Assembly: GCF_003351105.1 (NCBI RefSeq)
Contig: NZ_NKRG01000002.1
Location: forward strand, 62,001 to 126,000
Source of the DNA: Thermosipho africanus Ob7
Lineage (GTDB): Bacteria > Thermotogota > Thermotogae > Thermotogales > Fervidobacteriaceae
DNA length: 64,000 nt
Direction of reading: 5' to 3'
Shown: piece after piece, positions 1 to 64,000 of the stretch
Layout of the letters: each line of letters begins with the position of its first letter
Numbering within the stretch: the stretch's first letter is position 1
The notes under the pieces: generated by a model
Seen by the model: only the letters and a program-made list of their open reading frames with translations
Databases searched by the model: none
Told to the model about the DNA's origin: nothing
Translations under genes and position numbers: made by a program

Positions 1-1083
1 TCCATGTACAAAACCTTCATTCATTTCTAATATTGCTGCAATTGTTTCTACAACACCTGCTGCTCCTAATAAATGTCCAGTTAAAGCCTTGGTTGAATTT
101 ACAAATAAATTATTCCTTTCTCCAAAAACATTCAAAATTGCTTGAGCTTCAAGTTCATCACCAACTGGTGTACTTGTAGCATGACAGCTTACAAGATCAA
201 TTTCATCCGGAGAAAGGTTTGCATCTTTTAATGATTGAAGCATTACTGATGTAGAACCTTTTGATTGAGGATCAGGAGCACTAAAATGATAAGCATCATC
301 GTTCATTCCAAAACCCTTAACTTGGGCTAATATATTTGCGTTTCTCTTTTTAGCAAATTCTTCGGATTCTAAAATTAGTATTCCGGCTCCTTCTGCCATT
401 ACAAAACCATCTCTTTCAACATCAAATGGCCTAGAAGCTTTTTTCGGCTCATCATTCCTTGTAGACAAAGCTTTCATAGCCGCAAAACCTGCAATTGGTA
501 ATGGAGCAATAGTAGCTTCTGCACCACCTACAACAGCTACATCCACATAGCCGTGCCTTATTAAAAGTGCTCCCAAAGCAATAGCATGAACTGAACTTGC
601 ACAAGCACTAACAACTGAAAAATTAGGTCCTTTTAGCTTATAATTCATTGCAACAACACCACTTGCCATATTTGAAAGTATCATTGGGATCATAAATGGA
701 CTAACTCTATTTGCACCACGTTCTTTGAAAACATCATTTTGTTTGTCGAGAGTTATAAATCCTCCCATACCACTTGCTACTATTACCGCAACTCTTTCTT
801 CTATTCCTTCAAAATTGATCTTTGAGTTTTCAATAGCCTCTTTTGCAGCAACAAGTGCAAATTGAGTGTACCTATCAATACGTTTAGATAATTTTTTATC
901 AATGTATTCTTCTGGCACAAAACCTGTTACTTCTCCAGCAATTTTTACAGGTAAATTTTCAGCATTGAAGCTTGAAATTTTATCTATTCCTATATGCATT
1001 TTTTTCAGATTTTCAGAAAACTCGGAAATATTTTTTCCAATTGGATTTATGGTCCCCATTCCAGTTATAACAACTCTTTTCAC
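1..1083 (-). CDS. fabF: 3-oxoacyl-ACP synthase II (partial, C-terminus off the window)
   Basis: Condensing enzyme of type II fatty-acid elongation; it joins malonyl-ACP to an acyl-ACP in the cytosol. About 361 residues are visible. The nucleophile Cys161 lies in a SACASS motif, followed by the first histidine region (CHATSTPVG) and the second (NSTKALTGHLLGAAG). The family is about 410 residues, so about 50 are missing. The start is GTG at 1083, chosen because AGGAGGTG sits six bases upstream; the ATG two bases earlier reads straight into a stop. A consensus promoter lies just upstream. Clear family match. Confidence 0.95.
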   Translation of the reverse strand, partial: MKRVVITGMGTINPIGKNISEFSENLKKMHIGIDKISSFNAENLPVKIAGEVTGFVPEEYIDKKLSKRIDRYTQFALVAAKEAIENSKINFEGIEERVAVIVASGMGGFITLDKQNDVFKERGANRVSPFMIPMILSNMASGVVAMNYKLKGPNFSVVSACASSVHAIALGALLIRHGYVDVAVVGGAEATIAPLPIAGFAAMKALSTRNDEPKKASRPFDVERDGFVMAEGAGILILESEEFAKKRNANILAQVKGFGMNDDAYHFSAPDPQSKGSTSVMLQSLKDANLSPDEIDLVSCHATSTPVGDELEAQAILNVFGERNNLFVNSTKALTGHLLGAAGVVETIAAILEMNEGFVHG

Positions 1084-1117
1084 ATTTACACCTCCTATTA
1101 ATATTTTTACAAGTAAA

Positions 1118-1146
1118 ATTATATCAGTTTAACTTTTTTAAGTCAA
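1118..1146 (-). promoter_or_regulatory. Sigma-70 promoter of fabF
   Basis: On the minus strand TTGACT and TATAAT are separated by exactly 17 bases, and TG precedes the -10 box (TGATATAAT). It lies about 35 bases before the GTG start of fabF. Confidence 0.8.
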
Positions 1147-1256
1147 GCAAACTTATCATGCTTTTATTTATCATCATCCGCGAAATTAGTTACATTAATC
1201 TTAACACAATAACGGAATTTAAAAATATTGAAAAGCTATTTATATAATAACATTCG

Positions 1257-1265
1257 TGGTATAAT
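1257..1265 (+). promoter_or_regulatory. Extended -10 promoter for the ricT-lon-argS operon
   Basis: TGGTATAAT lies 33 bases before the ATG at 1299. No good -35 box is seen at 17 bases, as expected for an extended -10 promoter. The same motif recurs before other units in this window. Confidence 0.55.
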
Positions 1266-1298
1266 TTTATAAGAAAAAAATTTTAGGAGGAAAAAAAG

Positions 1299-2183
1299 AT
1301 GGAATTAACAGCTGAGGTATACGGTGTAGAATTGATACCTATGGGACCGATTATTTATTATACTGAAAATGGCGAAGATATAAAAGTAAATGATACAGTT
1401 ATTGTTATTAGTGAGTTTGGTTTAGACTATGGAGTTGTAAGAATTGGTAAAAGGCAAATGAGCATAGATGATATAGGGTACGATTTAAAACCAATAATTA
1501 GAAAAGCTACTGAAGAAGATTTAGAAACAATTGAGAAAAATAAAGAAATTGCAAAAAGAGCATTTGAAGTTACAAAACAACTTGTAAAAAAACATGGTCT
1601 AAACATGAAGGTTTTATATTCAAAAATGATGGTTGATGGTTCAAGACTAGTAATTTATTTTAGTTCTAAAAACAGAGTAGACTTTAGAGAACTTGTTAAA
1701 GATATTGCTAAAGAATTTAAAACAAGAATAGAACTTAGACAAGTCGGTGCCAGAGATGAAATGAAATTTATAAAAGGTTTGGGACTTTGTGGAAAAAAGT
1801 CATGCTGTTCTTACTGGCTTAGAAGTTTTGACAGTATTACTCTAAAACATGCAAAAAGGCAACAGATGATGATAAATACCGCAAAAATTACTGGTCCATG
1901 TGGTAGATTACTTTGCTGCTTAAAATTTGAGTATGATTTCTACATAGACGCATTGAAAAACATTCCAGATGAAGGAAGTATGATTAAATATAATGGTAAA
2001 GATGCAAAAGTTATTACTGTAAATGTGTTTCTAAAAAAGGTAACAATATACACAAAAGACGGTGAAACTATAGCTCTACCCTTTGATTATTTTAGAGGTG
2101 GTAATAATGTGGAAATTGTTGATGACAACAGGGATAATATTGATCTTGATATCACTGATGATGTTTTTAATGGAGAAGAGTAA
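1299..2183 (+). CDS. ricT: PSP1-domain protein, RicT/YaaT family
   Basis: A 294-residue PSP1 C-terminal domain protein. Two cysteine clusters are visible: CGKKSCC (Cys164, 169, 170) and PCGRLLCC (Cys201, 206, 207). In the Bacillus homologue YaaT/RicT such cysteines take part in Fe-S binding, and the protein acts with RicA and RicF in RNA maturation and development. Neither partner is seen here, so the role in this organism is open. The start is ATG after TAGGAGGAAAAAAAG. It is first in a long plus-strand operon, and its 3' end overlaps the DUF2905 gene in another frame. A high share of charged residues fits a cytosolic protein. Confidence 0.85.
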   Translation: MELTAEVYGVELIPMGPIIYYTENGEDIKVNDTVIVISEFGLDYGVVRIGKRQMSIDDIGYDLKPIIRKATEEDLETIEKNKEIAKRAFEVTKQLVKKHGLNMKVLYSKMMVDGSRLVIYFSSKNRVDFRELVKDIAKEFKTRIELRQVGARDEMKFIKGLGLCGKKSCCSYWLRSFDSITLKHAKRQQMMINTAKITGPCGRLLCCLKFEYDFYIDALKNIPDEGSMIKYNGKDAKVITVNVFLKKVTIYTKDGETIALPFDYFRGGNNVEIVDDNRDNIDLDITDDVFNGEE

Positions 2184-2307
2184 AATTTTTCCTTTGCCTG
2201 GAGATATTGTTATAAAAAGAGGCAATTTTGTTCTTATAATACCAATTACAAGCATGATTATACTAAGCATTATATTAACAATTGTTATGAGTCTTTTTAG
2301 AAGGTGA
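2107..2307 (+). CDS. DUF2905 small membrane protein
   Basis: A 66-residue protein with two hydrophobic segments (about residues 3-20 and 38-60) separated by the family signature LPGDIVIKRGNF and ending in basic residues (FRR). This is the DUF2905 pattern, of unknown function. An ATG at 2083 is possible. I chose 2107 because AGAGGTG lies six bases before it and the protein then starts directly at the first membrane segment. The gene overlaps the end of ricT by 77 bases in another frame, so translation is probably coupled. Product assignment is firm; function is not known. Confidence 0.8.
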   Translation: MWKLLMTTGIILILISLMMFLMEKSKIFPLPGDIVIKRGNFVLIIPITSMIILSIILTIVMSLFRR

Positions 2308-2315
2308 TACACTTG

Positions 2316-2834
2316 ATGTTTGAGGCATTAGAACTAAACGATTTAAAAAAACTCTCGCAAATTATTTCAAAATTTTATATTAAGTATCCAGTCAGATTTC
2401 TTTATTTAAACGGAGATCTTGGAGCTGGTAAAACAACGTTTTCAAAATTTTTTTGTGAAAATTTTGGTGTTGATCCTGATTTAGTAAGTAGCCCAACTTT
2501 CTCGATTGTAAACGTATACGAAGGTTATAAAACAATTTACCATGTAGATTTGTATAGATTAGAAAGTCCTGATGAACTTTTTTATGTACTAGAAGAAAAT
2601 TTCGAAGATGAAGATGGAATATTTTTAATCGAATGGAGTAATCTATTTGAAAACTATTTTACTGAGAAAGGTATAACATTAAATTTTTTTCATAGAAATG
2701 ATGGAAAAAGGAATGTGGAAATAATAATCGATACAAAACTTTCTAGTTTAGACTTGATAGAAGATTTAAGGAGGTGGCAAGATGACCGAGAAAAAGTTCG
2801 AAAAATTGGAAAAGAAAGTAGCAAAATTGAATGA
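2316..2834 (+). CDS. tsaE: tRNA t6A modification ATPase TsaE
   Basis: P-loop ATPase that works with TsaB, TsaC and TsaD to make threonylcarbamoyladenosine on tRNAs reading ANN codons. The Walker A motif GDLGAGKTT lies at residues 33-41, followed by the family motifs PTFSIVNVY, YHVDLYRL and FLIEWSN. The 172-residue length is usual. An upstream GTG (2304) overlaps the ribosome binding site GAAGGTGA, so ATG 2316 or TTG 2313 is preferred. The tail overlaps lon by about 50 bases. The other t6A genes are not in the window. Confidence 0.9.
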   Translation: MFEALELNDLKKLSQIISKFYIKYPVRFLYLNGDLGAGKTTFSKFFCENFGVDPDLVSSPTFSIVNVYEGYKTIYHVDLYRLESPDELFYVLEENFEDEDGIFLIEWSNLFENYFTEKGITLNFFHRNDGKRNVEIIIDTKLSSLDLIEDLRRWQDDREKVRKIGKESSKIE

Positions 2835-5154
2835 AGAAGAAATAGAAATACCTGATATATTACCTGCTATAGCAATGAGAAGTAATGTTGTAGTTTATCC
2901 TAATACTGTAGTACCTTTCTATGTTGGTCGTGAAAAATCTTTATATGCACTTGAAGATTCAATGGAAAATTACAAACAGTTAATTTTTCTTGTTAATCAA
3001 AAAGATACTAAGATTGAAGATCCTACAAAAGATGATCTATTCAAAGTAGGAACAGTTGCAAGAATAATGCAAATAGGAAAACTCCCAGATGGAACTTTTA
3101 AAGTTTTAGTTGAAGGACTTTCAAGAGCAAAATGGATAAAGTCAGTTGAAGAAAAATATTTTAAATTTGAAATAGAGCTCTTAAAATCAAAATATAGGAA
3201 GACGAAAAAACTAATAGCTTTAATGAGAGCTGTAAGAGATGAAATGCAAAAGTATATCCAATATTCAAGAAAACTTCCTACAGATGCTTTAATGTTTTTG
3301 GAAGATATGGAAGATCCTGATATTTTTGCAGATCTTGCTGCTTCAATTTGTCCAGGAAATCTTGAAGAAAAACAAGAGTTGTTAGAAATATTACATCCAG
3401 GTAAAAGACTTGAAAAAATCCTAGAACTTTTGTCTAAAGAAACTGAATTGTTAGAAATTGAACATCAACTCGATCAAAAAGTCAAACAAAGGATTGAAAA
3501 ATCGCAGAAGGAATATTTTTTAAGAGAAAAACTTAGGGTAATTAGAGAAGAGTTAGGCGGAGAAGAAGATGCCGAAATAAAAGAAATTGAAGAGAAAATA
3601 GAAAAAGGGGATTATCCAGATTTTGTAAAAGAAAAAGCAAGATTTGAACTTAATAGACTTGAGAAAATGTCTCCCTATTCACCAGAAGCAAATGTTATTC
3701 GAAATTATCTTGATTGGATACTTAACTTACCTTGGAAAGAAAAAAGTGAAGAAAATTTAGATTTAAAAAATGCTAGAGAAATACTTGAGAAGTACCATTA
3801 CGGGCTAAAAGAGCCGAAACAAAGAATTCTAGAATTCTTGGCAACTAGAAAAGTTTCAAAGTCAATGAAAGCACCCATAATTTGTTTTGTTGGACCTCCT
3901 GGTGTTGGAAAAACTTCACTTGGAAGATCAATTGCAGAGGCATTAGGAAGAAAATTTTTAAGAATGTCTTTGGGTGGTTTAAGAGACGAAGCAGAAATAA
4001 GAGGGCATAGAAGAACTTATGTAGGAGCTCTTCCCGGAAGAATAATTCAGCTAATTAGAAAAGCTGGTGTAAAAAATCCAGTTCTTTTGTTAGATGAGAT
4101 CGACAAAATGGGTATAAGTTTCCAAGGAGATCCTGCATCAGCTTTATTAGAAGTACTTGATCCTGAACAAAACAAAGATTTTGTTGATCATTATCTAGAA
4201 TTGCCTTTTGATTTATCCGAGGTTTTGTTTATAACCACTGCTAATACTCTTTATAATATTCCAGATGCTCTTAGAGATAGGATGGAGATAATAGAAATAC
4301 CGAGCTATACAAATACTGAAAAATATTATATAGCAAAAGAATATATTATTCCTAAAGCACTAGAAGAAATTGATATAAAAAAATCTCAAATTATATTTAA
4401 AAATGAAGCAATTAATCATATTATATCTGATTATACTCTTGAACCTGGAGTTAGAGAGCTTGAGAGAAAGATTAGGGCAATTATTAGAAAAGCTGTTCTT
4501 GAGATAGTTGAAGGTAAAAATAAGGTAATAATAACAGAAAAAAGAGTAAGAAAATTTTTAGGAGCACCAAAAATACTTGAAGAAAATAAATTAGAAGAAC
4601 CAACAATTGGTGTTTCAACCGGGCTTGCTTGGACCGCGTATGGTGGAACAACACTTTTTATTGAAAGTACTTTATTCCCTGGAAAGGGAAATTTAATACT
4701 TACGGGAAAATTAGGCGATGTTATGAAAGAATCTGCACAAATCGCTCTAAGTCTTACTAAAAAAATTTGCGGAAAAGATTGTATGGATATATTTGAAAAA
4801 AACGATATACATATACATGTTCCAGAAGGTGCTGTTCCAAAAGACGGACCTAGTGCAGGTGTTACAATAGTTACAAGTCTGGTTTCAGCTGTAAAAAAGA
4901 TCCCTGTTAGAAATGACATCGCTATGACAGGTGAAATAACACTTAGAGGTAGAGTTCTTCCAGTTGGCGGAATTAAAGAAAAAGTATTAGCTGCATACCG
5001 TAAAGGAATTAAAAAAATAATTCTACCATATCAAAATAGATTTGATATTGAAAAAATACCTGAAGAAGTAAAATCTGATATTAACTTTATCTTTGTAAAG
5101 GAAATAGATGAGGTTTTAAAGGAGGCATTAATTTGTGAAAATAAAGAGTGTTGA
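2782..5154 (+). CDS. lon: ATP-dependent protease La (Lon)
   Basis: A 790-residue soluble protease that degrades damaged and regulatory proteins. In order: a LON substrate-binding domain (about 20-220), a coiled-coil region, an AAA+ module with Walker A GPPGVGKTS near 371 and Walker B LLLDEID near 435, and a C-terminal protease domain with Ser691 in PKDGPSAGV and the partner Lys in GGIKEKVLAA (732-734). Length and domains match bacterial LonA. The start is ATG 2782 after AGGAGGTGG, inside the end of tsaE. It overlaps engB by 20 bases, which is also the lon-engB order in Bacillus. No CIRCE or HrcA operator was seen. Confidence 0.97.
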   Translation: MTEKKFEKLEKKVAKLNEEEIEIPDILPAIAMRSNVVVYPNTVVPFYVGREKSLYALEDSMENYKQLIFLVNQKDTKIEDPTKDDLFKVGTVARIMQIGKLPDGTFKVLVEGLSRAKWIKSVEEKYFKFEIELLKSKYRKTKKLIALMRAVRDEMQKYIQYSRKLPTDALMFLEDMEDPDIFADLAASICPGNLEEKQELLEILHPGKRLEKILELLSKETELLEIEHQLDQKVKQRIEKSQKEYFLREKLRVIREELGGEEDAEIKEIEEKIEKGDYPDFVKEKARFELNRLEKMSPYSPEANVIRNYLDWILNLPWKEKSEENLDLKNAREILEKYHYGLKEPKQRILEFLATRKVSKSMKAPIICFVGPPGVGKTSLGRSIAEALGRKFLRMSLGGLRDEAEIRGHRRTYVGALPGRIIQLIRKAGVKNPVLLLDEIDKMGISFQGDPASALLEVLDPEQNKDFVDHYLELPFDLSEVLFITTANTLYNIPDALRDRMEIIEIPSYTNTEKYYIAKEYIIPKALEEIDIKKSQIIFKNEAINHIISDYTLEPGVRELERKIRAIIRKAVLEIVEGKNKVIITEKRVRKFLGAPKILEENKLEEPTIGVSTGLAWTAYGGTTLFIESTLFPGKGNLILTGKLGDVMKESAQIALSLTKKICGKDCMDIFEKNDIHIHVPEGAVPKDGPSAGVTIVTSLVSAVKKIPVRNDIAMTGEITLRGRVLPVGGIKEKVLAAYRKGIKKIILPYQNRFDIEKIPEEVKSDINFIFVKEIDEVLKEALICENKEC

Positions 5155-5719
5155 ACTTGTAAAAACTATATATAAAAGTAATGATAAGTATCCAGAATCA
5201 TTGAATGGAGAATTTGTATTTGTAGGTAGATCAAATGTTGGTAAATCAACACTTTTAAACATTTTAACTGGTAGAAACATAGCAAAAACAAGTAAAAAGC
5301 CCGGAAAAACGGCCTCCATAAATTTTTACAAAATAAATAATTCATTTTATTTTGTTGACTTACCTGGATATGGCTATGCAAAAGTTTCTGTAGAAGAGAG
5401 AGCGCGTTGGCAAAAAATAATTGAAAATTATTTTTCAAAAAGAGCTTGGAATATAAAATTAGTCTTTGTCTTAATTGATGGCAGACATGAACTTCAAAAA
5501 AATGATGAAATATTACTTGAATGGTTGAAAGAATTAGAATTAGATTTTGCAATTGTTATGACTAAGATGGATAAATTGAAAAATTCTGAGAGAGCTAAAA
5601 TGATTAGGTATTACAATGATCTTTACGGAGAAAATTACACTATTATTCCATACTCTGCCATCACAAGAGAAGGAATAGAAAAAATTTATGAATTAATAGA
5701 AATATTTGGAGGTGTTTGA
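5135..5719 (+). CDS. engB: Ribosome biogenesis GTPase EngB (YsxC/YihA)
   Basis: A 194-residue GTPase needed for assembly of the 50S subunit. G1 GRSNVGKST at about 31-39, G3 DLPGYGYAKV near 75 and G4 TKMD near 148 are intact. The start is GTG at 5135, nine bases after GGAGG, inside the end of lon. Its stop lies in the ribosome-binding region of argS. Confidence 0.94.
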   Translation: MKIKSVELVKTIYKSNDKYPESLNGEFVFVGRSNVGKSTLLNILTGRNIAKTSKKPGKTASINFYKINNSFYFVDLPGYGYAKVSVEERARWQKIIENYFSKRAWNIKLVFVLIDGRHELQKNDEILLEWLKELELDFAIVMTKMDKLKNSERAKMIRYYNDLYGENYTIIPYSAITREGIEKIYELIEIFGGV

Positions 5720-5720
5720 A

Positions 5721-7352
5721 TTGATTAGGGAAGTTATAAATGAGCGTTTAGAAAGTATTTTGCGTGAAGAAGGTCTCGAATATCAATTTAACGTTGAAAT
5801 TCCTGATGAAAATTTTGGAGACTATTCAACAAATATAGCACTTATTGGAAGTAAGCATTTTAAAAAACCTCCAAGAGAGGTTGCAAAATTGTTTGTCGAC
5901 AAGCTTTCAAAAGAATCCATTTTTTCTGAAGTTACAATTGCCGGTCCTGGCTTCATAAATTTTAGAATATCAAAAGATTTCTATCTTAGCATTCTTTCAG
6001 AAATGATAAAAAAGGAAAAGGCATACTGGAAAATTCAAAAAAATAATAAAAAAATACAATTAGAGTATGGAAGTGCAAATCCAACTGGTCCGTTTACAGT
6101 GGGCCATGGAAGACAAATTGTTATAGGAGATGTTCTTGGTAATGTACTAGAATTTCTTGGATATGATGTAACAAAAGAAATGTATATTAATGATGCTGGA
6201 AGACAAATAAGACTCTTAGGAAGGTCCTTATGGGTTAGATACAATGAATTGTTCGGAAAAGAATATGAACTTCCAGAGGATGGTTATAGAGGAGATTATT
6301 TGATAGATTTTGCTAAAAAACTTAAAGATGAAATTGGTAATAAATATGTAGAAAAATGGGATGATGAAGTTGAAAAATTTTTCATGAAATATTCTGTTGA
6401 AAATATCTTAAAAACCATGGATGACACCTTATCAATGCTTGATTGTGGCTTTGATTCTAAAGTCAAGGAAAGCTTTGTAATAGAAAAAGGTTATGTAGAT
6501 ATTGTTCTTAATAAGTTTAAAGAAAAGAATATGATTTATGAAAAAGACGGGGCAGTTTGGTTAAAAGTTTCAAAAGTTATAGACGAAAATGATAAAGTTT
6601 TAATTAGAAGTGATGGAACTTACACCTATTTCTTAACTGATATTGCTTATCATTACTACAAATTTACTAGAGGATATGACAGGGTATATGATATCTTTGG
6701 AAGCGATCATCACGGACATATTCCGAGAATGATTGCAGCTATGAAATTATTAGATATTGATGAAAGCTTTGTCCACTTTATACTTCATCAATTTGTAACT
6801 TTAAAGAGGAATGATGAAATAGTAAAAATGAGTACAAGAGCAGGAAATTTCATTACACTTGATGAGTTAATTAAAGAAGTTGGAAAAGATGCAACAAGAT
6901 ACTTTTTTGCTATGAACGATGTAAATACACATCTTATTTTTGACCTTGAACTTGCAAAATCAAAATCAAATGATAATCCTGTATATTATGTACAATATGC
7001 ATATGCAAGAATAAATAGTATTTTCGAAAAAGCAAAAGAAAAAGATATAGATTTTAAAATTTTAGATAATATTGAACTTTTGGAAAATGAACATGAAATG
7101 AGTATAATAAAAATGATGGATGAGTTCATCCACTCACTATATCAAGTTGAAGAAAAGCTTTCACCTCATTACTTAACAAATTATATATTTAGCTTGTCAG
7201 AAAAATTTCATAGCTATTATTCAAAATACAAAATTTTAGATGAAGAAAATAAATCTCTGTCAAATGCAAGAATGAACCTTATTTTTGCCTTAAAAAATGT
7301 ATTTGAAATTTCCTTTGAACTTCTTGGAATAAGTGCACCTGAAAAAATGTAG
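5721..7352 (+). CDS. argS: Arginyl-tRNA synthetase
   Basis: Class I synthetase, 543 residues. It has an N-terminal Arg-tRNA synthetase domain, the HIGH-equivalent GHGRQ near 128 after SANPTGPF, a KMSKS-equivalent KMSTR near 370, and a C-terminal DALR anticodon-binding domain (about 430-543). A TTG at 5706 opens the frame, but it contains the Shine-Dalgarno GGAGGTG; TTG 5721, seven bases after that site, is the likely start. It follows engB by one base and is followed by the kinase gene after 11 bases. Confidence 0.95.
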   Translation: MIREVINERLESILREEGLEYQFNVEIPDENFGDYSTNIALIGSKHFKKPPREVAKLFVDKLSKESIFSEVTIAGPGFINFRISKDFYLSILSEMIKKEKAYWKIQKNNKKIQLEYGSANPTGPFTVGHGRQIVIGDVLGNVLEFLGYDVTKEMYINDAGRQIRLLGRSLWVRYNELFGKEYELPEDGYRGDYLIDFAKKLKDEIGNKYVEKWDDEVEKFFMKYSVENILKTMDDTLSMLDCGFDSKVKESFVIEKGYVDIVLNKFKEKNMIYEKDGAVWLKVSKVIDENDKVLIRSDGTYTYFLTDIAYHYYKFTRGYDRVYDIFGSDHHGHIPRMIAAMKLLDIDESFVHFILHQFVTLKRNDEIVKMSTRAGNFITLDELIKEVGKDATRYFFAMNDVNTHLIFDLELAKSKSNDNPVYYVQYAYARINSIFEKAKEKDIDFKILDNIELLENEHEMSIIKMMDEFIHSLYQVEEKLSPHYLTNYIFSLSEKFHSYYSKYKILDEENKSLSNARMNLIFALKNVFEISFELLGISAPEKM

Positions 7353-7363
7353 AAGGTGATAAT

Positions 7364-8761
7364 TTGAACTTAGATCTTCTTTTTTCATCTTTCATGCATG
7401 AAATTGGAAAAGCTACAAGTGAAATGGAGGTTTACAAAGCTTTATTAAACTCCGTTAAAAGTGTTCTAAATTATGAAAAAGCTCTTGTAATGAAAGAAGA
7501 TAAAATAGTTTATTATGAACCTGAAATGTTAGACATTCAAAAGTTTGAAGATTATATTGCTTGGATAAAGCAAAGACTTTTACCAGCATTTTTTTCAGAA
7601 GAAGATAAGTTTATTGGAATAATTCCAATTGTCAAACAGAACAAACTCTTAGGGGTAATTTTGTTGCTAACAAAAAATGAACCAAATAATGAAATATTAA
7701 ATTTATTACAAACATTTGCTTTTCTAACAGGTGTCACTGTAGAAAATTTAATTTTGGTTGATCAAATAAAAAAGTCAGAAAAATTTATGTCAGATGTTTT
7801 AAACTCGATCAATGAAGGTATTTTTGTTTTAAACGAAAATGGAAGGATAGAATTTCTGAATGATTTTGCAAAGGAAATATTGGATTCAGCCCCTCATATT
7901 AATGAATTTTTAAAATCAGCAATAAATGATGAAAGAAAAATTCTAACAAAAGAATTTAACAATCACTACTATACTATAGTTAAGGTTAAATTTAATTTTT
8001 CAAATGAAACAAAATATGTTGTTACTTTCAATAATGTAACCTATGAAATTGAATTAGAAAAACTAAAACAATTAGACAAAATGAAAACAGAATTTGTCGC
8101 AAACATATCTCATGAGCTTAGAACACCCCTAACTGCGATTAAAGCATATACAGAAACATTACTCAATATGGAAGTTGATAGAGAAAGTCAAAGAGAATTC
8201 CTTGAAACGGTTTATGAACAGAGTGAAAGATTAGAGAGCTTATTGAATGATCTGTTAGACTTTACTTTAATAGAATCTGGCACCATGGAACTTGAATATA
8301 GTGAGTTTGATTTGTGTGAATTAATTAAAGAAGTGGTTGAAAACTTGAAACAACTAGCTGAAAAATACAAAGTAAAAATTAATGTAAGTTGTGAAAGTAT
8401 TTCTATATCAGCTGACAAAAGAAGAATTAAACAAGCAATACATAACTTAGTTGACAATAGCATAAAATTTTCGGATAAATCTAAAGAAGAAAGATACGTA
8501 AATATATCAGTTGAAAAGAAAGAAGAAAACTTAAGCATAATTATTGAAGATAACGGAATAGGAATTTCACAAGAAGACAAAGAAAAAATATTCGAAAAAT
8601 TCTATAGAGGGGATAGAAGTCTAACATACGAAGTTCCAGGAACAGGTCTGGGGTTAACTATAGTCCAGGAAATAATTAAACTTCACGGTGGAAAAATAAA
8701 TGTGAATAGCACCTTAGGAGAAGGTACAACGTTTGAATTGGTTATTCCATATAGGAAGTGA
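7364..8761 (+). CDS. Cytosolic sensor histidine kinase, HK853-like
   Basis: A 465-residue sensor kinase without membrane segments. A GAF-like region (about 5-130) is followed by a PAS-like region (140-225), HisKA with His250 in NISHELRTP, and HATPase_c with NLVDNSIKF, EDNGIGIS, FEKFYRGD and GTGLGLT. The catalytic half closely resembles Thermotoga maritima HK853 as I remember it, including SLTYEVPGTGLGL. The next two genes, HDOD and rbfA, match what I recall of the TM0853-TM0855 order. No response regulator is adjacent. The start is TTG 7364 after GAAGGTGAT. The N-terminal ligand is unknown. Confidence 0.9.
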   Translation: MNLDLLFSSFMHEIGKATSEMEVYKALLNSVKSVLNYEKALVMKEDKIVYYEPEMLDIQKFEDYIAWIKQRLLPAFFSEEDKFIGIIPIVKQNKLLGVILLLTKNEPNNEILNLLQTFAFLTGVTVENLILVDQIKKSEKFMSDVLNSINEGIFVLNENGRIEFLNDFAKEILDSAPHINEFLKSAINDERKILTKEFNNHYYTIVKVKFNFSNETKYVVTFNNVTYEIELEKLKQLDKMKTEFVANISHELRTPLTAIKAYTETLLNMEVDRESQREFLETVYEQSERLESLLNDLLDFTLIESGTMELEYSEFDLCELIKEVVENLKQLAEKYKVKINVSCESISISADKRRIKQAIHNLVDNSIKFSDKSKEERYVNISVEKKEENLSIIIEDNGIGISQEDKEKIFEKFYRGDRSLTYEVPGTGLGLTIVQEIIKLHGGKINVNSTLGEGTTFELVIPYRK

Positions 8762-8765
8762 TAAA

Positions 8766-9623
8766 GTGATAGCGGAACTTTTAAAAGATATTGAAGAATT
8801 ACCAACACCAGATTTTCACGTGCAACAAATAATTAATATTGCTTCAAATCCAGATGCTTCGGTTAAAACACTGGAAAAAGCTATTTCTACTGAACCTACT
8901 CTTTCATTAAAAGTGTTAAAACTTGTAAATTCAGCATATTATGGTTTACCAAAAAAGGTCACAAAAATTAGTGAAGCAGTCATGATTTTGGGGTTTAAAA
9001 CTGTTAGGAATTTAGCTTTATCTTTATTTACTTATTCTTCATTAAATAGGGGGACATCAAAGATAGATAAAAAAATGCTGTGGAAACATTTTATGTCGAC
9101 AGCAATTATTTCTGAGGTAGTTGCTAAAAATATTGGATATCCTGAACAAGAAGAGGCTTTTATGGCTGGTCTTTTACATGATGTGGGGAAAATTGTTCTT
9201 GATATAGCTTTTCCAGAATATTTGACTATGATAGTTAATAAAAGTAGGGAATCAAAGATAAATTTATATAAACTTGAGAAGATGTTAGAAGTTGAAACTC
9301 ATAACGAAATAGGTAGTTACTTGATTGAAAAATGGCAACTTCCTGAATTATACCAAATTGTTTCAAAGTTTCATGATGAACCAGAAGAAAATACTTCGCC
9401 AGGTTTCAATAGTATAGTTTTTATAGTACACCTTTCTAATTATATATCAAATTTATTGTATCCAGGCTATTCCGGATCTTTTGGTGATCCAATTCTTTCA
9501 AAAGATACATTTAAAGTACTGGGAATTAAACCGTCAGATTTATTGAAATTAATTGTTAAATCTAAAGATTCTTTAGCAAAAGCTAAGGACCTTATGGAAG
9601 GAGGAGAGGATAATGAGACCTGA
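8766..9623 (+). CDS. HDOD domain protein
   Basis: A 285-residue HDOD-domain protein related to HD-type phosphohydrolases and common in bacterial signalling. HDVGK appears near residue 137 in a LLHDVGKIVLD context, but the complete HD metal set is not obvious, so enzymatic activity is doubtful. A TTG start at 8733 would lie deep in the kinase gene; GTG 8766 follows AGGAAGTGA and comes just after the kinase stop, so it is preferred. Close coupling to the kinase gene suggests a shared signalling role, which is inference. Confidence 0.82.
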   Translation: MIAELLKDIEELPTPDFHVQQIINIASNPDASVKTLEKAISTEPTLSLKVLKLVNSAYYGLPKKVTKISEAVMILGFKTVRNLALSLFTYSSLNRGTSKIDKKMLWKHFMSTAIISEVVAKNIGYPEQEEAFMAGLLHDVGKIVLDIAFPEYLTMIVNKSRESKINLYKLEKMLEVETHNEIGSYLIEKWQLPELYQIVSKFHDEPEENTSPGFNSIVFIVHLSNYISNLLYPGYSGSFGDPILSKDTFKVLGIKPSDLLKLIVKSKDSLAKAKDLMEGGEDNET

Positions 9624-9993
9624 ATACAGAAATAAAAAAATAGAAGCCTATATTAGGGAATTAATTGCTCAAGCAATCCAAAAAATAAAAGAACCTGAAT
9701 TTGAATATTTAAAAGATTATATAGTTATTTCACGTGTTTTGATTTCCAAAGATAGAAGATTTGCAGATGTATTCGTCAGTGTTATTGGAAATAGCGAGCA
9801 GAGAAAAAAAGCTGTAGAATTACTTGAAAAGTATAAAGGATATTTCAGAACTTTTGTAGCAAAAAATGTAAGACTTTATACTGCACCTGAACTGAGGTTT
9901 AAAGAGGACAAAGGTATAGAAGAAAGTGTTAGAATAAATAAGTTACTGGATGAAATTATGTCTAAAGAAGATGAAAATGGTTCCGATAATTAA
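9613..9993 (+). CDS. rbfA: Ribosome-binding factor A
   Basis: A 126-residue KH-like protein needed for 16S 5'-end processing and 30S maturation. The N-terminal pattern MRPEYRNKKIEAYIRELI, the central ISRVLISKDRRFADVFVSV and the helical AKNVRLYTAPELRF segment are diagnostic. The start is ATG 9613 after GGAGGAG, overlapping the HDOD gene by 11 bases. Confidence 0.92.
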   Translation: MRPEYRNKKIEAYIRELIAQAIQKIKEPEFEYLKDYIVISRVLISKDRRFADVFVSVIGNSEQRKKAVELLEKYKGYFRTFVAKNVRLYTAPELRFKEDKGIEESVRINKLLDEIMSKEDENGSDN

Positions 9994-10033
9994 ATTGAGG
10001 TATATTACACTTTAATTGTGGGAGGCAAATGTT

Positions 10034-10372
10034 ATGGATGGAATTAAAGGGGTGGAAAATAGAAGAGTAGATGATCAGATAATTTATAGTGATAGAAATG
10101 TAAAAACAAGTGATATTGTTCAACAAAGAAATAAGGAAAAGGCGGATCCAGAATTTGCCGCTAATATTTTTAAAGAAAATTTGGAAAAACTTAAAGTGAT
10201 TTTTAATGCAGAAGCAGAATTTAAAATTGATAAAGAAACAGGGATGATTATAGTAAAAATAAAAGAAAAAGATACAGGAGAAATCATAAGGCAGATTCCA
10301 CCTGAAGTTGCATTAAAGTTAGCAAAAAATATAGAGGAGCTCTTAGGCATGGTCTTTGATGAACATGCATAA
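10034..10372 (+). CDS. flaG: FlaG family flagellar protein
   Basis: A 112-residue FlaG-family protein. The conserved C-terminal half carries KIKEKDTGEIIRQIPPE followed by a short helix to the end. FlaG proteins influence filament length, but their exact action is unclear. GTG 10016 lies before the ribosome binding site GGAGG; ATG 10034, eight bases after it, is the likely start. It directly precedes fliD, a common pairing. Confidence 0.88.
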   Translation: MDGIKGVENRRVDDQIIYSDRNVKTSDIVQQRNKEKADPEFAANIFKENLEKLKVIFNAEAEFKIDKETGMIIVKIKEKDTGEIIRQIPPEVALKLAKNIEELLGMVFDEHA

Positions 10373-10386
10373 GTGAGGTGGAAAGC

Positions 10387-12162
10387 ATGGATTATAGTTC
10401 AATAGCAAATAACATAAATTACAAATATACGTCAAATGCCCCGCTTTTTCAATTTGGCGGAGTATCTAGTGGTTTGGATACAGCTTCCATAATCGAAAAA
10501 CTTATGGAAGTTGAATCTCAACCATTAAATAGATTAAACGAAAAGTTTAAAGAATTAGATTACAAGGAAAAAGCTTATAACGCAGTATCTGACAAATTAA
10601 GAGAATTAATGGATTATTTGACAGATTTTAAGCTTCAGTCAAATTTAATTCCTAAAAGTGCTTCAGTTTCAAATGAAAGTATTTTAACCGCAACCGCTAG
10701 TTCTTCAACGTTGGATGGTACTTATTCTATTGAAGTTAAAAGCTTAGCTACAAGGAGCTTTTTTGAAAGCTCAAAACTCGGTCAAGATATTACTCTAACC
10801 ACATTATTTTCAGATATTAATCATAGGTATGTTCCGGTAGATTCTGTCGTAAAATTAACCGTAAATAATACTGAAGTTGATATAAATATCAGTACTTCAG
10901 ATACGATAAATGATATACTTACAAAAATTTCTGATGCATTTACAACTGCAGGCAGTTCTGCAACCGTAAGCTTTGATGATACAAATAATAGATTGATAAT
11001 CCAATCTTCAGATGTATTTGAGTTTTCACAAACAAGTGGTAATTTTATGTTTGTTTTTAATTTAAACGATGCAAATCTAATAGCTGATGGTAGTGGAAAC
11101 TATACCCTTGAAAGTACTAAGGACATTGGAAGTTATCATACTAGTAAAATACTTTCAGAACTTGGAATTACTGGTTCGGGTACTTTTACAATTAATGGTG
11201 TCTCAATTAGTTATTCTCAAGATGACACAATTGCTGATTTAATTTCAAATATAAACAGCAATTTAGAAGATGTAATTGCTAGTTATGATGAAGTGAATAA
11301 TAAAATAATTTTAACAGCAAAGGATATGGGAGATGTTATTATAAATGTTGCAAATGCTCCTAGCGAGTTAGGTTTTGATACTGGAACATTTACTCTTGGA
11401 AATGTTGCACATGCTGTTTTAAAAACAGATTCTGGATTAACATATGATTTATATTCTGATACTAACTCATTTTCTTATAATGGTCTTGAATTTACAGCTT
11501 TAAATGTTGGAACAACAAATGTAAGTGTAAATACTGATACAGATTCAATTATTGAAAAAGTAAAAGATTTTGTGGACAAATGGAATGAAACTACAAATTA
11601 TTTATACACAAAATTAACTGAATCAAAAGTTGAAAATAAAGATGAATCTGAAATGACTGATGAGGAAAAAATACAAGGTTATTTGAAAAATGATCAATAT
11701 TTGAGAAAAGTTTTTGATAAAATGAGAAATTATTTGTATGAATCCTACGGAGGAAAATATCTTTGGGAACTTGGAATAAAATCTGGTGATGCTGGTATAG
11801 GTTTTGAAAATACAATGAAAGGGCATATTGAACTTGATGAAGATAAACTAAGAGAATTTATTTCTAAAAATGGTTCAGATGCTGTTTGGGAATTTTTTGG
11901 TGATGAAAATGGTTTTGCATCTCAGGTAAAAGATTATTTATATGAACTTACAAAATTTAATGGAGAGATAGATCAGATAGCCGGAGTTAGTGGGCGTATT
12001 GAGCGCGAAAAAAGAACGCTCGCAAAGCAAATGGCTAATTGGATTGAAATTTTACAGAAAAAAGAGCAGGATTTGTGGCAAAAATTTACTGCAATGGAAG
12101 AGGCACTTTCAAAACTAAATGCACAAGGTGCATACATTGCCCAAGCTTTGGCTAAAAAATAA
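10387..12162 (+). CDS. fliD: Flagellar filament cap protein FliD
   Basis: A 591-residue hook-associated protein 2 that caps the growing filament. The N-terminal FliD_N signature is FGGVSSGLDTASIIEKLM with a following coiled coil. The middle is a Ser/Thr/Asp-rich beta domain. The C-terminal FliD_C domain begins near 385 (DSIIEKVKDFVDKWN) and ends in a heptad helix. ATG 10387 follows GAGGTGG; the GTG at 10378 is part of that site. It is exported by the flagellar type III system, so no Sec signal is expected. A terminator follows. No fliS or flagellin gene is next to it. Confidence 0.93.
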   Translation: MDYSSIANNINYKYTSNAPLFQFGGVSSGLDTASIIEKLMEVESQPLNRLNEKFKELDYKEKAYNAVSDKLRELMDYLTDFKLQSNLIPKSASVSNESILTATASSSTLDGTYSIEVKSLATRSFFESSKLGQDITLTTLFSDINHRYVPVDSVVKLTVNNTEVDINISTSDTINDILTKISDAFTTAGSSATVSFDDTNNRLIIQSSDVFEFSQTSGNFMFVFNLNDANLIADGSGNYTLESTKDIGSYHTSKILSELGITGSGTFTINGVSISYSQDDTIADLISNINSNLEDVIASYDEVNNKIILTAKDMGDVIINVANAPSELGFDTGTFTLGNVAHAVLKTDSGLTYDLYSDTNSFSYNGLEFTALNVGTTNVSVNTDTDSIIEKVKDFVDKWNETTNYLYTKLTESKVENKDESEMTDEEKIQGYLKNDQYLRKVFDKMRNYLYESYGGKYLWELGIKSGDAGIGFENTMKGHIELDEDKLREFISKNGSDAVWEFFGDENGFASQVKDYLYELTKFNGEIDQIAGVSGRIEREKRTLAKQMANWIEILQKKEQDLWQKFTAMEEALSKLNAQGAYIAQALAKK

Positions 12163-12186
12163 TTTGTTATTTTACCATTTTATATT

Positions 12187-12221
12187 AAAGGTTCTCTTTA
12201 AAGAGAACCTTAATGTTTTTT
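12187..12221 (+). terminator. Intrinsic terminator after fliD
   Basis: Perfect 9-base stem AAGGTTCTC / GAGAACCTT (12188-12196 and 12203-12211) with loop TTTAAA, followed by a T-rich tract. It ends the operon begun at 1299. Confidence 0.9.
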
Positions 12222-12222
12222 A

Positions 12223-12231
12223 TGATAAAAT
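12223..12231 (+). promoter_or_regulatory. Extended -10 promoter of rlmN
   Basis: TGATAAAAT starts directly after the fliD terminator and lies 31 bases before the rlmN ATG. No clear -35 box is seen. Confidence 0.5.
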
Positions 12232-12262
12232 ATAATTGTAAATATGAACTGGAGGGAAAATA

Positions 12263-13288
12263 ATGAAAAAAAACATTCTTGATTTTAATTATGAAGAATT
12301 GGTAAATGAATTTAAAAGTTTAGGTCTTGAAAAATATAGAGTAGATCAGGTATTGGACTGGATTTATAAAAAGAAAGTCTTTGATTTTAAAGATATGACT
12401 AATTTATCAAAGGAACATAGAAAAATATTAGATGAAAATTTTGAAATTCAGATCCCCAAATTAGTTGACATGCAAATTTCAAAAATTGACAGAACAACAA
12501 AGTTTTTATGGGAACTACCAGATGGTAATACAATTGAATCAGTAGCACTTTTTCATGAAGGAAGAGTCACTGCTTGTATTTCAACCCAAGTTGGCTGTCC
12601 TGTAAAATGTTCTTTTTGTGCTACAGGTCAAAGTGGCTATGTAAGAAATTTAACGGCAGGAGAAATAGTATCACAAATTTTAGGCATTGAAGTTCATAGA
12701 AAAATTAGAGTTGGAAATGTTGTATACATGGGTATGGGTGAACCTCTACTAAATTATGAAAATACAATTAAAAGTGTAAAAATGCTCAATAATAAAAAAA
12801 TGTTTGGAATTGGGATAAGAAGAATCACTATTTCAACGGTTGGAGTACCTGAAAAAATAATTGATCTTGCAGAAAGTGGTTTAGATGTAAAGCTAGCGCT
12901 TTCTTTACACGCAACTACTAACTTTAAGAGAGATCAAATTATCCCATTAAATAAACAATACAGCATAGAAGAATTGATTTTTGCTGTGAAAAAATATCAA
13001 GAAATAACAAACAATAGAGTTACCATAGAATATATACTAATAAAAGAATTTAACGATTATCCCGAAGATGCTGAAAAGTTGGCTGAACTTTTAAAAGGTT
13101 TAAGTGTTTATGTTAACTTAATCCCGGTCAATCCGGTAAATCCAAATTATTATAGACCAAGCAGATGGGCAATGGAAAGATTCAAAGAAATTCTGACAAA
13201 GTATGGAATAGAGTGTGAAATAAGAGCTGAAAAAGGAACTGATATCGATGCAGCTTGTGGGCAATTACGAAGGAGGAATCTAAAATAA
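12263..13288 (+). CDS. rlmN: Dual-specificity RNA methyltransferase RlmN
   Basis: Radical SAM enzyme that methylates C2 of A2503 in 23S rRNA and A37 in some tRNAs. The CxxxCxxC cluster reads CPVKCSFCATG; MGMGEPLLNY and SLHATT follow, and the C-terminal cysteine lies in DIDAACGQL. At 341 residues it is full length. The start is ATG after GGAGGG. Its last codons carry the ribosome binding site of the next gene. Confidence 0.95.
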   Translation: MKKNILDFNYEELVNEFKSLGLEKYRVDQVLDWIYKKKVFDFKDMTNLSKEHRKILDENFEIQIPKLVDMQISKIDRTTKFLWELPDGNTIESVALFHEGRVTACISTQVGCPVKCSFCATGQSGYVRNLTAGEIVSQILGIEVHRKIRVGNVVYMGMGEPLLNYENTIKSVKMLNNKKMFGIGIRRITISTVGVPEKIIDLAESGLDVKLALSLHATTNFKRDQIIPLNKQYSIEELIFAVKKYQEITNNRVTIEYILIKEFNDYPEDAEKLAELLKGLSVYVNLIPVNPVNPNYYRPSRWAMERFKEILTKYGIECEIRAEKGTDIDAACGQLRRRNLK

Positions 13289-13788
13289 AGATTTTAAAGT
13301 TGATAATTATGTTTTCTATTGGGGCAATATTTGGAGGACTTTTTTTCCTAGGAGTTTTTTATTATATACAAAATACTTCTTACGTTCAAATTCCATCAAT
13401 TGAAGAGTTAAAAAACTTAAAAGTGACTGAAGTAACTAAAATCTTAAAAAAAGAAGGTTTAGAAACCGAAAAAATCTTTGGCTGGGGTAATTTAAAACTA
13501 ATTACACCAGAAGGCGGTAATTTAGTAAAAAGAGAAAGAAAAATACAAATATATGGGAATATAGAAATAAAAGACGGGATTTATATTCCAAATCTTTATG
13601 GTGTACACTATTTTATAGGTATAGATATTTTAAAAAACTTAGGCTTAAAAGTAAATCTAGTAAAAATAAATTACCCTGGTGCAGATGGAAGAATTCTTGC
13701 CGCATATCCAAGTTTTGAAAGTACTATATCTAATCTAGAGAAAATAAATTTATTGGTCGATAACGGAGAAATTGGAGGGAGCAAATGA
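13285..13788 (+). CDS. Membrane-anchored PASTA-domain protein, probable AUA start
   Basis: About 167 residues: a short basic N-terminus, one membrane segment (about 7-27), then two PASTA-like units (YVQIPSIEELK... and YIPNLYGVHYFIG...). PASTA domains usually bind muropeptides or beta-lactams at the C-terminus of Ser/Thr kinases or PBPs; here there is no kinase or transpeptidase part. The start is unusual: GAAGGAGG (13269-13276) is followed eight bases later by ATA at 13285, overlapping the rlmN stop as ATAA. TTG 13255 lies before that site, and TTG 13300 or ATG 13309 lie too far downstream. It overlaps rsgA by four bases. Confidence 0.72.
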   Translation: MKILKLIIMFSIGAIFGGLFFLGVFYYIQNTSYVQIPSIEELKNLKVTEVTKILKKEGLETEKIFGWGNLKLITPEGGNLVKRERKIQIYGNIEIKDGIYIPNLYGVHYFIGIDILKNLGLKVNLVKINYPGADGRILAAYPSFESTISNLEKINLLVDNGEIGGSK

Positions 13789-14648
13789 GAAGAAAAGGCG
13801 TTGTGATAAAGTTTTTGTCGAATATGGCAATTGTTCAAGATTTTGAAACTGGCGAAGAATTTTTGTGTAAATTAAGAGGAAAGTTTAAGGAACAAAAAAT
13901 TAGACCAATTGTTGGAGATATTGTTGAATATAGTCCTATTGTTTCAAAAGAAGGAGTTATCGAGAATATATTAAATAGAAAAAATGAGCTTCCAAGACCA
14001 AAAATTGCCAATATTGATCAAGTTGTTGTAGTAACATCCTTAAGAAAGCCTGAAGTACCTTTACAAATTTTAGATAAATATTTAGTTTTAGTTGAAAACG
14101 CTAAACTTCCGGCTGTAATTGTGTTAAATAAGATTGACTTATTAACCAAAGAAGAAATAAATAAATTTAAAAATATTTATGAAAAAATATATCCAGTTTA
14201 TTTTGTTAGCGCAAAAACAAAAGAAGGAATTGAAGAATTAAAAGAAGTATTTAAAAATAAAATTTCTACAATGGCAGGAATGTCAGGTGTTGGAAAAAGT
14301 AGTATTCTGAATGCGATTAATCCAGGCCTTTCACTAAAAGTTAATGATGTTTCGGAAAAATTAGATAGAGGTCGTCATACAACGACAGTTATTGAACTTA
14401 TGCATTTTGACTTCGGTGGGTGGATAGCTGATACTCCTGGGTTTGCAAATTTAGATATAAGTCATATAGAGCACGAAGAGCTAAAAAGATTATTTCCAGA
14501 ATTTAATGACTTTTATTGCCTTTTCCCTGATTGTAACCATGTTGATGAACCAGGATGTGGAGTTAAGAAGGCGGTTGAAGAAGGAAAAATTTCTAAGACT
14601 CGATATGAATCATATTTGCAAATATATAAGCAATTATTGGAGGGGTAA
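13785..14648 (+). CDS. rsgA: Small-subunit biogenesis GTPase RsgA
   Basis: Circularly permuted GTPase that checks late 30S assembly. An OB-fold comes first, then G4 NKID, G1 GMSGVGKSS near 165 and G3 DTPGFA near 217. The C-terminal zinc site is Cys245, Cys250, His252 and Cys258. The 287-residue length is usual. ATG follows TTGGAGGGAGC. In many Firmicutes rsgA lies behind rlmN and a PASTA Ser/Thr kinase, so the order here looks like a kinase-less version of that cluster. Confidence 0.95.
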   Translation: MRRKGVVIKFLSNMAIVQDFETGEEFLCKLRGKFKEQKIRPIVGDIVEYSPIVSKEGVIENILNRKNELPRPKIANIDQVVVVTSLRKPEVPLQILDKYLVLVENAKLPAVIVLNKIDLLTKEEINKFKNIYEKIYPVYFVSAKTKEGIEELKEVFKNKISTMAGMSGVGKSSILNAINPGLSLKVNDVSEKLDRGRHTTTVIELMHFDFGGWIADTPGFANLDISHIEHEELKRLFPEFNDFYCLFPDCNHVDEPGCGVKKAVEEGKISKTRYESYLQIYKQLLEG

Positions 14649-14651
14649 GTT

Positions 14652-16322
14652 TTGTTTTTACCTACTACTAGAGATGAAATGAACGCACTAGGCTGGAAAG
14701 AATTAGATATTATATTAGTAACTGGTGATGCTTATATTGATCATCCATCAATAGGTATTTCACTAATAGGACATTATCTTTTGTCTAAGGGATATAAAGT
14801 AGGGATTATAGGACTACCTGATTATAATTCTGATGATATAACGAGGTTAGGAAAACCTCGTTTATTTTTTGGAATTACTAGCGGAAATGTAGACTCTATG
14901 GTAGCAAATTATACTGCTTCAATGAAAAAAAGAAGATTTGATGATTATATACCTGAAAAATTTAATATCAGAAGACCCGATAGAGCTTTGATCGTTTATT
15001 CTAATTTGGTTAGGCGATATTTTAAAGGAGTTCCAATAGTAATAGGTGGAATAGAAGCTAGTTTAAGAAGGTTTGCTCACTATGATTGGTGGTCAAATAA
15101 AGTTAGAAAATCAATCTTATTAGATTCAAAAGCTGATATTTTAGTTTATGGAATGGGAGAAAAGGCTATTTTAGAAATTGCCAAATGTATAGAAAAATAT
15201 GGTGATATAAACAAGTGTAAAGATATTGATGGAGTAGTATGGTGGTCTTCTAAAAAACCAGAAAAGTGTGTTGAAATTCCTTCATTTGAAGAAGTTAAAG
15301 AAAATCCAGAAAAATATAATGAAGCTTTTAGAAAAATGACGCTTTTAACAGATCCAAATAAGAAAATAAGGATAGTACAAAGGCAGGATAATCGATATGT
15401 TATTCAAAATCCTCCGCAATCACCTCTAACTCAAAGTGAATTTGATAATTTATACCTTTTGCCATTTGAAAGAGAAGTGCATCCATATTACAATAAATTT
15501 GGAAAGGTTAAAGCAATAGAAACTGTAAGATTTTCTATCACTGCCGTAAGAGGCTGTTATGGAATGTGTGCTTTCTGCGCCCTGACTCAGCATCAAACAA
15601 CACATGTAATATCAAGAAGTATTGATTCAATTCTTGAAGAAGTAAAAATTTTAAAAAGAATGAAAAAATTTCGTGGAACAATAAATGATGTTGGTGGTCC
15701 CACTGCGAACATGTACGGGTCTGATTGCTCTATAAGAGAAAATAAAGGACAATGCTCAAAGTTTTGTTTGTTTCCTAATATATGTAATAACGCAAAGGTA
15801 AATCACGAAAAGTTATTGAATCTACTATACTCAATAAAAAAGGTTCCAGGTATTAAAAATGTTTTTATTTCCTCAGGAATAAGGCATGATTTAGTATTAG
15901 AAGACAAAAAATACGGTGATATTTTCATTAAGGAACTTCCAAAATTTACACCAGGTCAATTAAAACTTGCTCCAGAACATTCTGATAAAAATGTTTTACA
16001 AATAATGAGGAAACCTGATATATCTTTGTTTTTGCAATTTAAAGAAAAATATGAGAAAGTTGCAAAAAAAAGATATGTTGTAGCTTACTTTATTGTTGGA
16101 CATCCAGGAGAAGGAATGAAAGAAAATAACAACTTAAAAAAATTTATTAAGGAAAAGCTTGGCTATAGGCCACAACAGATTCAAATTTTTACTCCTACTC
16201 CTGGAACATTGAGTACAACAATCTATTACACAGGAATTGATCCTTTTACCAACAGAAAAATTTTTGTAGAAAGAAGCTTAAAAAAGAGAAATCTCATGAA
16301 GAAAAACATACTTGATATATGA
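14652..16322 (+). CDS. ygiQ: YgiQ-family (UPF0313) radical SAM protein
   Basis: A 556-residue radical SAM protein. An N-terminal cobalamin-binding-like region (about 1-200) with GGIEASLRRFAHYDWW precedes the CxxxCxxC site Cys302, Cys306, Cys309 in RGCYGMCAFCALTQHQ. The C-terminal part has PEHSD and YFIVGHPGE. The substrate is unknown. The start is TTG after GGAGGGGTAAG. A perfect hairpin lies about 190 bases into the gene (14840-14870). Confidence 0.88.
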   Translation: MFLPTTRDEMNALGWKELDIILVTGDAYIDHPSIGISLIGHYLLSKGYKVGIIGLPDYNSDDITRLGKPRLFFGITSGNVDSMVANYTASMKKRRFDDYIPEKFNIRRPDRALIVYSNLVRRYFKGVPIVIGGIEASLRRFAHYDWWSNKVRKSILLDSKADILVYGMGEKAILEIAKCIEKYGDINKCKDIDGVVWWSSKKPEKCVEIPSFEEVKENPEKYNEAFRKMTLLTDPNKKIRIVQRQDNRYVIQNPPQSPLTQSEFDNLYLLPFEREVHPYYNKFGKVKAIETVRFSITAVRGCYGMCAFCALTQHQTTHVISRSIDSILEEVKILKRMKKFRGTINDVGGPTANMYGSDCSIRENKGQCSKFCLFPNICNNAKVNHEKLLNLLYSIKKVPGIKNVFISSGIRHDLVLEDKKYGDIFIKELPKFTPGQLKLAPEHSDKNVLQIMRKPDISLFLQFKEKYEKVAKKRYVVAYFIVGHPGEGMKENNNLKKFIKEKLGYRPQQIQIFTPTPGTLSTTIYYTGIDPFTNRKIFVERSLKKRNLMKKNILDI

Positions 16323-16328
16323 TATAAT
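16320..16328 (+). promoter_or_regulatory. Extended -10 promoter of the CNNM/cdd/recN unit
   Basis: TGATATAAT overlaps the ygiQ stop codon and lies 22 bases before ATG 16351. It suggests an internal promoter for the following genes. Confidence 0.45.
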
Positions 16329-16350
16329 CTTTTTGGAGGTGGTTTCTAAG

Positions 16351-17643
16351 ATGGAAGATCCTTTAAGTTATTTGTTAAATTTATTTTTGTTAATTTTTCT
16401 ACTTTATCTTTCTTCTCTGTTTTCAGCTTCTGAAACTGCTTTAACTTCTGTTAGTAAGTTAAAACTTAGGGAATCTTTGAAAAAGGGTGATAAGAGCGAA
16501 GAGGAAAGCGAACTTCATCTTTTTAACAAGCTTTTAACTGTAATACTTATAATGAACAATTTAGTCAACATTTTAGCCTCATCAATTGCGACATTAGTAG
16601 TTGTAAACGCATTTAAAAATGTATTGCCAGAAAGTCTCTCGGCACTTTTTAGCACGTTAATTTTGACATTTTTTATATTAATTTTTGGTGAAATTACACC
16701 GAAAATATATGCAAGGCAAAATAATGAAAAGATATTTAATAAAATGATTGGCATTCTGATATTTTTGTCCAAGATATTTTCACCGATAATAAAACTTCTT
16801 GTTTCAATATCCAATTTTGTAATCAGAATAATTGGTGGTACATATGTTGAAGAAGCACCATTCATAACAACAGAAGATATCATAATGTATGTTGAAGTTG
16901 GAAGAGAAGAGGGAACCATCAAACATGAAGAAAGTTTTATGCTTAAAAGAACTTTAGAAATGGAAGAATCCGTTGTAAGAGAAATTATGATTCCAAGGGT
17001 TGATATAGTAGCAATTGAAGAATCGGAAACTTTGGATAAGGTAATGGAAATAATAAAAGAGGAAGAGTATTCAAGGATCCCAGTTTATAAAGAAACAATA
17101 GATAATGTAGTTGGTATTTGTTATGCTAAAGACGTTTTAGCATTTATAAGCGATAGAGGATCGGAAATATGCGAAAAGGTTAAGGTGAAAGAATTGATGC
17201 GCGAACCACTCTTTGTCCCAGAAACTATGAAAGTTTCTGAACTTTTAAAAATTTTCAAGGAACAAAAGATGCACATGGCAATTGTTGTAGACGAATACGG
17301 AGGAACTGCTGGACTTGTAACTATGGAAGATATTCTAGAAGAAATTTTTGGAGAAATTATGGATGAATACGATCAAAATGAAAATCTTGGGATAAAAAAA
17401 CTCGAAAACGGCTCTTACATAGTAGATGCAACTGTACCTATTAATGATATAGAAAGAGAACTAAAAATAGAGTTTCCAGAAACAGACTATGAAACATTAG
17501 CAGGTTATATTCTAGAACATCTTCAAAGAATCCCAAAGGTTGGTGAGGAAATTATAATCGATAAATTCAAATTTAAAATAATTGCAGCATCAAAAAATAG
17601 AATTGAAAAAGTATTGGTTAAGGTGGTGAAAGATAATGAATGA
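16351..17643 (+). CDS. CNNM/CorC (HlyC) family membrane protein with CBS pair
   Basis: A 430-residue protein with an N-terminal DUF21/CNNM membrane domain (about 1-180, with SASETALTS), two CBS domains (about 200-330, with VDEYGGTAGLVTMEDILEEI) and a CorC_HlyC domain (about 345-425). Relatives are linked to Mg2+ or Co2+ efflux, and the CBS pair probably binds ATP-Mg. A longer TTG start (16312) lies before the Shine-Dalgarno GGAGGTGG; ATG 16351 is right. It overlaps cdd by eight bases. Confidence 0.9.
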   Translation: MEDPLSYLLNLFLLIFLLYLSSLFSASETALTSVSKLKLRESLKKGDKSEEESELHLFNKLLTVILIMNNLVNILASSIATLVVVNAFKNVLPESLSALFSTLILTFFILIFGEITPKIYARQNNEKIFNKMIGILIFLSKIFSPIIKLLVSISNFVIRIIGGTYVEEAPFITTEDIIMYVEVGREEGTIKHEESFMLKRTLEMEESVVREIMIPRVDIVAIEESETLDKVMEIIKEEEYSRIPVYKETIDNVVGICYAKDVLAFISDRGSEICEKVKVKELMREPLFVPETMKVSELLKIFKEQKMHMAIVVDEYGGTAGLVTMEDILEEIFGEIMDEYDQNENLGIKKLENGSYIVDATVPINDIERELKIEFPETDYETLAGYILEHLQRIPKVGEEIIIDKFKFKIIAASKNRIEKVLVKVVKDNE

Positions 17644-18025
17644 TAAGTTAATTGAACTTGCAAAAAAGGCACAAAAAAATGCATATGCTCCTTATTCAAA
17701 TTTCAAAGTAGGCGCAGCAATTTTAACAAAGAGTGGAAAAATTTTTACAGGTGCAAATGTTGAAAATGCATCATACGGATTAAGCTGCTGTGCTGAAAGA
17801 AATGCTATTTTCAAAGCAGTAAGTGAGGGAGAAACTCAATTTTCGAAAATTGTAGTTGTTGGTGATACTGAAGAACCAATATCTCCCTGTGGTGCTTGTA
17901 GACAAGTTATGGCAGAATTTGGAGATTTTGAAGTAATTTTAGTAGGGAAAAATGGAAATATTAAGAAAACCACAGTATCGGAATTACTACCATACAATTT
18001 TGACAAGGAGAATCTTAACAAATGA
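17636..18025 (+). CDS. cdd: Cytidine deaminase
   Basis: Zinc enzyme of pyrimidine salvage converting cytidine or deoxycytidine to the uridine form. Zinc ligand Cys52 and catalytic Glu54 are in CCAERNA, and the second site PCGACRQ gives Cys85 and Cys88. The 129 residues match the homotetrameric type. ATG follows AAGGTGGTG, inside the end of the CNNM gene. Confidence 0.95.
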   Translation: MNDKLIELAKKAQKNAYAPYSNFKVGAAILTKSGKIFTGANVENASYGLSCCAERNAIFKAVSEGETQFSKIVVVGDTEEPISPCGACRQVMAEFGDFEVILVGKNGNIKKTTVSELLPYNFDKENLNK

Positions 18026-19542
18026 AGAGTGTAGAGGTAGTATCTGTACACCTTCACGATTATTTGTATTTTAAAGATGTAGATATTTACTTTGATAAAG
18101 GATTAAATGTTATTACCGGTGAAACTGGTGCCGGAAAAAGTTTAATGTTGGATATTTTTGGGATATTGCTTGGAGTTACCCCAGGTAGAGTAGACAACTA
18201 CAGCGTGGAAGTAGTAATTGATATTCCAGATGATATCTTGGAATATGAAATTTATAAGGGAGAAAATGTATTTTCAGTTAAAAGAAACAATTCAAGAACA
18301 ACTTTTAAGATAAATGGAAGAGTATATCCAAAGAATATTGTATCTTCAATTTTATCAAATTATATAACTTTACATAGACAAAATTCACACATGAAATTTT
18401 TGGAACAAAATTTTTTGATATCTATTTTAGATGAAATTTCAAATAATAAAAACTTATTAAATGAGTATAGAAAATATTATGAATTATATAAAGAATTAAA
18501 CGAACTTATTAAAAGTGAGAGTCTGAATAAGCTATATGAAAAGTTAGAATATTTAGAGTCAGTTATAAAAGAAATAGAAGAAGTAAACCCAACTGTCGAA
18601 GAAGAAGAACTCTTAAATGAACAGTACAACGTTGCTACTAAGCTTCAAGAAACCGTAGAAAAGTATAATGAAATTTTAAACGAAAGTGAAGTTATTTCAG
18701 AAAAACTGTGGAACATAAAAAAGATAATTAATGATAAGTATGAAGAATCAGTAAATGCAGCTTTAGATATTGTAGAAACATTAAAATTAGATATTCAAAA
18801 AGAACTTTCAGAAATTGAAGGATATGATGTTAAAGAAATAGAAGAAAAGATCTGGCAATATAACCAACTAAAGAGAAAATACGGTCCCACTCTAGAAGAT
18901 GTTTTATTAAATTATGAAAATTATATGAAAGAATTAAATGAAATTAAAAAGAAAATAGAATTATTAGAAGATTCTCAAAAAAAGATAGAAGATTGTTTAA
19001 AAAACATGAAAGAACTTTCAGAAAAAATTTCGTTAAATAGAAAAAAAGCCGCTGAAAAAGTAAGTGAAGCATTCTTAAAGCACTGCAATGATTTAAATCT
19101 AAATATAGAAATTCAATTCAATTTTTCAAAAATTGATTATAATTACAATGGATTTGACAAAGTTGAATTATTAGGAAGAACTGTAAAAAATCAACCTCTA
19201 AAACCGTTGAAAGTTATAGCCTCTGGCGGTGAACTTTCAAGGTTAATGCTAGCTCTGGAACTTTCAGTAGTATCAGATGGTATCCTAATTTTTGATGAAG
19301 TAGATGCAGGAATCAGTGGTGAAACTGGTAATAAACTAGCTGAAAAGCTTAAAGAAGTGTCTGAAAGATATCAAGTAATCGTAGTCACACACCTTCCACA
19401 AGTTGCAGTAAGAGCCGACAAACATTTCGTAGTTTTAAAAGATCAAAAATCTGGATTAATAAAAGAACTAGATGAAGAAGAACGTTCAATTGAAATCAAA
19501 AGAATGGTAGGTTCCGATGATGTACTTAAGTTTATAGATTAA
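18022..19542 (+). CDS. recN: DNA repair ATPase RecN
   Basis: SMC-like protein of double-strand-break repair. Walker A GETGAGKS at about 33-40, long central coiled coil (about 150-330), ABC signature ASGGELSRLMLALE, Walker B LIFDEVDAGISG and a switch histidine in VVTHLPQVA. At 506 residues it is slightly shorter than the usual 550, through a shorter coil. It overlaps cdd by four bases. Confidence 0.95.
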   Translation: MKSVEVVSVHLHDYLYFKDVDIYFDKGLNVITGETGAGKSLMLDIFGILLGVTPGRVDNYSVEVVIDIPDDILEYEIYKGENVFSVKRNNSRTTFKINGRVYPKNIVSSILSNYITLHRQNSHMKFLEQNFLISILDEISNNKNLLNEYRKYYELYKELNELIKSESLNKLYEKLEYLESVIKEIEEVNPTVEEEELLNEQYNVATKLQETVEKYNEILNESEVISEKLWNIKKIINDKYEESVNAALDIVETLKLDIQKELSEIEGYDVKEIEEKIWQYNQLKRKYGPTLEDVLLNYENYMKELNEIKKKIELLEDSQKKIEDCLKNMKELSEKISLNRKKAAEKVSEAFLKHCNDLNLNIEIQFNFSKIDYNYNGFDKVELLGRTVKNQPLKPLKVIASGGELSRLMLALELSVVSDGILIFDEVDAGISGETGNKLAEKLKEVSERYQVIVVTHLPQVAVRADKHFVVLKDQKSGLIKELDEEERSIEIKRMVGSDDVLKFID

Positions 19543-19559
19543 ATTAGGGTGGTAATTTT

Positions 19560-20081
19560 ATGAAAAAGGCGATAATTTATACATTACTTTTAGCGATATT
19601 TTTGTTTTTTTGGGGCTGTAATTATGAAAAATATAATAATTGTGTATCAATAGGGAATGAAAAGTATTGCCTTCAAGATAATGATGAAATAATTAGTATA
19701 AATACTAACTTTGGTTATCTAATAGGCAATAAAAAAAATTTGATTTACTTTGAAGGTATTTCTCAAAGCGGCGGAGTTGATATTGAAGATTCTCTTAACA
19801 AGGCAAGAATTGATGCAGCTTTAAAAATGATAGATTTTTTTGGCGTAAAGGTAGGAACTTACAACGGTAATGTAAAAATAAATTATGGAAGCATAAGTGA
19901 AGTCTCATTAAAAATTATTAAAATTTTAAACAGTTCATTAGAATACCTGGTTTTTAGAAGAAATAGAGGCAATTTTTATGAAATTCATACCATACTGATC
20001 TATATACCGGGTAACAAAAAATTCATCCCCATTTATGAGGATGAATTCTCAAAAAAATTATGGCAATATGCTAATCAATAA
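19560..20081 (+). CDS. Putative lipoprotein, LPP20-like
   Basis: A 173-residue exported protein. The N-terminus is a lipoprotein signal ending FFWGC, with the lipid-bearing Cys near residue 20. The mature part contains FEGISQSGG...[19 protein letters not shown], which resembles the LPP20 family of envelope lipoproteins. Function unknown. Start ATG after AGGGTGGTAA. It converges on ligA with an 11-base overlap, and its last codons hold the probable ligA terminator. Confidence 0.75.
20015..20047 (-). terminator. Probable ligA terminator inside the lipoprotein gene
   Basis: Read on the minus strand, AATTCATCC (20047-20039) and GGATGAATT (20028-20020) form a 9-base stem with a 10-base loop, followed by a T-tract ending TTTTTTG. 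It lies 24 bases beyond the ligA stop and inside coding sequence of the opposite gene. Confidence 0.65.
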
Positions 20082-22068
20082 TCATTTTTTTAAATTCATC
20101 TTCATTTATAATTTTTACACCAAGTTCCAATGCTTTTTGATATTTCGAACCAGGTTTTTCACCAACTAATAGATAATCCGTTTTTGAAGAAACAGTATTA
20201 GTAACTTTTCCACCAAGTTTTTCTATAATTTCTTTTACTTCTTCCCTTGTAAAAGAATTAAATTTTCCGGTTATTACAAATGTTAAGCCTGCTAACTTAG
20301 AAGACTTTTTAGTGTCTTCTTCCTGTTCTAGTTTTACACCTGCATTTTCTAATTTTCTAATTATTTCTTTTGTCTTTTCATTTTTAAAGTACTCGATAAT
20401 ATTTTTTGCAACTTCAGGTCCAATTCCTTCAATAGAAGTTAACTCATCATAACTAGCTTGAGAAAGTGCTTTAATACTTTTAAACTTATCGGCTAATATC
20501 TTGGCAGTTTTTTCGCCCACAAGTGGAATTCCAAGACCAATAATAACTCTATATAAAGGAGTATTTTTAGCCTTCTCAATTTGTTCTAAAATATTTGCAA
20601 TAGATTTTTGACCTAATCCACTTATTTGTGCAAGATCAAATGGGGTAAGATAAAATATATCTGCTACATCATTTATTAATCTTGCATCTACTATCTTTTC
20701 AACTATTTTTTCTCCCAAGCCACTTATATTAAATGCAGATTTAGAAACAAATATTTCCATATGTCGCTTTAATTTTTGTGGACAATGAGGATTTAAACAT
20801 CTTATAGCAACTTCTTCTTCTGAAATTTTACCAACTTTCCCACCACAAATTGGACATGATTTTGGAATTTCAATTTCAAGTTCTTTTCCCGTTCTCTTTT
20901 CTTTTATAACACTTACAATTTGAGGAATTATACCACCAGCTTTTTCTACATACACGTGATCTCCTATTCTTATATCCTTTTCTTTTATGTAATCAAAATT
21001 ATGCAAAGAAGCTCTTTTAACAATAGAACCTTCTAAATTAATTGGTTCTAAAACTGCTACGGGTGTTATAACTCCAGTTCTTCCAACATTAAGTTCTATA
21101 TTCAAAATTTTTGATTCAGCTTTAATGGAAGGAAATTTGAAAGCAATAGCCCATCTTGGAGCTTTTGCAGTTTCGCCCAATTTCCTTTGATATTCAAAAT
21201 TATTAACTTTAATTACAAGTCCATCAATCCAATAATCTAATTGTGTTCTCTTCTTGGTCATTTCTTTCCAAAAATCTATTACACAATTAACATCATGACA
21301 TAACCTTGAATAAGGATTAGTTTTAAATCCTATTTCTTTTAAGAATTTTAAAGCTTCCCATTGAGTTTTTAAGCCATAAATCTCTGGGTTTACTACATAA
21401 TAAATAAAAGAATCAAGATTTCTTTTAGCAACTATAGAAGAATCTAGTTGTCTTATAGTTCCAGCAGTAGCATTTCGTGGATTTGCAAAGGGTTGTAAGC
21501 CCTCCTCTTCTGCAATTTTGTTATACTTTTCAAATTCTTTTACTGGCATGAAAATTTCTCCTCTAACTTCAATTGTCAAATTTTTAAATAACCTAAGTGG
21601 AATAGATTTTATTTTTTTTACATTTTCGGATATATCTTCACCTTCAATGCCATCTCCTCTACTTAATGCAGTAACAAATTGGCCATTTTCATATCTTAAA
21701 GCTACAGAAATACCATCAATTTTTAATTCACAAACATATTCAACTTCATTAACCCCTAGTAATTTTTTTATCCTTTCATCAAATTCCTTTATTTCTTCTT
21801 CGTTATATGTATTATCCAAGCTTAACATAGGAATCGAATGCATAACTTTTTTAAATCCGTCAAGAACTTTTCCTCCAACTTTTTGTGTTGGCGACGTAGG
21901 AGAATAAAACTCAGGGTATTTTTTCTCTAACTCTATAAGTCTTTTAAGAAGTTTATCGTATTCTTCATCACTAATTACGGGATCAGCAAGAACATAATAT
22001 CTGTAATTGTGATATTCTATTTCTTCCCTTAATTTTTCAATTTCCTCTTTAAATTTTTTCTTATCCAT
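20071..22068 (-). CDS. ligA: NAD-dependent DNA ligase
   Basis: A 665-residue replicative ligase. In order: an Ia domain, an adenylation domain with AMP-accepting Lys116 in CELKIDG, an OB-fold, a four-Cys zinc finger (CPICGG ... [10 protein letters not shown]), helix-hairpin-helix repeats ([23 protein letters not shown]) and a C-terminal BRCT domain (about 588-665, [12 protein letters not shown]). All parts are intact. ATG follows TGAGGTGATGGT. It is a single-gene unit. Confidence 0.97.
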
Positions 22069-22095
22069 ACCATCACCTCAAATTTTTTGATAAAT

Positions 22096-22124
22096 TTGCA
22101 AAATTTTTTGTTATATGGTAAAAT
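22096..22124 (+). promoter_or_regulatory. Promoter of the small membrane protein
   Basis: TTGCAA and TAAAAT are separated by 17 bases with TGG before the -10 box (TGGTAAAAT). It is 30 bases before ATG 22155. Confidence 0.7.
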
Positions 22125-22154
22125 ATTTTTGCAATACAAAAAAGGAGGGATAAT

Positions 22155-22373
22155 ATGATAAATTTTCTTGCCATTTTAGGAGTAATATTTTTAGTATTAC
22201 TTGGTATTATATTTTTCCCATTTTTATCTCCTATATTATCTATAGTTTTAGGAGTTTTATTAATTGTACTAATATTTGTAGGGCTTGTAACAATAGTTTT
22301 TCCAGTTGTTTTAGTTATAATAGCAATCGCCCTAATAGTTAAAGGTATAAAATATATAGCAAATAAAAGGTGA
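22155..22373 (+). CDS. Small hydrophobic membrane protein of unknown function
   Basis: 72 residues, almost entirely hydrophobic: two or three membrane segments between residues 2 and 65, rich in Ile, Val and Leu, then a basic end (KGIKYIANKR). No family recognised. Its own consensus promoter, AAAGGAGGG ribosome binding site and terminator argue that it is a real, independently expressed gene. Confidence 0.7.
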   Translation: MINFLAILGVIFLVLLGIIFFPFLSPILSIVLGVLLIVLIFVGLVTIVFPVVLVIIAIALIVKGIKYIANKR

Positions 22374-22395
22374 GGCTATTTAAGCCTCACTTTTT
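22361..22395. terminator. Bidirectional terminator between the small membrane gene and rnr
   Basis: GTGAGGCT (22370-22377) pairs with AGCCTCAC (22383-22390), loop ATTTA, flanked by A-rich sequence on the left and five T on the right. It serves both convergent genes. The plus stop TGA starts inside the stem and the minus stop TAA lies in the loop. Confidence 0.9.
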
Positions 22396-24500
22396 GCTAT
22401 TTCAAAGTCTATTTGCATTCTTGTTTTGTTTGCATTTACAACTTTTGCTTTTAATTTGTCACCAATTTTGAATACTTTTCCAGTGTGTGAACCAATTAAG
22501 ATACTTCTTTCTTCGTCATAAAGAAAGTAATCATCTAAAGTTGAAATATGAATTAATCCGGATATGTTTTTATCTATGATTTCTACAAATAATCCAAATT
22601 TTGTTACTGCAGTAACTACTACATCAAATGTCTCGCCAATATGTTTTGATATATAGTCAATTTTCTTCAAAGCCGTATAATCCCACTCTGCTTCATCTGC
22701 TACTCTCTCCCTCTTACTTGAATGTACCGCAATTTTTGATAGTTTATCATTTAGTTTTGTAATTTCCTTTTTAGTTAATTTGCCATTTGTTGATAAAAAT
22801 TGCTTTATTAATCTATGAACAACTAGATCTGGGTATCTTCTAATAGGAGATGTAAAATGTGTATAAGCATAGGATGCTAAGCCGAAATGTCCAATATTGT
22901 TTGCAGAATATACAGCCCTTTTCATAGATCTTACAAGAAGTCTTTCTATACTTCCACGAAGTGGATGGTTTTTAGTTTTTTCTAAAAGTTCTTGTAAAAG
23001 TTTTGACGTTATTTTTTTTGGAACTTTAAAGCTAATACCTATTGCAGAAAGATAATTTTTTAATTGAATTATTGTATCTGGATCAGGTTTTTCGTGAATC
23101 CTGTATACGAAAGGCAAATCAAAATTATAGAACAATTCTGCAATTGTCTCATTAGCCTTTATCATGAATTCTTCTATAATTACCTCGGCTTCTCCCCTCT
23201 CTCTTGGTATAATATCAATTGTGTTCCCCTTTTCATCTAGGATTATTTTTACTTCTCCACCTTCAATATCTAAAATCGCCCCACGTCTTTTTCTTGCATT
23301 TCTTAGAACATCTTTTAATTCTTTCATTAAAATAAGTTGGTCATACAAATCACCGATTTTATTAAAGGCTACTTTATCGCCCTTAAATAAAGCATTTACA
23401 TCGTCATATACTAATCTTCTATGGCTTCTAATTACACCTGGTGCAACTTCAAAATCTACAACGTTTCCTTCTCTATCTATTTCCATAACAAGTGACATAA
23501 CTAACCTATCTTCACCTTGTACTAGACTACAGATACCATGAGATAACTTAAAAGGAAGCATTGGAAGAACTCTATCTATTAAATAAACACTCGTTCCTCT
23601 TTTAAATGCTTCTTTATCTAATTCACTTCCTTCTTTTACATAATGAGAAACATCGGCAATATGTACACCAAGTAAATAATTATCATTTTTTAATTTTTTA
23701 ACACTAACTGCATCGTCAAAATCTTTGGCATCAGGTCCATCAATAGTAACTACAATTTCATTTCTAAAATCTTTTCTATTTCTAAGGTCTTTTTCTAAAA
23801 TCCTATCTGGAATTTTAGATGCTTCTTTTAATACCTTATCTGGAAATTCAAGTGGAAGATCATGTTTAACAACTACAGTAGGAAAATCAGTTGCCGGATC
23901 ATCGGCATATCCCAAGACTTCTATAATTTTGGCTACAGGATTTTTAGTTGGCGTTGGATACTTAATTATCTTTCCAACAACTTTTTCCCCTGGTTTTGCA
24001 TTATTGAAAAATTCAATGGGAACGTAAAAATCATATTGGATTTTAGGATCATCTGGTATTATAAAAGCAGCCCTGCCAATAGGCTGAAAGGTTCCAACAA
24101 CTTTTTTTAAGCCATGATCTAAAATTTTTACAACTCTTCCTTCTGGTATGTCGTACCATTTTCCTGTAATTTCTACAACAACCTTATCTTTATGAATGGC
24201 TCTTCCTGCCTTTTCAGCTGGAACTGCAATTTCTTCTCCGTTTTCAGTCCAAACAAAAGCCATAGTCCCATTTCTTGTAAACTCAATTGTTCCAACAATC
24301 ATGTTCTTTCCTATAACTTTGTATCTTCCTTTTGAATCTTTATATATTTTTCCTTCATTTTGTAATTCTTTAAGTAATTTTCTAACAATTTTCTTTTCAT
24401 CTTTATTTTTAATTTTCAAGGCATTATAAATTTCTTTTTGTATCATTGGTTTATAACTACTTGAATTAAAAAAACTTTCTAATTTCTTTTTGTTAATCAT
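22380..24500 (-). CDS. rnr: Ribonuclease R
   Basis: 3'-5' exoribonuclease of the RNB family, 706 residues. An N-terminal winged helix and two cold-shock-like domains precede the RNB domain, whose catalytic aspartates lie in DGPDAKDFDDA near residue 260. A C-terminal S1 domain (about 620-700) follows. Start ATG after AAAGGAGTGA. Last gene of the 30755-22380 operon. Confidence 0.94.
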   Translation of the reverse strand: MINKKKLESFFNSSSYKPMIQKEIYNALKIKNKDEKKIVRKLLKELQNEGKIYKDSKGRYKVIGKNMIVGTIEFTRNGTMAFVWTENGEEIAVPAEKAGRAIHKDKVVVEITGKWYDIPEGRVVKILDHGLKKVVGTFQPIGRAAFIIPDDPKIQYDFYVPIEFFNNAKPGEKVVGKIIKYPTPTKNPVAKIIEVLGYADDPATDFPTVVVKHDLPLEFPDKVLKEASKIPDRILEKDLRNRKDFRNEIVVTIDGPDAKDFDDAVSVKKLKNDNYLLGVHIADVSHYVKEGSELDKEAFKRGTSVYLIDRVLPMLPFKLSHGICSLVQGEDRLVMSLVMEIDREGNVVDFEVAPGVIRSHRRLVYDDVNALFKGDKVAFNKIGDLYDQLILMKELKDVLRNARKRRGAILDIEGGEVKIILDEKGNTIDIIPRERGEAEVIIEEFMIKANETIAELFYNFDLPFVYRIHEKPDPDTIIQLKNYLSAIGISFKVPKKITSKLLQELLEKTKNHPLRGSIERLLVRSMKRAVYSANNIGHFGLASYAYTHFTSPIRRYPDLVVHRLIKQFLSTNGKLTKKEITKLNDKLSKIAVHSSKRERVADEAEWDYTALKKIDYISKHIGETFDVVVTAVTKFGLFVEIIDKNISGLIHISTLDDYFLYDEERSILIGSHTGKVFKIGDKLKAKVVNANKTRMQIDFEIAKSEA

Positions 24501-24504
24501 TAAA

Positions 24505-25752
24505 TCACTCCTTTACCTTTCTTAAGATTGAAACATAGAATGGTGTTAATGTTTCGTCAGGATAAAATAATGCACCGTACCCATCCCAAATATATTTTAT
24601 ATTAAATTTTTCTAATTTTTCTCTTATATCAACAAATTCTGCATAACGTGAAAATTCTTTAACTACTTGTGTGTTTTCTTCGTAAGTAACAGTACAAGTT
24701 GAATATATCAAAAGGCCAAATTTATTTAGATACTTCCAAAGGTTTGAAACAATCTTTTTTTGTAATTTTGAAAGTTCCAAAATATTATTTTTAGATTGAC
24801 GTCTCAATACTTCCGGATTTCTTCTACCTGTTCCAAGACTTGTACACGGGGCATCAACAAAAATTTTGTCGAATAAATTATCTAACTTTAAATTCGAAGC
24901 ATCTTCGCACATTATTCTTTTAGGAGAAAGTCCTAATCTTTCAAATTGCTCCTCAAGAATACTAATTTTAGACTTTTCATAATCATTTACGTATAAATTA
25001 ACATCGCTAATTTCTAAAATATGCGTTGCTTTTCCACCAGGTGCAGCACAAGCATCAAGAACATTTTCTTTACTTTCATAATTAACCAATAAAGGAATAA
25101 TTTGCGAAGATTCACTTTGAAATATTATGTATCCATTTTTATATTCTTCTAATTCCCAAGGATTAGTTTCCAATCTTTCAAAAATAATACCTACAGGTGA
25201 ATGAGGAGCAAATGTTATATTTTCTAATACTAAATCCTTCCTATTTATTTTTCTCATATTTACCCTTGCTGTAGTTTTTAATGGTTTTTGATTGTATTCT
25301 AACATTTCTAAAAGATAATCATTTGGAAGAAATGTTTTCCAGTATTCAATCAACCATTTTGGATGTGAATATTTAAGATGTAATTCTTTAGGTTCAATAT
25401 ACCCAATTTTTGCAATTTTTCTCAAAACAGCATTTACCAATCCTCTAAACGATTTTTTCTCAACCAATTCCACACAGTTATTAACTACAGAATAAGAGGG
25501 CTTGTTGGTAAAGATGAGTTGATATGCTCCAATCCTTAAAATGGTTCTTATAGAAGGTGGAATATCACGCTTTTTTAAGTATGAATCAATTATCCAGTCA
25601 AGATATTCTTGTTTTCTCAAAACTCCAAAAATTAAATTCTTAAAAAAAGCTTTCTCCTCCACATAGGAGAAAGCCTGATAGAATTCTGATGAAAATATTC
25701 CCCTTCTAAATTTTTTCCTCAAAAGCCGATACGCGATTATTAGATCATTCAA
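24505..25752 (-). CDS. rsmB: 16S rRNA m5C967 methyltransferase RsmB
   Basis: A 415-residue protein: an N-terminal NusB-like RNA-binding domain (about 1-130) and a SAM-dependent methylase domain with LDACAAPGGKATH, VDAPCTSLGTGRRNPE and the catalytic STCTVTYEEN. TTG 25752 is nine bases after GGAGG and overlaps the upstream protease gene by four bases. Length is typical. Confidence 0.93.
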   Translation of the reverse strand: MNDLIIAYRLLRKKFRRGIFSSEFYQAFSYVEEKAFFKNLIFGVLRKQEYLDWIIDSYLKKRDIPPSIRTILRIGAYQLIFTNKPSYSVVNNCVELVEKKSFRGLVNAVLRKIAKIGYIEPKELHLKYSHPKWLIEYWKTFLPNDYLLEMLEYNQKPLKTTARVNMRKINRKDLVLENITFAPHSPVGIIFERLETNPWELEEYKNGYIIFQSESSQIIPLLVNYESKENVLDACAAPGGKATHILEISDVNLYVNDYEKSKISILEEQFERLGLSPKRIMCEDASNLKLDNLFDKIFVDAPCTSLGTGRRNPEVLRRQSKNNILELSKLQKKIVSNLWKYLNKFGLLIYSTCTVTYEENTQVVKEFSRYAEFVDIREKLEKFNIKYIWDGYGALFYPDETLTPFYVSILRKVKE

Positions 25753-26441
25753 TCTCTATTTCCTCCCAAAAAGCCTGCTATTAAAAGCATCCTAAGTAAT
25801 TGCAAAAATGCCATCAATGTTCCAGCAACATATGTCATTGCAGCAGCCCCTAAAACTTTTTTAACACCTTCAAGTTCACTTGGTGGCATCATAAGATTTG
25901 TACGTAGAATTTTTACTGCACGATTACTTGCATCAAATTCAACCGGAAGTGTTATTAAGGAAAATATCACAGCAAGAGAAAATAATAACACACCGATCCT
26001 AATCAAAGCAATGTTCATAAATATAAAACCTGCAATAAATAATATCCAAGATAAATTAGACGCAAAAGATACAACTGGAGCAATTCCAGTACGGATTACC
26101 AAAGGCACATAATGTCTAGCATGTTGAATAGCATGTCCAATTTCGTGGGCTACTACTCCAAGAGCAGCAATAGAATTTGAATTATATGTTGCATCAGATA
26201 ATCTGACAACCTTTGTTCTTGGATCATAATGGTCTGTCAAATGCCCTGGAATTTTCTCAATTTTTACGTTGTATAATCCAGCTGATTCAAGCATGTACTT
26301 TGCTAATTGAGCTCCCGTCATATTTAATGATGATGGAATTTTCGAATATCTTGAAAACCTTTCTTGAACGTAGGCTTGTGCTATGAAAGCTAGTAATAAC
26401 CCCGGTATAAGTATAATGAATGTTGGATCAAAAAAGAACAT
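25749..26441 (-). CDS. Membrane neutral zinc metallopeptidase, YugP family
   Basis: 230 residues. The HExxH motif lies in VVAHEIGHAIQHA, and DASNRAVKIL gives a probable third ligand. Hydrophobic segments occur at the N-terminus, around 125-165 and at the C-terminus. Known family members are membrane-bound putative Zn proteases with unknown targets. ATG follows GGAGGTGATT. The gene sits between the response regulator and rsmB genes. Confidence 0.88.
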   Translation of the reverse strand: MFFFDPTFIILIPGLLLAFIAQAYVQERFSRYSKIPSSLNMTGAQLAKYMLESAGLYNVKIEKIPGHLTDHYDPRTKVVRLSDATYNSNSIAALGVVAHEIGHAIQHARHYVPLVIRTGIAPVVSFASNLSWILFIAGFIFMNIALIRIGVLLFSLAVIFSLITLPVEFDASNRAVKILRTNLMMPPSELEGVKKVLGAAAMTYVAGTLMAFLQLLRMLLIAGFLGGNRD

Positions 26442-26462
26442 TTAATCACCTCCAAATAATGA

Positions 26463-27116
26463 TTATGATATAGTATAGCCAATTCCCCTGACCGTTTTAA
26501 TTATGTCTGAGGATAATTTTTTTCTTAAATAGTTTATATATACCTCAACAGTGTTTTCAGAACCTTCATAGGAAATCCCCCATACTGCATCTAATATTTC
26601 CTCTTTTGATACTACCCTTCCAGCATTTTTTACTAGGTAAGCCAACAGATCGAATTCCGTTTTTGAAAGATTGATAGGCTTACCCTTAAATTTAGCCTCC
26701 CTCTTTGAGATATTTATTATTAGATCCTTAATTTTAATTTCATCATTCAAAGTTATATTTTTTCTTCTTGCAATAGCTTTTACTCTTGCAAATAATTCTT
26801 CAAAGTCAAAAGGTTTTACTACATAATCATCTGCGCCACTCTCAAATCCTTCAAGTTTATTCTTTTTTTCTGACAATGCAGTTAACATTATAATCCCAGC
26901 TGATGGATCTAATTTTCTTATTCTTTTTGCTACTTCAGTTCCATCTATATCGGGAAGCATAATGTCTAATACAACAACATCAGGTTTAAACTCTTGATAT
27001 TCAATTATAGCATCTTCACCATATTCACAAGTTTTTACTGTACATTTTTCATGTTTGAATTCAAGTTCAAGTAACCTTCTTAGCTTATCATCATCTTCAA
27101 CTACTAAAATTTTCAT
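26463..27116 (-). CDS. OmpR/PhoB-type response regulator
   Basis: 217 residues. Receiver domain with the acidic pair in VEDDD, phospho-acceptor Asp in VVLDIMLPD near 51 and Lys in KPFDF, then a winged-helix DNA-binding domain (about 122-215) ending in TVRGIGYTI. No kinase gene is adjacent; the only kinase in the window is at 7364. The gene overlaps the rlmB-like gene by 20 bases. Target genes unknown. Confidence 0.93.
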   Translation of the reverse strand: MKILVVEDDDKLRRLLELEFKHEKCTVKTCEYGEDAIIEYQEFKPDVVVLDIMLPDIDGTEVAKRIRKLDPSAGIIMLTALSEKKNKLEGFESGADDYVVKPFDFEELFARVKAIARRKNITLNDEIKIKDLIINISKREAKFKGKPINLSKTEFDLLAYLVKNAGRVVSKEEILDAVWGISYEGSENTVEVYINYLRKKLSSDIIKTVRGIGYTIS

Positions 27117-27813
27117 TTTGTCTCATCACCTCATAAAGTAATATACCAGCACTAACTGAAACATTCAGTGATTCTACACTATTTTTCATAGGAATTGTTA
27201 TTAAAGCATCGCATTTTTCTTTTACGTTTGGTCTAATTCCAGCGCCTTCATTTCCTAAAACAATAGCTATTGGTTTCCTTAAATCTGTTTTATAATAAAC
27301 TTTTCCATTAGTATCTGCACCGTATACCCATATTCCCATTTCTTTGATATTTTTTATAAAACGTGCAATATTGATCGTTTTTATTATATTTATTTTAAAA
27401 ATTGTTCCTACTGAAACTTTAACCACAGTTGGAGTAACTTGAACAGAATTGTTCTTAGGTATTATTATTGCATCTGCACCACTTGCAACAGCTGTCCTTA
27501 TTATTGCCCCAAAATTATGAGGATCTTGTAATTGGTCCAAAATTACTAAAAATGGTTTTTCTAAACTTTCAATAATACTTTCATCTTTATATTCAAATTC
27601 TCCAATATCAACAACAACACCTTGATGCTTTTCCGTATTACTTAACCTTTGCAGAACCTTTTTATTTGCAATTGTAAAAGGTAATTTTCTTTTTTTCACT
27701 TCATCAATTAGCTCAGTTAATTCTGCAGAGTTAGTATCTGAAAAGTAGATCATTCTAACTTTAGTATTTGTTTCAAGAATTTCTTTTAGAATATTTCTTC
27801 CATACACTTTCAT
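27097..27813 (-). CDS. rlmB: SpoU/TrmH-type 2'-O-methyltransferase, RlmB-like
   Basis: 238 residues. An N-terminal L30e-like substrate domain (about 1-75) precedes the SPOUT knot with motifs LDQLQDPHNFGAIIRTA, VLGNEGAGIRPNV and IPMKNSVESLNVSVSAGI. RlmB methylates G2251 of 23S rRNA; related TrmH enzymes act on tRNA, so the exact site is not proved. ATG after GGGAGGAG, four-base overlap with mazG. Confidence 0.85.
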   Translation of the reverse strand: MKVYGRNILKEILETNTKVRMIYFSDTNSAELTELIDEVKKRKLPFTIANKKVLQRLSNTEKHQGVVVDIGEFEYKDESIIESLEKPFLVILDQLQDPHNFGAIIRTAVASGADAIIIPKNNSVQVTPTVVKVSVGTIFKINIIKTINIARFIKNIKEMGIWVYGADTNGKVYYKTDLRKPIAIVLGNEGAGIRPNVKEKCDALITIPMKNSVESLNVSVSAGILLYEVMRQNENFSS

Positions 27814-28565
27814 TTTTTTGACTCCTCCCAGTACTTGTTTAGTTCATCAAGTGAAAGATCTTCAAATTTTTTACCATCTTTTTCGATCAATTTTTCCATT
27901 TTTTTAAATCTTTTTACAAATTTTTCGGTGGCTTTTCTCAAAGCAACTTCAGGATCAATCTTTAAAAATCTAGATAAATTCACAATTGCAAAGAGTAGAT
28001 CACCCAACTCATCCTCAGCTTCTTCATCACTTTTTGCATTTTTCAATTCATCTATTTCTTCATAAACTTTTGAATAAACATCTTCAATATTATCCCAGTC
28101 AAATCCTACATTGGCAGCATTTTCTTGAATTCTCCTGGAAAGTGATAAGGCGGGCAATGAATAATTTACTTTACCTATTCTTGAAAAATCGTTTTCTCCC
28201 TTCTCTTGAGCTTTTATTTTTTCCCACCTTATGTAAGAAAAATCTTGCTCATTACCAAAGACATGCGGATGTCTCCTTATCAACTTGTCTGATATTGTAT
28301 CGATAACATCATCAATCGAAAATTTTCCTTCTTCATTTGCAATCTGTGCATGAAAGATAACCTGAAGTAATATATCTCCAAGTTCCTCCTTGAGATTATT
28401 GTAATTTTTATTTTTTATTTCTTCAATTAACTCATAAGCTTCTTCAATTAGATAAGGTATCAATGAATCATGAGTCTGTTTTTTATCCCAATCACATCCA
28501 TTAGGACCTCTTAATTGTTTCATTATATTAATTAATTTCTCAAACTTTTCCCCTGTTGTTGCCAT
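27810..28565 (-). CDS. mazG: Nucleoside triphosphate pyrophosphohydrolase MazG
   Basis: 251-residue all-alpha NTP pyrophosphohydrolase with two MazG domains. The first has the EExxE motif in LIEEAYELIEEI and GDILLQVIFHA; the second has EAEDELGDLLFAI. It hydrolyses non-canonical or excess NTPs. ATG after GGAGGTAGTT, overlapping the permease gene by 26 bases. Confidence 0.93.
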   Translation of the reverse strand: MATTGEKFEKLINIMKQLRGPNGCDWDKKQTHDSLIPYLIEEAYELIEEIKNKNYNNLKEELGDILLQVIFHAQIANEEGKFSIDDVIDTISDKLIRRHPHVFGNEQDFSYIRWEKIKAQEKGENDFSRIGKVNYSLPALSLSRRIQENAANVGFDWDNIEDVYSKVYEEIDELKNAKSDEEAEDELGDLLFAIVNLSRFLKIDPEVALRKATEKFVKRFKKMEKLIEKDGKKFEDLSLDELNKYWEESKK

Positions 28566-29523
28566 AACTACCTCCTAATATATAATATTTCCAGAATTTC
28601 TTTATGAATAAAATAGTTGGTATAGCAATTAATATTCCTATAAATCCGAAAAAGTCATTGAATATTAAAAGGCTAATTATTAGTACAAACCAATGAATCT
28701 TTAAATTGCTACTTTGAATTTTTGGTGCAAAAAACCAACTTTCAAGCTGATTTACAATTACCAATATTATAATTCCTAAAATTATACCTGTAAATCCCTT
28801 TGATGTCCAACCTAACATTAACATCGGTATCGAAACAATTATTACACCAAGAAATGGTATAAAATCAGTTATAAACGATAAAATACCCAAAAAAAGTGCA
28901 CCTTTTATTCCAAAAACAAAACAAAGAAATCCTACAGATATCCCTACAAATAAAGCAACCAATACTTGACCACTTACAAACCTTTCAAAATCTTTGTAGA
29001 AACTCCTAAAAAAGTTATATCCTTTCTCTGGATCATACACAAAAAAACTTTTTAAATTTTTTTTCAAATATGCTTTTAAATTAGAAACAGCAAGTGTTGT
29101 AACTATTATAAGTATTCCCATTGTTATGATAGATGGAGTGTAAGAAAATAATTGGTTCAATACATTTAATGCAAAATTTGAAATTTGTTTATTAGAATTA
29201 TTCAAAAAGTCGAGTATCCAGGAAGGAAGTTGTGGATTCCCATTTATAGAAATTTTTGAAAGTTCAGAAAATATCTTCTTTCCTTCTTCCAATATAACTG
29301 GTATAAATGTTATAAACGAATAAAAAATTAAAGATAACATCAAAGTATATGAAATCACTTTAGAAAGATTTTTATTTAACTTCTTTGATAATAATTTTGC
29401 AGGAACATCTATAACTATAGAAAAATAAAATCCTATGATAACTGCACCAAATACAAACGGAGAAAACTTTATTAATATCAAAAACAAAATAAAGTATATT
29501 AAAATTAAAAATTTATCATTCAT
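28540..29523 (-). CDS. AI-2E family (PerM/YdiK) membrane protein
   Basis: 327 residues with about seven hydrophobic segments, a soluble loop after the second or third, and the family motif GALFLGILSFITDFIPFLGVIIVSIP. Members have been linked to autoinducer or Na+ transport, but substrates are mostly unproved. ATG after GGTGATTAAAA. It follows the unknown 409-residue gene by two bases. Confidence 0.88.
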   Translation of the reverse strand: MNDKFLILIYFILFLILIKFSPFVFGAVIIGFYFSIVIDVPAKLLSKKLNKNLSKVISYTLMLSLIFYSFITFIPVILEEGKKIFSELSKISINGNPQLPSWILDFLNNSNKQISNFALNVLNQLFSYTPSIITMGILIIVTTLAVSNLKAYLKKNLKSFFVYDPEKGYNFFRSFYKDFERFVSGQVLVALFVGISVGFLCFVFGIKGALFLGILSFITDFIPFLGVIIVSIPMLMLGWTSKGFTGIILGIIILVIVNQLESWFFAPKIQSSNLKIHWFVLIISLLIFNDFFGFIGILIAIPTILFIKKFWKYYILGGSYGNNRGKV

Positions 29524-29525
29524 TT

Positions 29526-30755
29526 TTAATCACCGCTTTTTTTCCTTAGTTTATTTATAAAACTGCTAAAAAAAGAATTTTTAGACTCAACTTTTGAAAC
29601 ATGTGTTTCTTTTAATGGTGTTTCCACCAAATGTTTTACAAATAAATTTAGTATAGCATCTTTAGTAGAATAGGATGGATACAGAATTTTACTGATAGCT
29701 TCTATCACTACTTTTAATGTAAAATCAAAGCTGTTTAATACATCTCTCTTTAAATAGATAACATTATCTTTAATATAATAAAAACTTTTTGAATCAATCC
29801 TTTCCAGCATGTTAGTTGATATTAAAACATTTATATCTTTATCTATTGTAGAAAGAAATTTCTTTAAGCTTTGAAAATTTTCTTTTTCTTTTTCAAAAAG
29901 CTTTTTTTCATCTATTATTTCAAAAACAAAATTTTTAGAATATTTTTCAAAATAATTTTGTATAGTATTGATCCTATTTCCAAGAATATCTCTTTCATTT
30001 AAAAGTTCTTCTTTTATTTCTTCGGGAATTTCTATAATTTTATACCCAGAATTTCTTGCATTTTCTAGCAAATGATTATAATGAATTATTTCTTTTTTAG
30101 TAATAAATAGGTAGTTATTTAGAGCATTTAATAATTTTAAAGCATGAATTTGAACATCTTTCCATCTGATTTCATCATGTATATTTTCAGAATTAATAAT
30201 TTCGTTTGCAAGTTTCATAGCAATTTCAGTATTTTCACAAAGTAAAAGTATATTTTTTAGCTTGTATACAAACGCAGTTTTTTTAAATGGCAAGTCAAGA
30301 TTCTCTAGTTTCTTTATCATATTTTTTGTTGGATTTTTTATATTATAACTATAAAGCAAGTTATCTTCCTCTGCAACTAAAATTCCTTTTACATAAATTT
30401 TTGATTTATCATTTTTTTCTATTACTTCACCTTCAAAGTTAGATTCAATAACTTTTTCATTTGAAAGATCTTTAATAAAATATTTAAGCTTTTCAAGAAA
30501 TTTTTCATCTAAATCATTAAAAATAATTTTGCCTGACTCAATAACAGCAGGGGATTTATTAATATCAATTTTTTCTCCGTTGCTGTCAAGAATACTTACT
30601 CTACTTTTGGAATTTAAAATATTTACAGGAATATTTGAAGATGAAATAACTAATTTATTATTTTCAATAGTTATTTCATAATCTTCAAGCTTAGTAAAAA
30701 CTTTTATTAAAGATTTAAATAATTCAGAAGCTATCATTTCTTTAAAATCAAACAT
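29526..30755 (-). CDS. Hypothetical protein, 409 residues, first gene of its operon
   Basis: No family recognised. The protein is charged, without signal or membrane segments, and appears mainly beta in the first 130 residues (ITIENNKLVISSSNIPVNIL) and helical afterwards. An NKLVISS/VKGILVAEEDNLLYSYNI arrangement suggests a ligand- or scaffold-binding fold. It has its own extended -10 promoter and a GGGGGGATT ribosome site, and is co-transcribed with the permease, mazG and rlmB genes. A function cannot be given. Confidence 0.7.
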   Translation of the reverse strand: MFDFKEMIASELFKSLIKVFTKLEDYEITIENNKLVISSSNIPVNILNSKSRVSILDSNGEKIDINKSPAVIESGKIIFNDLDEKFLEKLKYFIKDLSNEKVIESNFEGEVIEKNDKSKIYVKGILVAEEDNLLYSYNIKNPTKNMIKKLENLDLPFKKTAFVYKLKNILLLCENTEIAMKLANEIINSENIHDEIRWKDVQIHALKLLNALNNYLFITKKEIIHYNHLLENARNSGYKIIEIPEEIKEELLNERDILGNRINTIQNYFEKYSKNFVFEIIDEKKLFEKEKENFQSLKKFLSTIDKDINVLISTNMLERIDSKSFYYIKDNVIYLKRDVLNSFDFTLKVVIEAISKILYPSYSTKDAILNLFVKHLVETPLKETHVSKVESKNSFFSSFINKLRKKSGD

Positions 30756-30778
30756 TTAATCCCCCCTAGAACATAAAA

Positions 30779-30787
30779 ATTATATCA
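30779..30787 (-). promoter_or_regulatory. Extended -10 promoter of the 30755-22380 operon
   Basis: TGATATAAT on the minus strand, 23 bases before ATG 30755, with no clear -35 box. It is ten bases from the divergent promoter on the other strand. Confidence 0.6.
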
Positions 30788-30796
30788 TAAAAAGTA

Positions 30797-30805
30797 TGGT
30801 ATAAT
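30797..30805 (+). promoter_or_regulatory. Extended -10 promoter of the secreted protein gene
   Basis: TGGTATAAT lies 19 bases before ATG 30825. The -35 region is poor. Confidence 0.6.
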
Positions 30806-30824
30806 TATTATGGGAGGTGAATTT

Positions 30825-32012
30825 ATGAAAATCAAAAAATTATTAGTTATATTTGTTTTAGTTTTATCGTTGATTGCCATTTCACAAACATATATTAACA
30901 TTGGAACTATTGAAAGGAACAATGAAAAGTTTTTTGTTTATGAACTTTCACCAGAATTTTCAATTGGACCAGTCACTATCGGAATAGGTTTTACCAGTTA
31001 CTCTACTGATGTTGTTTATGGAGAAATGTATTATGGTATTCCTAGCTCCACGCCAAGTACAAACATTTTGAATGCATTTGTCATAAATACCTTTGCATTA
31101 AATACTGATTTATTTGAATTTAGGTACGGGAAAGTAAAACCTGTTACTTTGGCTATGGGTTTCAATGTAAGAAAGTATGTTAATCCTAACACCAGAGCAT
31201 TTGACATAACATTGAAATTTTCTGATCTTTCATTATATACACATTTGCCATATGAAATATCAAAATACATTCCATTTGAATTTTCAAGATCAGATAGTAT
31301 ATATATTGCAAGTTTAGGTTATAACTTAAGTTCTCTATTAAAAATTGAATCTTACCTGATTGCAGATGTTGATGCAACTGTAAGTTATACTGAAGATTCT
31401 TCAACACCAGTAAAATACGGTGGAGGAATTGCTGCTTACATTCCTATTTTAAATTCAATTAAAATGGGTGGAGAAGTAGCTGCTCAATCAGATGAAAGTT
31501 TTCAAAAAATTTCAAAAGGACTCTTTGCTGGAGTATTTGCAGATTTGGGATTAATAAATCCAATGGGAGGAATATATTACACAATGGATGGTTATATCCC
31601 ATTTTTGTTTAATAAAAAATATTCATCGCTTAAGTTTGATAGTAATTTACCAAGTATGTCATCAACAGACAGTGTTTTAGGATATTTTGCAGGTGCAGAT
31701 ATTGATTTTGAACCTTACATAACTGGAGAATTTTATGTTTATGGATTACTAGAAAACAGTACTCCAGTTGCGGAAGGAAATATAAAAGTTATTCTTCCAG
31801 AGTTAGGTAACTTCTCTGGACTTATCATTGACGGAACATATTTTGATGATTCACCATTTGAAGGTGGAAAATTATTAGATGAAAATACAGAAGCAATTTT
31901 AAGACTTTCTTACCCATTAATTGGAAATAATTTTGTTGCAGGAATTCAATATAAATGGGAAAGTGATGAGTGGTTTAAGAGTATATTTATAAGTAGCGTA
32001 AGTAGCTTTTAA
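30825..32012 (+). CDS. Secreted putative outer-envelope beta-barrel protein
   Basis: 395 residues. A classic Sec signal (MKIKKLLVIFVLVLSLIAIS) with a likely cut near residue 21. The mature part has alternating hydrophobic and polar residues typical of amphipathic beta strands, many Gly, Tyr and Ser, and it ends in Phe, as beta-barrel proteins recognised by BAM do. Thermotogae have an outer toga with porin-like proteins, so an outer-sheath place is plausible. No family match is claimed. ATG 30825 is chosen because the in-frame ATG at 30810 lies upstream of the GGAGGTG site. Terminator follows. Confidence 0.7.
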   Translation: MKIKKLLVIFVLVLSLIAISQTYINIGTIERNNEKFFVYELSPEFSIGPVTIGIGFTSYSTDVVYGEMYYGIPSSTPSTNILNAFVINTFALNTDLFEFRYGKVKPVTLAMGFNVRKYVNPNTRAFDITLKFSDLSLYTHLPYEISKYIPFEFSRSDSIYIASLGYNLSSLLKIESYLIADVDATVSYTEDSSTPVKYGGGIAAYIPILNSIKMGGEVAAQSDESFQKISKGLFAGVFADLGLINPMGGIYYTMDGYIPFLFNKKYSSLKFDSNLPSMSSTDSVLGYFAGADIDFEPYITGEFYVYGLLENSTPVAEGNIKVILPELGNFSGLIIDGTYFDDSPFEGGKLLDENTEAILRLSYPLIGNNFVAGIQYKWESDEWFKSIFISSVSSF

Positions 32013-32043
32013 ATTAAAATTTAATAATAAAGCTCAATTAATT

Positions 32044-32080
32044 AGCCCCATTCCTAAATCTGCTAGAATGGGGCTTTTTT
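32044..32080 (+). terminator. Intrinsic terminator after the secreted protein gene
   Basis: AGCCCCATTC (32044-32053) pairs perfectly with GAATGGGGCT (32066-32075), followed by a run of T. Confidence 0.92.
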
Positions 32081-32249
32081 AATTTATATCTCCAAAATAT
32101 AAATTTCGTAAATCAGTTGTCAATTAAGTTCTAAATATGATAAAGTTATTACACTAAATATTTTTATAAAATATTTTTCCAGGCAAATATGTTCCTTTAA
32201 ATCTTTTTACACAGTTTTTAGCAACTTAAAAAAATTTATTTTTTACTTA
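32081..32249. other. AT-rich gap with no recognised feature
   Basis: 170 bases between the terminator and the left end of the decayed insertion sequence. No ribosome binding site with an open frame, hairpin or RNA gene is seen. Confidence 0.5.
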
Positions 32250-32273
32250 ATAGCCCCTGACCAATGTAAAAAT
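32250..32273 (+). repeat. Left terminal inverted repeat
   Basis: It pairs with 32819-32842 at 20 of 24 positions; the inner part CCAATGTAAAAAT is identical in both ends. Confidence 0.75.
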
Positions 32274-32358
32274 AAGTTAAATTAGAATATAAAATAAGGG
32301 CTACACCTGCTAAAAATATTTTGCACCAAAAATAATCTCTAACAAGGAGGCGAAGCAC

Positions 32359-32852
32359 CTGAAAAATATTTATCTCAATAGTGAAATTAGAAGAAAGAAA
32401 AAGAGACTTCATCTATTATATGAAGCAAAAGTGTTATTAGATTTTGAGATAGGAAATAATAAATAGAACATGCAGAAATTATGTTAGAAGATATAGAAGG
32501 TTCAATATTGTTAGCAGATAGAGGATACTGGCAATGGGAGTTTATTGAAAAAATGAAAGAAAAGATGAAGTTATATGTAAGACCTAGTGGAAGAAAAGGG
32601 AAAGAATTTATGGAAAGAGAAATAAATAGGTTGATATAAAGCAAAAGATGGGAAATAGAATGGTATATAGAAAGGCTGAAGCAGAGTATAAAGATGAGAG
32701 GAATGAATGAAAGGAAGCTAAAGGCGCAGATTACATATATGTTACAAGGGCAGCAGTTAACGATGTTAACAGACACACTTTCTACTCATCCTAAAATGAT
32801 TAGATTGATTGACAAAAAATTTTTACATTGGCTAGGGTATATTTTATTTTAG
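32359..32852 (+). pseudogene. Transposase remnant (frameshift, stop, internal deletion)
   Basis: An N-terminal fragment begins near 32359, eight bases after AAGGAGG, and stops at TAG 32464. The C-terminal fragment continues in another frame from about 32466 with LLADRGYWQWEFIEKM, an in-frame TAA at 32637, then KRWEIEWYIERLKQSIKM, and ends at TAG 32850. The first catalytic aspartate region is missing, so the middle has been deleted. Inactive. Family likely IS4-like. Confidence 0.7.
32819..32842 (-). repeat. Right terminal inverted repeat
   Basis: Reverse complement matches the left end at 20 of 24 positions. Confidence 0.75.
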
Positions 32853-32920
32853 TTCGTCCAAACAAAAAGAAAACTAAATTATTGAAATTTACCCTCAAAA
32901 CCTATTTTAATTCTTAAATA

Positions 32921-32929
32921 TGTTAAAAT
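32921..32929 (+). promoter_or_regulatory. Possible extended -10 promoter of the AlkD-like gene
   Basis: TGTTAAAAT lies 41 bases before ATG 32971. A weaker member of the recurrent motif. Confidence 0.35.
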
Positions 32930-32970
32930 AAAATAAATGAAATGGGAGAAAAATTTAGGATGTGAAAATT

Positions 32971-33660
32971 ATGTTAGAAAAAATTATTAAAGAATTGGAA
33001 AATAATTCTAACGAAAAGAAGGCCAAAGCTAGTTATAAATTCTTAAAAGCTTTTCCTGGTGGGTATGGTGAAGGTGATGAATTTTTAGGTTTAACCGTAC
33101 CTATACAAAGAAAAATAGCAAAAAAATATAAAAATTTACCTTTAGAAGATGTAGAAAAGCTTTTGCAATCAAAATTTCATGAACACAGATTAACTGCATT
33201 ATTTATTTTAATCCTTAATTATAAAAATAAAAAAGAAGAAGTGATAAATATATATTTAAGAAATTTAGATAGAGTAAATAATTGGGACTTAGTTGATTCT
33301 TCTGCTCCATATTTATTAGGACCTTACTTAGAAAATAAAGATAAAAGTATACTATATGAGCTTGCAAAATCAGATAATTTATGGAAACAAAGAGTTGCAA
33401 TTATAACAACATTTTATTTTATCAAAAAAAACGATTTTAAAGATGCTTTAAAAATAAGCGAATTGCTATTAAATCATAAACATGACTTAATCCACAAAGC
33501 TGTTGGATGGATGTTACGAGAAATCGGAAAGAGAGATAAAAAAGTTGAAGAAGAATTTTTAAAAAAATACTATAAAAAAATGCCAAGAACAATGCTAAGA
33601 TACGCAATTGAAAAATTTCCTGAAGAAGAAAGACAAAAAATTCTTAAAGGAATATGGTGA
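32971..33660 (+). CDS. AlkD-like DNA alkylation repair protein
   Basis: A 229-residue HEAT-like repeat protein of the AlkC/AlkD superfamily, which removes bulky or positively charged alkylated purines without base flipping. Trp105 and Asp109 in NWDLVD, Arg141 in WKQR and Trp180 in GWMLRE reproduce the spacing of the Bacillus cereus AlkD active residues (Trp109, Asp113, Arg148, Trp187). GTG 32962 is almost on top of AGGA, so ATG 32971 is preferred. It stands alone between the IS remnant and the tRNA cluster. Confidence 0.88.
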   Translation: MLEKIIKELENNSNEKKAKASYKFLKAFPGGYGEGDEFLGLTVPIQRKIAKKYKNLPLEDVEKLLQSKFHEHRLTALFILILNYKNKKEEVINIYLRNLDRVNNWDLVDSSAPYLLGPYLENKDKSILYELAKSDNLWKQRVAIITTFYFIKKNDFKDALKISELLLNHKHDLIHKAVGWMLREIGKRDKKVEEEFLKKYYKKMPRTMLRYAIEKFPEEERQKILKGIW

Positions 33661-33701
33661 ATTTTGTATTTCAAAAAATATCCTTATAGACAAACAAAAT
33701 A

Positions 33702-33728
33702 AAAGCCCCTTTATCGGGGCATTTTTTT
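33702..33728. terminator. Bidirectional terminator between the AlkD-like gene and the tRNA operon
   Basis: GCCCC (33705-33709) pairs with GGGGC (33716-33720), loop TTTATC, with seven T on the right and AAAA on the left, so it can stop transcripts from both sides. Confidence 0.8.
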
Positions 33729-33784
33729 GCTTGAATACTTAATTTTTAATCGAACCGGAAACCGTTGGATTTACTAAAAAAATC

Positions 33785-33860
33785 TGGTGGCGAGGGACGG
33801 AATCGAACCGTCGACACGTGGATTTTCAGTCCACTGCTCTACCAACTGAGCTACCTCGCC
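33785..33860 (-). tRNA. tRNA-Phe(GAA)
   Basis: Acceptor GGCGAGG pairs with CCTCGCC; anticodon loop CTGAAAA gives GAA; T arm GACGG/CCGTC with TTCGATT. Discriminator A and the 3' CCA are encoded. 76 bases. Confidence 0.95.
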
Positions 33861-33875
33861 ACCTTTAAGAACTTA

Positions 33876-33950
33876 TGGTGGGTGCGGCAGGACTTGAACC
33901 TACGACCTCCTGCTTGTAAGGCAGGCGCTCTCCCTCTGAGCTACGCACCC
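33876..33950 (-). tRNA. tRNA-Val(TAC)
   Basis: Acceptor GGGTGCG pairs with CGCACCC; anticodon stem CCTGC/GCAGG with loop CTTACAA gives TAC. CCA encoded. 75 bases. Confidence 0.95.
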
Positions 33951-33958
33951 TTATATTC

Positions 33959-34034
33959 TGGCGCCCCCAACGGGATTCGAACCCGTGCCTCTGGCTTGAA
34001 AGGCCAGTGTCCTAGACCGCTAGACGATGGGGGC
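33959..34034 (-). tRNA. tRNA-Glu(TTC)
   Basis: Acceptor GCCCCCA pairs with TGGGGGC; anticodon stem CTGGC/GCCAG with loop CTTTCAA gives TTC. Discriminator G, CCA encoded. First tRNA of the operon. Confidence 0.95.
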
Positions 34035-34092
34035 TTATTAATCCAAAACTTCCTGCTTATTTTCTTTTCAATTTCGTGAGCAACCGATAATT

Positions 34093-34121
34093 ATCATATC
34101 AAAAAACACTCCTATTGTCAA
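34093..34121 (-). promoter_or_regulatory. Strong promoter of the tRNA-Glu-Val-Phe operon
   Basis: Perfect -35 TTGACA and -10 TATGAT separated by 17 bases, with TG before the -10 box (TGATATGAT). It lies 58 bases upstream of tRNA-Glu. Confidence 0.88.
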
Positions 34122-34207
34122 GCAGAATTTTTGTAACTTTTCTCTGACAAGTAAAAAAATATGTTGTTAATATAAAAAATATCTCTTTATCATATTTATA
34201 GAATTTA

Positions 34208-34216
34208 TGGTAAAAT
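34208..34216 (+). promoter_or_regulatory. Extended -10 promoter of the flhA operon
   Basis: TGGTAAAAT lies 31 bases before the flhA ATG. No sigma-28-like sequence was seen here. Confidence 0.5.
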
Positions 34217-34247
34217 AAATATGACATATTTTTTCAGAGGTGATTAA

Positions 34248-36299
34248 ATGGCAAAAGGTACTGATATAATTGTAGCAATAATGATTGCTGCTATTGTTTT
34301 ATTAATGATTCTACCTATCCCAGGTTTTTTATTAGACTTTTTTCAACTTTTAAATCTTTCACTTTCACTAATAATCCTTTTTTCAACAATGTATATTAGA
34401 AAAGCACTCGAACTTTCTTCATTCCCTACAATATTGTTAGTCATAACATTATTCAGACTTGGATTAAATGTAGCTTCTACAAGATTAATATTACTTCAAG
34501 GCCCAAAATTTTCTGGTAAAGTTATCAGAGCTTTTGGTGACTTTGTCGTTGGTGGTAATTATGTTGTTGGTCTTGTAGTATTTTTAATACTTGTTATAAT
34601 TCAATTTATAGTAATTACCAGAGGTTCAGAAAGAATTGCAGAAGTTGCAGCAAGGTTTACGCTTGATGCAATGCCTGGAAAACAAATGAGTGTTGATGCA
34701 GATTTAAATGCAGGTTTAATTACAGAAGATGAAGCAAGAAAAAGGCGTGAAGAAATAAGGAGAGAAGCCGATTTCTATGGAGCAATGGACGGTGCTTCAA
34801 AATTTGTTAGAGGTGATGCAATAGCTAGTATAATAATAGTTCTTGTAAATATAATTGGTGGATTAATTATAGGAATATTGACCCACAAAATGACTGTATC
34901 TGAAGCTGCTCAAACATTTACTTTATTTACTGTAGGTGATGGCCTTGTAACTCAAATCCCGGCATTAATGGTTTCTACCGCAACTGGTATATTAGTATCG
35001 AGGGCAGCTTCAGAAGATAATCTTGGAAACGAATTAGTAAGAGAATTAAGCGGCGAAAAAAAGGTAATAATCCTAACAGGATTTATCCTTATATTCCTTG
35101 GGATCTTTACTCCTATTCCTTTTTCTGCTGCAATTTTAGGAACATTATTCATGATAACAGGTTTCTTAATTAAAAGCACCACAGAACCACAACTTGAAAG
35201 CATTGGTGGTAGTGCTGAAATTCCCACAGCTCAAACACCAAGCGGTCCTATTTTAACTACTCCACAGGAAGTATCAGAAATTTTGCAAACTGATACTGTT
35301 GAAGTTGAAATTGGATATGGTCTTATACCTCTTGCTGATACATCTCAAGGTGGAGATTTATTAGAAAGGGTAACAATGGTAAGAAAACAAATTGCATATG
35401 AATTAGGATTAGTAATATCACCAATAAGGGTACGTGACAGTGTCTTACTAAAATCAAATGAATATGCTATATTTATCAGAGGAGCACAAGTTGCAAAATA
35501 CGAACTCATGCCTAATAGATTACTTGCAATCAATCCAGGAACTGTTACTGAAAAAATACCAGGAATCGAAACAAAAGAGCCAGCTTTTGGGCTCCAAGCA
35601 TTTTGGATTGATGAAAGTAAAAAAGAAGAAGCTAGTAGATTAGGGTATACCGTTGTTGATCCTCCAACAGTTTTTGCAACACATTTAACAGAAGTATTAA
35701 AAAGAAATGCTCATGAACTACTAGGTACCAGAGAATTTGAACTACTTGTTGAAGGCTTAAGAAGTAAATTTGAAAAACTTGTAGATGATCTGTTTAATGT
35801 ATTAAAACCATCTGATGTAAAAAAAGTTCTTCAGAGATTACTAAAAGAAGGTATTCCTATTAGAAATCTTTCTTTAATATTTGAAACTCTATTAGAATAT
35901 GGTGAACAAACAAAAGATGTAATTTATTTGACAGAAAAAGTAAGAAAGGCCATGAAAAGACAAATTATTACTCCTTTAATATCACCAGATGGAATTTTAC
36001 ATGCAGTGGCTATTGATAACGAACTTGAAAAAAATTTGGTAAATCTTGTAAGAGAAAATGATACTGAAAGATATCTTGACCTAAACCCAGAAATTATGAG
36101 AGAATTAATTGAGTCAATTTCTAACTCTCTAGAAAATATTATGAAAAAAGGATATAATCCTGTTTTAATTTGTTCATCCTCATTAAGACCACTTATATCA
36201 GATTTACTTTTAAAATTTATTCCTGGAGTTTATGTAATATCATATGATGAAATCCCAGAAAATGTTTCCATGCAAATCGAAGGAGTGGTTAGATTATGA
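34248..36299 (+). CDS. flhA: Flagellar export apparatus protein FlhA
   Basis: 683-residue export-gate subunit. About eight membrane segments in the first 310 residues with the FHIPEP-family block (FPTILLVITLFRLGLNVASTR), then a large cytosolic domain for chaperone-substrate docking. Start ATG after AGAGGTGATTAA. First gene of a ten-kilobase motility operon; it overlaps flhF by four bases. Confidence 0.96.
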   Translation: MAKGTDIIVAIMIAAIVLLMILPIPGFLLDFFQLLNLSLSLIILFSTMYIRKALELSSFPTILLVITLFRLGLNVASTRLILLQGPKFSGKVIRAFGDFVVGGNYVVGLVVFLILVIIQFIVITRGSERIAEVAARFTLDAMPGKQMSVDADLNAGLITEDEARKRREEIRREADFYGAMDGASKFVRGDAIASIIIVLVNIIGGLIIGILTHKMTVSEAAQTFTLFTVGDGLVTQIPALMVSTATGILVSRAASEDNLGNELVRELSGEKKVIILTGFILIFLGIFTPIPFSAAILGTLFMITGFLIKSTTEPQLESIGGSAEIPTAQTPSGPILTTPQEVSEILQTDTVEVEIGYGLIPLADTSQGGDLLERVTMVRKQIAYELGLVISPIRVRDSVLLKSNEYAIFIRGAQVAKYELMPNRLLAINPGTVTEKIPGIETKEPAFGLQAFWIDESKKEEASRLGYTVVDPPTVFATHLTEVLKRNAHELLGTREFELLVEGLRSKFEKLVDDLFNVLKPSDVKKVLQRLLKEGIPIRNLSLIFETLLEYGEQTKDVIYLTEKVRKAMKRQIITPLISPDGILHAVAIDNELEKNLVNLVRENDTERYLDLNPEIMRELIESISNSLENIMKKGYNPVLICSSSLRPLISDLLLKFIPGVYVISYDEIPENVSMQIEGVVRL

Positions 36300-37432
36300 T
36301 AGTTAAAAAATATGTTGTAAAAGATATAAAAGAAGCACTCGAGAAAATTAAAATTGAACTTGGGAAAGATGCAGTAATATTGGGAACAAGAAAAATTAAA
36401 AAAGGTGGTTTTTTAGGTATAGGGGCTAAAACCTTCTTAGAAGTTACTGCTGCTGTTGAAGAAAAAGAAGTTGAAAAACAAAAACAAAATGAAAACAAAC
36501 AAATATATCAGTTACAAGAACTATTATCAAAAAATTCTAAAACTACAACTTCTAGTTCTGAATTATCCGAAATAAAAAAAATGATGTATGAACTAAAAAC
36601 AATGGTCTCTAGTCAAAAGTCTGATAATGAGCCTGAATGGAGCAAAGATTTAAGAAAATCTTTATCATTTCATGATGTTAATTTCGAAATTATTGAAAAA
36701 ATTATCGAATACATAAAAATAAAATATGGGAGTATAGACTTCAATGACGAAAATAGTAGGTTTGTACTATCCGAAGTTTTTTTGCCATTTATAAAAACTG
36801 AAGTTCCAGATTTAACTGGAAAGGTAATGTTTGTTGGTCCAACGGGTGTTGGAAAAACTACAACACTTGCAAAGCTTGCTGCAAAAATGTCAATTAATAA
36901 CCACAAAAAGGTTGGAATACTTACTCTAGACACATACAGAATTGCCGCAACTGAACAATTAAAAACTTATGCAACACTGATGGATATTCCAATGAGAGTA
37001 GCATATACTCCAAAAGAAGCAAAAATTGAACTTGAAGCAATGGCTGATTTTGACCTTGTTTTTATAGATACAGCAGGAAGAAGCCAAAAAAATGATCTAC
37101 AAATGAATGAAATTAAAGCAATGTCAGAAATTATAAACCCAGACTTTATTTTTTTAGTTGTAGGAATGCAGTATAGAAGTAATGACGTAGAGTTAATTAC
37201 CAAAAAATTTTCATCAGTTTCTCCAACACATGTAATCTTAACAAAAATGGACGAAACATCTTCTTTAGGACATTTCTTAAATATAGGTCATTATATAAAT
37301 AGTCCTATAATCTTTGTTACAAACGGCCAAAGGGTTCCTGATGATATTATGGAAGCAAACAACAAAGAACTCTCTATAATCTTGTCCAGAGAGGTGCTAA
37401 ATTATGTTAAATCAAGCAAGCAATTTGATTAA
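36296..37432 (+). CDS. flhF: Flagellar SRP-like GTPase FlhF
   Basis: 378 residues. A basic N-terminal region and linker precede the NG domain with G1 GPTGVGKTTTLAKLA (from about 181), DTYRIAATEQL, G3 DTAGRSQKN and TKMDE. FlhF places the flagellum and recruits early basal-body parts. It overlaps flhG by 29 bases. Confidence 0.95.
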   Translation: MIVKKYVVKDIKEALEKIKIELGKDAVILGTRKIKKGGFLGIGAKTFLEVTAAVEEKEVEKQKQNENKQIYQLQELLSKNSKTTTSSSELSEIKKMMYELKTMVSSQKSDNEPEWSKDLRKSLSFHDVNFEIIEKIIEYIKIKYGSIDFNDENSRFVLSEVFLPFIKTEVPDLTGKVMFVGPTGVGKTTTLAKLAAKMSINNHKKVGILTLDTYRIAATEQLKTYATLMDIPMRVAYTPKEAKIELEAMADFDLVFIDTAGRSQKNDLQMNEIKAMSEIINPDFIFLVVGMQYRSNDVELITKKFSSVSPTHVILTKMDETSSLGHFLNIGHYINSPIIFVTNGQRVPDDIMEANNKELSIILSREVLNYVKSSKQFD

Positions 37433-38237
37433 CCTTGAAAATGTTGTTTTAATTGGTAGTGGAAAAGGCGGAGTTGGAAAAACATTAATTACAGTAAACC
37501 TAGCTATTGTTTTAAAACAGTTAGGATATAAGGTACTAATATTTGATTTAGACGTTGGTTTTACAAATTCTGATGTTCTTTTAAATGTTCACCCACAATA
37601 TTCTATAAATGATCTATTACTAAATAAATGCGAAAGGGAAGATGTAATCTGTTCAACTGAATATGGTGTAGACCTTGTAAGTGTAGGAAGCGATATTGAG
37701 TCAATTTTTAACTTTAATCCAGAAAATATTAAAAACTTTTACATAAAATTTGTACAAATTGCAAAAGATTATGATTTTACACTCATAGATCTTCCTCCTG
37801 GCTATAATAACAACTATGCTCCGTTTTTTAATAGTGCTACACACACTATTACAATCACCACTACACATCCTACTTCTCTTGTTAACTCATATACTTTTGT
37901 TAAAATTTTAATACACAAAGGTGTCCCATCTTCTAACATACACTTAGTTGGAAATAACGTTGAAAATTATAACGAATCTCTTGAAAATCTAAAACGTTTT
38001 TCATCGGTCTTAGAAAAGTTTACGGGAGAAAAAATGGGCTCACTAACAATTATCAAAAGACATAATCTTGTAGAAAAAAGTGTTTTTAATAGAAAACCTT
38101 TTGTCATCGATCACCCTAAAATACAACCAACTTTTGCCTTATACAGAATTGCATCTATTTTAACAAAAAAAGATATTTCATACAAAGAAAACATATTAGA
38201 CAAAATTCTCTCATTTTTTAGGAGTGAACATGAATGA
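37404..38237 (+). CDS. flhG: MinD-like ATPase FlhG (YlxH)
   Basis: 277 residues with the deviant Walker A motif GSGKGGVGKTLITVNLA at about 13-29, the FDLDVGFTNSD switch and LIDLPPGY. The partner of FlhF in controlling flagellar number. Start ATG within the end of flhF; four-base overlap with the next gene. Confidence 0.92.
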   Translation: MLNQASNLINLENVVLIGSGKGGVGKTLITVNLAIVLKQLGYKVLIFDLDVGFTNSDVLLNVHPQYSINDLLLNKCEREDVICSTEYGVDLVSVGSDIESIFNFNPENIKNFYIKFVQIAKDYDFTLIDLPPGYNNNYAPFFNSATHTITITTTHPTSLVNSYTFVKILIHKGVPSSNIHLVGNNVENYNESLENLKRFSSVLEKFTGEKMGSLTIIKRHNLVEKSVFNRKPFVIDHPKIQPTFALYRIASILTKKDISYKENILDKILSFFRSEHE

Positions 38238-38767
38238 CTATTATTGAATTTATAAATAAAAACTTAAGTGGTATATATTTATTAGCAAAGGATCATAATA
38301 AAAATGATTATCAAGTAAGACTAATTAATATACAAAAAACTGGAGTTGTTGAAATAGAAAGCAACGAACAGTTTAACATTGGAAAAACATTGCAATTAAA
38401 TATTCCAGTAAAAGAAGCTCTACTACTTTTCGTTGGTGAGGTATTTGATATTAAAGAAAAGAGACATTTTTTAAAAACTCATGAAAAAGTTGGAATAATT
38501 CAAAGGCGCAAAGAAAAAAGATATCCATACTTTAAAAGAGCTACTTTCTCTAATAATAAAATACTTATAATCGATGTCTCAAAATCTGGAATGCAAATTT
38601 TTTCAGAGAAAGAAATGGAATTAAAATCAAGTTATGAAATAGCAATAGATGATAAAAAAATTAATATTATTCCTATGTGGAGAATCTATGAAGAAGAAAT
38701 ATATAGAATTGGATGTAAAGTTTCCAATGAATCTTTAAATTTATGGAATAACATACTAAATATTTAG
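38234..38767 (+). CDS. PilZ-domain protein (YcgR-like)
   Basis: 177 residues. An N-terminal YcgR-type beta domain (about 1-88) is followed by a PilZ domain with the RxxxR motif in RRKEKR and DVSKSGMQI, a version of the D/NxSxxG motif. Both c-di-GMP-binding motifs appear present. In a flagellar operon it probably slows or tunes motor function in response to c-di-GMP, which is inference. Confidence 0.8.
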   Translation: MTIIEFINKNLSGIYLLAKDHNKNDYQVRLINIQKTGVVEIESNEQFNIGKTLQLNIPVKEALLLFVGEVFDIKEKRHFLKTHEKVGIIQRRKEKRYPYFKRATFSNNKILIIDVSKSGMQIFSEKEMELKSSYEIAIDDKKINIIPMWRIYEEEIYRIGCKVSNESLNLWNNILNI

Positions 38768-38781
38768 AAAGGGTGCAGCCA

Positions 38782-39447
38782 ATGGCATCATATGTAACAA
38801 ATATTCCTGCTGAAAAGGCATTAAAAATTGGCCTTCCTGGAGTTGTTGAAATTACAATGGTAAAAGAATTAGAAGGTACTTATAAAACATCCATTGCTGA
38901 TATGGAGCTTTCAAAAAAAATAATTTACTTGTCTATACCTACATACAAAGGCAGGATGATCCCTATACCAAAAGGCGTAAGAATGAATGTCAAAATATTT
39001 GATAAAAGTTCCATGTTCTCATTCACAACCGTTTCCCTGGGTGTTATAAAAAGAGATAATCTTTACATGCTTCCTGTGCTAGCACCTGATGAAGTTAAAA
39101 AAACAGAAAGAAGAAAATTCAAAAGAATCCCATTATATGTATATGGAATTTTAAAAAAATCATTGGATGAAAATTCAGAAGCTATACAATTTTTAACAAA
39201 AGATTTTAGCGCTGGTGGAATTAAATTTGTGACTAAAACTATATTAAAAGAAGGAGATATAATATATGTAACTCTGAATCTCGATGACGATTTACAAATA
39301 GAAAATCAAAAAACAAAAATTGTAAGAGTAGATCAAAAAACAGAAGAAGGATATCAATATGGAGCCCAGTTTTTAGAAGTCCCACGGCAACTAGAAAATA
39401 AAATGGTAAGGTTTGTCTTTCAAAAAGAAATTAAGGCAAAAAAATAG
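38782..39447 (+). CDS. Second PilZ-domain protein (YcgR-like)
   Basis: 221 residues with an N-terminal YcgR-like domain and a PilZ domain with ERRKFKR and DFSAGGIKF. Little obvious sequence identity to the preceding PilZ protein, so this is not a recent duplication. GTG 38773 is within the ribosome binding region GAAAGGGTG; ATG 38782, seven bases after it, is the likely start. Confidence 0.82.
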   Translation: MASYVTNIPAEKALKIGLPGVVEITMVKELEGTYKTSIADMELSKKIIYLSIPTYKGRMIPIPKGVRMNVKIFDKSSMFSFTTVSLGVIKRDNLYMLPVLAPDEVKKTERRKFKRIPLYVYGILKKSLDENSEAIQFLTKDFSAGGIKFVTKTILKEGDIIYVTLNLDDDLQIENQKTKIVRVDQKTEEGYQYGAQFLEVPRQLENKMVRFVFQKEIKAKK

Positions 39448-39458
39448 GAGGGATTATA

Positions 39459-40076
39459 ATGCTTGAAAAATTAAATGATTCTCAGCTTGATTTTTTAAAG
39501 GAAGTAGGAAATATTGGCTCTGGAAATGCTGCAACAGCACTTTCAACTATGATTGGGAAAAAAGTAGATATATCTGTCCCTTCAACAAAGGTTGTACCCA
39601 TTTCCCAAATTCCTTTTATCTTTGAAAATCCAGAAGAAATAGTTTGTGCAATAAAAATGAAAATGAGAGAAGATGTTGAAGGTGAAATACTTTTAATCTT
39701 GAACTCTAATACCGTCAAAGAAATAAATAAAATATTAACTGGAAGTACTTTAGAAGATATTACTAGCCTTGATGAGTTTTCTGCTTCAATGCTTAAAGAA
39801 ATTGGAAATATAATGTGTGGTTCATATGTTACAGCACTTTCAGGATTTACAGGTTTCTTTATAAACCCAGATCCACCTGAACTTGCCGTTGATATGATAA
39901 GTGCAGTTTTAGCTGAGGTATCCTTATCTGTATCAACAACTGAAGATTACATTCTTTTAATTGAAACCTCAATAAAAATTGAAGGTATAGAAAAAGAATT
40001 AACAGGATATCTGCTTTTACTTCCAAATGAGGAATCACTAGAAAAAATACTTAAAAAATTGGGGATGTGGAATTAA
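39459..40076 (+). CDS. cheC: Chemotaxis phosphatase CheC
   Basis: 205 residues. Two repeated active-site helices are visible: FLKEVGNIGSGNAATALS near 11-28 and LKEIGNIMCGSYVTALS near 110-126. CheC dephosphorylates CheY-P and is activated by CheD. It overlaps cheD by one base. Confidence 0.93.
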   Translation: MLEKLNDSQLDFLKEVGNIGSGNAATALSTMIGKKVDISVPSTKVVPISQIPFIFENPEEIVCAIKMKMREDVEGEILLILNSNTVKEINKILTGSTLEDITSLDEFSASMLKEIGNIMCGSYVTALSGFTGFFINPDPPELAVDMISAVLAEVSLSVSTTEDYILLIETSIKIEGIEKELTGYLLLLPNEESLEKILKKLGMWN

Positions 40077-40558
40077 TGCCAATCAAGTCAAAGAAAATAA
40101 TTGGTATAGGCGATTATGCCATTGGTGATAAAAATACGATTCTTGTAACGTTAGGCCTTGGATCATGTGTGGGTGTATGTATAAGAGACAAAAATAAATT
40201 GATAGGTGCAATGGTACATGTTATGCTTCCTGACAGTGATGGAAAAGAAATTAATAAACCTGGAAAATATGCAGATACTGGGATTAAAATAGTTGTTGAA
40301 GAACTCAAAAAATTAGGTGCAACTACATTTGAGGCTAAAATTGCTGGTGGTGCTTCTATGTTCGAAAAATCAGCAATGGATGTGGGTAAACGAAATGTGG
40401 AATCTGTCAAAAAATGGCTTTCAAAATTTGGAATTAGAATTGTTTCAGAAGACACTGGAGGAAATCGTGCGAGAAGCATTGAATATGATATTGAAACTGG
40501 AAAATTAATGGTAAGAAAGGTTAAAACTGGTGAAAACGTGGAGGTAATTGAAATTTGA
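40076..40558 (+). CDS. cheD: Chemoreceptor glutamine deamidase CheD
   Basis: 160 residues. Catalytic Cys31 in GLGSCVGVC and His48 in GAMVHVMLPD, with the 17-residue spacing known for the family. It deamidates chemoreceptor glutamines and binds CheC. The start is ATG 40076 overlapping the cheC stop (TAATG). Receptors, CheA and CheY are not in the window. Confidence 0.93.
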   Translation: MPIKSKKIIGIGDYAIGDKNTILVTLGLGSCVGVCIRDKNKLIGAMVHVMLPDSDGKEINKPGKYADTGIKIVVEELKKLGATTFEAKIAGGASMFEKSAMDVGKRNVESVKKWLSKFGIRIVSEDTGGNRARSIEYDIETGKLMVRKVKTGENVEVIEI

Positions 40559-41236
40559 TAAATAAAGAAGCATTAGTAAGTGAATATCTACCATATATAA
40601 AAAAAAATTGCATACGATTTGAAAAGAAATCTTCCACACAATGTGGAAGTTGATGATTTGATACAGGAAGGTTTGGTTGCTTTTATACAAGCTATAGAAA
40701 AATTTGACCCTAAAAAAGGAGCAAAATTAAGGTCTTACCTTCTAACACGCGTAAAGGGAGCAATGTACGACTATCTTAGGAAAATCGATTGGATGCCAAA
40801 AAATTTAAGACATGATATAAAATTAGTTGAAGACGCAATTGTAAATATGGAATCTGACACTAACGATATAGATTTTGAAAAAATAGCAAAAATTACTAAT
40901 CTGCCTATTGAAAATGTTAAACGTGCCTACAATGAATTAACTAGAAAACAACTTCTAATGTTAGATAGCTACATTTCTGATGATTCCGAGTTAATTGATA
41001 AAATTGCTTCAGACGAAAATCCTTATTCATATGCAATCAACGAATTATTAAAAGAACAACTTATTGAGGCGATAAAAAAATTAGACGATAAGGAGCAGTT
41101 ACTACTAAGCCTTAGATTTGAGCATGAACTTTCACTAAAGGAAATCGGAAAAGTTTTAAATGTCACAGAATCAAGAGTGTCTCAATTACTTTCCAAGACA
41201 TTAGCAAAGTTAAAGAAATATTTAGGGGGGGAATAA
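40555..41236 (+). CDS. fliA: Flagellar sigma factor FliA (sigma-28), frameshifted at an A9 run
   Basis: Sigma-28 family factor for late flagellar genes. The likely start is TTG 40555, nine bases after GGAGGT. The first 17 codons encode INKEALVSEYLPYIKK, then nine A (40599-40607) shift the frame; eight A would give the family sequence YIKKIAYDLKRNLPHNVEVDDL. From 40619 the frame is intact: region 2 (LIQEGLVAFIQAIEKFDPKKGAKLRSY), region 3 and region 4 (LSLKEIGKVLNVTESRVSQLLSKTL). The unshifted frame stops at 40651. This could be a base-call error, a mutation, or use of transcriptional slippage. The position after cheC-cheD matches sigD of Bacillus. Confidence 0.88.
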
Positions 41237-41237
41237 T

Positions 41238-41546
41238 ATGGACCCTATTGAATTACACCCAATTTATACAAGAGCAAGCGTAGAAAAATCTGCTCATTTT
41301 AGCAATTTACAAAATTATGCAAATGTTTTATCAGAAATTAATGCAAATCAATTAAAAGAAAAAATAAAAAGAGAACAAAGTTCACCAAAAGTTGTTGAAA
41401 AAACATCAAGCAATTTAATAAAAAATTCTACTGAAAAAAATGAAAGCAAAAACAATCAATTTTATAATAAAGAAGGAAAGAAAAATAAAAATAAAGAAGA
41501 CATTGTCAAAACTGAAAATAATCATATACTGGATGTGAGAATTTGA
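41238..41546 (+). CDS. Hypothetical protein at the swrB position
   Basis: 102 residues, no family recognised. The N-terminal half (MDPIELHPIYTRASVEKSA) looks ordered; the C-terminal half is Lys, Asn and Glu rich and probably disordered. No signal or membrane segment. The start is ATG after a GGGGGGGAA ribosome site, two bases after fliA. In Bacillus the gene after sigD is swrB, but there is no visible similarity. Confidence 0.65.
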   Translation: MDPIELHPIYTRASVEKSAHFSNLQNYANVLSEINANQLKEKIKREQSSPKVVEKTSSNLIKNSTEKNESKNNQFYNKEGKKNKNKEDIVKTENNHILDVRI

Positions 41547-41986
41547 TCGGATATCTTTCTGTAAAAAAAATAATAGATAAATACATTGGTGGAATATTAA
41601 TAATCAATGATAAGGGAATTCCAGTGGAATTTAAATACACAGAACCAATTATTCCAACAGCAATACAAAAAATCATATATGGTTCTTCGCTAGAAGAATA
41701 CCTTAGTACTGAAATAATTGGTAAAACACTAATTGAAAAAATTGAAAATAAACCAGAAATTATATTTGTTGACAGTCAAGAACTATTATCACTCGAGAAT
41801 GTAGTCTTTTTAGCTGAGCTTAAAACTCCTACTGATGAATCATTGGAAATAAATAATAGATATTTTAAAATAATACCATTAAAGGAAAATATTAAAGGTA
41901 TTTTAATTGATATATCAGAAAAAATAGATATTACGGAACCTTTCTCACGACTTGAAAAGGCGTTGAATTACGTATGCGAATCATAA
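41543..41986 (+). CDS. Hypothetical protein in flagellar operon
   Basis: 147 residues, no family recognised. Mixed alpha-beta, soluble, with the pattern GGILIINDKGIPVEFKYTEPI near 15-36. The TTG start overlaps the preceding stop by four bases, so translation is probably coupled. Confidence 0.65.
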   Translation: MIGYLSVKKIIDKYIGGILIINDKGIPVEFKYTEPIIPTAIQKIIYGSSLEEYLSTEIIGKTLIEKIENKPEIIFVDSQELLSLENVVFLAELKTPTDESLEINNRYFKIIPLKENIKGILIDISEKIDITEPFSRLEKALNYVCES

Positions 41987-42654
41987 AAAATATTATCGAA
42001 ACACTAAAAATGGAACTTGGATTTATAAAAGTTAATAATCTCAAACTCGAATTTTCAGCAAATACTTCTGAAAATTCTATAAATTTGAGCACAAAAACTT
42101 TAGATAAAACATTAAGAACAAAGGTTCTGAGGTTAGAATTTGAAAATAAAGTGAATGTAAAAAATGAAGTGATAGAAAAAAATAGCATTCAAATAAAAGA
42201 TATCGCGTTTTCTGGAAATAATTTAAAGCTCAACGAACTAGGCTTTAAAAAATTTTCTAAAGTTAAAAATCAAACCTTAGCATTTAAAACCCCTAGTTGT
42301 ACTAAAATGCCAACAGTGATAAAAGATATAAAAATATATAAAACTAATGTTTTTAATATTAAAGTTAATAAAAACTATATTTCATCAATATATACTATAA
42401 CATTTTCGCCTACACCTTCCGTAAAGAAAGAAAAAATTTTAAGATTGCTGAAAAATATTATCGCAAATTATAAAAATAGCGATATTAAGTTTGTAGGTTA
42501 TTACAAAAATATTCCTATAGGATATGCCTATAATATAATAATCTCAGACAGAAAATTAATATTACATGCTAAAAGTAAGGGAAAAGATATTTCGAAAGAC
42601 ATTGCTGTCTTTAAAATTGGTGAAAAATATAAATTGGAGGTCATTGAAGATTGA
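41974..42654 (+). CDS. Hypothetical protein in flagellar operon
   Basis: 226 residues, very Lys/Asn rich, soluble. The N-terminal half is low in order; a more structured C-terminal part runs from about 125 (VNKNYISSIYTITFSPTPSV) to the end. No family recognised. It overlaps its neighbours on both sides by 13 and four bases. Confidence 0.6.
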   Translation: MRIIKNIIETLKMELGFIKVNNLKLEFSANTSENSINLSTKTLDKTLRTKVLRLEFENKVNVKNEVIEKNSIQIKDIAFSGNNLKLNELGFKKFSKVKNQTLAFKTPSCTKMPTVIKDIKIYKTNVFNIKVNKNYISSIYTITFSPTPSVKKEKILRLLKNIIANYKNSDIKFVGYYKNIPIGYAYNIIISDRKLILHAKSKGKDISKDIAVFKIGEKYKLEVIED

Positions 42655-43568
42655 TTTATGATCCAGAATATCTCTCAAGACTTACAACTTTAAAAGGAAA
42701 AAGAAAAGTAATTGTTGATATCCTGAAAAGTATTAAACATATGAACTCAAACAACTACAAAATATTAATTAATAACTTAGAAAATAAAAAACTAAAAGAA
42801 AAATTAAAAAAAACAAACATAAATTATTTTATCATTTATACCTCAAACCTATTACATGGAAACGGAAGCATAATATCTAGACTAAAAATGTTTAAAGAAA
42901 TAAACATAGAGCCAAACGAAATTGGTGAAATATTGTTTTGGGCTAACCCTAAAAAGTTTCCATTTCCAGATACTTCCGAAAATTACGATAAAAAATATTT
43001 TGAACAAAAAAATAAACTACTAAAAAAATATAAGGTATCAGATTTTCTCGAATTATATGTTATCGAAAGTCTTAATAAAGAAACTTTTTTAAATGATATC
43101 ATTTCTGAAATAAATTCAATTACTTTTCACAATTTAGATAGAATTAATTGGCTAAGAGAAATTATATATGAACTTGATCCTATTTCAAAACAAAAAGTTA
43201 GAGAAAAAATATCAATCCATCCATATCTTAAAAGAGCTCTTTTTTCAAAACCAATAAGCCCTGTAATTTTAGACGGCAATAACATCGCTTTTTGGTCTAT
43301 ACCACCGTCCACAAAAAACATTTATAACCTTCTAGAAACTCTCTCAAAAGCCAAGGATTTTTACTTCCCATTTTATATTGTCTTTGACAAAAACGCTAAA
43401 TACATGTTCAAAAATGATGGTATATTTAAATTACCAAATGTATACTTTCATTCACCAGCAGATGAATTGATTATTTCACTTGCTAAGACAAAAAAAGGAA
43501 AAATTATATCAAAAGATAAATTCAGAGATTGGGATAAAAATATTAAAAAGTTGATTTTAGAAATCTAA
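42651..43568 (+). CDS. Hypothetical protein with C-terminal NYN/PIN-like region
   Basis: 305 residues. The last 110 or so contain ISPVILDGNNIAFW, YIVFDKNAKYMFK, PADELIISLA and KGKIISKDKFRDWD, the usual series of acidic residues of a NYN/Zc3h12a-type PIN ribonuclease (first Asp, then D, then DE, then a late D). The N-terminal part is helical and unknown. If active it would cut RNA. TTG start 42651, four-base overlap with the preceding gene; converges on the TolB-like gene with a 12-base overlap. Confidence 0.65.
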   Translation: MIYDPEYLSRLTTLKGKRKVIVDILKSIKHMNSNNYKILINNLENKKLKEKLKKTNINYFIIYTSNLLHGNGSIISRLKMFKEINIEPNEIGEILFWANPKKFPFPDTSENYDKKYFEQKNKLLKKYKVSDFLELYVIESLNKETFLNDIISEINSITFHNLDRINWLREIIYELDPISKQKVREKISIHPYLKRALFSKPISPVILDGNNIAFWSIPPSTKNIYNLLETLSKAKDFYFPFYIVFDKNAKYMFKNDGIFKLPNVYFHSPADELIISLAKTKKGKIISKDKFRDWDKNIKKLILEI

Positions 43569-44726
43569 TTTTTTAACAAAAATATCCGGTTCTTCTCCAT
43601 CTTTATAAACTGAAAAGAATAAAAGGCCATCACTTACTGTAGGATAAAATACATCATAATTAATATCACTAGTTAAACATGTAACACTTGATGTATCCAA
43701 ATCTTTCATCCAAATTCTATATATTCCATCCCTGTTAGATGTAAAAACTAATTTGTTTTTATAGATCACTGGATCGTGCTCGTTATAAAAGCTATCTTCT
43801 ACTTTAAAATTTTTTCCATCCACATATTTATATATACCAAAATTTGCACCATTTAAAGAGGTATAATATATATTTCCATCATAAACAAATGGTGTGAAAA
43901 CCATATCACCATAAACATTTAAAACCTGTTTTTTACCATTATAAATGTTTGCCATTATCATTACATTTCCTTTTTCAGTATCTTGTATATATAAAACGTT
44001 ATCATTGTCATACCATACAGGAGTATATGATGGTAAATTACTGTCAGAAATCTTTTTTATCTTTTTGGAATAATCACTAACTCCAAAAGGCATGGTATAG
44101 ATACTCCAGTTTCCATGCAATGAACCTTGAAATAGTAACATTTTCATATCCGGTGAAAACCTTGGATAGTACTCACTACTACTCCAAACAGGCAAAAGTG
44201 TAATTTTCTCATTTTGAATATCAATATATGCTAAATTTCTATTTCCGCCTAATCTATCAGTTATAAAGAGAAATTTTCCATCTTTGAAATCTCCATATTC
44301 ATCAACACCTGGATAAAATGTTAATCTTAAATAGTTGTCAAAATCTCTTCTTTTAAGTTTATTTATTGAAATTTTTTCTAGAGGATAATAAACTATTTCC
44401 TCTAAAAATGTACTATATTTTTTATAACCTTTTGGAGAATAAACACTACTTACAATATAGTCAAAATCCTTGTATGTTGCCTTATATAAATTATTTGTTG
44501 AATCATAAGTCAAATAGAGATTTACATAATAATCACATGTTGCATCTGAAGAAGAATTAATAAATTTCACGTAATCCTTATATTCACTATATTCCTTGTT
44601 TATAAGATTACTTGCATCAACAAGTAAGTTATATGTTTCTGTACTATAACTAGTTACTACACCAATGGTGTAAGAAAACAAAATATAAAAAACAAAGGAA
44701 AAGGCTAAAATTAACACTCTCTTCAT
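43557..44726 (-). CDS. Exported TolB-like beta-propeller protein
   Basis: 389 residues. A signal peptide (about 1-21, MKRVLILAFSFVFYILFSYT), then a 130-residue N-terminal domain and PD40/WD40-like blades such as FITDRLGGNRNLAYIDI, PRFSPDMKMLLFQGS and VFTSNRDGIYRIWM. This is TolB architecture, but no Tol-Pal genes are nearby. ATG after TTGGAGGATG, last gene of a long minus-strand operon. Confidence 0.78.
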   Translation of the reverse strand: MKRVLILAFSFVFYILFSYTIGVVTSYSTETYNLLVDASNLINKEYSEYKDYVKFINSSSDATCDYYVNLYLTYDSTNNLYKATYKDFDYIVSSVYSPKGYKKYSTFLEEIVYYPLEKISINKLKRRDFDNYLRLTFYPGVDEYGDFKDGKFLFITDRLGGNRNLAYIDIQNEKITLLPVWSSSEYYPRFSPDMKMLLFQGSLHGNWSIYTMPFGVSDYSKKIKKISDSNLPSYTPVWYDNDNVLYIQDTEKGNVMIMANIYNGKKQVLNVYGDMVFTPFVYDGNIYYTSLNGANFGIYKYVDGKNFKVEDSFYNEHDPVIYKNKLVFTSNRDGIYRIWMKDLDTSSVTCLTSDINYDVFYPTVSDGLLFFSVYKDGEEPDIFVKKLDF

Positions 44727-47302
44727 GTTTCATCCTCCAATATTTTTTTCAATTCTTCCTCTTCATTAATTGACGGGTTATCTAATTTTCTACAGTACAA
44801 TTCATTCATAAATTTTCCAATTTCAACAGAATTTTTCACATTCATTTTTTCTTTTAAATAATTTCCAGAAATGCTAAGTTTTGTTGAAAAAACCCTTTTT
44901 AAATATTCTACAAAATATTCTTTAGAATCCTCATCGTCAATATATGACATTATATGCGCAGTTGTTTCAGCTGAAGGTTTACCTATTACTTTATAAATAT
45001 CTGAAAACCTTATTTTATATTTTATCATGTTTAAAAGAGGAGGCAATCTTGTCTCTGTCGCTTTTATCTCATCTATAAATTTTTTAGGAATACCATATTT
45101 TTTGATAACCTTTTTTAATGTATCAATATCATAATATTCAAGCAAAATCCTCAGTAATGAATAAAAAACATTAACCTTTTTATATAATTCTTTTATAATA
45201 CTAAGGTTATTAAACAAATTTTCTAACTTTTTTTCCATAACAGATGTAAAATAGGTTTTAGGAAATATGTGTTTTAAAATCTTTAGCTGCGCTAATCTTT
45301 TTATTGCATTTAACGGCTCTCTTTCTCCTAGAATTTTTTCTAACTCCTGTCTTATCCTTTGCCCACTAACTTTTTCAAGAAAACCTCCATTGAGTGTTTC
45401 ATTTAAAATCCTCAATGTTTCTTCTTCTATTTTAAACCCAAATCTCTGCTCAAACCTTACAGCTCTAATTATTCTTGTTGGATCTTCAACAAAGCTTAAT
45501 TTGTGCAATACTCTTATCAAACCTTCTTTTAAATCTTTTCTTGAATCGAAAAAATCATAAAGTAATCCAAATTCTTTAGTATTTAATTTTATTGCCATTG
45601 CATTAATAGTAAAATCACGACGATATAAATCCTTTTTTATGGTACTAATATCTACTTGCGGTAAATCAGCTGGTTTTTCATAATATTCTGTCCTAGCTGT
45701 TGCTATATCTATCCTAAAACCATCTTTAAAAAACAGCGACGCTGTCAAAAATTTTTCATGTTCTACCATCTTAGCTCCTAACTGCTTGCTTGCATACTTT
45801 GCAAATTCTAATCCGTTTCCTTCAACCACAATATCTATATCATAATTTTCTAATCCTAAAAGTAAATCCCTAACAAAACCTCCAACTACATAAACAGGCA
45901 TTTTTTTATCTTCACCATAGCTTCCAATAAGTCTTAAAAGATTTAGTATCCGACTAGGAATTCTTTCAACCATCAAATGTTTAACATCTTCAAATTTCAG
46001 TGTTGATTCATTTCCTTTTTTCAACTCTTTTTCATCAAGGTTAAGTAAATCTGATCGAGTAATTATTCCAACCAAAATATTATTTTTATTCAAAACAGGT
46101 ATCCTACCAACATCGTTTTCAAGCATTAGCTTTTTTACCTTAAAAACCGGATCATCTTCATACACGGTAACAAGTGATGTAGTCATTATAGACTTTACCG
46201 GACGATCTGAAAAACCATGCCTCATTGCCTTATCAACTGCTTTTCTTGTAACAATACCAACTAATTTATTACCTTCAATTATTGGGAAACCTCCATGCCC
46301 CGTCAAATTCATCATTTCATATACTTTACCAATGCTTTCATGTGTAAAAACTGTCCTAACAGGTGATGTCATTATATCTTTTGCCCTTTTAGAAAAATTT
46401 ATAAATTTTGGAAGAACATTTTTTAATTTATAAATTACCTCATCCAAAGAAACATTTTGAAGAGTTGCAGAACCAGCTTTTTCATGCCCGTTACCACCAA
46501 AATATTGCATTATTTTCTTTATACTAATATCATCGTTTTTTGTTCTTCCCACCAAAAAGACCTTTTTCCCCATTCTCACTACAACTATTAAAGTTTCTAA
46601 ATCTTCAAATTCCCAGAGCTTATATGTAATTACATTCAATCCACCAATAAATTTCTCAATCTCTGCTTTAGCAATTGCAATTTTGTAATCATATACATTA
46701 AAAGTTTCAACATTCTCACTTAACAAATGCAGTAATTCTTTTTGTTCACTATTTAACTCAAAACTTATAAATTCTTGAACCCAATCAAGTCTTGCTCCAT
46801 TTTCTAACAAAAATTTTGCAGCTTCAAGATCTTCTGCACTCGTTGTATCATACAAAAAATTACCAGTATCCTCATATATTGCAATTAAGAATAGAGTTGC
46901 TTCCTCTGGAGAAATATCTATACCATTTTCTTTTATTTTTAAAACAAAATAACTCGTTATTGCTCCAATTTCAAAGCTATTTACTTCTATTTTTTCATCT
47001 ATTAACTTCAATTTTGGATGATGATCATATGCAACTATCTTAGTATCATCAGTTACTTTTTCTAAAATCTTACTTCCAACTCTATCTAAACTTGCCGTAT
47101 CCACAAGAACAAGCTCTTTTAAATTTTCATTGATTTCTACATCCCTAAAATATTTAAATTCAAATAATCTTAAAAATTCTTCAAGATTTTGTTGAAATCT
47201 TCCGCTAACTACTATTTCAAATTCTGGATTTATTTTCTTAAATGCATATGCAGATGCAAAACCATCAAAATCAGGAGTTCTATGTGGAGTAACTATTTTC
47301 AA
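44723..47302 (-). CDS. Fusion of DHH phosphoesterase, CBS pair and tRNA nucleotidyltransferase
   Basis: 859 residues. A DHH/DHHA1 phosphoesterase part (about 1-300, with VDTASLDRVG and DHHPKL) is followed by two CBS domains (about 315-440), then a class II poly(A)/CCA nucleotidyltransferase part with VVGGFVRDLLLG and the acidic pair in DIDIVVEG, near 470-495, and RRDFTINAMA. The last 150 residues are helical. It should add or repair the CCA end of tRNAs; the N-terminal part could be an RNA or cyclic-dinucleotide phosphodiesterase regulated through CBS. Similar fusions are known in Thermotogae and Aquificae. TTG start 47302 overlaps the preceding gene. Confidence 0.88.
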   Translation of the reverse strand: MKIVTPHRTPDFDGFASAYAFKKINPEFEIVVSGRFQQNLEEFLRLFEFKYFRDVEINENLKELVLVDTASLDRVGSKILEKVTDDTKIVAYDHHPKLKLIDEKIEVNSFEIGAITSYFVLKIKENGIDISPEEATLFLIAIYEDTGNFLYDTTSAEDLEAAKFLLENGARLDWVQEFISFELNSEQKELLHLLSENVETFNVYDYKIAIAKAEIEKFIGGLNVITYKLWEFEDLETLIVVVRMGKKVFLVGRTKNDDISIKKIMQYFGGNGHEKAGSATLQNVSLDEVIYKLKNVLPKFINFSKRAKDIMTSPVRTVFTHESIGKVYEMMNLTGHGGFPIIEGNKLVGIVTRKAVDKAMRHGFSDRPVKSIMTTSLVTVYEDDPVFKVKKLMLENDVGRIPVLNKNNILVGIITRSDLLNLDEKELKKGNESTLKFEDVKHLMVERIPSRILNLLRLIGSYGEDKKMPVYVVGGFVRDLLLGLENYDIDIVVEGNGLEFAKYASKQLGAKMVEHEKFLTASLFFKDGFRIDIATARTEYYEKPADLPQVDISTIKKDLYRRDFTINAMAIKLNTKEFGLLYDFFDSRKDLKEGLIRVLHKLSFVEDPTRIIRAVRFEQRFGFKIEEETLRILNETLNGGFLEKVSGQRIRQELEKILGEREPLNAIKRLAQLKILKHIFPKTYFTSVMEKKLENLFNNLSIIKELYKKVNVFYSLLRILLEYYDIDTLKKVIKKYGIPKKFIDEIKATETRLPPLLNMIKYKIRFSDIYKVIGKPSAETTAHIMSYIDDEDSKEYFVEYLKRVFSTKLSISGNYLKEKMNVKNSVEIGKFMNELYCRKLDNPSINEEEELKKILEDET

Positions 47303-48483
47303 AATATCACTTCCCGTTTTTTCAAAACATTCACAGTTGAAGTAACAATTTCAACATCACCATTAACCGTCAAGAGAGCATAAAATAATTCACTTCTTCT
47401 TTGAAATTTTTTGCCATGCATTTTCTCTACAACAGGTTTCCACGAGCCACAATTGATATAATACTTTGGATTATTTGACACGTTAAAAATATTAAATGTA
47501 TTTTTATGTATGTGTCCCATAATAACCCCATTGACTTCTTCTATATCATTTCTATAGTCATACCCTACAAAATGTTTTTCATAATTAATCCGGCCTTTTA
47601 ATACCTTTTTAGCCTTTTTTATCAAATAATCAGTTCTTTTAAATTTTCTCAAATTCATTATTACCCTTACGATTATTTCACCTAACTTTATACCTCCAAA
47701 ATTATTCAAAAATAACTTTGAAAAATTACTCCAAAAAGGATAATTGGTTTTCATCCATTTTTTTGCTTCAAGGCTTTTCATCATTCCTAAAAACTCTTCC
47801 ATCCAAAATCTCAAAAGATCAATTCCTAAGTCATACTTCTTAGACACTATCTCAAACCAATCAAATAAATCAAGGGTAGGGCGAACATTATCATAATCTC
47901 TTAAAATCTCGCTTGGTACTTTTCCATGCACCTTTTCATCAAAATTTTTTATCATATATCTTACTATATATTCACCAAGTGGTGGAAGTATTTTTCCTGT
48001 TGCTTTATCTACAGCAAATTTATTTACTGGATCAAACTGATTACCGTGGACAACTAACATTTTTAGAGTTTCGTCATAATGATATGGCTTTATACTTAAA
48101 TTTGGAATTTTCTCCAAAAGCTTTTCTGATAAACCCTTATTTTTATAAATATAATAATCGTGATTTCCAATTATATAGAAAATTCTATTACCGTTTTTAG
48201 CAAATTTTCTTAAGCTCGAAAAAACTTTTGGATGTTTTATCTCAATTTCTTCTATAATATCAGAACTAACGCTTTGAATAGATTCTTCATAATTAAGCAA
48301 ATCAAAATCTAACTTTGAACTACTTTCAACCAGTTCAAATCCATCGCCAACTATAAATAAATCTACATTTGAAAAATCAGAAAAATCTAGCATTAACTTT
48401 TCAAAATGCTCGTCGTGTTCAAAATCATCCTTTGCGCTCCCATTTCCTATGTGCAAATCACTCAAAAATAGGTACCTTTTCAT
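47299..48483 (-). CDS. Calcineurin-like metallophosphoesterase
   Basis: 394 residues. Metal motifs DLHIGNG near 9, GDGFEL near 46, GNHDYY near 108, a VVHGNQ segment and GHIHKNT near 335 define the family. The large helical insert (about 175-300) is unusual and could define a special substrate. Starts at ATG 48483 after GAAGGTGAA. Four-base overlap with the CCA-enzyme fusion gene. Confidence 0.82.
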   Translation of the reverse strand: MKRYLFLSDLHIGNGSAKDDFEHDEHFEKLMLDFSDFSNVDLFIVGDGFELVESSSKLDFDLLNYEESIQSVSSDIIEEIEIKHPKVFSSLRKFAKNGNRIFYIIGNHDYYIYKNKGLSEKLLEKIPNLSIKPYHYDETLKMLVVHGNQFDPVNKFAVDKATGKILPPLGEYIVRYMIKNFDEKVHGKVPSEILRDYDNVRPTLDLFDWFEIVSKKYDLGIDLLRFWMEEFLGMMKSLEAKKWMKTNYPFWSNFSKLFLNNFGGIKLGEIIVRVIMNLRKFKRTDYLIKKAKKVLKGRINYEKHFVGYDYRNDIEEVNGVIMGHIHKNTFNIFNVSNNPKYYINCGSWKPVVEKMHGKKFQRRSELFYALLTVNGDVEIVTSTVNVLKKREVIF

Positions 48484-48495
48484 TCTAATTCACCT

Positions 48496-49335
48496 TCATA
48501 ATTTAAATAGTTTATCAGGCTTTACAATATGAACATCAATGTTTTTTAATTCTTCTTTAAAATTTTCGAGAAAACGCTCAGGCCTTTTTCCGTATCTTCC
48601 AGAGATGTGATACAAAATTAATGTTTTAATTTTGGTGTCTTTAATTAAATCAATAATGTCTTCAAGAACCGCATGATTTTTATATTTTCTATCTTCCTTC
48701 TTAAAAAATGTACATTCATGAAATAAAATATCCGTATCAAAAACATCCTCTTTCTTTAAAAGATAAGTATCACCAGATACTGTTAAAATTTTCTTTTCAA
48801 ACTTTTCAGAAACATAATCACTTCCATACTTTCTTGAAAGTTCAGCAATTTCTTTTTGGCTTAGACTTTGAAATTCTTTTTTTAATCTCTTTCTTACCTC
48901 ATATAAATGATAACCAAAGCTTTTTTCACTGTAAGTATGAACCACAGAAAATGCTTTAATGTACTTTGGCTGATTTCCTTCTCTTAAATAAACAATTTGA
49001 CCATCTTTTAGCGGAAATACATTTAAATTAAATCTTAAATCAGAATTCATCTTTTTAATAAATCTCAAATATTCTTCAATTCCCTTATTTCCTATTGGAT
49101 AATAAATGTTTAATTCCTTTTCTCTATCTCCCATTGCATTATTTCTAGTATTAATTAAAGCCCACAATCCAGAAATATGATCTACATGGCCATGTGTTAA
49201 AAATATATGCTTAATAGCATATATTTTATTATTTAATAAAGTTGCAACTCCTTCACCAGCATCAAATAATATTCGCTCGGGTGAATAATAAATCCAAGTT
49301 GTATATAAAGCTTTTGAATATGCTATTACATTCAA
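48496..49335 (-). CDS. rnz: Ribonuclease Z
   Basis: 279 residues with the metallo-beta-lactamase motif THGHVDH near 47-53, a second Asp/His part in SGDTYLL and FHECTFF, and a late LYHISGRYG. It trims 3' tails of tRNA precursors. T. maritima RNase Z is known to cut after CCA, which fits the encoded CCA in all tRNAs here. TTG start after GGAGGGTAAAAA, four-base overlap with rplI. Confidence 0.88.
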
Positions 49336-49787
49336 TTTTTACCCTCCTGAACTACCTCTACTTTAATTTTGCCAGTAATTCCCTCTGGTAACTTTACTGT
49401 TATTTCATACAAACCAAGCTCTTTTATTGGCTTATTCAAAACAATATGTTTTTTGTCAATATCTTTTCCCGTTTTTTCAGAAATTGCCTTAGCAATATCC
49501 GCATTTGTAAGTGCACCAAATAATTTCCCGCTTCCACCAGTTTTTACAGGAATTTTGTACAAATGCTTTTGTAAAAGTTTTAGCAACTCTTCACTTTCTT
49601 GCTTTATTTTTTTCTTTTCTTCTTCTTCTTTCATCTTTTGTGCTTTAAGCTGCTTCATAACAGCAGGAGTAGCTTCTAACGCTAAACCTTTTGGTATAAG
49701 AAAATTTCTAGCATATCCATCAGAAACATTTTTTACTTCCCCTTTTTTACCAATTTTTGCAACATCCTTTAATAAAACAACCTTCAT
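49332..49787 (-). CDS. rplI: 50S ribosomal protein L9
   Basis: 151 residues with the L9 N-terminal signature [20 protein letters not shown], the central long helix (about 45-75) and the C-terminal domain. ATG after GGAGGTGATT. Confidence 0.96.
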
Positions 49788-49792
49788 TTAAA

Positions 49793-50578
49793 TCACCTCC
49801 GAAAATCTTTTATTACTATTCTATCGTTTCCTGAATAATCCTTAATTACATTCCAGTCCTTTTTTCTAAAAAAATCTCCTTGATCATGTCCTATTTCCAT
49901 AACTACAATTTTTCCATTTAGATCATAGCTGCTTAAAAATTCTCTATAAAAATCTAATCCATCTTCTCCTCCAAATAAAGCTTCCTTAGGTTCAAACATA
50001 ACTTCCTTTTGAAGGTTTGAATTATTTTTAACATAAGGTGGATTTGATACAATAAGCTCAATCTCATCATATTCATTTTTGAATGGTTCCAAAAATTTAC
50101 CTAATCTTAAATCTAATCTATCAATTACTCTGAACTTTCTTGCATTCTTTTTTGCTATTTCCAAGGCTTTTTTTGAAATATCCGTTCCAAATCCAACACA
50201 ATTTGTTTCAAGTAATATAGAAATGATTACTGCCCCACTTCCAACACCTATTTCGGCGACTTTTTTTATTTTCTCTTTATCGATTACTTTCAATGCATTT
50301 TCAACAAGTAATTCTGTTTCAGGTCTTGGGATTAAAACTCCTTCTTCTACATAAAAATTATGTTTATAAAAGCTTTTTTCATTTAATAAATATGATAATG
50401 GAAATCCCACTAATCTTTTATTTAAAAGATCAAAAAAACTTTGCTCACAAAACTGATATTCAGGGTGAGCAACCAAATATTCTTTAGTTTTACCAGTAAT
50501 TTTTTTTATAACAAGATAGGCTTCCAATTCAGGAAGCCCTCTATCTTTGTAAATTTTTAATGCTTCATAAACCGTCAT
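49793..50578 (-). CDS. prmC: Peptide chain release factor glutamine methyltransferase
   Basis: 261 residues. SAM-binding motif AEIGVGSGAVII and catalytic SNPPYVKN are intact. It methylates the Gln of GGQ in RF1/RF2. An N-terminal helical domain (1-70) is present. Start ATG, four-base overlap with the preceding gene. Confidence 0.93.
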   Translation of the reverse strand: MTVYEALKIYKDRGLPELEAYLVIKKITGKTKEYLVAHPEYQFCEQSFFDLLNKRLVGFPLSYLLNEKSFYKHNFYVEEGVLIPRPETELLVENALKVIDKEKIKKVAEIGVGSGAVIISILLETNCVGFGTDISKKALEIAKKNARKFRVIDRLDLRLGKFLEPFKNEYDEIELIVSNPPYVKNNSNLQKEVMFEPKEALFGGEDGLDFYREFLSSYDLNGKIVVMEIGHDQGDFFRKKDWNVIKDYSGNDRIVIKDFRR

Positions 50579-50880
50579 ATCCCTAACTGAGCTCTTACAC
50601 TTGGATCAACTCTATCAGGAGTCCAAGGTGGATCAAAGGTAAGTTCAACTTTTACATCATTTATTCCTTCAATTTCTCTAAGTTTGGTTTCTGCATCTTG
50701 CAAAATTAGACCTGCAAGCGGACACATTGGAGTTGTCATTGTCATTAACACATACACGTTATCATTTTCATCAATCTTTATTTCATACACTAATCCTAAT
50801 GATACTACATCCAATCCAATTTCAAAATCAATTACTTCTTTTAACTTGTTATAAACCATTTCTTCTGTTATTTTTCCCAT
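50575..50880 (-). CDS. MIP18/DUF59 family protein (SufT/PaaD-like)
   Basis: 101 residues with the family core DVVSLGLVYEIKID, MTTPMCPLAG and ELTFDPPWTPD. Members assist Fe-S cluster assembly. No suf genes are nearby. GTG 50889 lies inside AGGAGTGA, so ATG 50880 is the likely start. Slight overlap with prmC. Confidence 0.86.
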   Translation of the reverse strand: MGKITEEMVYNKLKEVIDFEIGLDVVSLGLVYEIKIDENDNVYVLMTMTTPMCPLAGLILQDAETKLREIEGINDVKVELTFDPPWTPDRVDPSVRAQLGI

Positions 50881-50885
50881 AAATA

Positions 50886-55186
<4,301 letters not shown>

Positions 55187-55202
55187 TGAGACCACCCCCA
55201 AC

Positions 55203-55472
55203 TTATTTAAAATTATAATGTTTTCTAACCGCTTTTTTTACTTTCCATCTGCAACTTAATCCTTTTGGAAATTCAACTAAATCACCAGGTTTAATTTTGT
55301 AAACTTTACCATCCTTTGTTTCAACTTCAATCTCGCCTTCAAGAATATAACATACCTCTGTTTCATCATAATACCAATCAAATTCTGAAACTTCTTTAGT
55401 CCAAATTGGCCATGAAAAAACTCCTAATTTTTCTAACTCTTCTCTTGAAGGAGTTGTTATTTTTATTTCCAT
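55203..55472 (-). CDS. Small cupin (DUF861)
   Basis: 89 residues forming one cupin barrel: WYYDETEVCYILEGEIEVE and YKIKPGDLVEFPKGLSCRWKV. Metal and substrate unknown. ATG after GGAGGTGTAATA. Confidence 0.86.
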   Translation of the reverse strand: MEIKITTPSREELEKLGVFSWPIWTKEVSEFDWYYDETEVCYILEGEIEVETKDGKVYKIKPGDLVEFPKGLSCRWKVKKAVRKHYNFK

Positions 55473-55492
55473 TATTACACCTCCCCATGATA

Positions 55493-56245
55493 TTATATCA
55501 TATATCTTGAAAGCATATAACTTAAAAAATATCCTAAAATAGCTGAAAATAAACCAAAAATCATATTTCCGCTTCCATGAAAACCTGGATAAATTGGGTA
55601 AAGTGAACCTATAACAAGTCCAAGAATTAAATTCTTAGAAAAATTTTCATATCTTTCAAATGCAATCTTCATGACAAGTGAAACTGCATAAATTCCCAAA
55701 AGAACACCTATTCCAAAAATTAGTAATATTCCAATGTTTAAATTACTTATAGCACTAATAATATACTCATATACACCTAAAAGTAGGAGCATCAAAGAAC
55801 CACTTAATCCTGGAACAACCATAGCAGCTCCACCTGCAAATCCAGCAATAACTATTTTTAAAATAGATGAATTGGAAGAATGTGGTATAAAATTAGGAAT
55901 TATAACCAATAATATACCCAATATTAGTGGAACTATATTTAATTTTACTTCCCTCTTTAAAAATAGAATTGAAGCAAATATTAATCCAAAGAAAAAACTG
56001 TACATATAAAAAGGAAAGTTTTGAAGTGAATATTCAAAAAATTTTGATAATGAAAATATCGAAACCAAAACTCCAAGTCCAACAATAATTAAAATTTTCA
56101 AATCCTGCTTTTTAAACTTAAGCACATTAGATATAGCAGAAATAAGTTTTTCATAAACACCTGCAATGACTGCCATTGTTCCACCACTAACACCTGGAAT
56201 AAGATTTGCTATACCTATTAAAATCCCTGCAAAAAATAGTCTCAT
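55493..56245 (-). CDS. DUF368 membrane protein (PopT-like undecaprenyl phosphate translocase)
   Basis: 250 residues with about eight membrane segments and two DUF368 repeats (NLIPGVSGGTMAVI near 10 and AAMVVPGLSGSLMLL near 145). Members of DUF368 (PopT) have been reported to return undecaprenyl phosphate across the membrane. A longer ATG frame (56278) crosses the ribosome binding site GGAGGTG; ATG 56245 is preferred. First gene of its operon. Confidence 0.87.
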   Translation of the reverse strand: MRLFFAGILIGIANLIPGVSGGTMAVIAGVYEKLISAISNVLKFKKQDLKILIIVGLGVLVSIFSLSKFFEYSLQNFPFYMYSFFFGLIFASILFLKREVKLNIVPLILGILLVIIPNFIPHSSNSSILKIVIAGFAGGAAMVVPGLSGSLMLLLLGVYEYIISAISNLNIGILLIFGIGVLLGIYAVSLVMKIAFERYENFSKNLILGLVIGSLYPIYPGFHGSGNMIFGLFSAILGYFLSYMLSRYMI

Positions 56246-56276
56246 TATTACACCTCCTAATTTTTCCTCATTTAGC

Positions 56277-56305
56277 ATTATAATATTTGTTCCAAAAATT
56301 GTAAA
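56277..56305 (-). promoter_or_regulatory. Promoter of the DUF368-tgt-rplI operon
   Basis: TTTACA and TATAAT separated by 17 bases on the minus strand, about 31 bases before ATG 56245. Unlike others in the window it lacks the upstream TG. Confidence 0.65.
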
Positions 56306-56315
56306 TTGTTACTAC

Positions 56316-56343
56316 TTGCAATTTTTTTATTTTATGATAAAAT
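56316..56343 (+). promoter_or_regulatory. Promoter of tRNA-Ser (and probably rimP-nusA)
   Basis: TTGCAA and TAAAAT separated by 16 bases with TG before the -10 (TGATAAAAT), 19 bases before tRNA-Ser. Confidence 0.75.
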
Positions 56344-56362
56344 TCATATTGGTTACAGAATT

Positions 56363-56453
56363 GGAGAGGTGGCCGAGGGGTCGAAGGCGCACGCCTGGAG
56401 AGCGTGTGACGCCCACAAGGCGTCCGTGGGTTCAAATCCCACCCTCTCCGCCA
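56363..56453 (+). tRNA. tRNA-Ser(GGA)
   Basis: Class II tRNA, 91 bases. Acceptor GGAGAGG pairs with CCTCTCC; anticodon stem CACGC/GCGTG with loop CTGGAGA gives GGA; long variable arm GACGCC/GGCGTC; CCA encoded. Confidence 0.95.
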
Positions 56454-56455
56454 GA

Positions 56456-56488
56456 AAACCGGGACTATATGTCCCGGTTTAGTATTTA
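56456..56488 (+). terminator. Hairpin after tRNA-Ser, possible leaky terminator
   Basis: AAACCGGGAC (56456-56465) pairs with GTCCCGGTTT (56471-56480), loop TATAT; the following tract TAGTATTT is only moderately T-rich. It may stop part of the transcripts or mark a processing site before rimP. Confidence 0.6.
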
Positions 56489-56507
56489 TATTATGAGGGG
56501 TGATATT

Positions 56508-56954
56508 ATGAAAGAAATAGTTTCAAAAGTTAAAGAAATTGCCGAAAGTGCATGTAAAAAATATAATCTAGAATTATTTGATATTAAATATTACAACAAA
56601 TCTGGAAAATGGTTTTTAGAAATTGTAATTGACAATCCACTTGATTATGTAAGTACAAAAGATTGTGAAAATATTTCAAGAGAAGTGGAATTTCAGTTAG
56701 ACAAACTAGATATAATCCCTCAACGCTATTATTTAACTGTATCCTCTCCAGGACTTGATAGACCACTAAGAAGCATTGATGATTTTAAAAGATTTATAAA
56801 TAACAAAGTAAAAATCAAATTGGAAAATGAAACAATAATTGGATATATAAAAGATGTGAAGGATTCAGTTATCTTTTTAGAAGAAAATAATAAAAAAATC
56901 AAAGAAATTAAATATAACCAAATCAAAAAAGCAAATTTAGAAATAGATATATAG
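56508..56954 (+). CDS. rimP: Ribosome maturation factor RimP
   Basis: 149 residues with the RimP pattern: VKEIAESACKKYNLELFDIKY, LEIVIDNP, DCENISREVEFQLD and SSPGLDRPLRS. It acts in 30S assembly. An open frame from 56166 runs through tRNA-Ser and is rejected; ATG 56508 follows GAGGGGTGA. It precedes nusA, a nearly universal order. Confidence 0.93.
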   Translation: MKEIVSKVKEIAESACKKYNLELFDIKYYNKSGKWFLEIVIDNPLDYVSTKDCENISREVEFQLDKLDIIPQRYYLTVSSPGLDRPLRSIDDFKRFINNKVKIKLENETIIGYIKDVKDSVIFLEENNKKIKEIKYNQIKKANLEIDI

Positions 56955-56965
56955 GAGGGAAAAGT

Positions 56966-58000
56966 ATGAATTTAGATTTTCTACAAGCACTTGAACAACT
57001 TGAAGAAGAAAAAGGTGTTAAGGTTGATGAAATTATACCTGTCATAGAAAAAGCTTTGATTAGTGCTTACAAAAAGGACTTTGGTGGCGAAAAGAATGTT
57101 GAAATAATTATCAATCGACAAACAGGAGAAATTGAAGCATACCAACTCCTTGAAGTAGTTGAAAATGTCGAAAAACCAAATTTACAAATATCATTAGAAG
57201 AAGCTCTTAAAATTAATTCAAGTGCAAAAATTGGTGATATTGTCAAAAAAAGATTAAACATAAAAAAATTTGGAAGAATTGCTGCCCAAACAGCAAAGCA
57301 AGTTCTTATTCAGAAAATTAGGGAAATAGAAAAAGAAAAACAATTTGAAAAATATTCAGAACTTGCTGGAAAAATAACTACTGCAGAAGTTGTAAGAGTT
57401 ACAAAAGATTGGGCTGACATAAGAATCGGTAAATTAGAAACGAGACTGCCAAAAAAAGAATGGATTCCTGGTGAAGAAATACAACCAGCATCTCTAATCA
57501 AAGTGTACGTAAAAGATGTAAAAAAAGATAAAAAAGGTCCAAAAATATTAGTAACAAGAATAAATGAAGAGTTTATAAAAGGACTTTTAGAACTTGAAGT
57601 ACCCGAAATAGAATCAAAAGTAGTAGAAGTAGTAAAAATAGTAAGGGAACCAGGAATAAGAACAAAAGTTGCTGTAAAATCAAATAATCCAAAGGTAGAT
57701 CCTGTTGGCGCATGTATTGGTGAAGAAGGTATCAGAATAGCAGCAATATTGAAAGAATTAAATGGAGAAAAAATTGACATAATTAAGTGGTCAGATGATC
57801 CTAAAGAATTAATTGCAAGTGCATTACAACCGGCAAATGTTATAGAGGTTGAGATTCTTGATTATGAAAACAAAGCATCAAGAGTTATCGTTTCACCAAA
57901 TCAATTATCATTAGCTATTGGTAAAGGCGGGCAGAATGCAAGACTTGCCGCAAAATTAACTGGATGGAAAATTGACATAAAACCAATTATGAATGTCTAA
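56966..58000 (+). CDS. nusA: Transcription factor NusA
   Basis: 344 residues. An N-terminal RNAP-binding domain (about 1-130), an S1 domain (about 130-205) and two KH domains (with GACIGEEGIRIAAI near 249 and LAIGKGGQNARLAAKLTGW near 316). It lacks the acidic C-terminal repeats of E. coli NusA, as do many thermophile forms. ATG after AGGAGGGAAAAGT. Confidence 0.95.
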   Translation: MNLDFLQALEQLEEEKGVKVDEIIPVIEKALISAYKKDFGGEKNVEIIINRQTGEIEAYQLLEVVENVEKPNLQISLEEALKINSSAKIGDIVKKRLNIKKFGRIAAQTAKQVLIQKIREIEKEKQFEKYSELAGKITTAEVVRVTKDWADIRIGKLETRLPKKEWIPGEEIQPASLIKVYVKDVKKDKKGPKILVTRINEEFIKGLLELEVPEIESKVVEVVKIVREPGIRTKVAVKSNNPKVDPVGACIGEEGIRIAAILKELNGEKIDIIKWSDDPKELIASALQPANVIEVEILDYENKASRVIVSPNQLSLAIGKGGQNARLAAKLTGWKIDIKPIMNV

Positions 58001-58013
58001 GAGGAGGAAAAGC

Positions 58014-58466
58014 ATGTATATTGAGACTCTGAAAAAGGAATTAAAGAACAAAAAATACAGAATGACTCCCCAAAGGGAATTAGTCCTTAAAGTTTTTATT
58101 GACAATGAATCTAAACACCTTGGTGCTGAAGATGTTTATAGATTATTATTTTCAAATAAACATACTGTTAGCAAAGCAACCGTGTATAGAACAATCGATC
58201 TTCTTGTTGAATTTGGACTTTTAAGAAAAATTGATTTTGGGGATGGAATATATAGATATGAACTTGCTAAAAAAGAAAAAATGCATCATCATTTTATATG
58301 TAAAATATGTGGAAAAATATATGAGATTGAAGAAAAGCACCTTGAAGTAATAAAAAAAGAATTGCTTTCACAGGGTTTTCAATTTGAAGATTTTGATTTC
58401 AAAATATATGGAATTTGTCCAAAATGTAGCAAAAAAGCAAAGAATAAAACTGAAAATAAAAAGTAA
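58014..58466 (+). CDS. Fur/PerR/Zur-family metalloregulator
   Basis: 150 residues. A winged helix (about 10-80, RMTPQRELVLKVF...SKATVYRTIDLL) and a dimerisation domain with the His-rich KMHHHFICKICGKIYEIE and a second Cys pair CPKC. The two CxxC units suggest a structural zinc site. Specificity (Fe, Mn or Zn) cannot be read from sequence. ATG 58014 follows GAGGAGGAA; ATG 57993 is before it. Overlaps comEC tail to tail by 88 bases. Confidence 0.87.
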   Translation: MYIETLKKELKNKKYRMTPQRELVLKVFIDNESKHLGAEDVYRLLFSNKHTVSKATVYRTIDLLVEFGLLRKIDFGDGIYRYELAKKEKMHHHFICKICGKIYEIEEKHLEVIKKELLSQGFQFEDFDFKIYGICPKCSKKAKNKTENKK

Positions 58467-59611
58467 GTGATTATTCCACCATGAATCTTAGGAAATCTTG
58501 AAAAAATACCAGAAATAAACTCTATGAATTTTGTAATAGGAAGACTGACTTTTAAAATAAAATCGACTATTAACGAGAAATTTAAAATGTAAAAGAAATA
58601 TGCAATCATCAAGCTGGTTAATATAATTTGAAATGGAATAATAAGCACAAAAGTTCCAATTATTGAAAAAATATTTACATTTGAAAATAATGACAAAAAT
58701 GGTGCGCAACCTAAAAATGCTGCAAGAGGTTTTAATTTGTTATTTTCAACACTTAATATACCAAACGTACTAAAAAAAGTCATATAAAAAGAAAGTGAGT
58801 ACGCAAGAAAAGGCTGAAAAAATAAAAAGAACAAACCAACAAAACTTAAAATATCTATCTTTGACATTTTTGGAATTAGTTTTTCAAATAAAATTACTAA
58901 AAAAAGATATAAAAATGCTCTTAAAGAAGGCAAATTATTACCACAAGAAATTAAAAAAAGAAACGAAACCATTAAAGCAATAAATTTTTTTGACAAATCA
59001 GAAAGGCTAAAAAACGTTAAAACAGAAGTTAAAATGGCAAATATTAAAGAAATATGTAGCCCAGAAATACTAAAAAAATGATAAAGTCCACTATCTGAAT
59101 AAATTTTATCTTTTACTTTTCCACCAAAAAGTCCATAGTAAACTTTGCTATAATTTAATATTTTCTTACGAAAATTTTCTGTTTTAGTATATATATTTCT
59201 AACCAAAGAAAAATAGGGTGAGACAATCACCCTATTTTTATCTAATGTTACTTTTGGATATGAATATTTCTTTGCATCAAAAGGTCCATAATAGTAAACA
59301 ATATCTCCCAATGGTATCTCCTTATTTACTCCAACTAAAACATTTAATTTTTTCCATTTACCGTTATAAAATATATCTCCTTTAACAAGAGAATAGCTGT
59401 CATTTGTTTGAATCACCCTACCAACAAATTCAAATTCACCATTAAAGTTTACAACTGATAAAATGTTAAAAGCAAGAAAGAAAAATAAAATCCAAAAGCA
59501 CTCTCTCTTTTTAAAAAACAAAAATGGTAAAAAAATCACAAACTTTGGAAAAGAAAAAACAGGGGCTATCAAAGCCCCTAATATTGAAGATAAAAAAATG
59601 AGGAAATACAT
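58379..59611 (-). CDS. ComEC/Rec2-like competence membrane protein
   Basis: 410 residues. An N-terminal soluble part (OB-like, about 50-140) and some eight membrane segments with the family core GLYHFFSISGLHISLIFAIL. The C-terminal metallo-beta-lactamase domain of long ComEC proteins is absent, so this is a short form. It may be the DNA-uptake channel, but no other com genes are here. A perfect 13-base hairpin lies within its coding region near 59209-59239. Confidence 0.78.
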   Translation of the reverse strand: MYFLIFLSSILGALIAPVFSFPKFVIFLPFLFFKKRECFWILFFFLAFNILSVVNFNGEFEFVGRVIQTNDSYSLVKGDIFYNGKWKKLNVLVGVNKEIPLGDIVYYYGPFDAKKYSYPKVTLDKNRVIVSPYFSLVRNIYTKTENFRKKILNYSKVYYGLFGGKVKDKIYSDSGLYHFFSISGLHISLIFAILTSVLTFFSLSDLSKKFIALMVSFLFLISCGNNLPSLRAFLYLFLVILFEKLIPKMSKIDILSFVGLFFLFFQPFLAYSLSFYMTFFSTFGILSVENNKLKPLAAFLGCAPFLSLFSNVNIFSIIGTFVLIIPFQIILTSLMIAYFFYILNFSLIVDFILKVSLPITKFIEFISGIFSRFPKIHGGIITYFLFSVLFFAFLLHFGQIPYILKSKSSN

Positions 59612-59614
59612 AAA

Positions 59615-60823
59615 TTATGCTCCATACTTCTCCAATCTTCCAGCATATGCAAGAGCAAGAGGCATCACATCAACTGCATGGATTGTTCCAAGGCTTCCTC
59701 TTGCACATTCAAACTCATTAAACAATTTTGAAAGTCCTCTTCTTGTATTCTTTGCATAAATCATTAAAGGAACTGGATGGAATGAATGTCCTTTCATTAC
59801 ACATGGTGTTGAATGATCACCAGTAACTATTAAAACATCCGGATTTAATTCTAAAAGTATTGGTAAGAATTTATCAACTTCTTCTATAACTTTTACTTTC
59901 GAATCAAAGTTACCATCTTCACCATATGAATCGGTCTTTTTTATGTGAACATAAAAGAAGTCATATTCATTCCATAGTTTTTTTACAGTATTAAATTCAT
60001 CTTCAATAGTTTGACCTGCCTCTACAACTTCCATGCCAACAAGTTTTGCAAGGCCCTTATACATTGGATATACAGCAACTGCTGCAGGCTTTAATTTGAA
60101 AACATCTCCAAATTTTGGCATATCTGGGTGCTTTGAAAAACCTCTCAAGAGTGCAAAATTCATTTTTGGTTGGTCTTTCAACACTTCTTTTATTTTATCA
60201 AGTAAAATGTTAACTATTCTTTCTGACTTTTTAGATGATTCATCTAAAGCCTTTGTATACTTTATAGGTTTCCCTTCTTTTTGAGGATCCGCATCTTCTA
60301 ATTTATCCATTAATCCTTCACCTGTAAGTTTAACAACAAATCTATGTTCTTTTCCAGGATAAAATGTTATCTTTACATCTTCTATTTCTTTGATATTTTC
60401 ATTTAAAATTTCTACAACCTTTGCACTTTCTTCTGAAGATGGCCTTCCTGCTCTTCTGTCAACTATAATATCTCCATCAATAGTTGCAAAATTTCCACGA
60501 GCAACCAAATCATTTTCACCAACTTCAACATTGATTCCAAGAGCCTCTAATATTCCTCTACCAATTTGATATTTTAAAGGATCATATCCAAATAATCCCA
60601 AATGACCTGGTCCACTACCAGGAGTAATACCAGGAAGAACTGGAATTGTTTGACCTAAATCACTCTTTTTTGCAAGAGCATCTAAATTTGGCGTGTTAGC
60701 CTTTTGAAGAGGGGTTAAACCTTCTTCATTTGGAATATCACCAATACCATCCATAACCAATAAAACAATTTTTGAAGTATTAGGCGAAATTAATTCACTA
60801 ATAACTTTTTGCCTATCAATCAT
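59615..60823 (-). CDS. apgM: Cofactor-independent phosphoglycerate mutase, archaeal type
   Basis: 402 residues of the alkaline-phosphatase superfamily. Metal site VLLVMDGIGDIPNEEG, a nucleophile-bearing block TPGSGPGHLGLFGYDP and VTGDHSTPCVMKGHS. It interconverts 3- and 2-phosphoglycerate in glycolysis. ATG after GGAGGTGAAAAA, four-base overlap with lgt. Confidence 0.92.
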   Translation of the reverse strand: MIDRQKVISELISPNTSKIVLLVMDGIGDIPNEEGLTPLQKANTPNLDALAKKSDLGQTIPVLPGITPGSGPGHLGLFGYDPLKYQIGRGILEALGINVEVGENDLVARGNFATIDGDIIVDRRAGRPSSEESAKVVEILNENIKEIEDVKITFYPGKEHRFVVKLTGEGLMDKLEDADPQKEGKPIKYTKALDESSKKSERIVNILLDKIKEVLKDQPKMNFALLRGFSKHPDMPKFGDVFKLKPAAVAVYPMYKGLAKLVGMEVVEAGQTIEDEFNTVKKLWNEYDFFYVHIKKTDSYGEDGNFDSKVKVIEEVDKFLPILLELNPDVLIVTGDHSTPCVMKGHSFHPVPLMIYAKNTRRGLSKLFNEFECARGSLGTIHAVDVMPLALAYAGRLEKYGA

Positions 60824-61701
60824 TTTTTCACCTCCGTTTTTCTTCTTAGTAGAATAAACATGATAATCCCTAAAATAATTAAAATAAGACTTACCAATTG
60901 TGCCACTCTAATTTTACCCCAATATAAACTATCTGTCCTCAATCCCTCAATCCAAAACCTATTTGCAGAATATAAAATAAAATATAATGCCGTTGTTTCA
61001 CCATTTTTTTTCTTCCACTTCAAATCATATTTGTACAAAAACAAAAATATCAAAAAATCAAATATACTTTCATACAAAAACGTAGGATGAAAATAAGAAT
61101 AATTTTCATATCCAACCATTCTATTTTCGGGCGGGACAAACATCTTCCATGGTAAATTAGTCGGCCCACCATATGCTTCATAATTAAAAAAGTTTCCCCA
61201 TCTTCCAATTGCTTGACCTAAAGGTAATACACTAGTTAAGAGATCAGTCCCTTGCAAAAAAGTAAAAGAACAATTTTTTTTCAAGCGAGTATACAAAAAA
61301 GTTGAAACAATTGCACCAATAACGGCACCATGGATTGCAAGTCCACCATGCCAGATCTTTATAATCTCTGAAGGATACTTTGAATAAAACTCGTCCCACA
61401 TAAATATTACATAGTATGTCCTTGCACCAACTATAGATGACAAAATCCCCCAAAAAACAGCTTCATCTAAATCATCGGGGTTAATATCAAAATATTTCAG
61501 TCTTCTTCTTACAAGATAATACGAAATAATTATTCCCGTAACTATTAAAAAGCTATACCATCTAAGCTCAAAAAAGCCAAATTTAAAAATGTATCTTTTT
61601 AATATTATTTCTCCGGAAAATACTCCTTTGAGAAAGAAAAACATTCCAATTATAAGACAAATAAAGATTAAGGTGAGAACTAATTTTAAAGATTTTCCCA
61701 A
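60820..61701 (-). CDS. lgt: Prolipoprotein diacylglyceryl transferase
   Basis: 293 residues with seven membrane segments. Motif GRWGNFFNYEAYGG contains the conserved Arg and Asn of the Lgt signature, and HGGLAIHGAVIGA is the second conserved loop. It puts diacylglycerol on the Cys of lipoproteins such as the one at 19560. TTG start after AGGAGGAAGAAAA, overlapping the upstream gene by 16 bases. Confidence 0.93.
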   Translation of the reverse strand: MGKSLKLVLTLIFICLIIGMFFFLKGVFSGEIILKRYIFKFGFFELRWYSFLIVTGIIISYYLVRRRLKYFDINPDDLDEAVFWGILSSIVGARTYYVIFMWDEFYSKYPSEIIKIWHGGLAIHGAVIGAIVSTFLYTRLKKNCSFTFLQGTDLLTSVLPLGQAIGRWGNFFNYEAYGGPTNLPWKMFVPPENRMVGYENYSYFHPTFLYESIFDFLIFLFLYKYDLKWKKKNGETTALYFILYSANRFWIEGLRTDSLYWGKIRVAQLVSLILIILGIIMFILLRRKTEVKK

Positions 61702-63008
61702 TTTTTCTTCCTCCTTTTATCTTTTTCGTATAAATTAGAATAAATATAGCTTATATTTGAAAGTTTAGCTTTTATTTCTTCAGGAAATTCTACGTACCTC
61801 CAGAATATTTCTCTAATTTCCTTTTCAAGTTTTTGAACACCATTTGATTCCTTCAAAATCCAAAGTATATATCTTTTCACAAAGAATTCATCAATTCTCT
61901 CTCTAATTTTATTATCCATTAAATAATTGTATATTTCTCCTGTTAAGCCCTCTTCCATCCAACGTCCAAATGCTAATTCTTTTGCGGCCTTTAACCTGTA
62001 GTCTCCCAAAGCACTTAAAATTGCAACATCAATATTTTTAGGAAACATAGGTATAACCACTCTGCCACGACCACTAATAACATTTAATCCCTCAAAAGGT
62101 TCCCAACAAAATCCATAATCTCCATACCCAGGAACTATTATAAAATAAGGTTTTAATTTAATGCTTGTGCCTCGTATCTTCCTTTCAAATATTTTATAAT
62201 CAATTTTTTCAAATTCATTTAGTTTACTCTCAATAAGATCTTTTGAACCAATTGCATTAATACCATTTAAAAAAATAGAGGTTAATACTAAAAACCGATT
62301 CCCAAGTCTTCCAATAGATTTATTTATCATTTGTATTATAACCTCATGCTCCATTATTTTTTTACTGAAATTATCTTCTGTTTTTTCATTTATTTGAGAT
62401 TCTTCTTTTAATTTGTTAAGTTGCTCAAAAATAATCTCAACTTCTTTGTTTACAAGTTTTAATTTTTTCAATTTTTCTATAGCTTGATCAATTAAACTCA
62501 AGATAGACTTTCGATATGGTTTTCCTTCATCTTCGATACCTTTAACAATTTCTCTTAATTGTCTTTCAATGAATTTCCTTTCTTCCAATTTCTCATTAAA
62601 TGCCATCTCAAATGACGCAACATTTTTTGGAGCAACATTTTTTCTCGATTCAATTACCTCCATGAAGCTGCTTTCGTTTACTAATCCCTTTTTAACAGCA
62701 AGCAACCATTCATCAACATAAAATATATTTTCTTTATCATCCACAAAAGGAATGCTTTTTATTCTTTCAAAATCCCTGGAATTTAAATATCTAGGCTCGA
62801 GTAACCCATACCTTAAAAAGAGGCGTTTTTCAACTTCATAATTTTCGTCTATATTCTCAAGCAAATATCTATACAATTCCCATGTAATTTCAATAAAGTT
62901 TCGTTTCACTTGTGAATCGTTAAAGTTTTTTTCAAGGGCACTCTTTGCTTTAAAAACTTCTTTGGAAAGTTCGTTAGGTACATCTTTTAAAACATTTTCA
63001 AAAAACAT
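61686..63008 (-). CDS. Hypothetical protein, 440 residues
   Basis: No family recognised. Soluble, strongly charged and mostly helical, with a coiled-coil-like middle (about 145-245) and a C-terminal half with FIIVPGYGDYGFCWEPFEGLNVISGRGRV-like ordered beta segments. ATG after GGGGGTTGTTTTT. It lies between the MnhB-like gene and lgt. Confidence 0.65.
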   Translation of the reverse strand: MFFENVLKDVPNELSKEVFKAKSALEKNFNDSQVKRNFIEITWELYRYLLENIDENYEVEKRLFLRYGLLEPRYLNSRDFERIKSIPFVDDKENIFYVDEWLLAVKKGLVNESSFMEVIESRKNVAPKNVASFEMAFNEKLEERKFIERQLREIVKGIEDEGKPYRKSILSLIDQAIEKLKKLKLVNKEVEIIFEQLNKLKEESQINEKTEDNFSKKIMEHEVIIQMINKSIGRLGNRFLVLTSIFLNGINAIGSKDLIESKLNEFEKIDYKIFERKIRGTSIKLKPYFIIVPGYGDYGFCWEPFEGLNVISGRGRVVIPMFPKNIDVAILSALGDYRLKAAKELAFGRWMEEGLTGEIYNYLMDNKIRERIDEFFVKRYILWILKESNGVQKLEKEIREIFWRYVEFPEEIKAKLSNISYIYSNLYEKDKRRKKNWENL

Positions 63009-63031
63009 AAAAACAACCCCCTACAAATTTA

Positions 63032-63634
63032 TTAAACAATTCCTCTATGCTTTATAAAACTGTATATGATTATCCACATACCAAACATTACTTTAAGGTA
63101 TATTAATATACTCAGTAATCTTACGTGAACACTGCCTAACAAAGAAGAGATCGAAAATCCATATATAATGAATATTGAGATTTTCTCAAAAAGTTTTATT
63201 TTATACTTTTCAAATACATACTCAATTTCATTAAATGTAGTACTTAGAGAGTATAGTAAAATACCAGTTCCTCCAACTACTCCAGCTGAAAAACCTCCAC
63301 CAGGCGTCTTATCACCATAATAAGCTAAATAAAATGATAATAATATCACAAAATAACTAAGAAACTTTAATAATATTCTTATGTGAGTTTCATGTAAATG
63401 AAATTTTTGTCTTTCTTCTGAATAATTAAATAAAAATATTCCCATTGCAGCAAGTGAAAAAACCAAAACCTCAAAAAGAGTATCATACAACCTATTTTTT
63501 AAATATATTTCGGTAACAAAATTATTTACAATACCTAATCTACTAAAATCTAAGTTATGTGAGCTTTCAATAAACAAAAATATAAAAAATAAAATTGATA
63601 AAAAAATCAAAGAAAAAGACTTTATCCATGCCAT
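63032..63634 (-). CDS. MnhB-like membrane subunit (Mrp antiporter / Mbh hydrogenase type)
   Basis: 200 residues with about five or six membrane segments. The MnhB signature is seen as DKTPGGGFSAGVVGGTGILL near 107-126. Such subunits belong to Mrp Na+/H+ antiporters or to membrane-bound hydrogenase-type complexes. Other subunits are not downstream; they may lie upstream beyond the window. ATG overlaps the preceding gene by 13 bases. Confidence 0.78.
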   Translation of the reverse strand: MAWIKSFSLIFLSILFFIFLFIESSHNLDFSRLGIVNNFVTEIYLKNRLYDTLFEVLVFSLAAMGIFLFNYSEERQKFHLHETHIRILLKFLSYFVILLSFYLAYYGDKTPGGGFSAGVVGGTGILLYSLSTTFNEIEYVFEKYKIKLFEKISIFIIYGFSISSLLGSVHVRLLSILIYLKVMFGMWIIIYSFIKHRGIV

Positions 63635-63999
63635 GACAACTTAAATTCCTCCGTTTTAAATACATAAATATCAGTAAAATCAAACTTTTTAGCTTTTTTC
63701 ACCATTTGCTCAGAGTTTTTTATAGATGCTACTACTAAAGCATCTATTCTAACTTTCGAATTGAGTGGCAAAATTGGTATGCCAAATACTCTAGAATTAA
63801 CTTTACCGTTATCATCATCAAAAAATACAACTATATTATACCCTCTATTCAACAAAAGCTCAGCCAAAACTTTTCCAACAAGCCCTGCCCCATAAATCCC
63901 TATTTCATTTTTTCCTTTTAACTTCAAGAAAATATTTTCAAGTTGAGAATCTATCTTTTTTGACAAATTAACTATATCATTAAAAAATGAAAGCTTCAA
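63622..63999 (-). CDS. Nucleotide-binding-fold protein, possibly partial at the window edge
   Basis: 125 residues visible, ending FKLSWHG. A Rossmann-like motif IGIYGAGLVGKVLAELLL at about 33-50 with FFDDDNGKV after it. Such a region is found in NAD(P)-binding or polysaccharide-type epimerase/sugar-binding proteins. The first in-window codon TTG is not certain to be the true start; the gene may continue off the window. Confidence 0.55.
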   Translation of the reverse strand: MKLSFFNDIVNLSKKIDSQLENIFLKLKGKNEIGIYGAGLVGKVLAELLLNRGYNIVVFFDDDNGKVNSRVFGIPILPLNSKVRIDALVVASIKNSEQMVKKAKKFDFTDIYVFKTEEFKLSWHG

Positions 64000-64000
64000 A

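Follow-up and report, generated by a model that had tools for sequence, protein, structure and literature searches.

The window analyzed here, a stretch of 64,000 nucleotides of the Thermosipho africanus Ob7 assembly, contains the gene for the flagellar sigma factor FliA, with intact cheC, cheD, flhF, flhG, and flhA as neighbors. Coordinates of the features at this locus, and of comparable sites in the rest of the assembly, are collected in Table 1. A GGAGGT motif is located shortly 5′ of the TTG start of fliA. As assembled, the gene is divided between two frames at a run of nine adenines (A9): the frame opened by the TTG codon at 40555 reads LINKEALVSEYLPYIKKNCIRFEKKSSTQCGS and then terminates at TGA 40651. 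Before the run this frame encodes MINKEALVSEYLPYIKK; after the run it continues as NCIRFEKKSSTQCGS to the stop. The downstream frame is open for 211 aa and matches both the Sigma70_r2 and Sigma70_r4 profiles. Translation thus confirms the coordinates given in the initial annotation of this sequence, which had described fliA as out of frame at the A9 run. The same annotation had noted that the earliest start codon past the run, TTG 40619, lacks region 2.1; this is roughly right, as in a profile search a product starting there drops positions 1–14 of the 71 in the Pfam region 2 model.

Table 1. Features of the fliA locus and frameshifted genes or sites of the Ob7 assembly. Unprefixed positions are those of the window; prefixed positions give contig and site. 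"Sister" is the nearest species in the comparison.
Feature	Position	Strand	Evidence
cheD, intact; TGA stop overlaps fliA TTG	40067..40558	+	Pfam CheD PF03975, E 3.8e-32; open reading frame
fliA 5′ fragment: TTG start, 32 aa, premature TGA 40651-40653	40555..40653	+	Translation
A9 run inside fliA, A8 in sister species (+1 base here); probable homopolymer over-call	40599..40607	+	Sequence comparison
Remaining fliA, +1 frame; 98% identity to sister FliA; Sigma70 regions 2 and 4	40601..41236	+	Translation, profiles
hemW, frameshifted at A9 within the CKKKC iron-sulfur motif; A8 in sister	C4:76245 (outside window)		
FliH-like gene upstream of a FliI-like gene, frameshifted at A7; A8 in sister	C2:228916 (outside window)		
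ATPase-like protein, frameshifted at A/T run	C6:72732 (outside window)		
gltA-type glutamate synthase, frameshifted			
M42 aminopeptidase, frameshifted			
RecQ-like helicase, frameshifted			
ABC permease, frameshifted			
791-aa protein, frameshifted			
461-aa protein, frameshifted			
370-aa membrane protein, frameshifted			
1110-aa protein, frameshifted; putative LptF/LptG-kind permease, N-terminus judged by eye			
Positions of genes frameshifted at A/T runs eight or nine long, in Ob7 and not in sister	C2:6976, C1:180546, C1:207228, C1:236382, C3:142290, C5:14941, C5:26776, C6:72732, C9:36247 (outside window)		

The homolog search for fliA took in 61 genomes of the group, among which the nearest species (G001, the sister) has an intact FliA of 226 aa whose open frame reaches a start codon. 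This protein passes the TIGR02479 (FliA_WhiG) model with 211.1 bits against a cut-off of 189.6, and the downstream frame in the window, at 98% protein identity to it, remains well kept, as had been proposed from the sequence alone; unlike the sister's copy, however, that of the window is split. At the position of the window's A9, the sister's DNA has a run of eight (A8), which is also found in a further relative (G007). Because the sister carries A8 together with an intact gene, the break belongs to the assembled sequence itself and is no quirk of open reading frame calling. The alignment with related fliA genes for which the initial annotation had called gives a uniform picture: fliA is in frame, and without a run of nine, in all 30 relatives read, and the KK/KR/AK pair is encoded in the other relatives by shorter or interrupted runs. 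The A9 run is therefore confined to the Ob7 assembly, and the arrangement is not conserved.

The Ob7 draft genome (NKRG00000000; 1,933,435 bp in 23 contigs) was generated from Ion Torrent PGM data only and assembled with Newbler 2.6; other strains sequenced in the same study had MiSeq runs, whereas Ob7 did not (PMC6211235). The sequence thus derives from an error-prone platform with no correction by a second one. Errors of the PGM are mainly homopolymer indels, the rate of which climbs with run length, and they include high-frequency indels that are present in a large fraction of reads (PMC3623719).

Comparison with the sister indicates that the fliA break has many counterparts in the Ob7 assembly. 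In collinear stretches of the two genomes (approximately 94% DNA identity; ~1.01 Mb aligned, or about half of the genome), at least 12 Ob7 genes carry an internal frameshift at an A/T run of length seven or above, and no such case was found in the sister; isolated in-frame nonsense codons, by comparison, number five in each. Of the 16 coding runs in Ob7 that are at least nine long, 8 disrupt the gene, compared with 0 of 9 for the sister (Fisher p ~0.02), and among coding runs with an expected length of eight, 8 of ~200 have a called length of nine in Ob7 versus 0 of ~200 in the sister (Fisher p ~0.007), p values that are only indicative because the counts (8, 16, 9, ~200, and the 12 above) were classed by hand and some sites are common to both genomes. 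Eleven of the 12 Ob7 breaks are over-calls, usually from eight to nine; the sole clear under-call lies in the FliH-like gene, the only flagellar gene besides fliA among them. None of the sampled broken genes is clearly essential, a point against sequencing error. The break in hemW probably reflects the same artifact as that in fliA.

An excess of single-base breaks that is restricted to long runs, increases with their length, falls in unrelated genes of one genome only, and is accompanied by no excess of nonsense codons is the signature of platform error. Together with the Ion Torrent-only reads, the similar one-base breaks in about a dozen sampled genes make a sequencing artifact the most likely source of the fliA break. 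These data suggest that the ninth A of the fliA run is very probably a homopolymer over-call and not a biological switch; that this particular site counts among the assembly errors is most likely, given the platform, the genome-wide excess, and the intact genes of relatives. The assembly error that the initial annotation had offered as a fallback is accordingly strongly supported, by the Ion Torrent-only source and by the mis-sized A/T runs in at least 12 genes versus none in the sister. The true fliA gene would then carry a shorter run, as in the sister species, and its product would be a normal FliA of full length, with translation starting at the TTG codon that overlaps the cheD stop.

The Ob7 breaks resemble the homopolymer errors described for the PGM (PMC3623719) in being single-base indels at long A/T runs, frequent across the assembly, that disrupt otherwise intact genes. 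The direction of the errors fits an over-call imperfectly: nearly all of the Ob7 breaks (11 of 12) are over-calls, whereas in PGM reads long runs are under-called more often than over-called (PMC3623719). That tendency is described for reads; the breaks in Ob7 would be consensus errors remaining after assembly with Newbler.

A genuine recent frameshift would imply that slippage during replication of the run has cost the strain its FliA, whether the outcome is a fixed null (laboratory domestication or motility loss) or a phase-off state that can revert. The A8 tract common to G001 and G007 would provide an ancestral, slippage-prone substrate for such a change, and fliH, a second flagellar gene, is likewise frameshifted at an A run in Ob7; the presence of both among the 12 could point to real decay of motility genes, although we regard such decay as improbable. 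The remaining breaks are scattered in unrelated genes, and hemW, the glutamate synthase, the M42 peptidase, recQ, and the ABC permease are atypical as contingency loci; flagellar gene loss leaves the damage to hemW and the other non-flagellar genes unexplained. Nor does the count of nonsense mutations exceed that of the sister, and the genes surrounding fliA are intact. A similar pattern would be expected of a mutator strain, which is unlikely as well given open frames for MutS (850 aa) and MutL (577 aa). A literature search found no description of the motility of strain Ob7. Taken together, the wide scatter of the breaks and the preserved neighbors of fliA argue that a true null or phase-off allele is unlikely.

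Of the three readings offered in the initial annotation (slippage rescue, a phase-off allele, or an assembly error), the preferred one was that transcriptional slippage at a genuine A9 could supply FliA from a fraction of mRNAs. Such slippage of RNA polymerase might be programmed or merely tolerated. The good preservation of the downstream frame would fit such an arrangement, and bacterial runs of A9 to A11 can slip, as at the A9 of Thermus dnaX (PMC1088944) and the A11 of Citrobacter tssM (PMC4256274). The frame relationship at fliA is unfavorable, however. The FliA frame is reached only by losing one A or gaining two. When transcription adds bases at A/T runs, however, it usually adds a single one, and deletions there are rare, according to genome-wide data (PMC5574713). 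One added A gives ATA AAA AAA AAA TTG CAT ACG ATT TGA and so ends at a stop codon of the third frame; the commonest slip would consequently make no FliA even if A9 were real. The run as assembled is of the length associated with slippage (approximately nine A/T), but this length is itself in doubt. In a programmed site, the run and the frame arrangement would be conserved in orthologs, whereas the sister has A8, the runs of the other relatives are shorter or interrupted, and every one of these genes is in frame; A9 is conserved in no relative examined. A similar break in a dozen unrelated genes, moreover, requires no slippage. A −1 shift by the ribosome at the A run was likewise considered and rejected, since the FliA frame lies at +1 from the start frame and such a slip would miss it.

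Known slippage genes carry long runs, and where they have been tested the slippage is backed by data on mRNA and protein. Thermus thermophilus dnaX (PMC1088944) also has a nine-A run within a coding gene of a thermophile, but its full-length product is in the templated frame, whereas fliA would need slippage for its sole functional product, and the fliA run is not conserved. Citrobacter rodentium tssM1 is likewise interrupted behind a poly-A run while the frame downstream stays intact, and slippage there amounts to approximately 20–25% (PMC4256274); however, its run is the longer A11 and its frame is restored by added adenosines, as mRNA and protein data show, whereas one added A does not restore fliA. 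Slippage as a supply of FliA is thus unsupported for a run that is unique to this assembly, and we consider it highly improbable; a real A9 that makes FliA synthesis dependent on polymerase slippage, with motility switched stochastically at the RNA level, is extremely doubtful.

With the ninth A read as an over-call, the fliA break is ordinary and carries little biological weight. Its practical use is cautionary: where an Ob7 gene loses its frame at an A/T run eight or nine long, the break should not be interpreted as a pseudogene, as phase variation, or as slippage unless reads are consulted. At least 12 genes are affected in the sampled half of the genome, and lists of disrupted Ob7 genes may contain such cases.

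An adenylate kinase (C4:116943), flagged in the frameshift scan, differs in start site and contains no break. One-base frameshifts that do not coincide with a long run occur outside the window at C2:210794 and C4:174836, in a CapD/PglF-like epimerase and a ferredoxin-like gene (CxxCxxC); these may be genuine, or they may be errors of a different type. Within the window, collinearity with the sister is interrupted at approximately 32106–32612, where Ob7 has ~0.5 kb and the sister ~1.4 kb.
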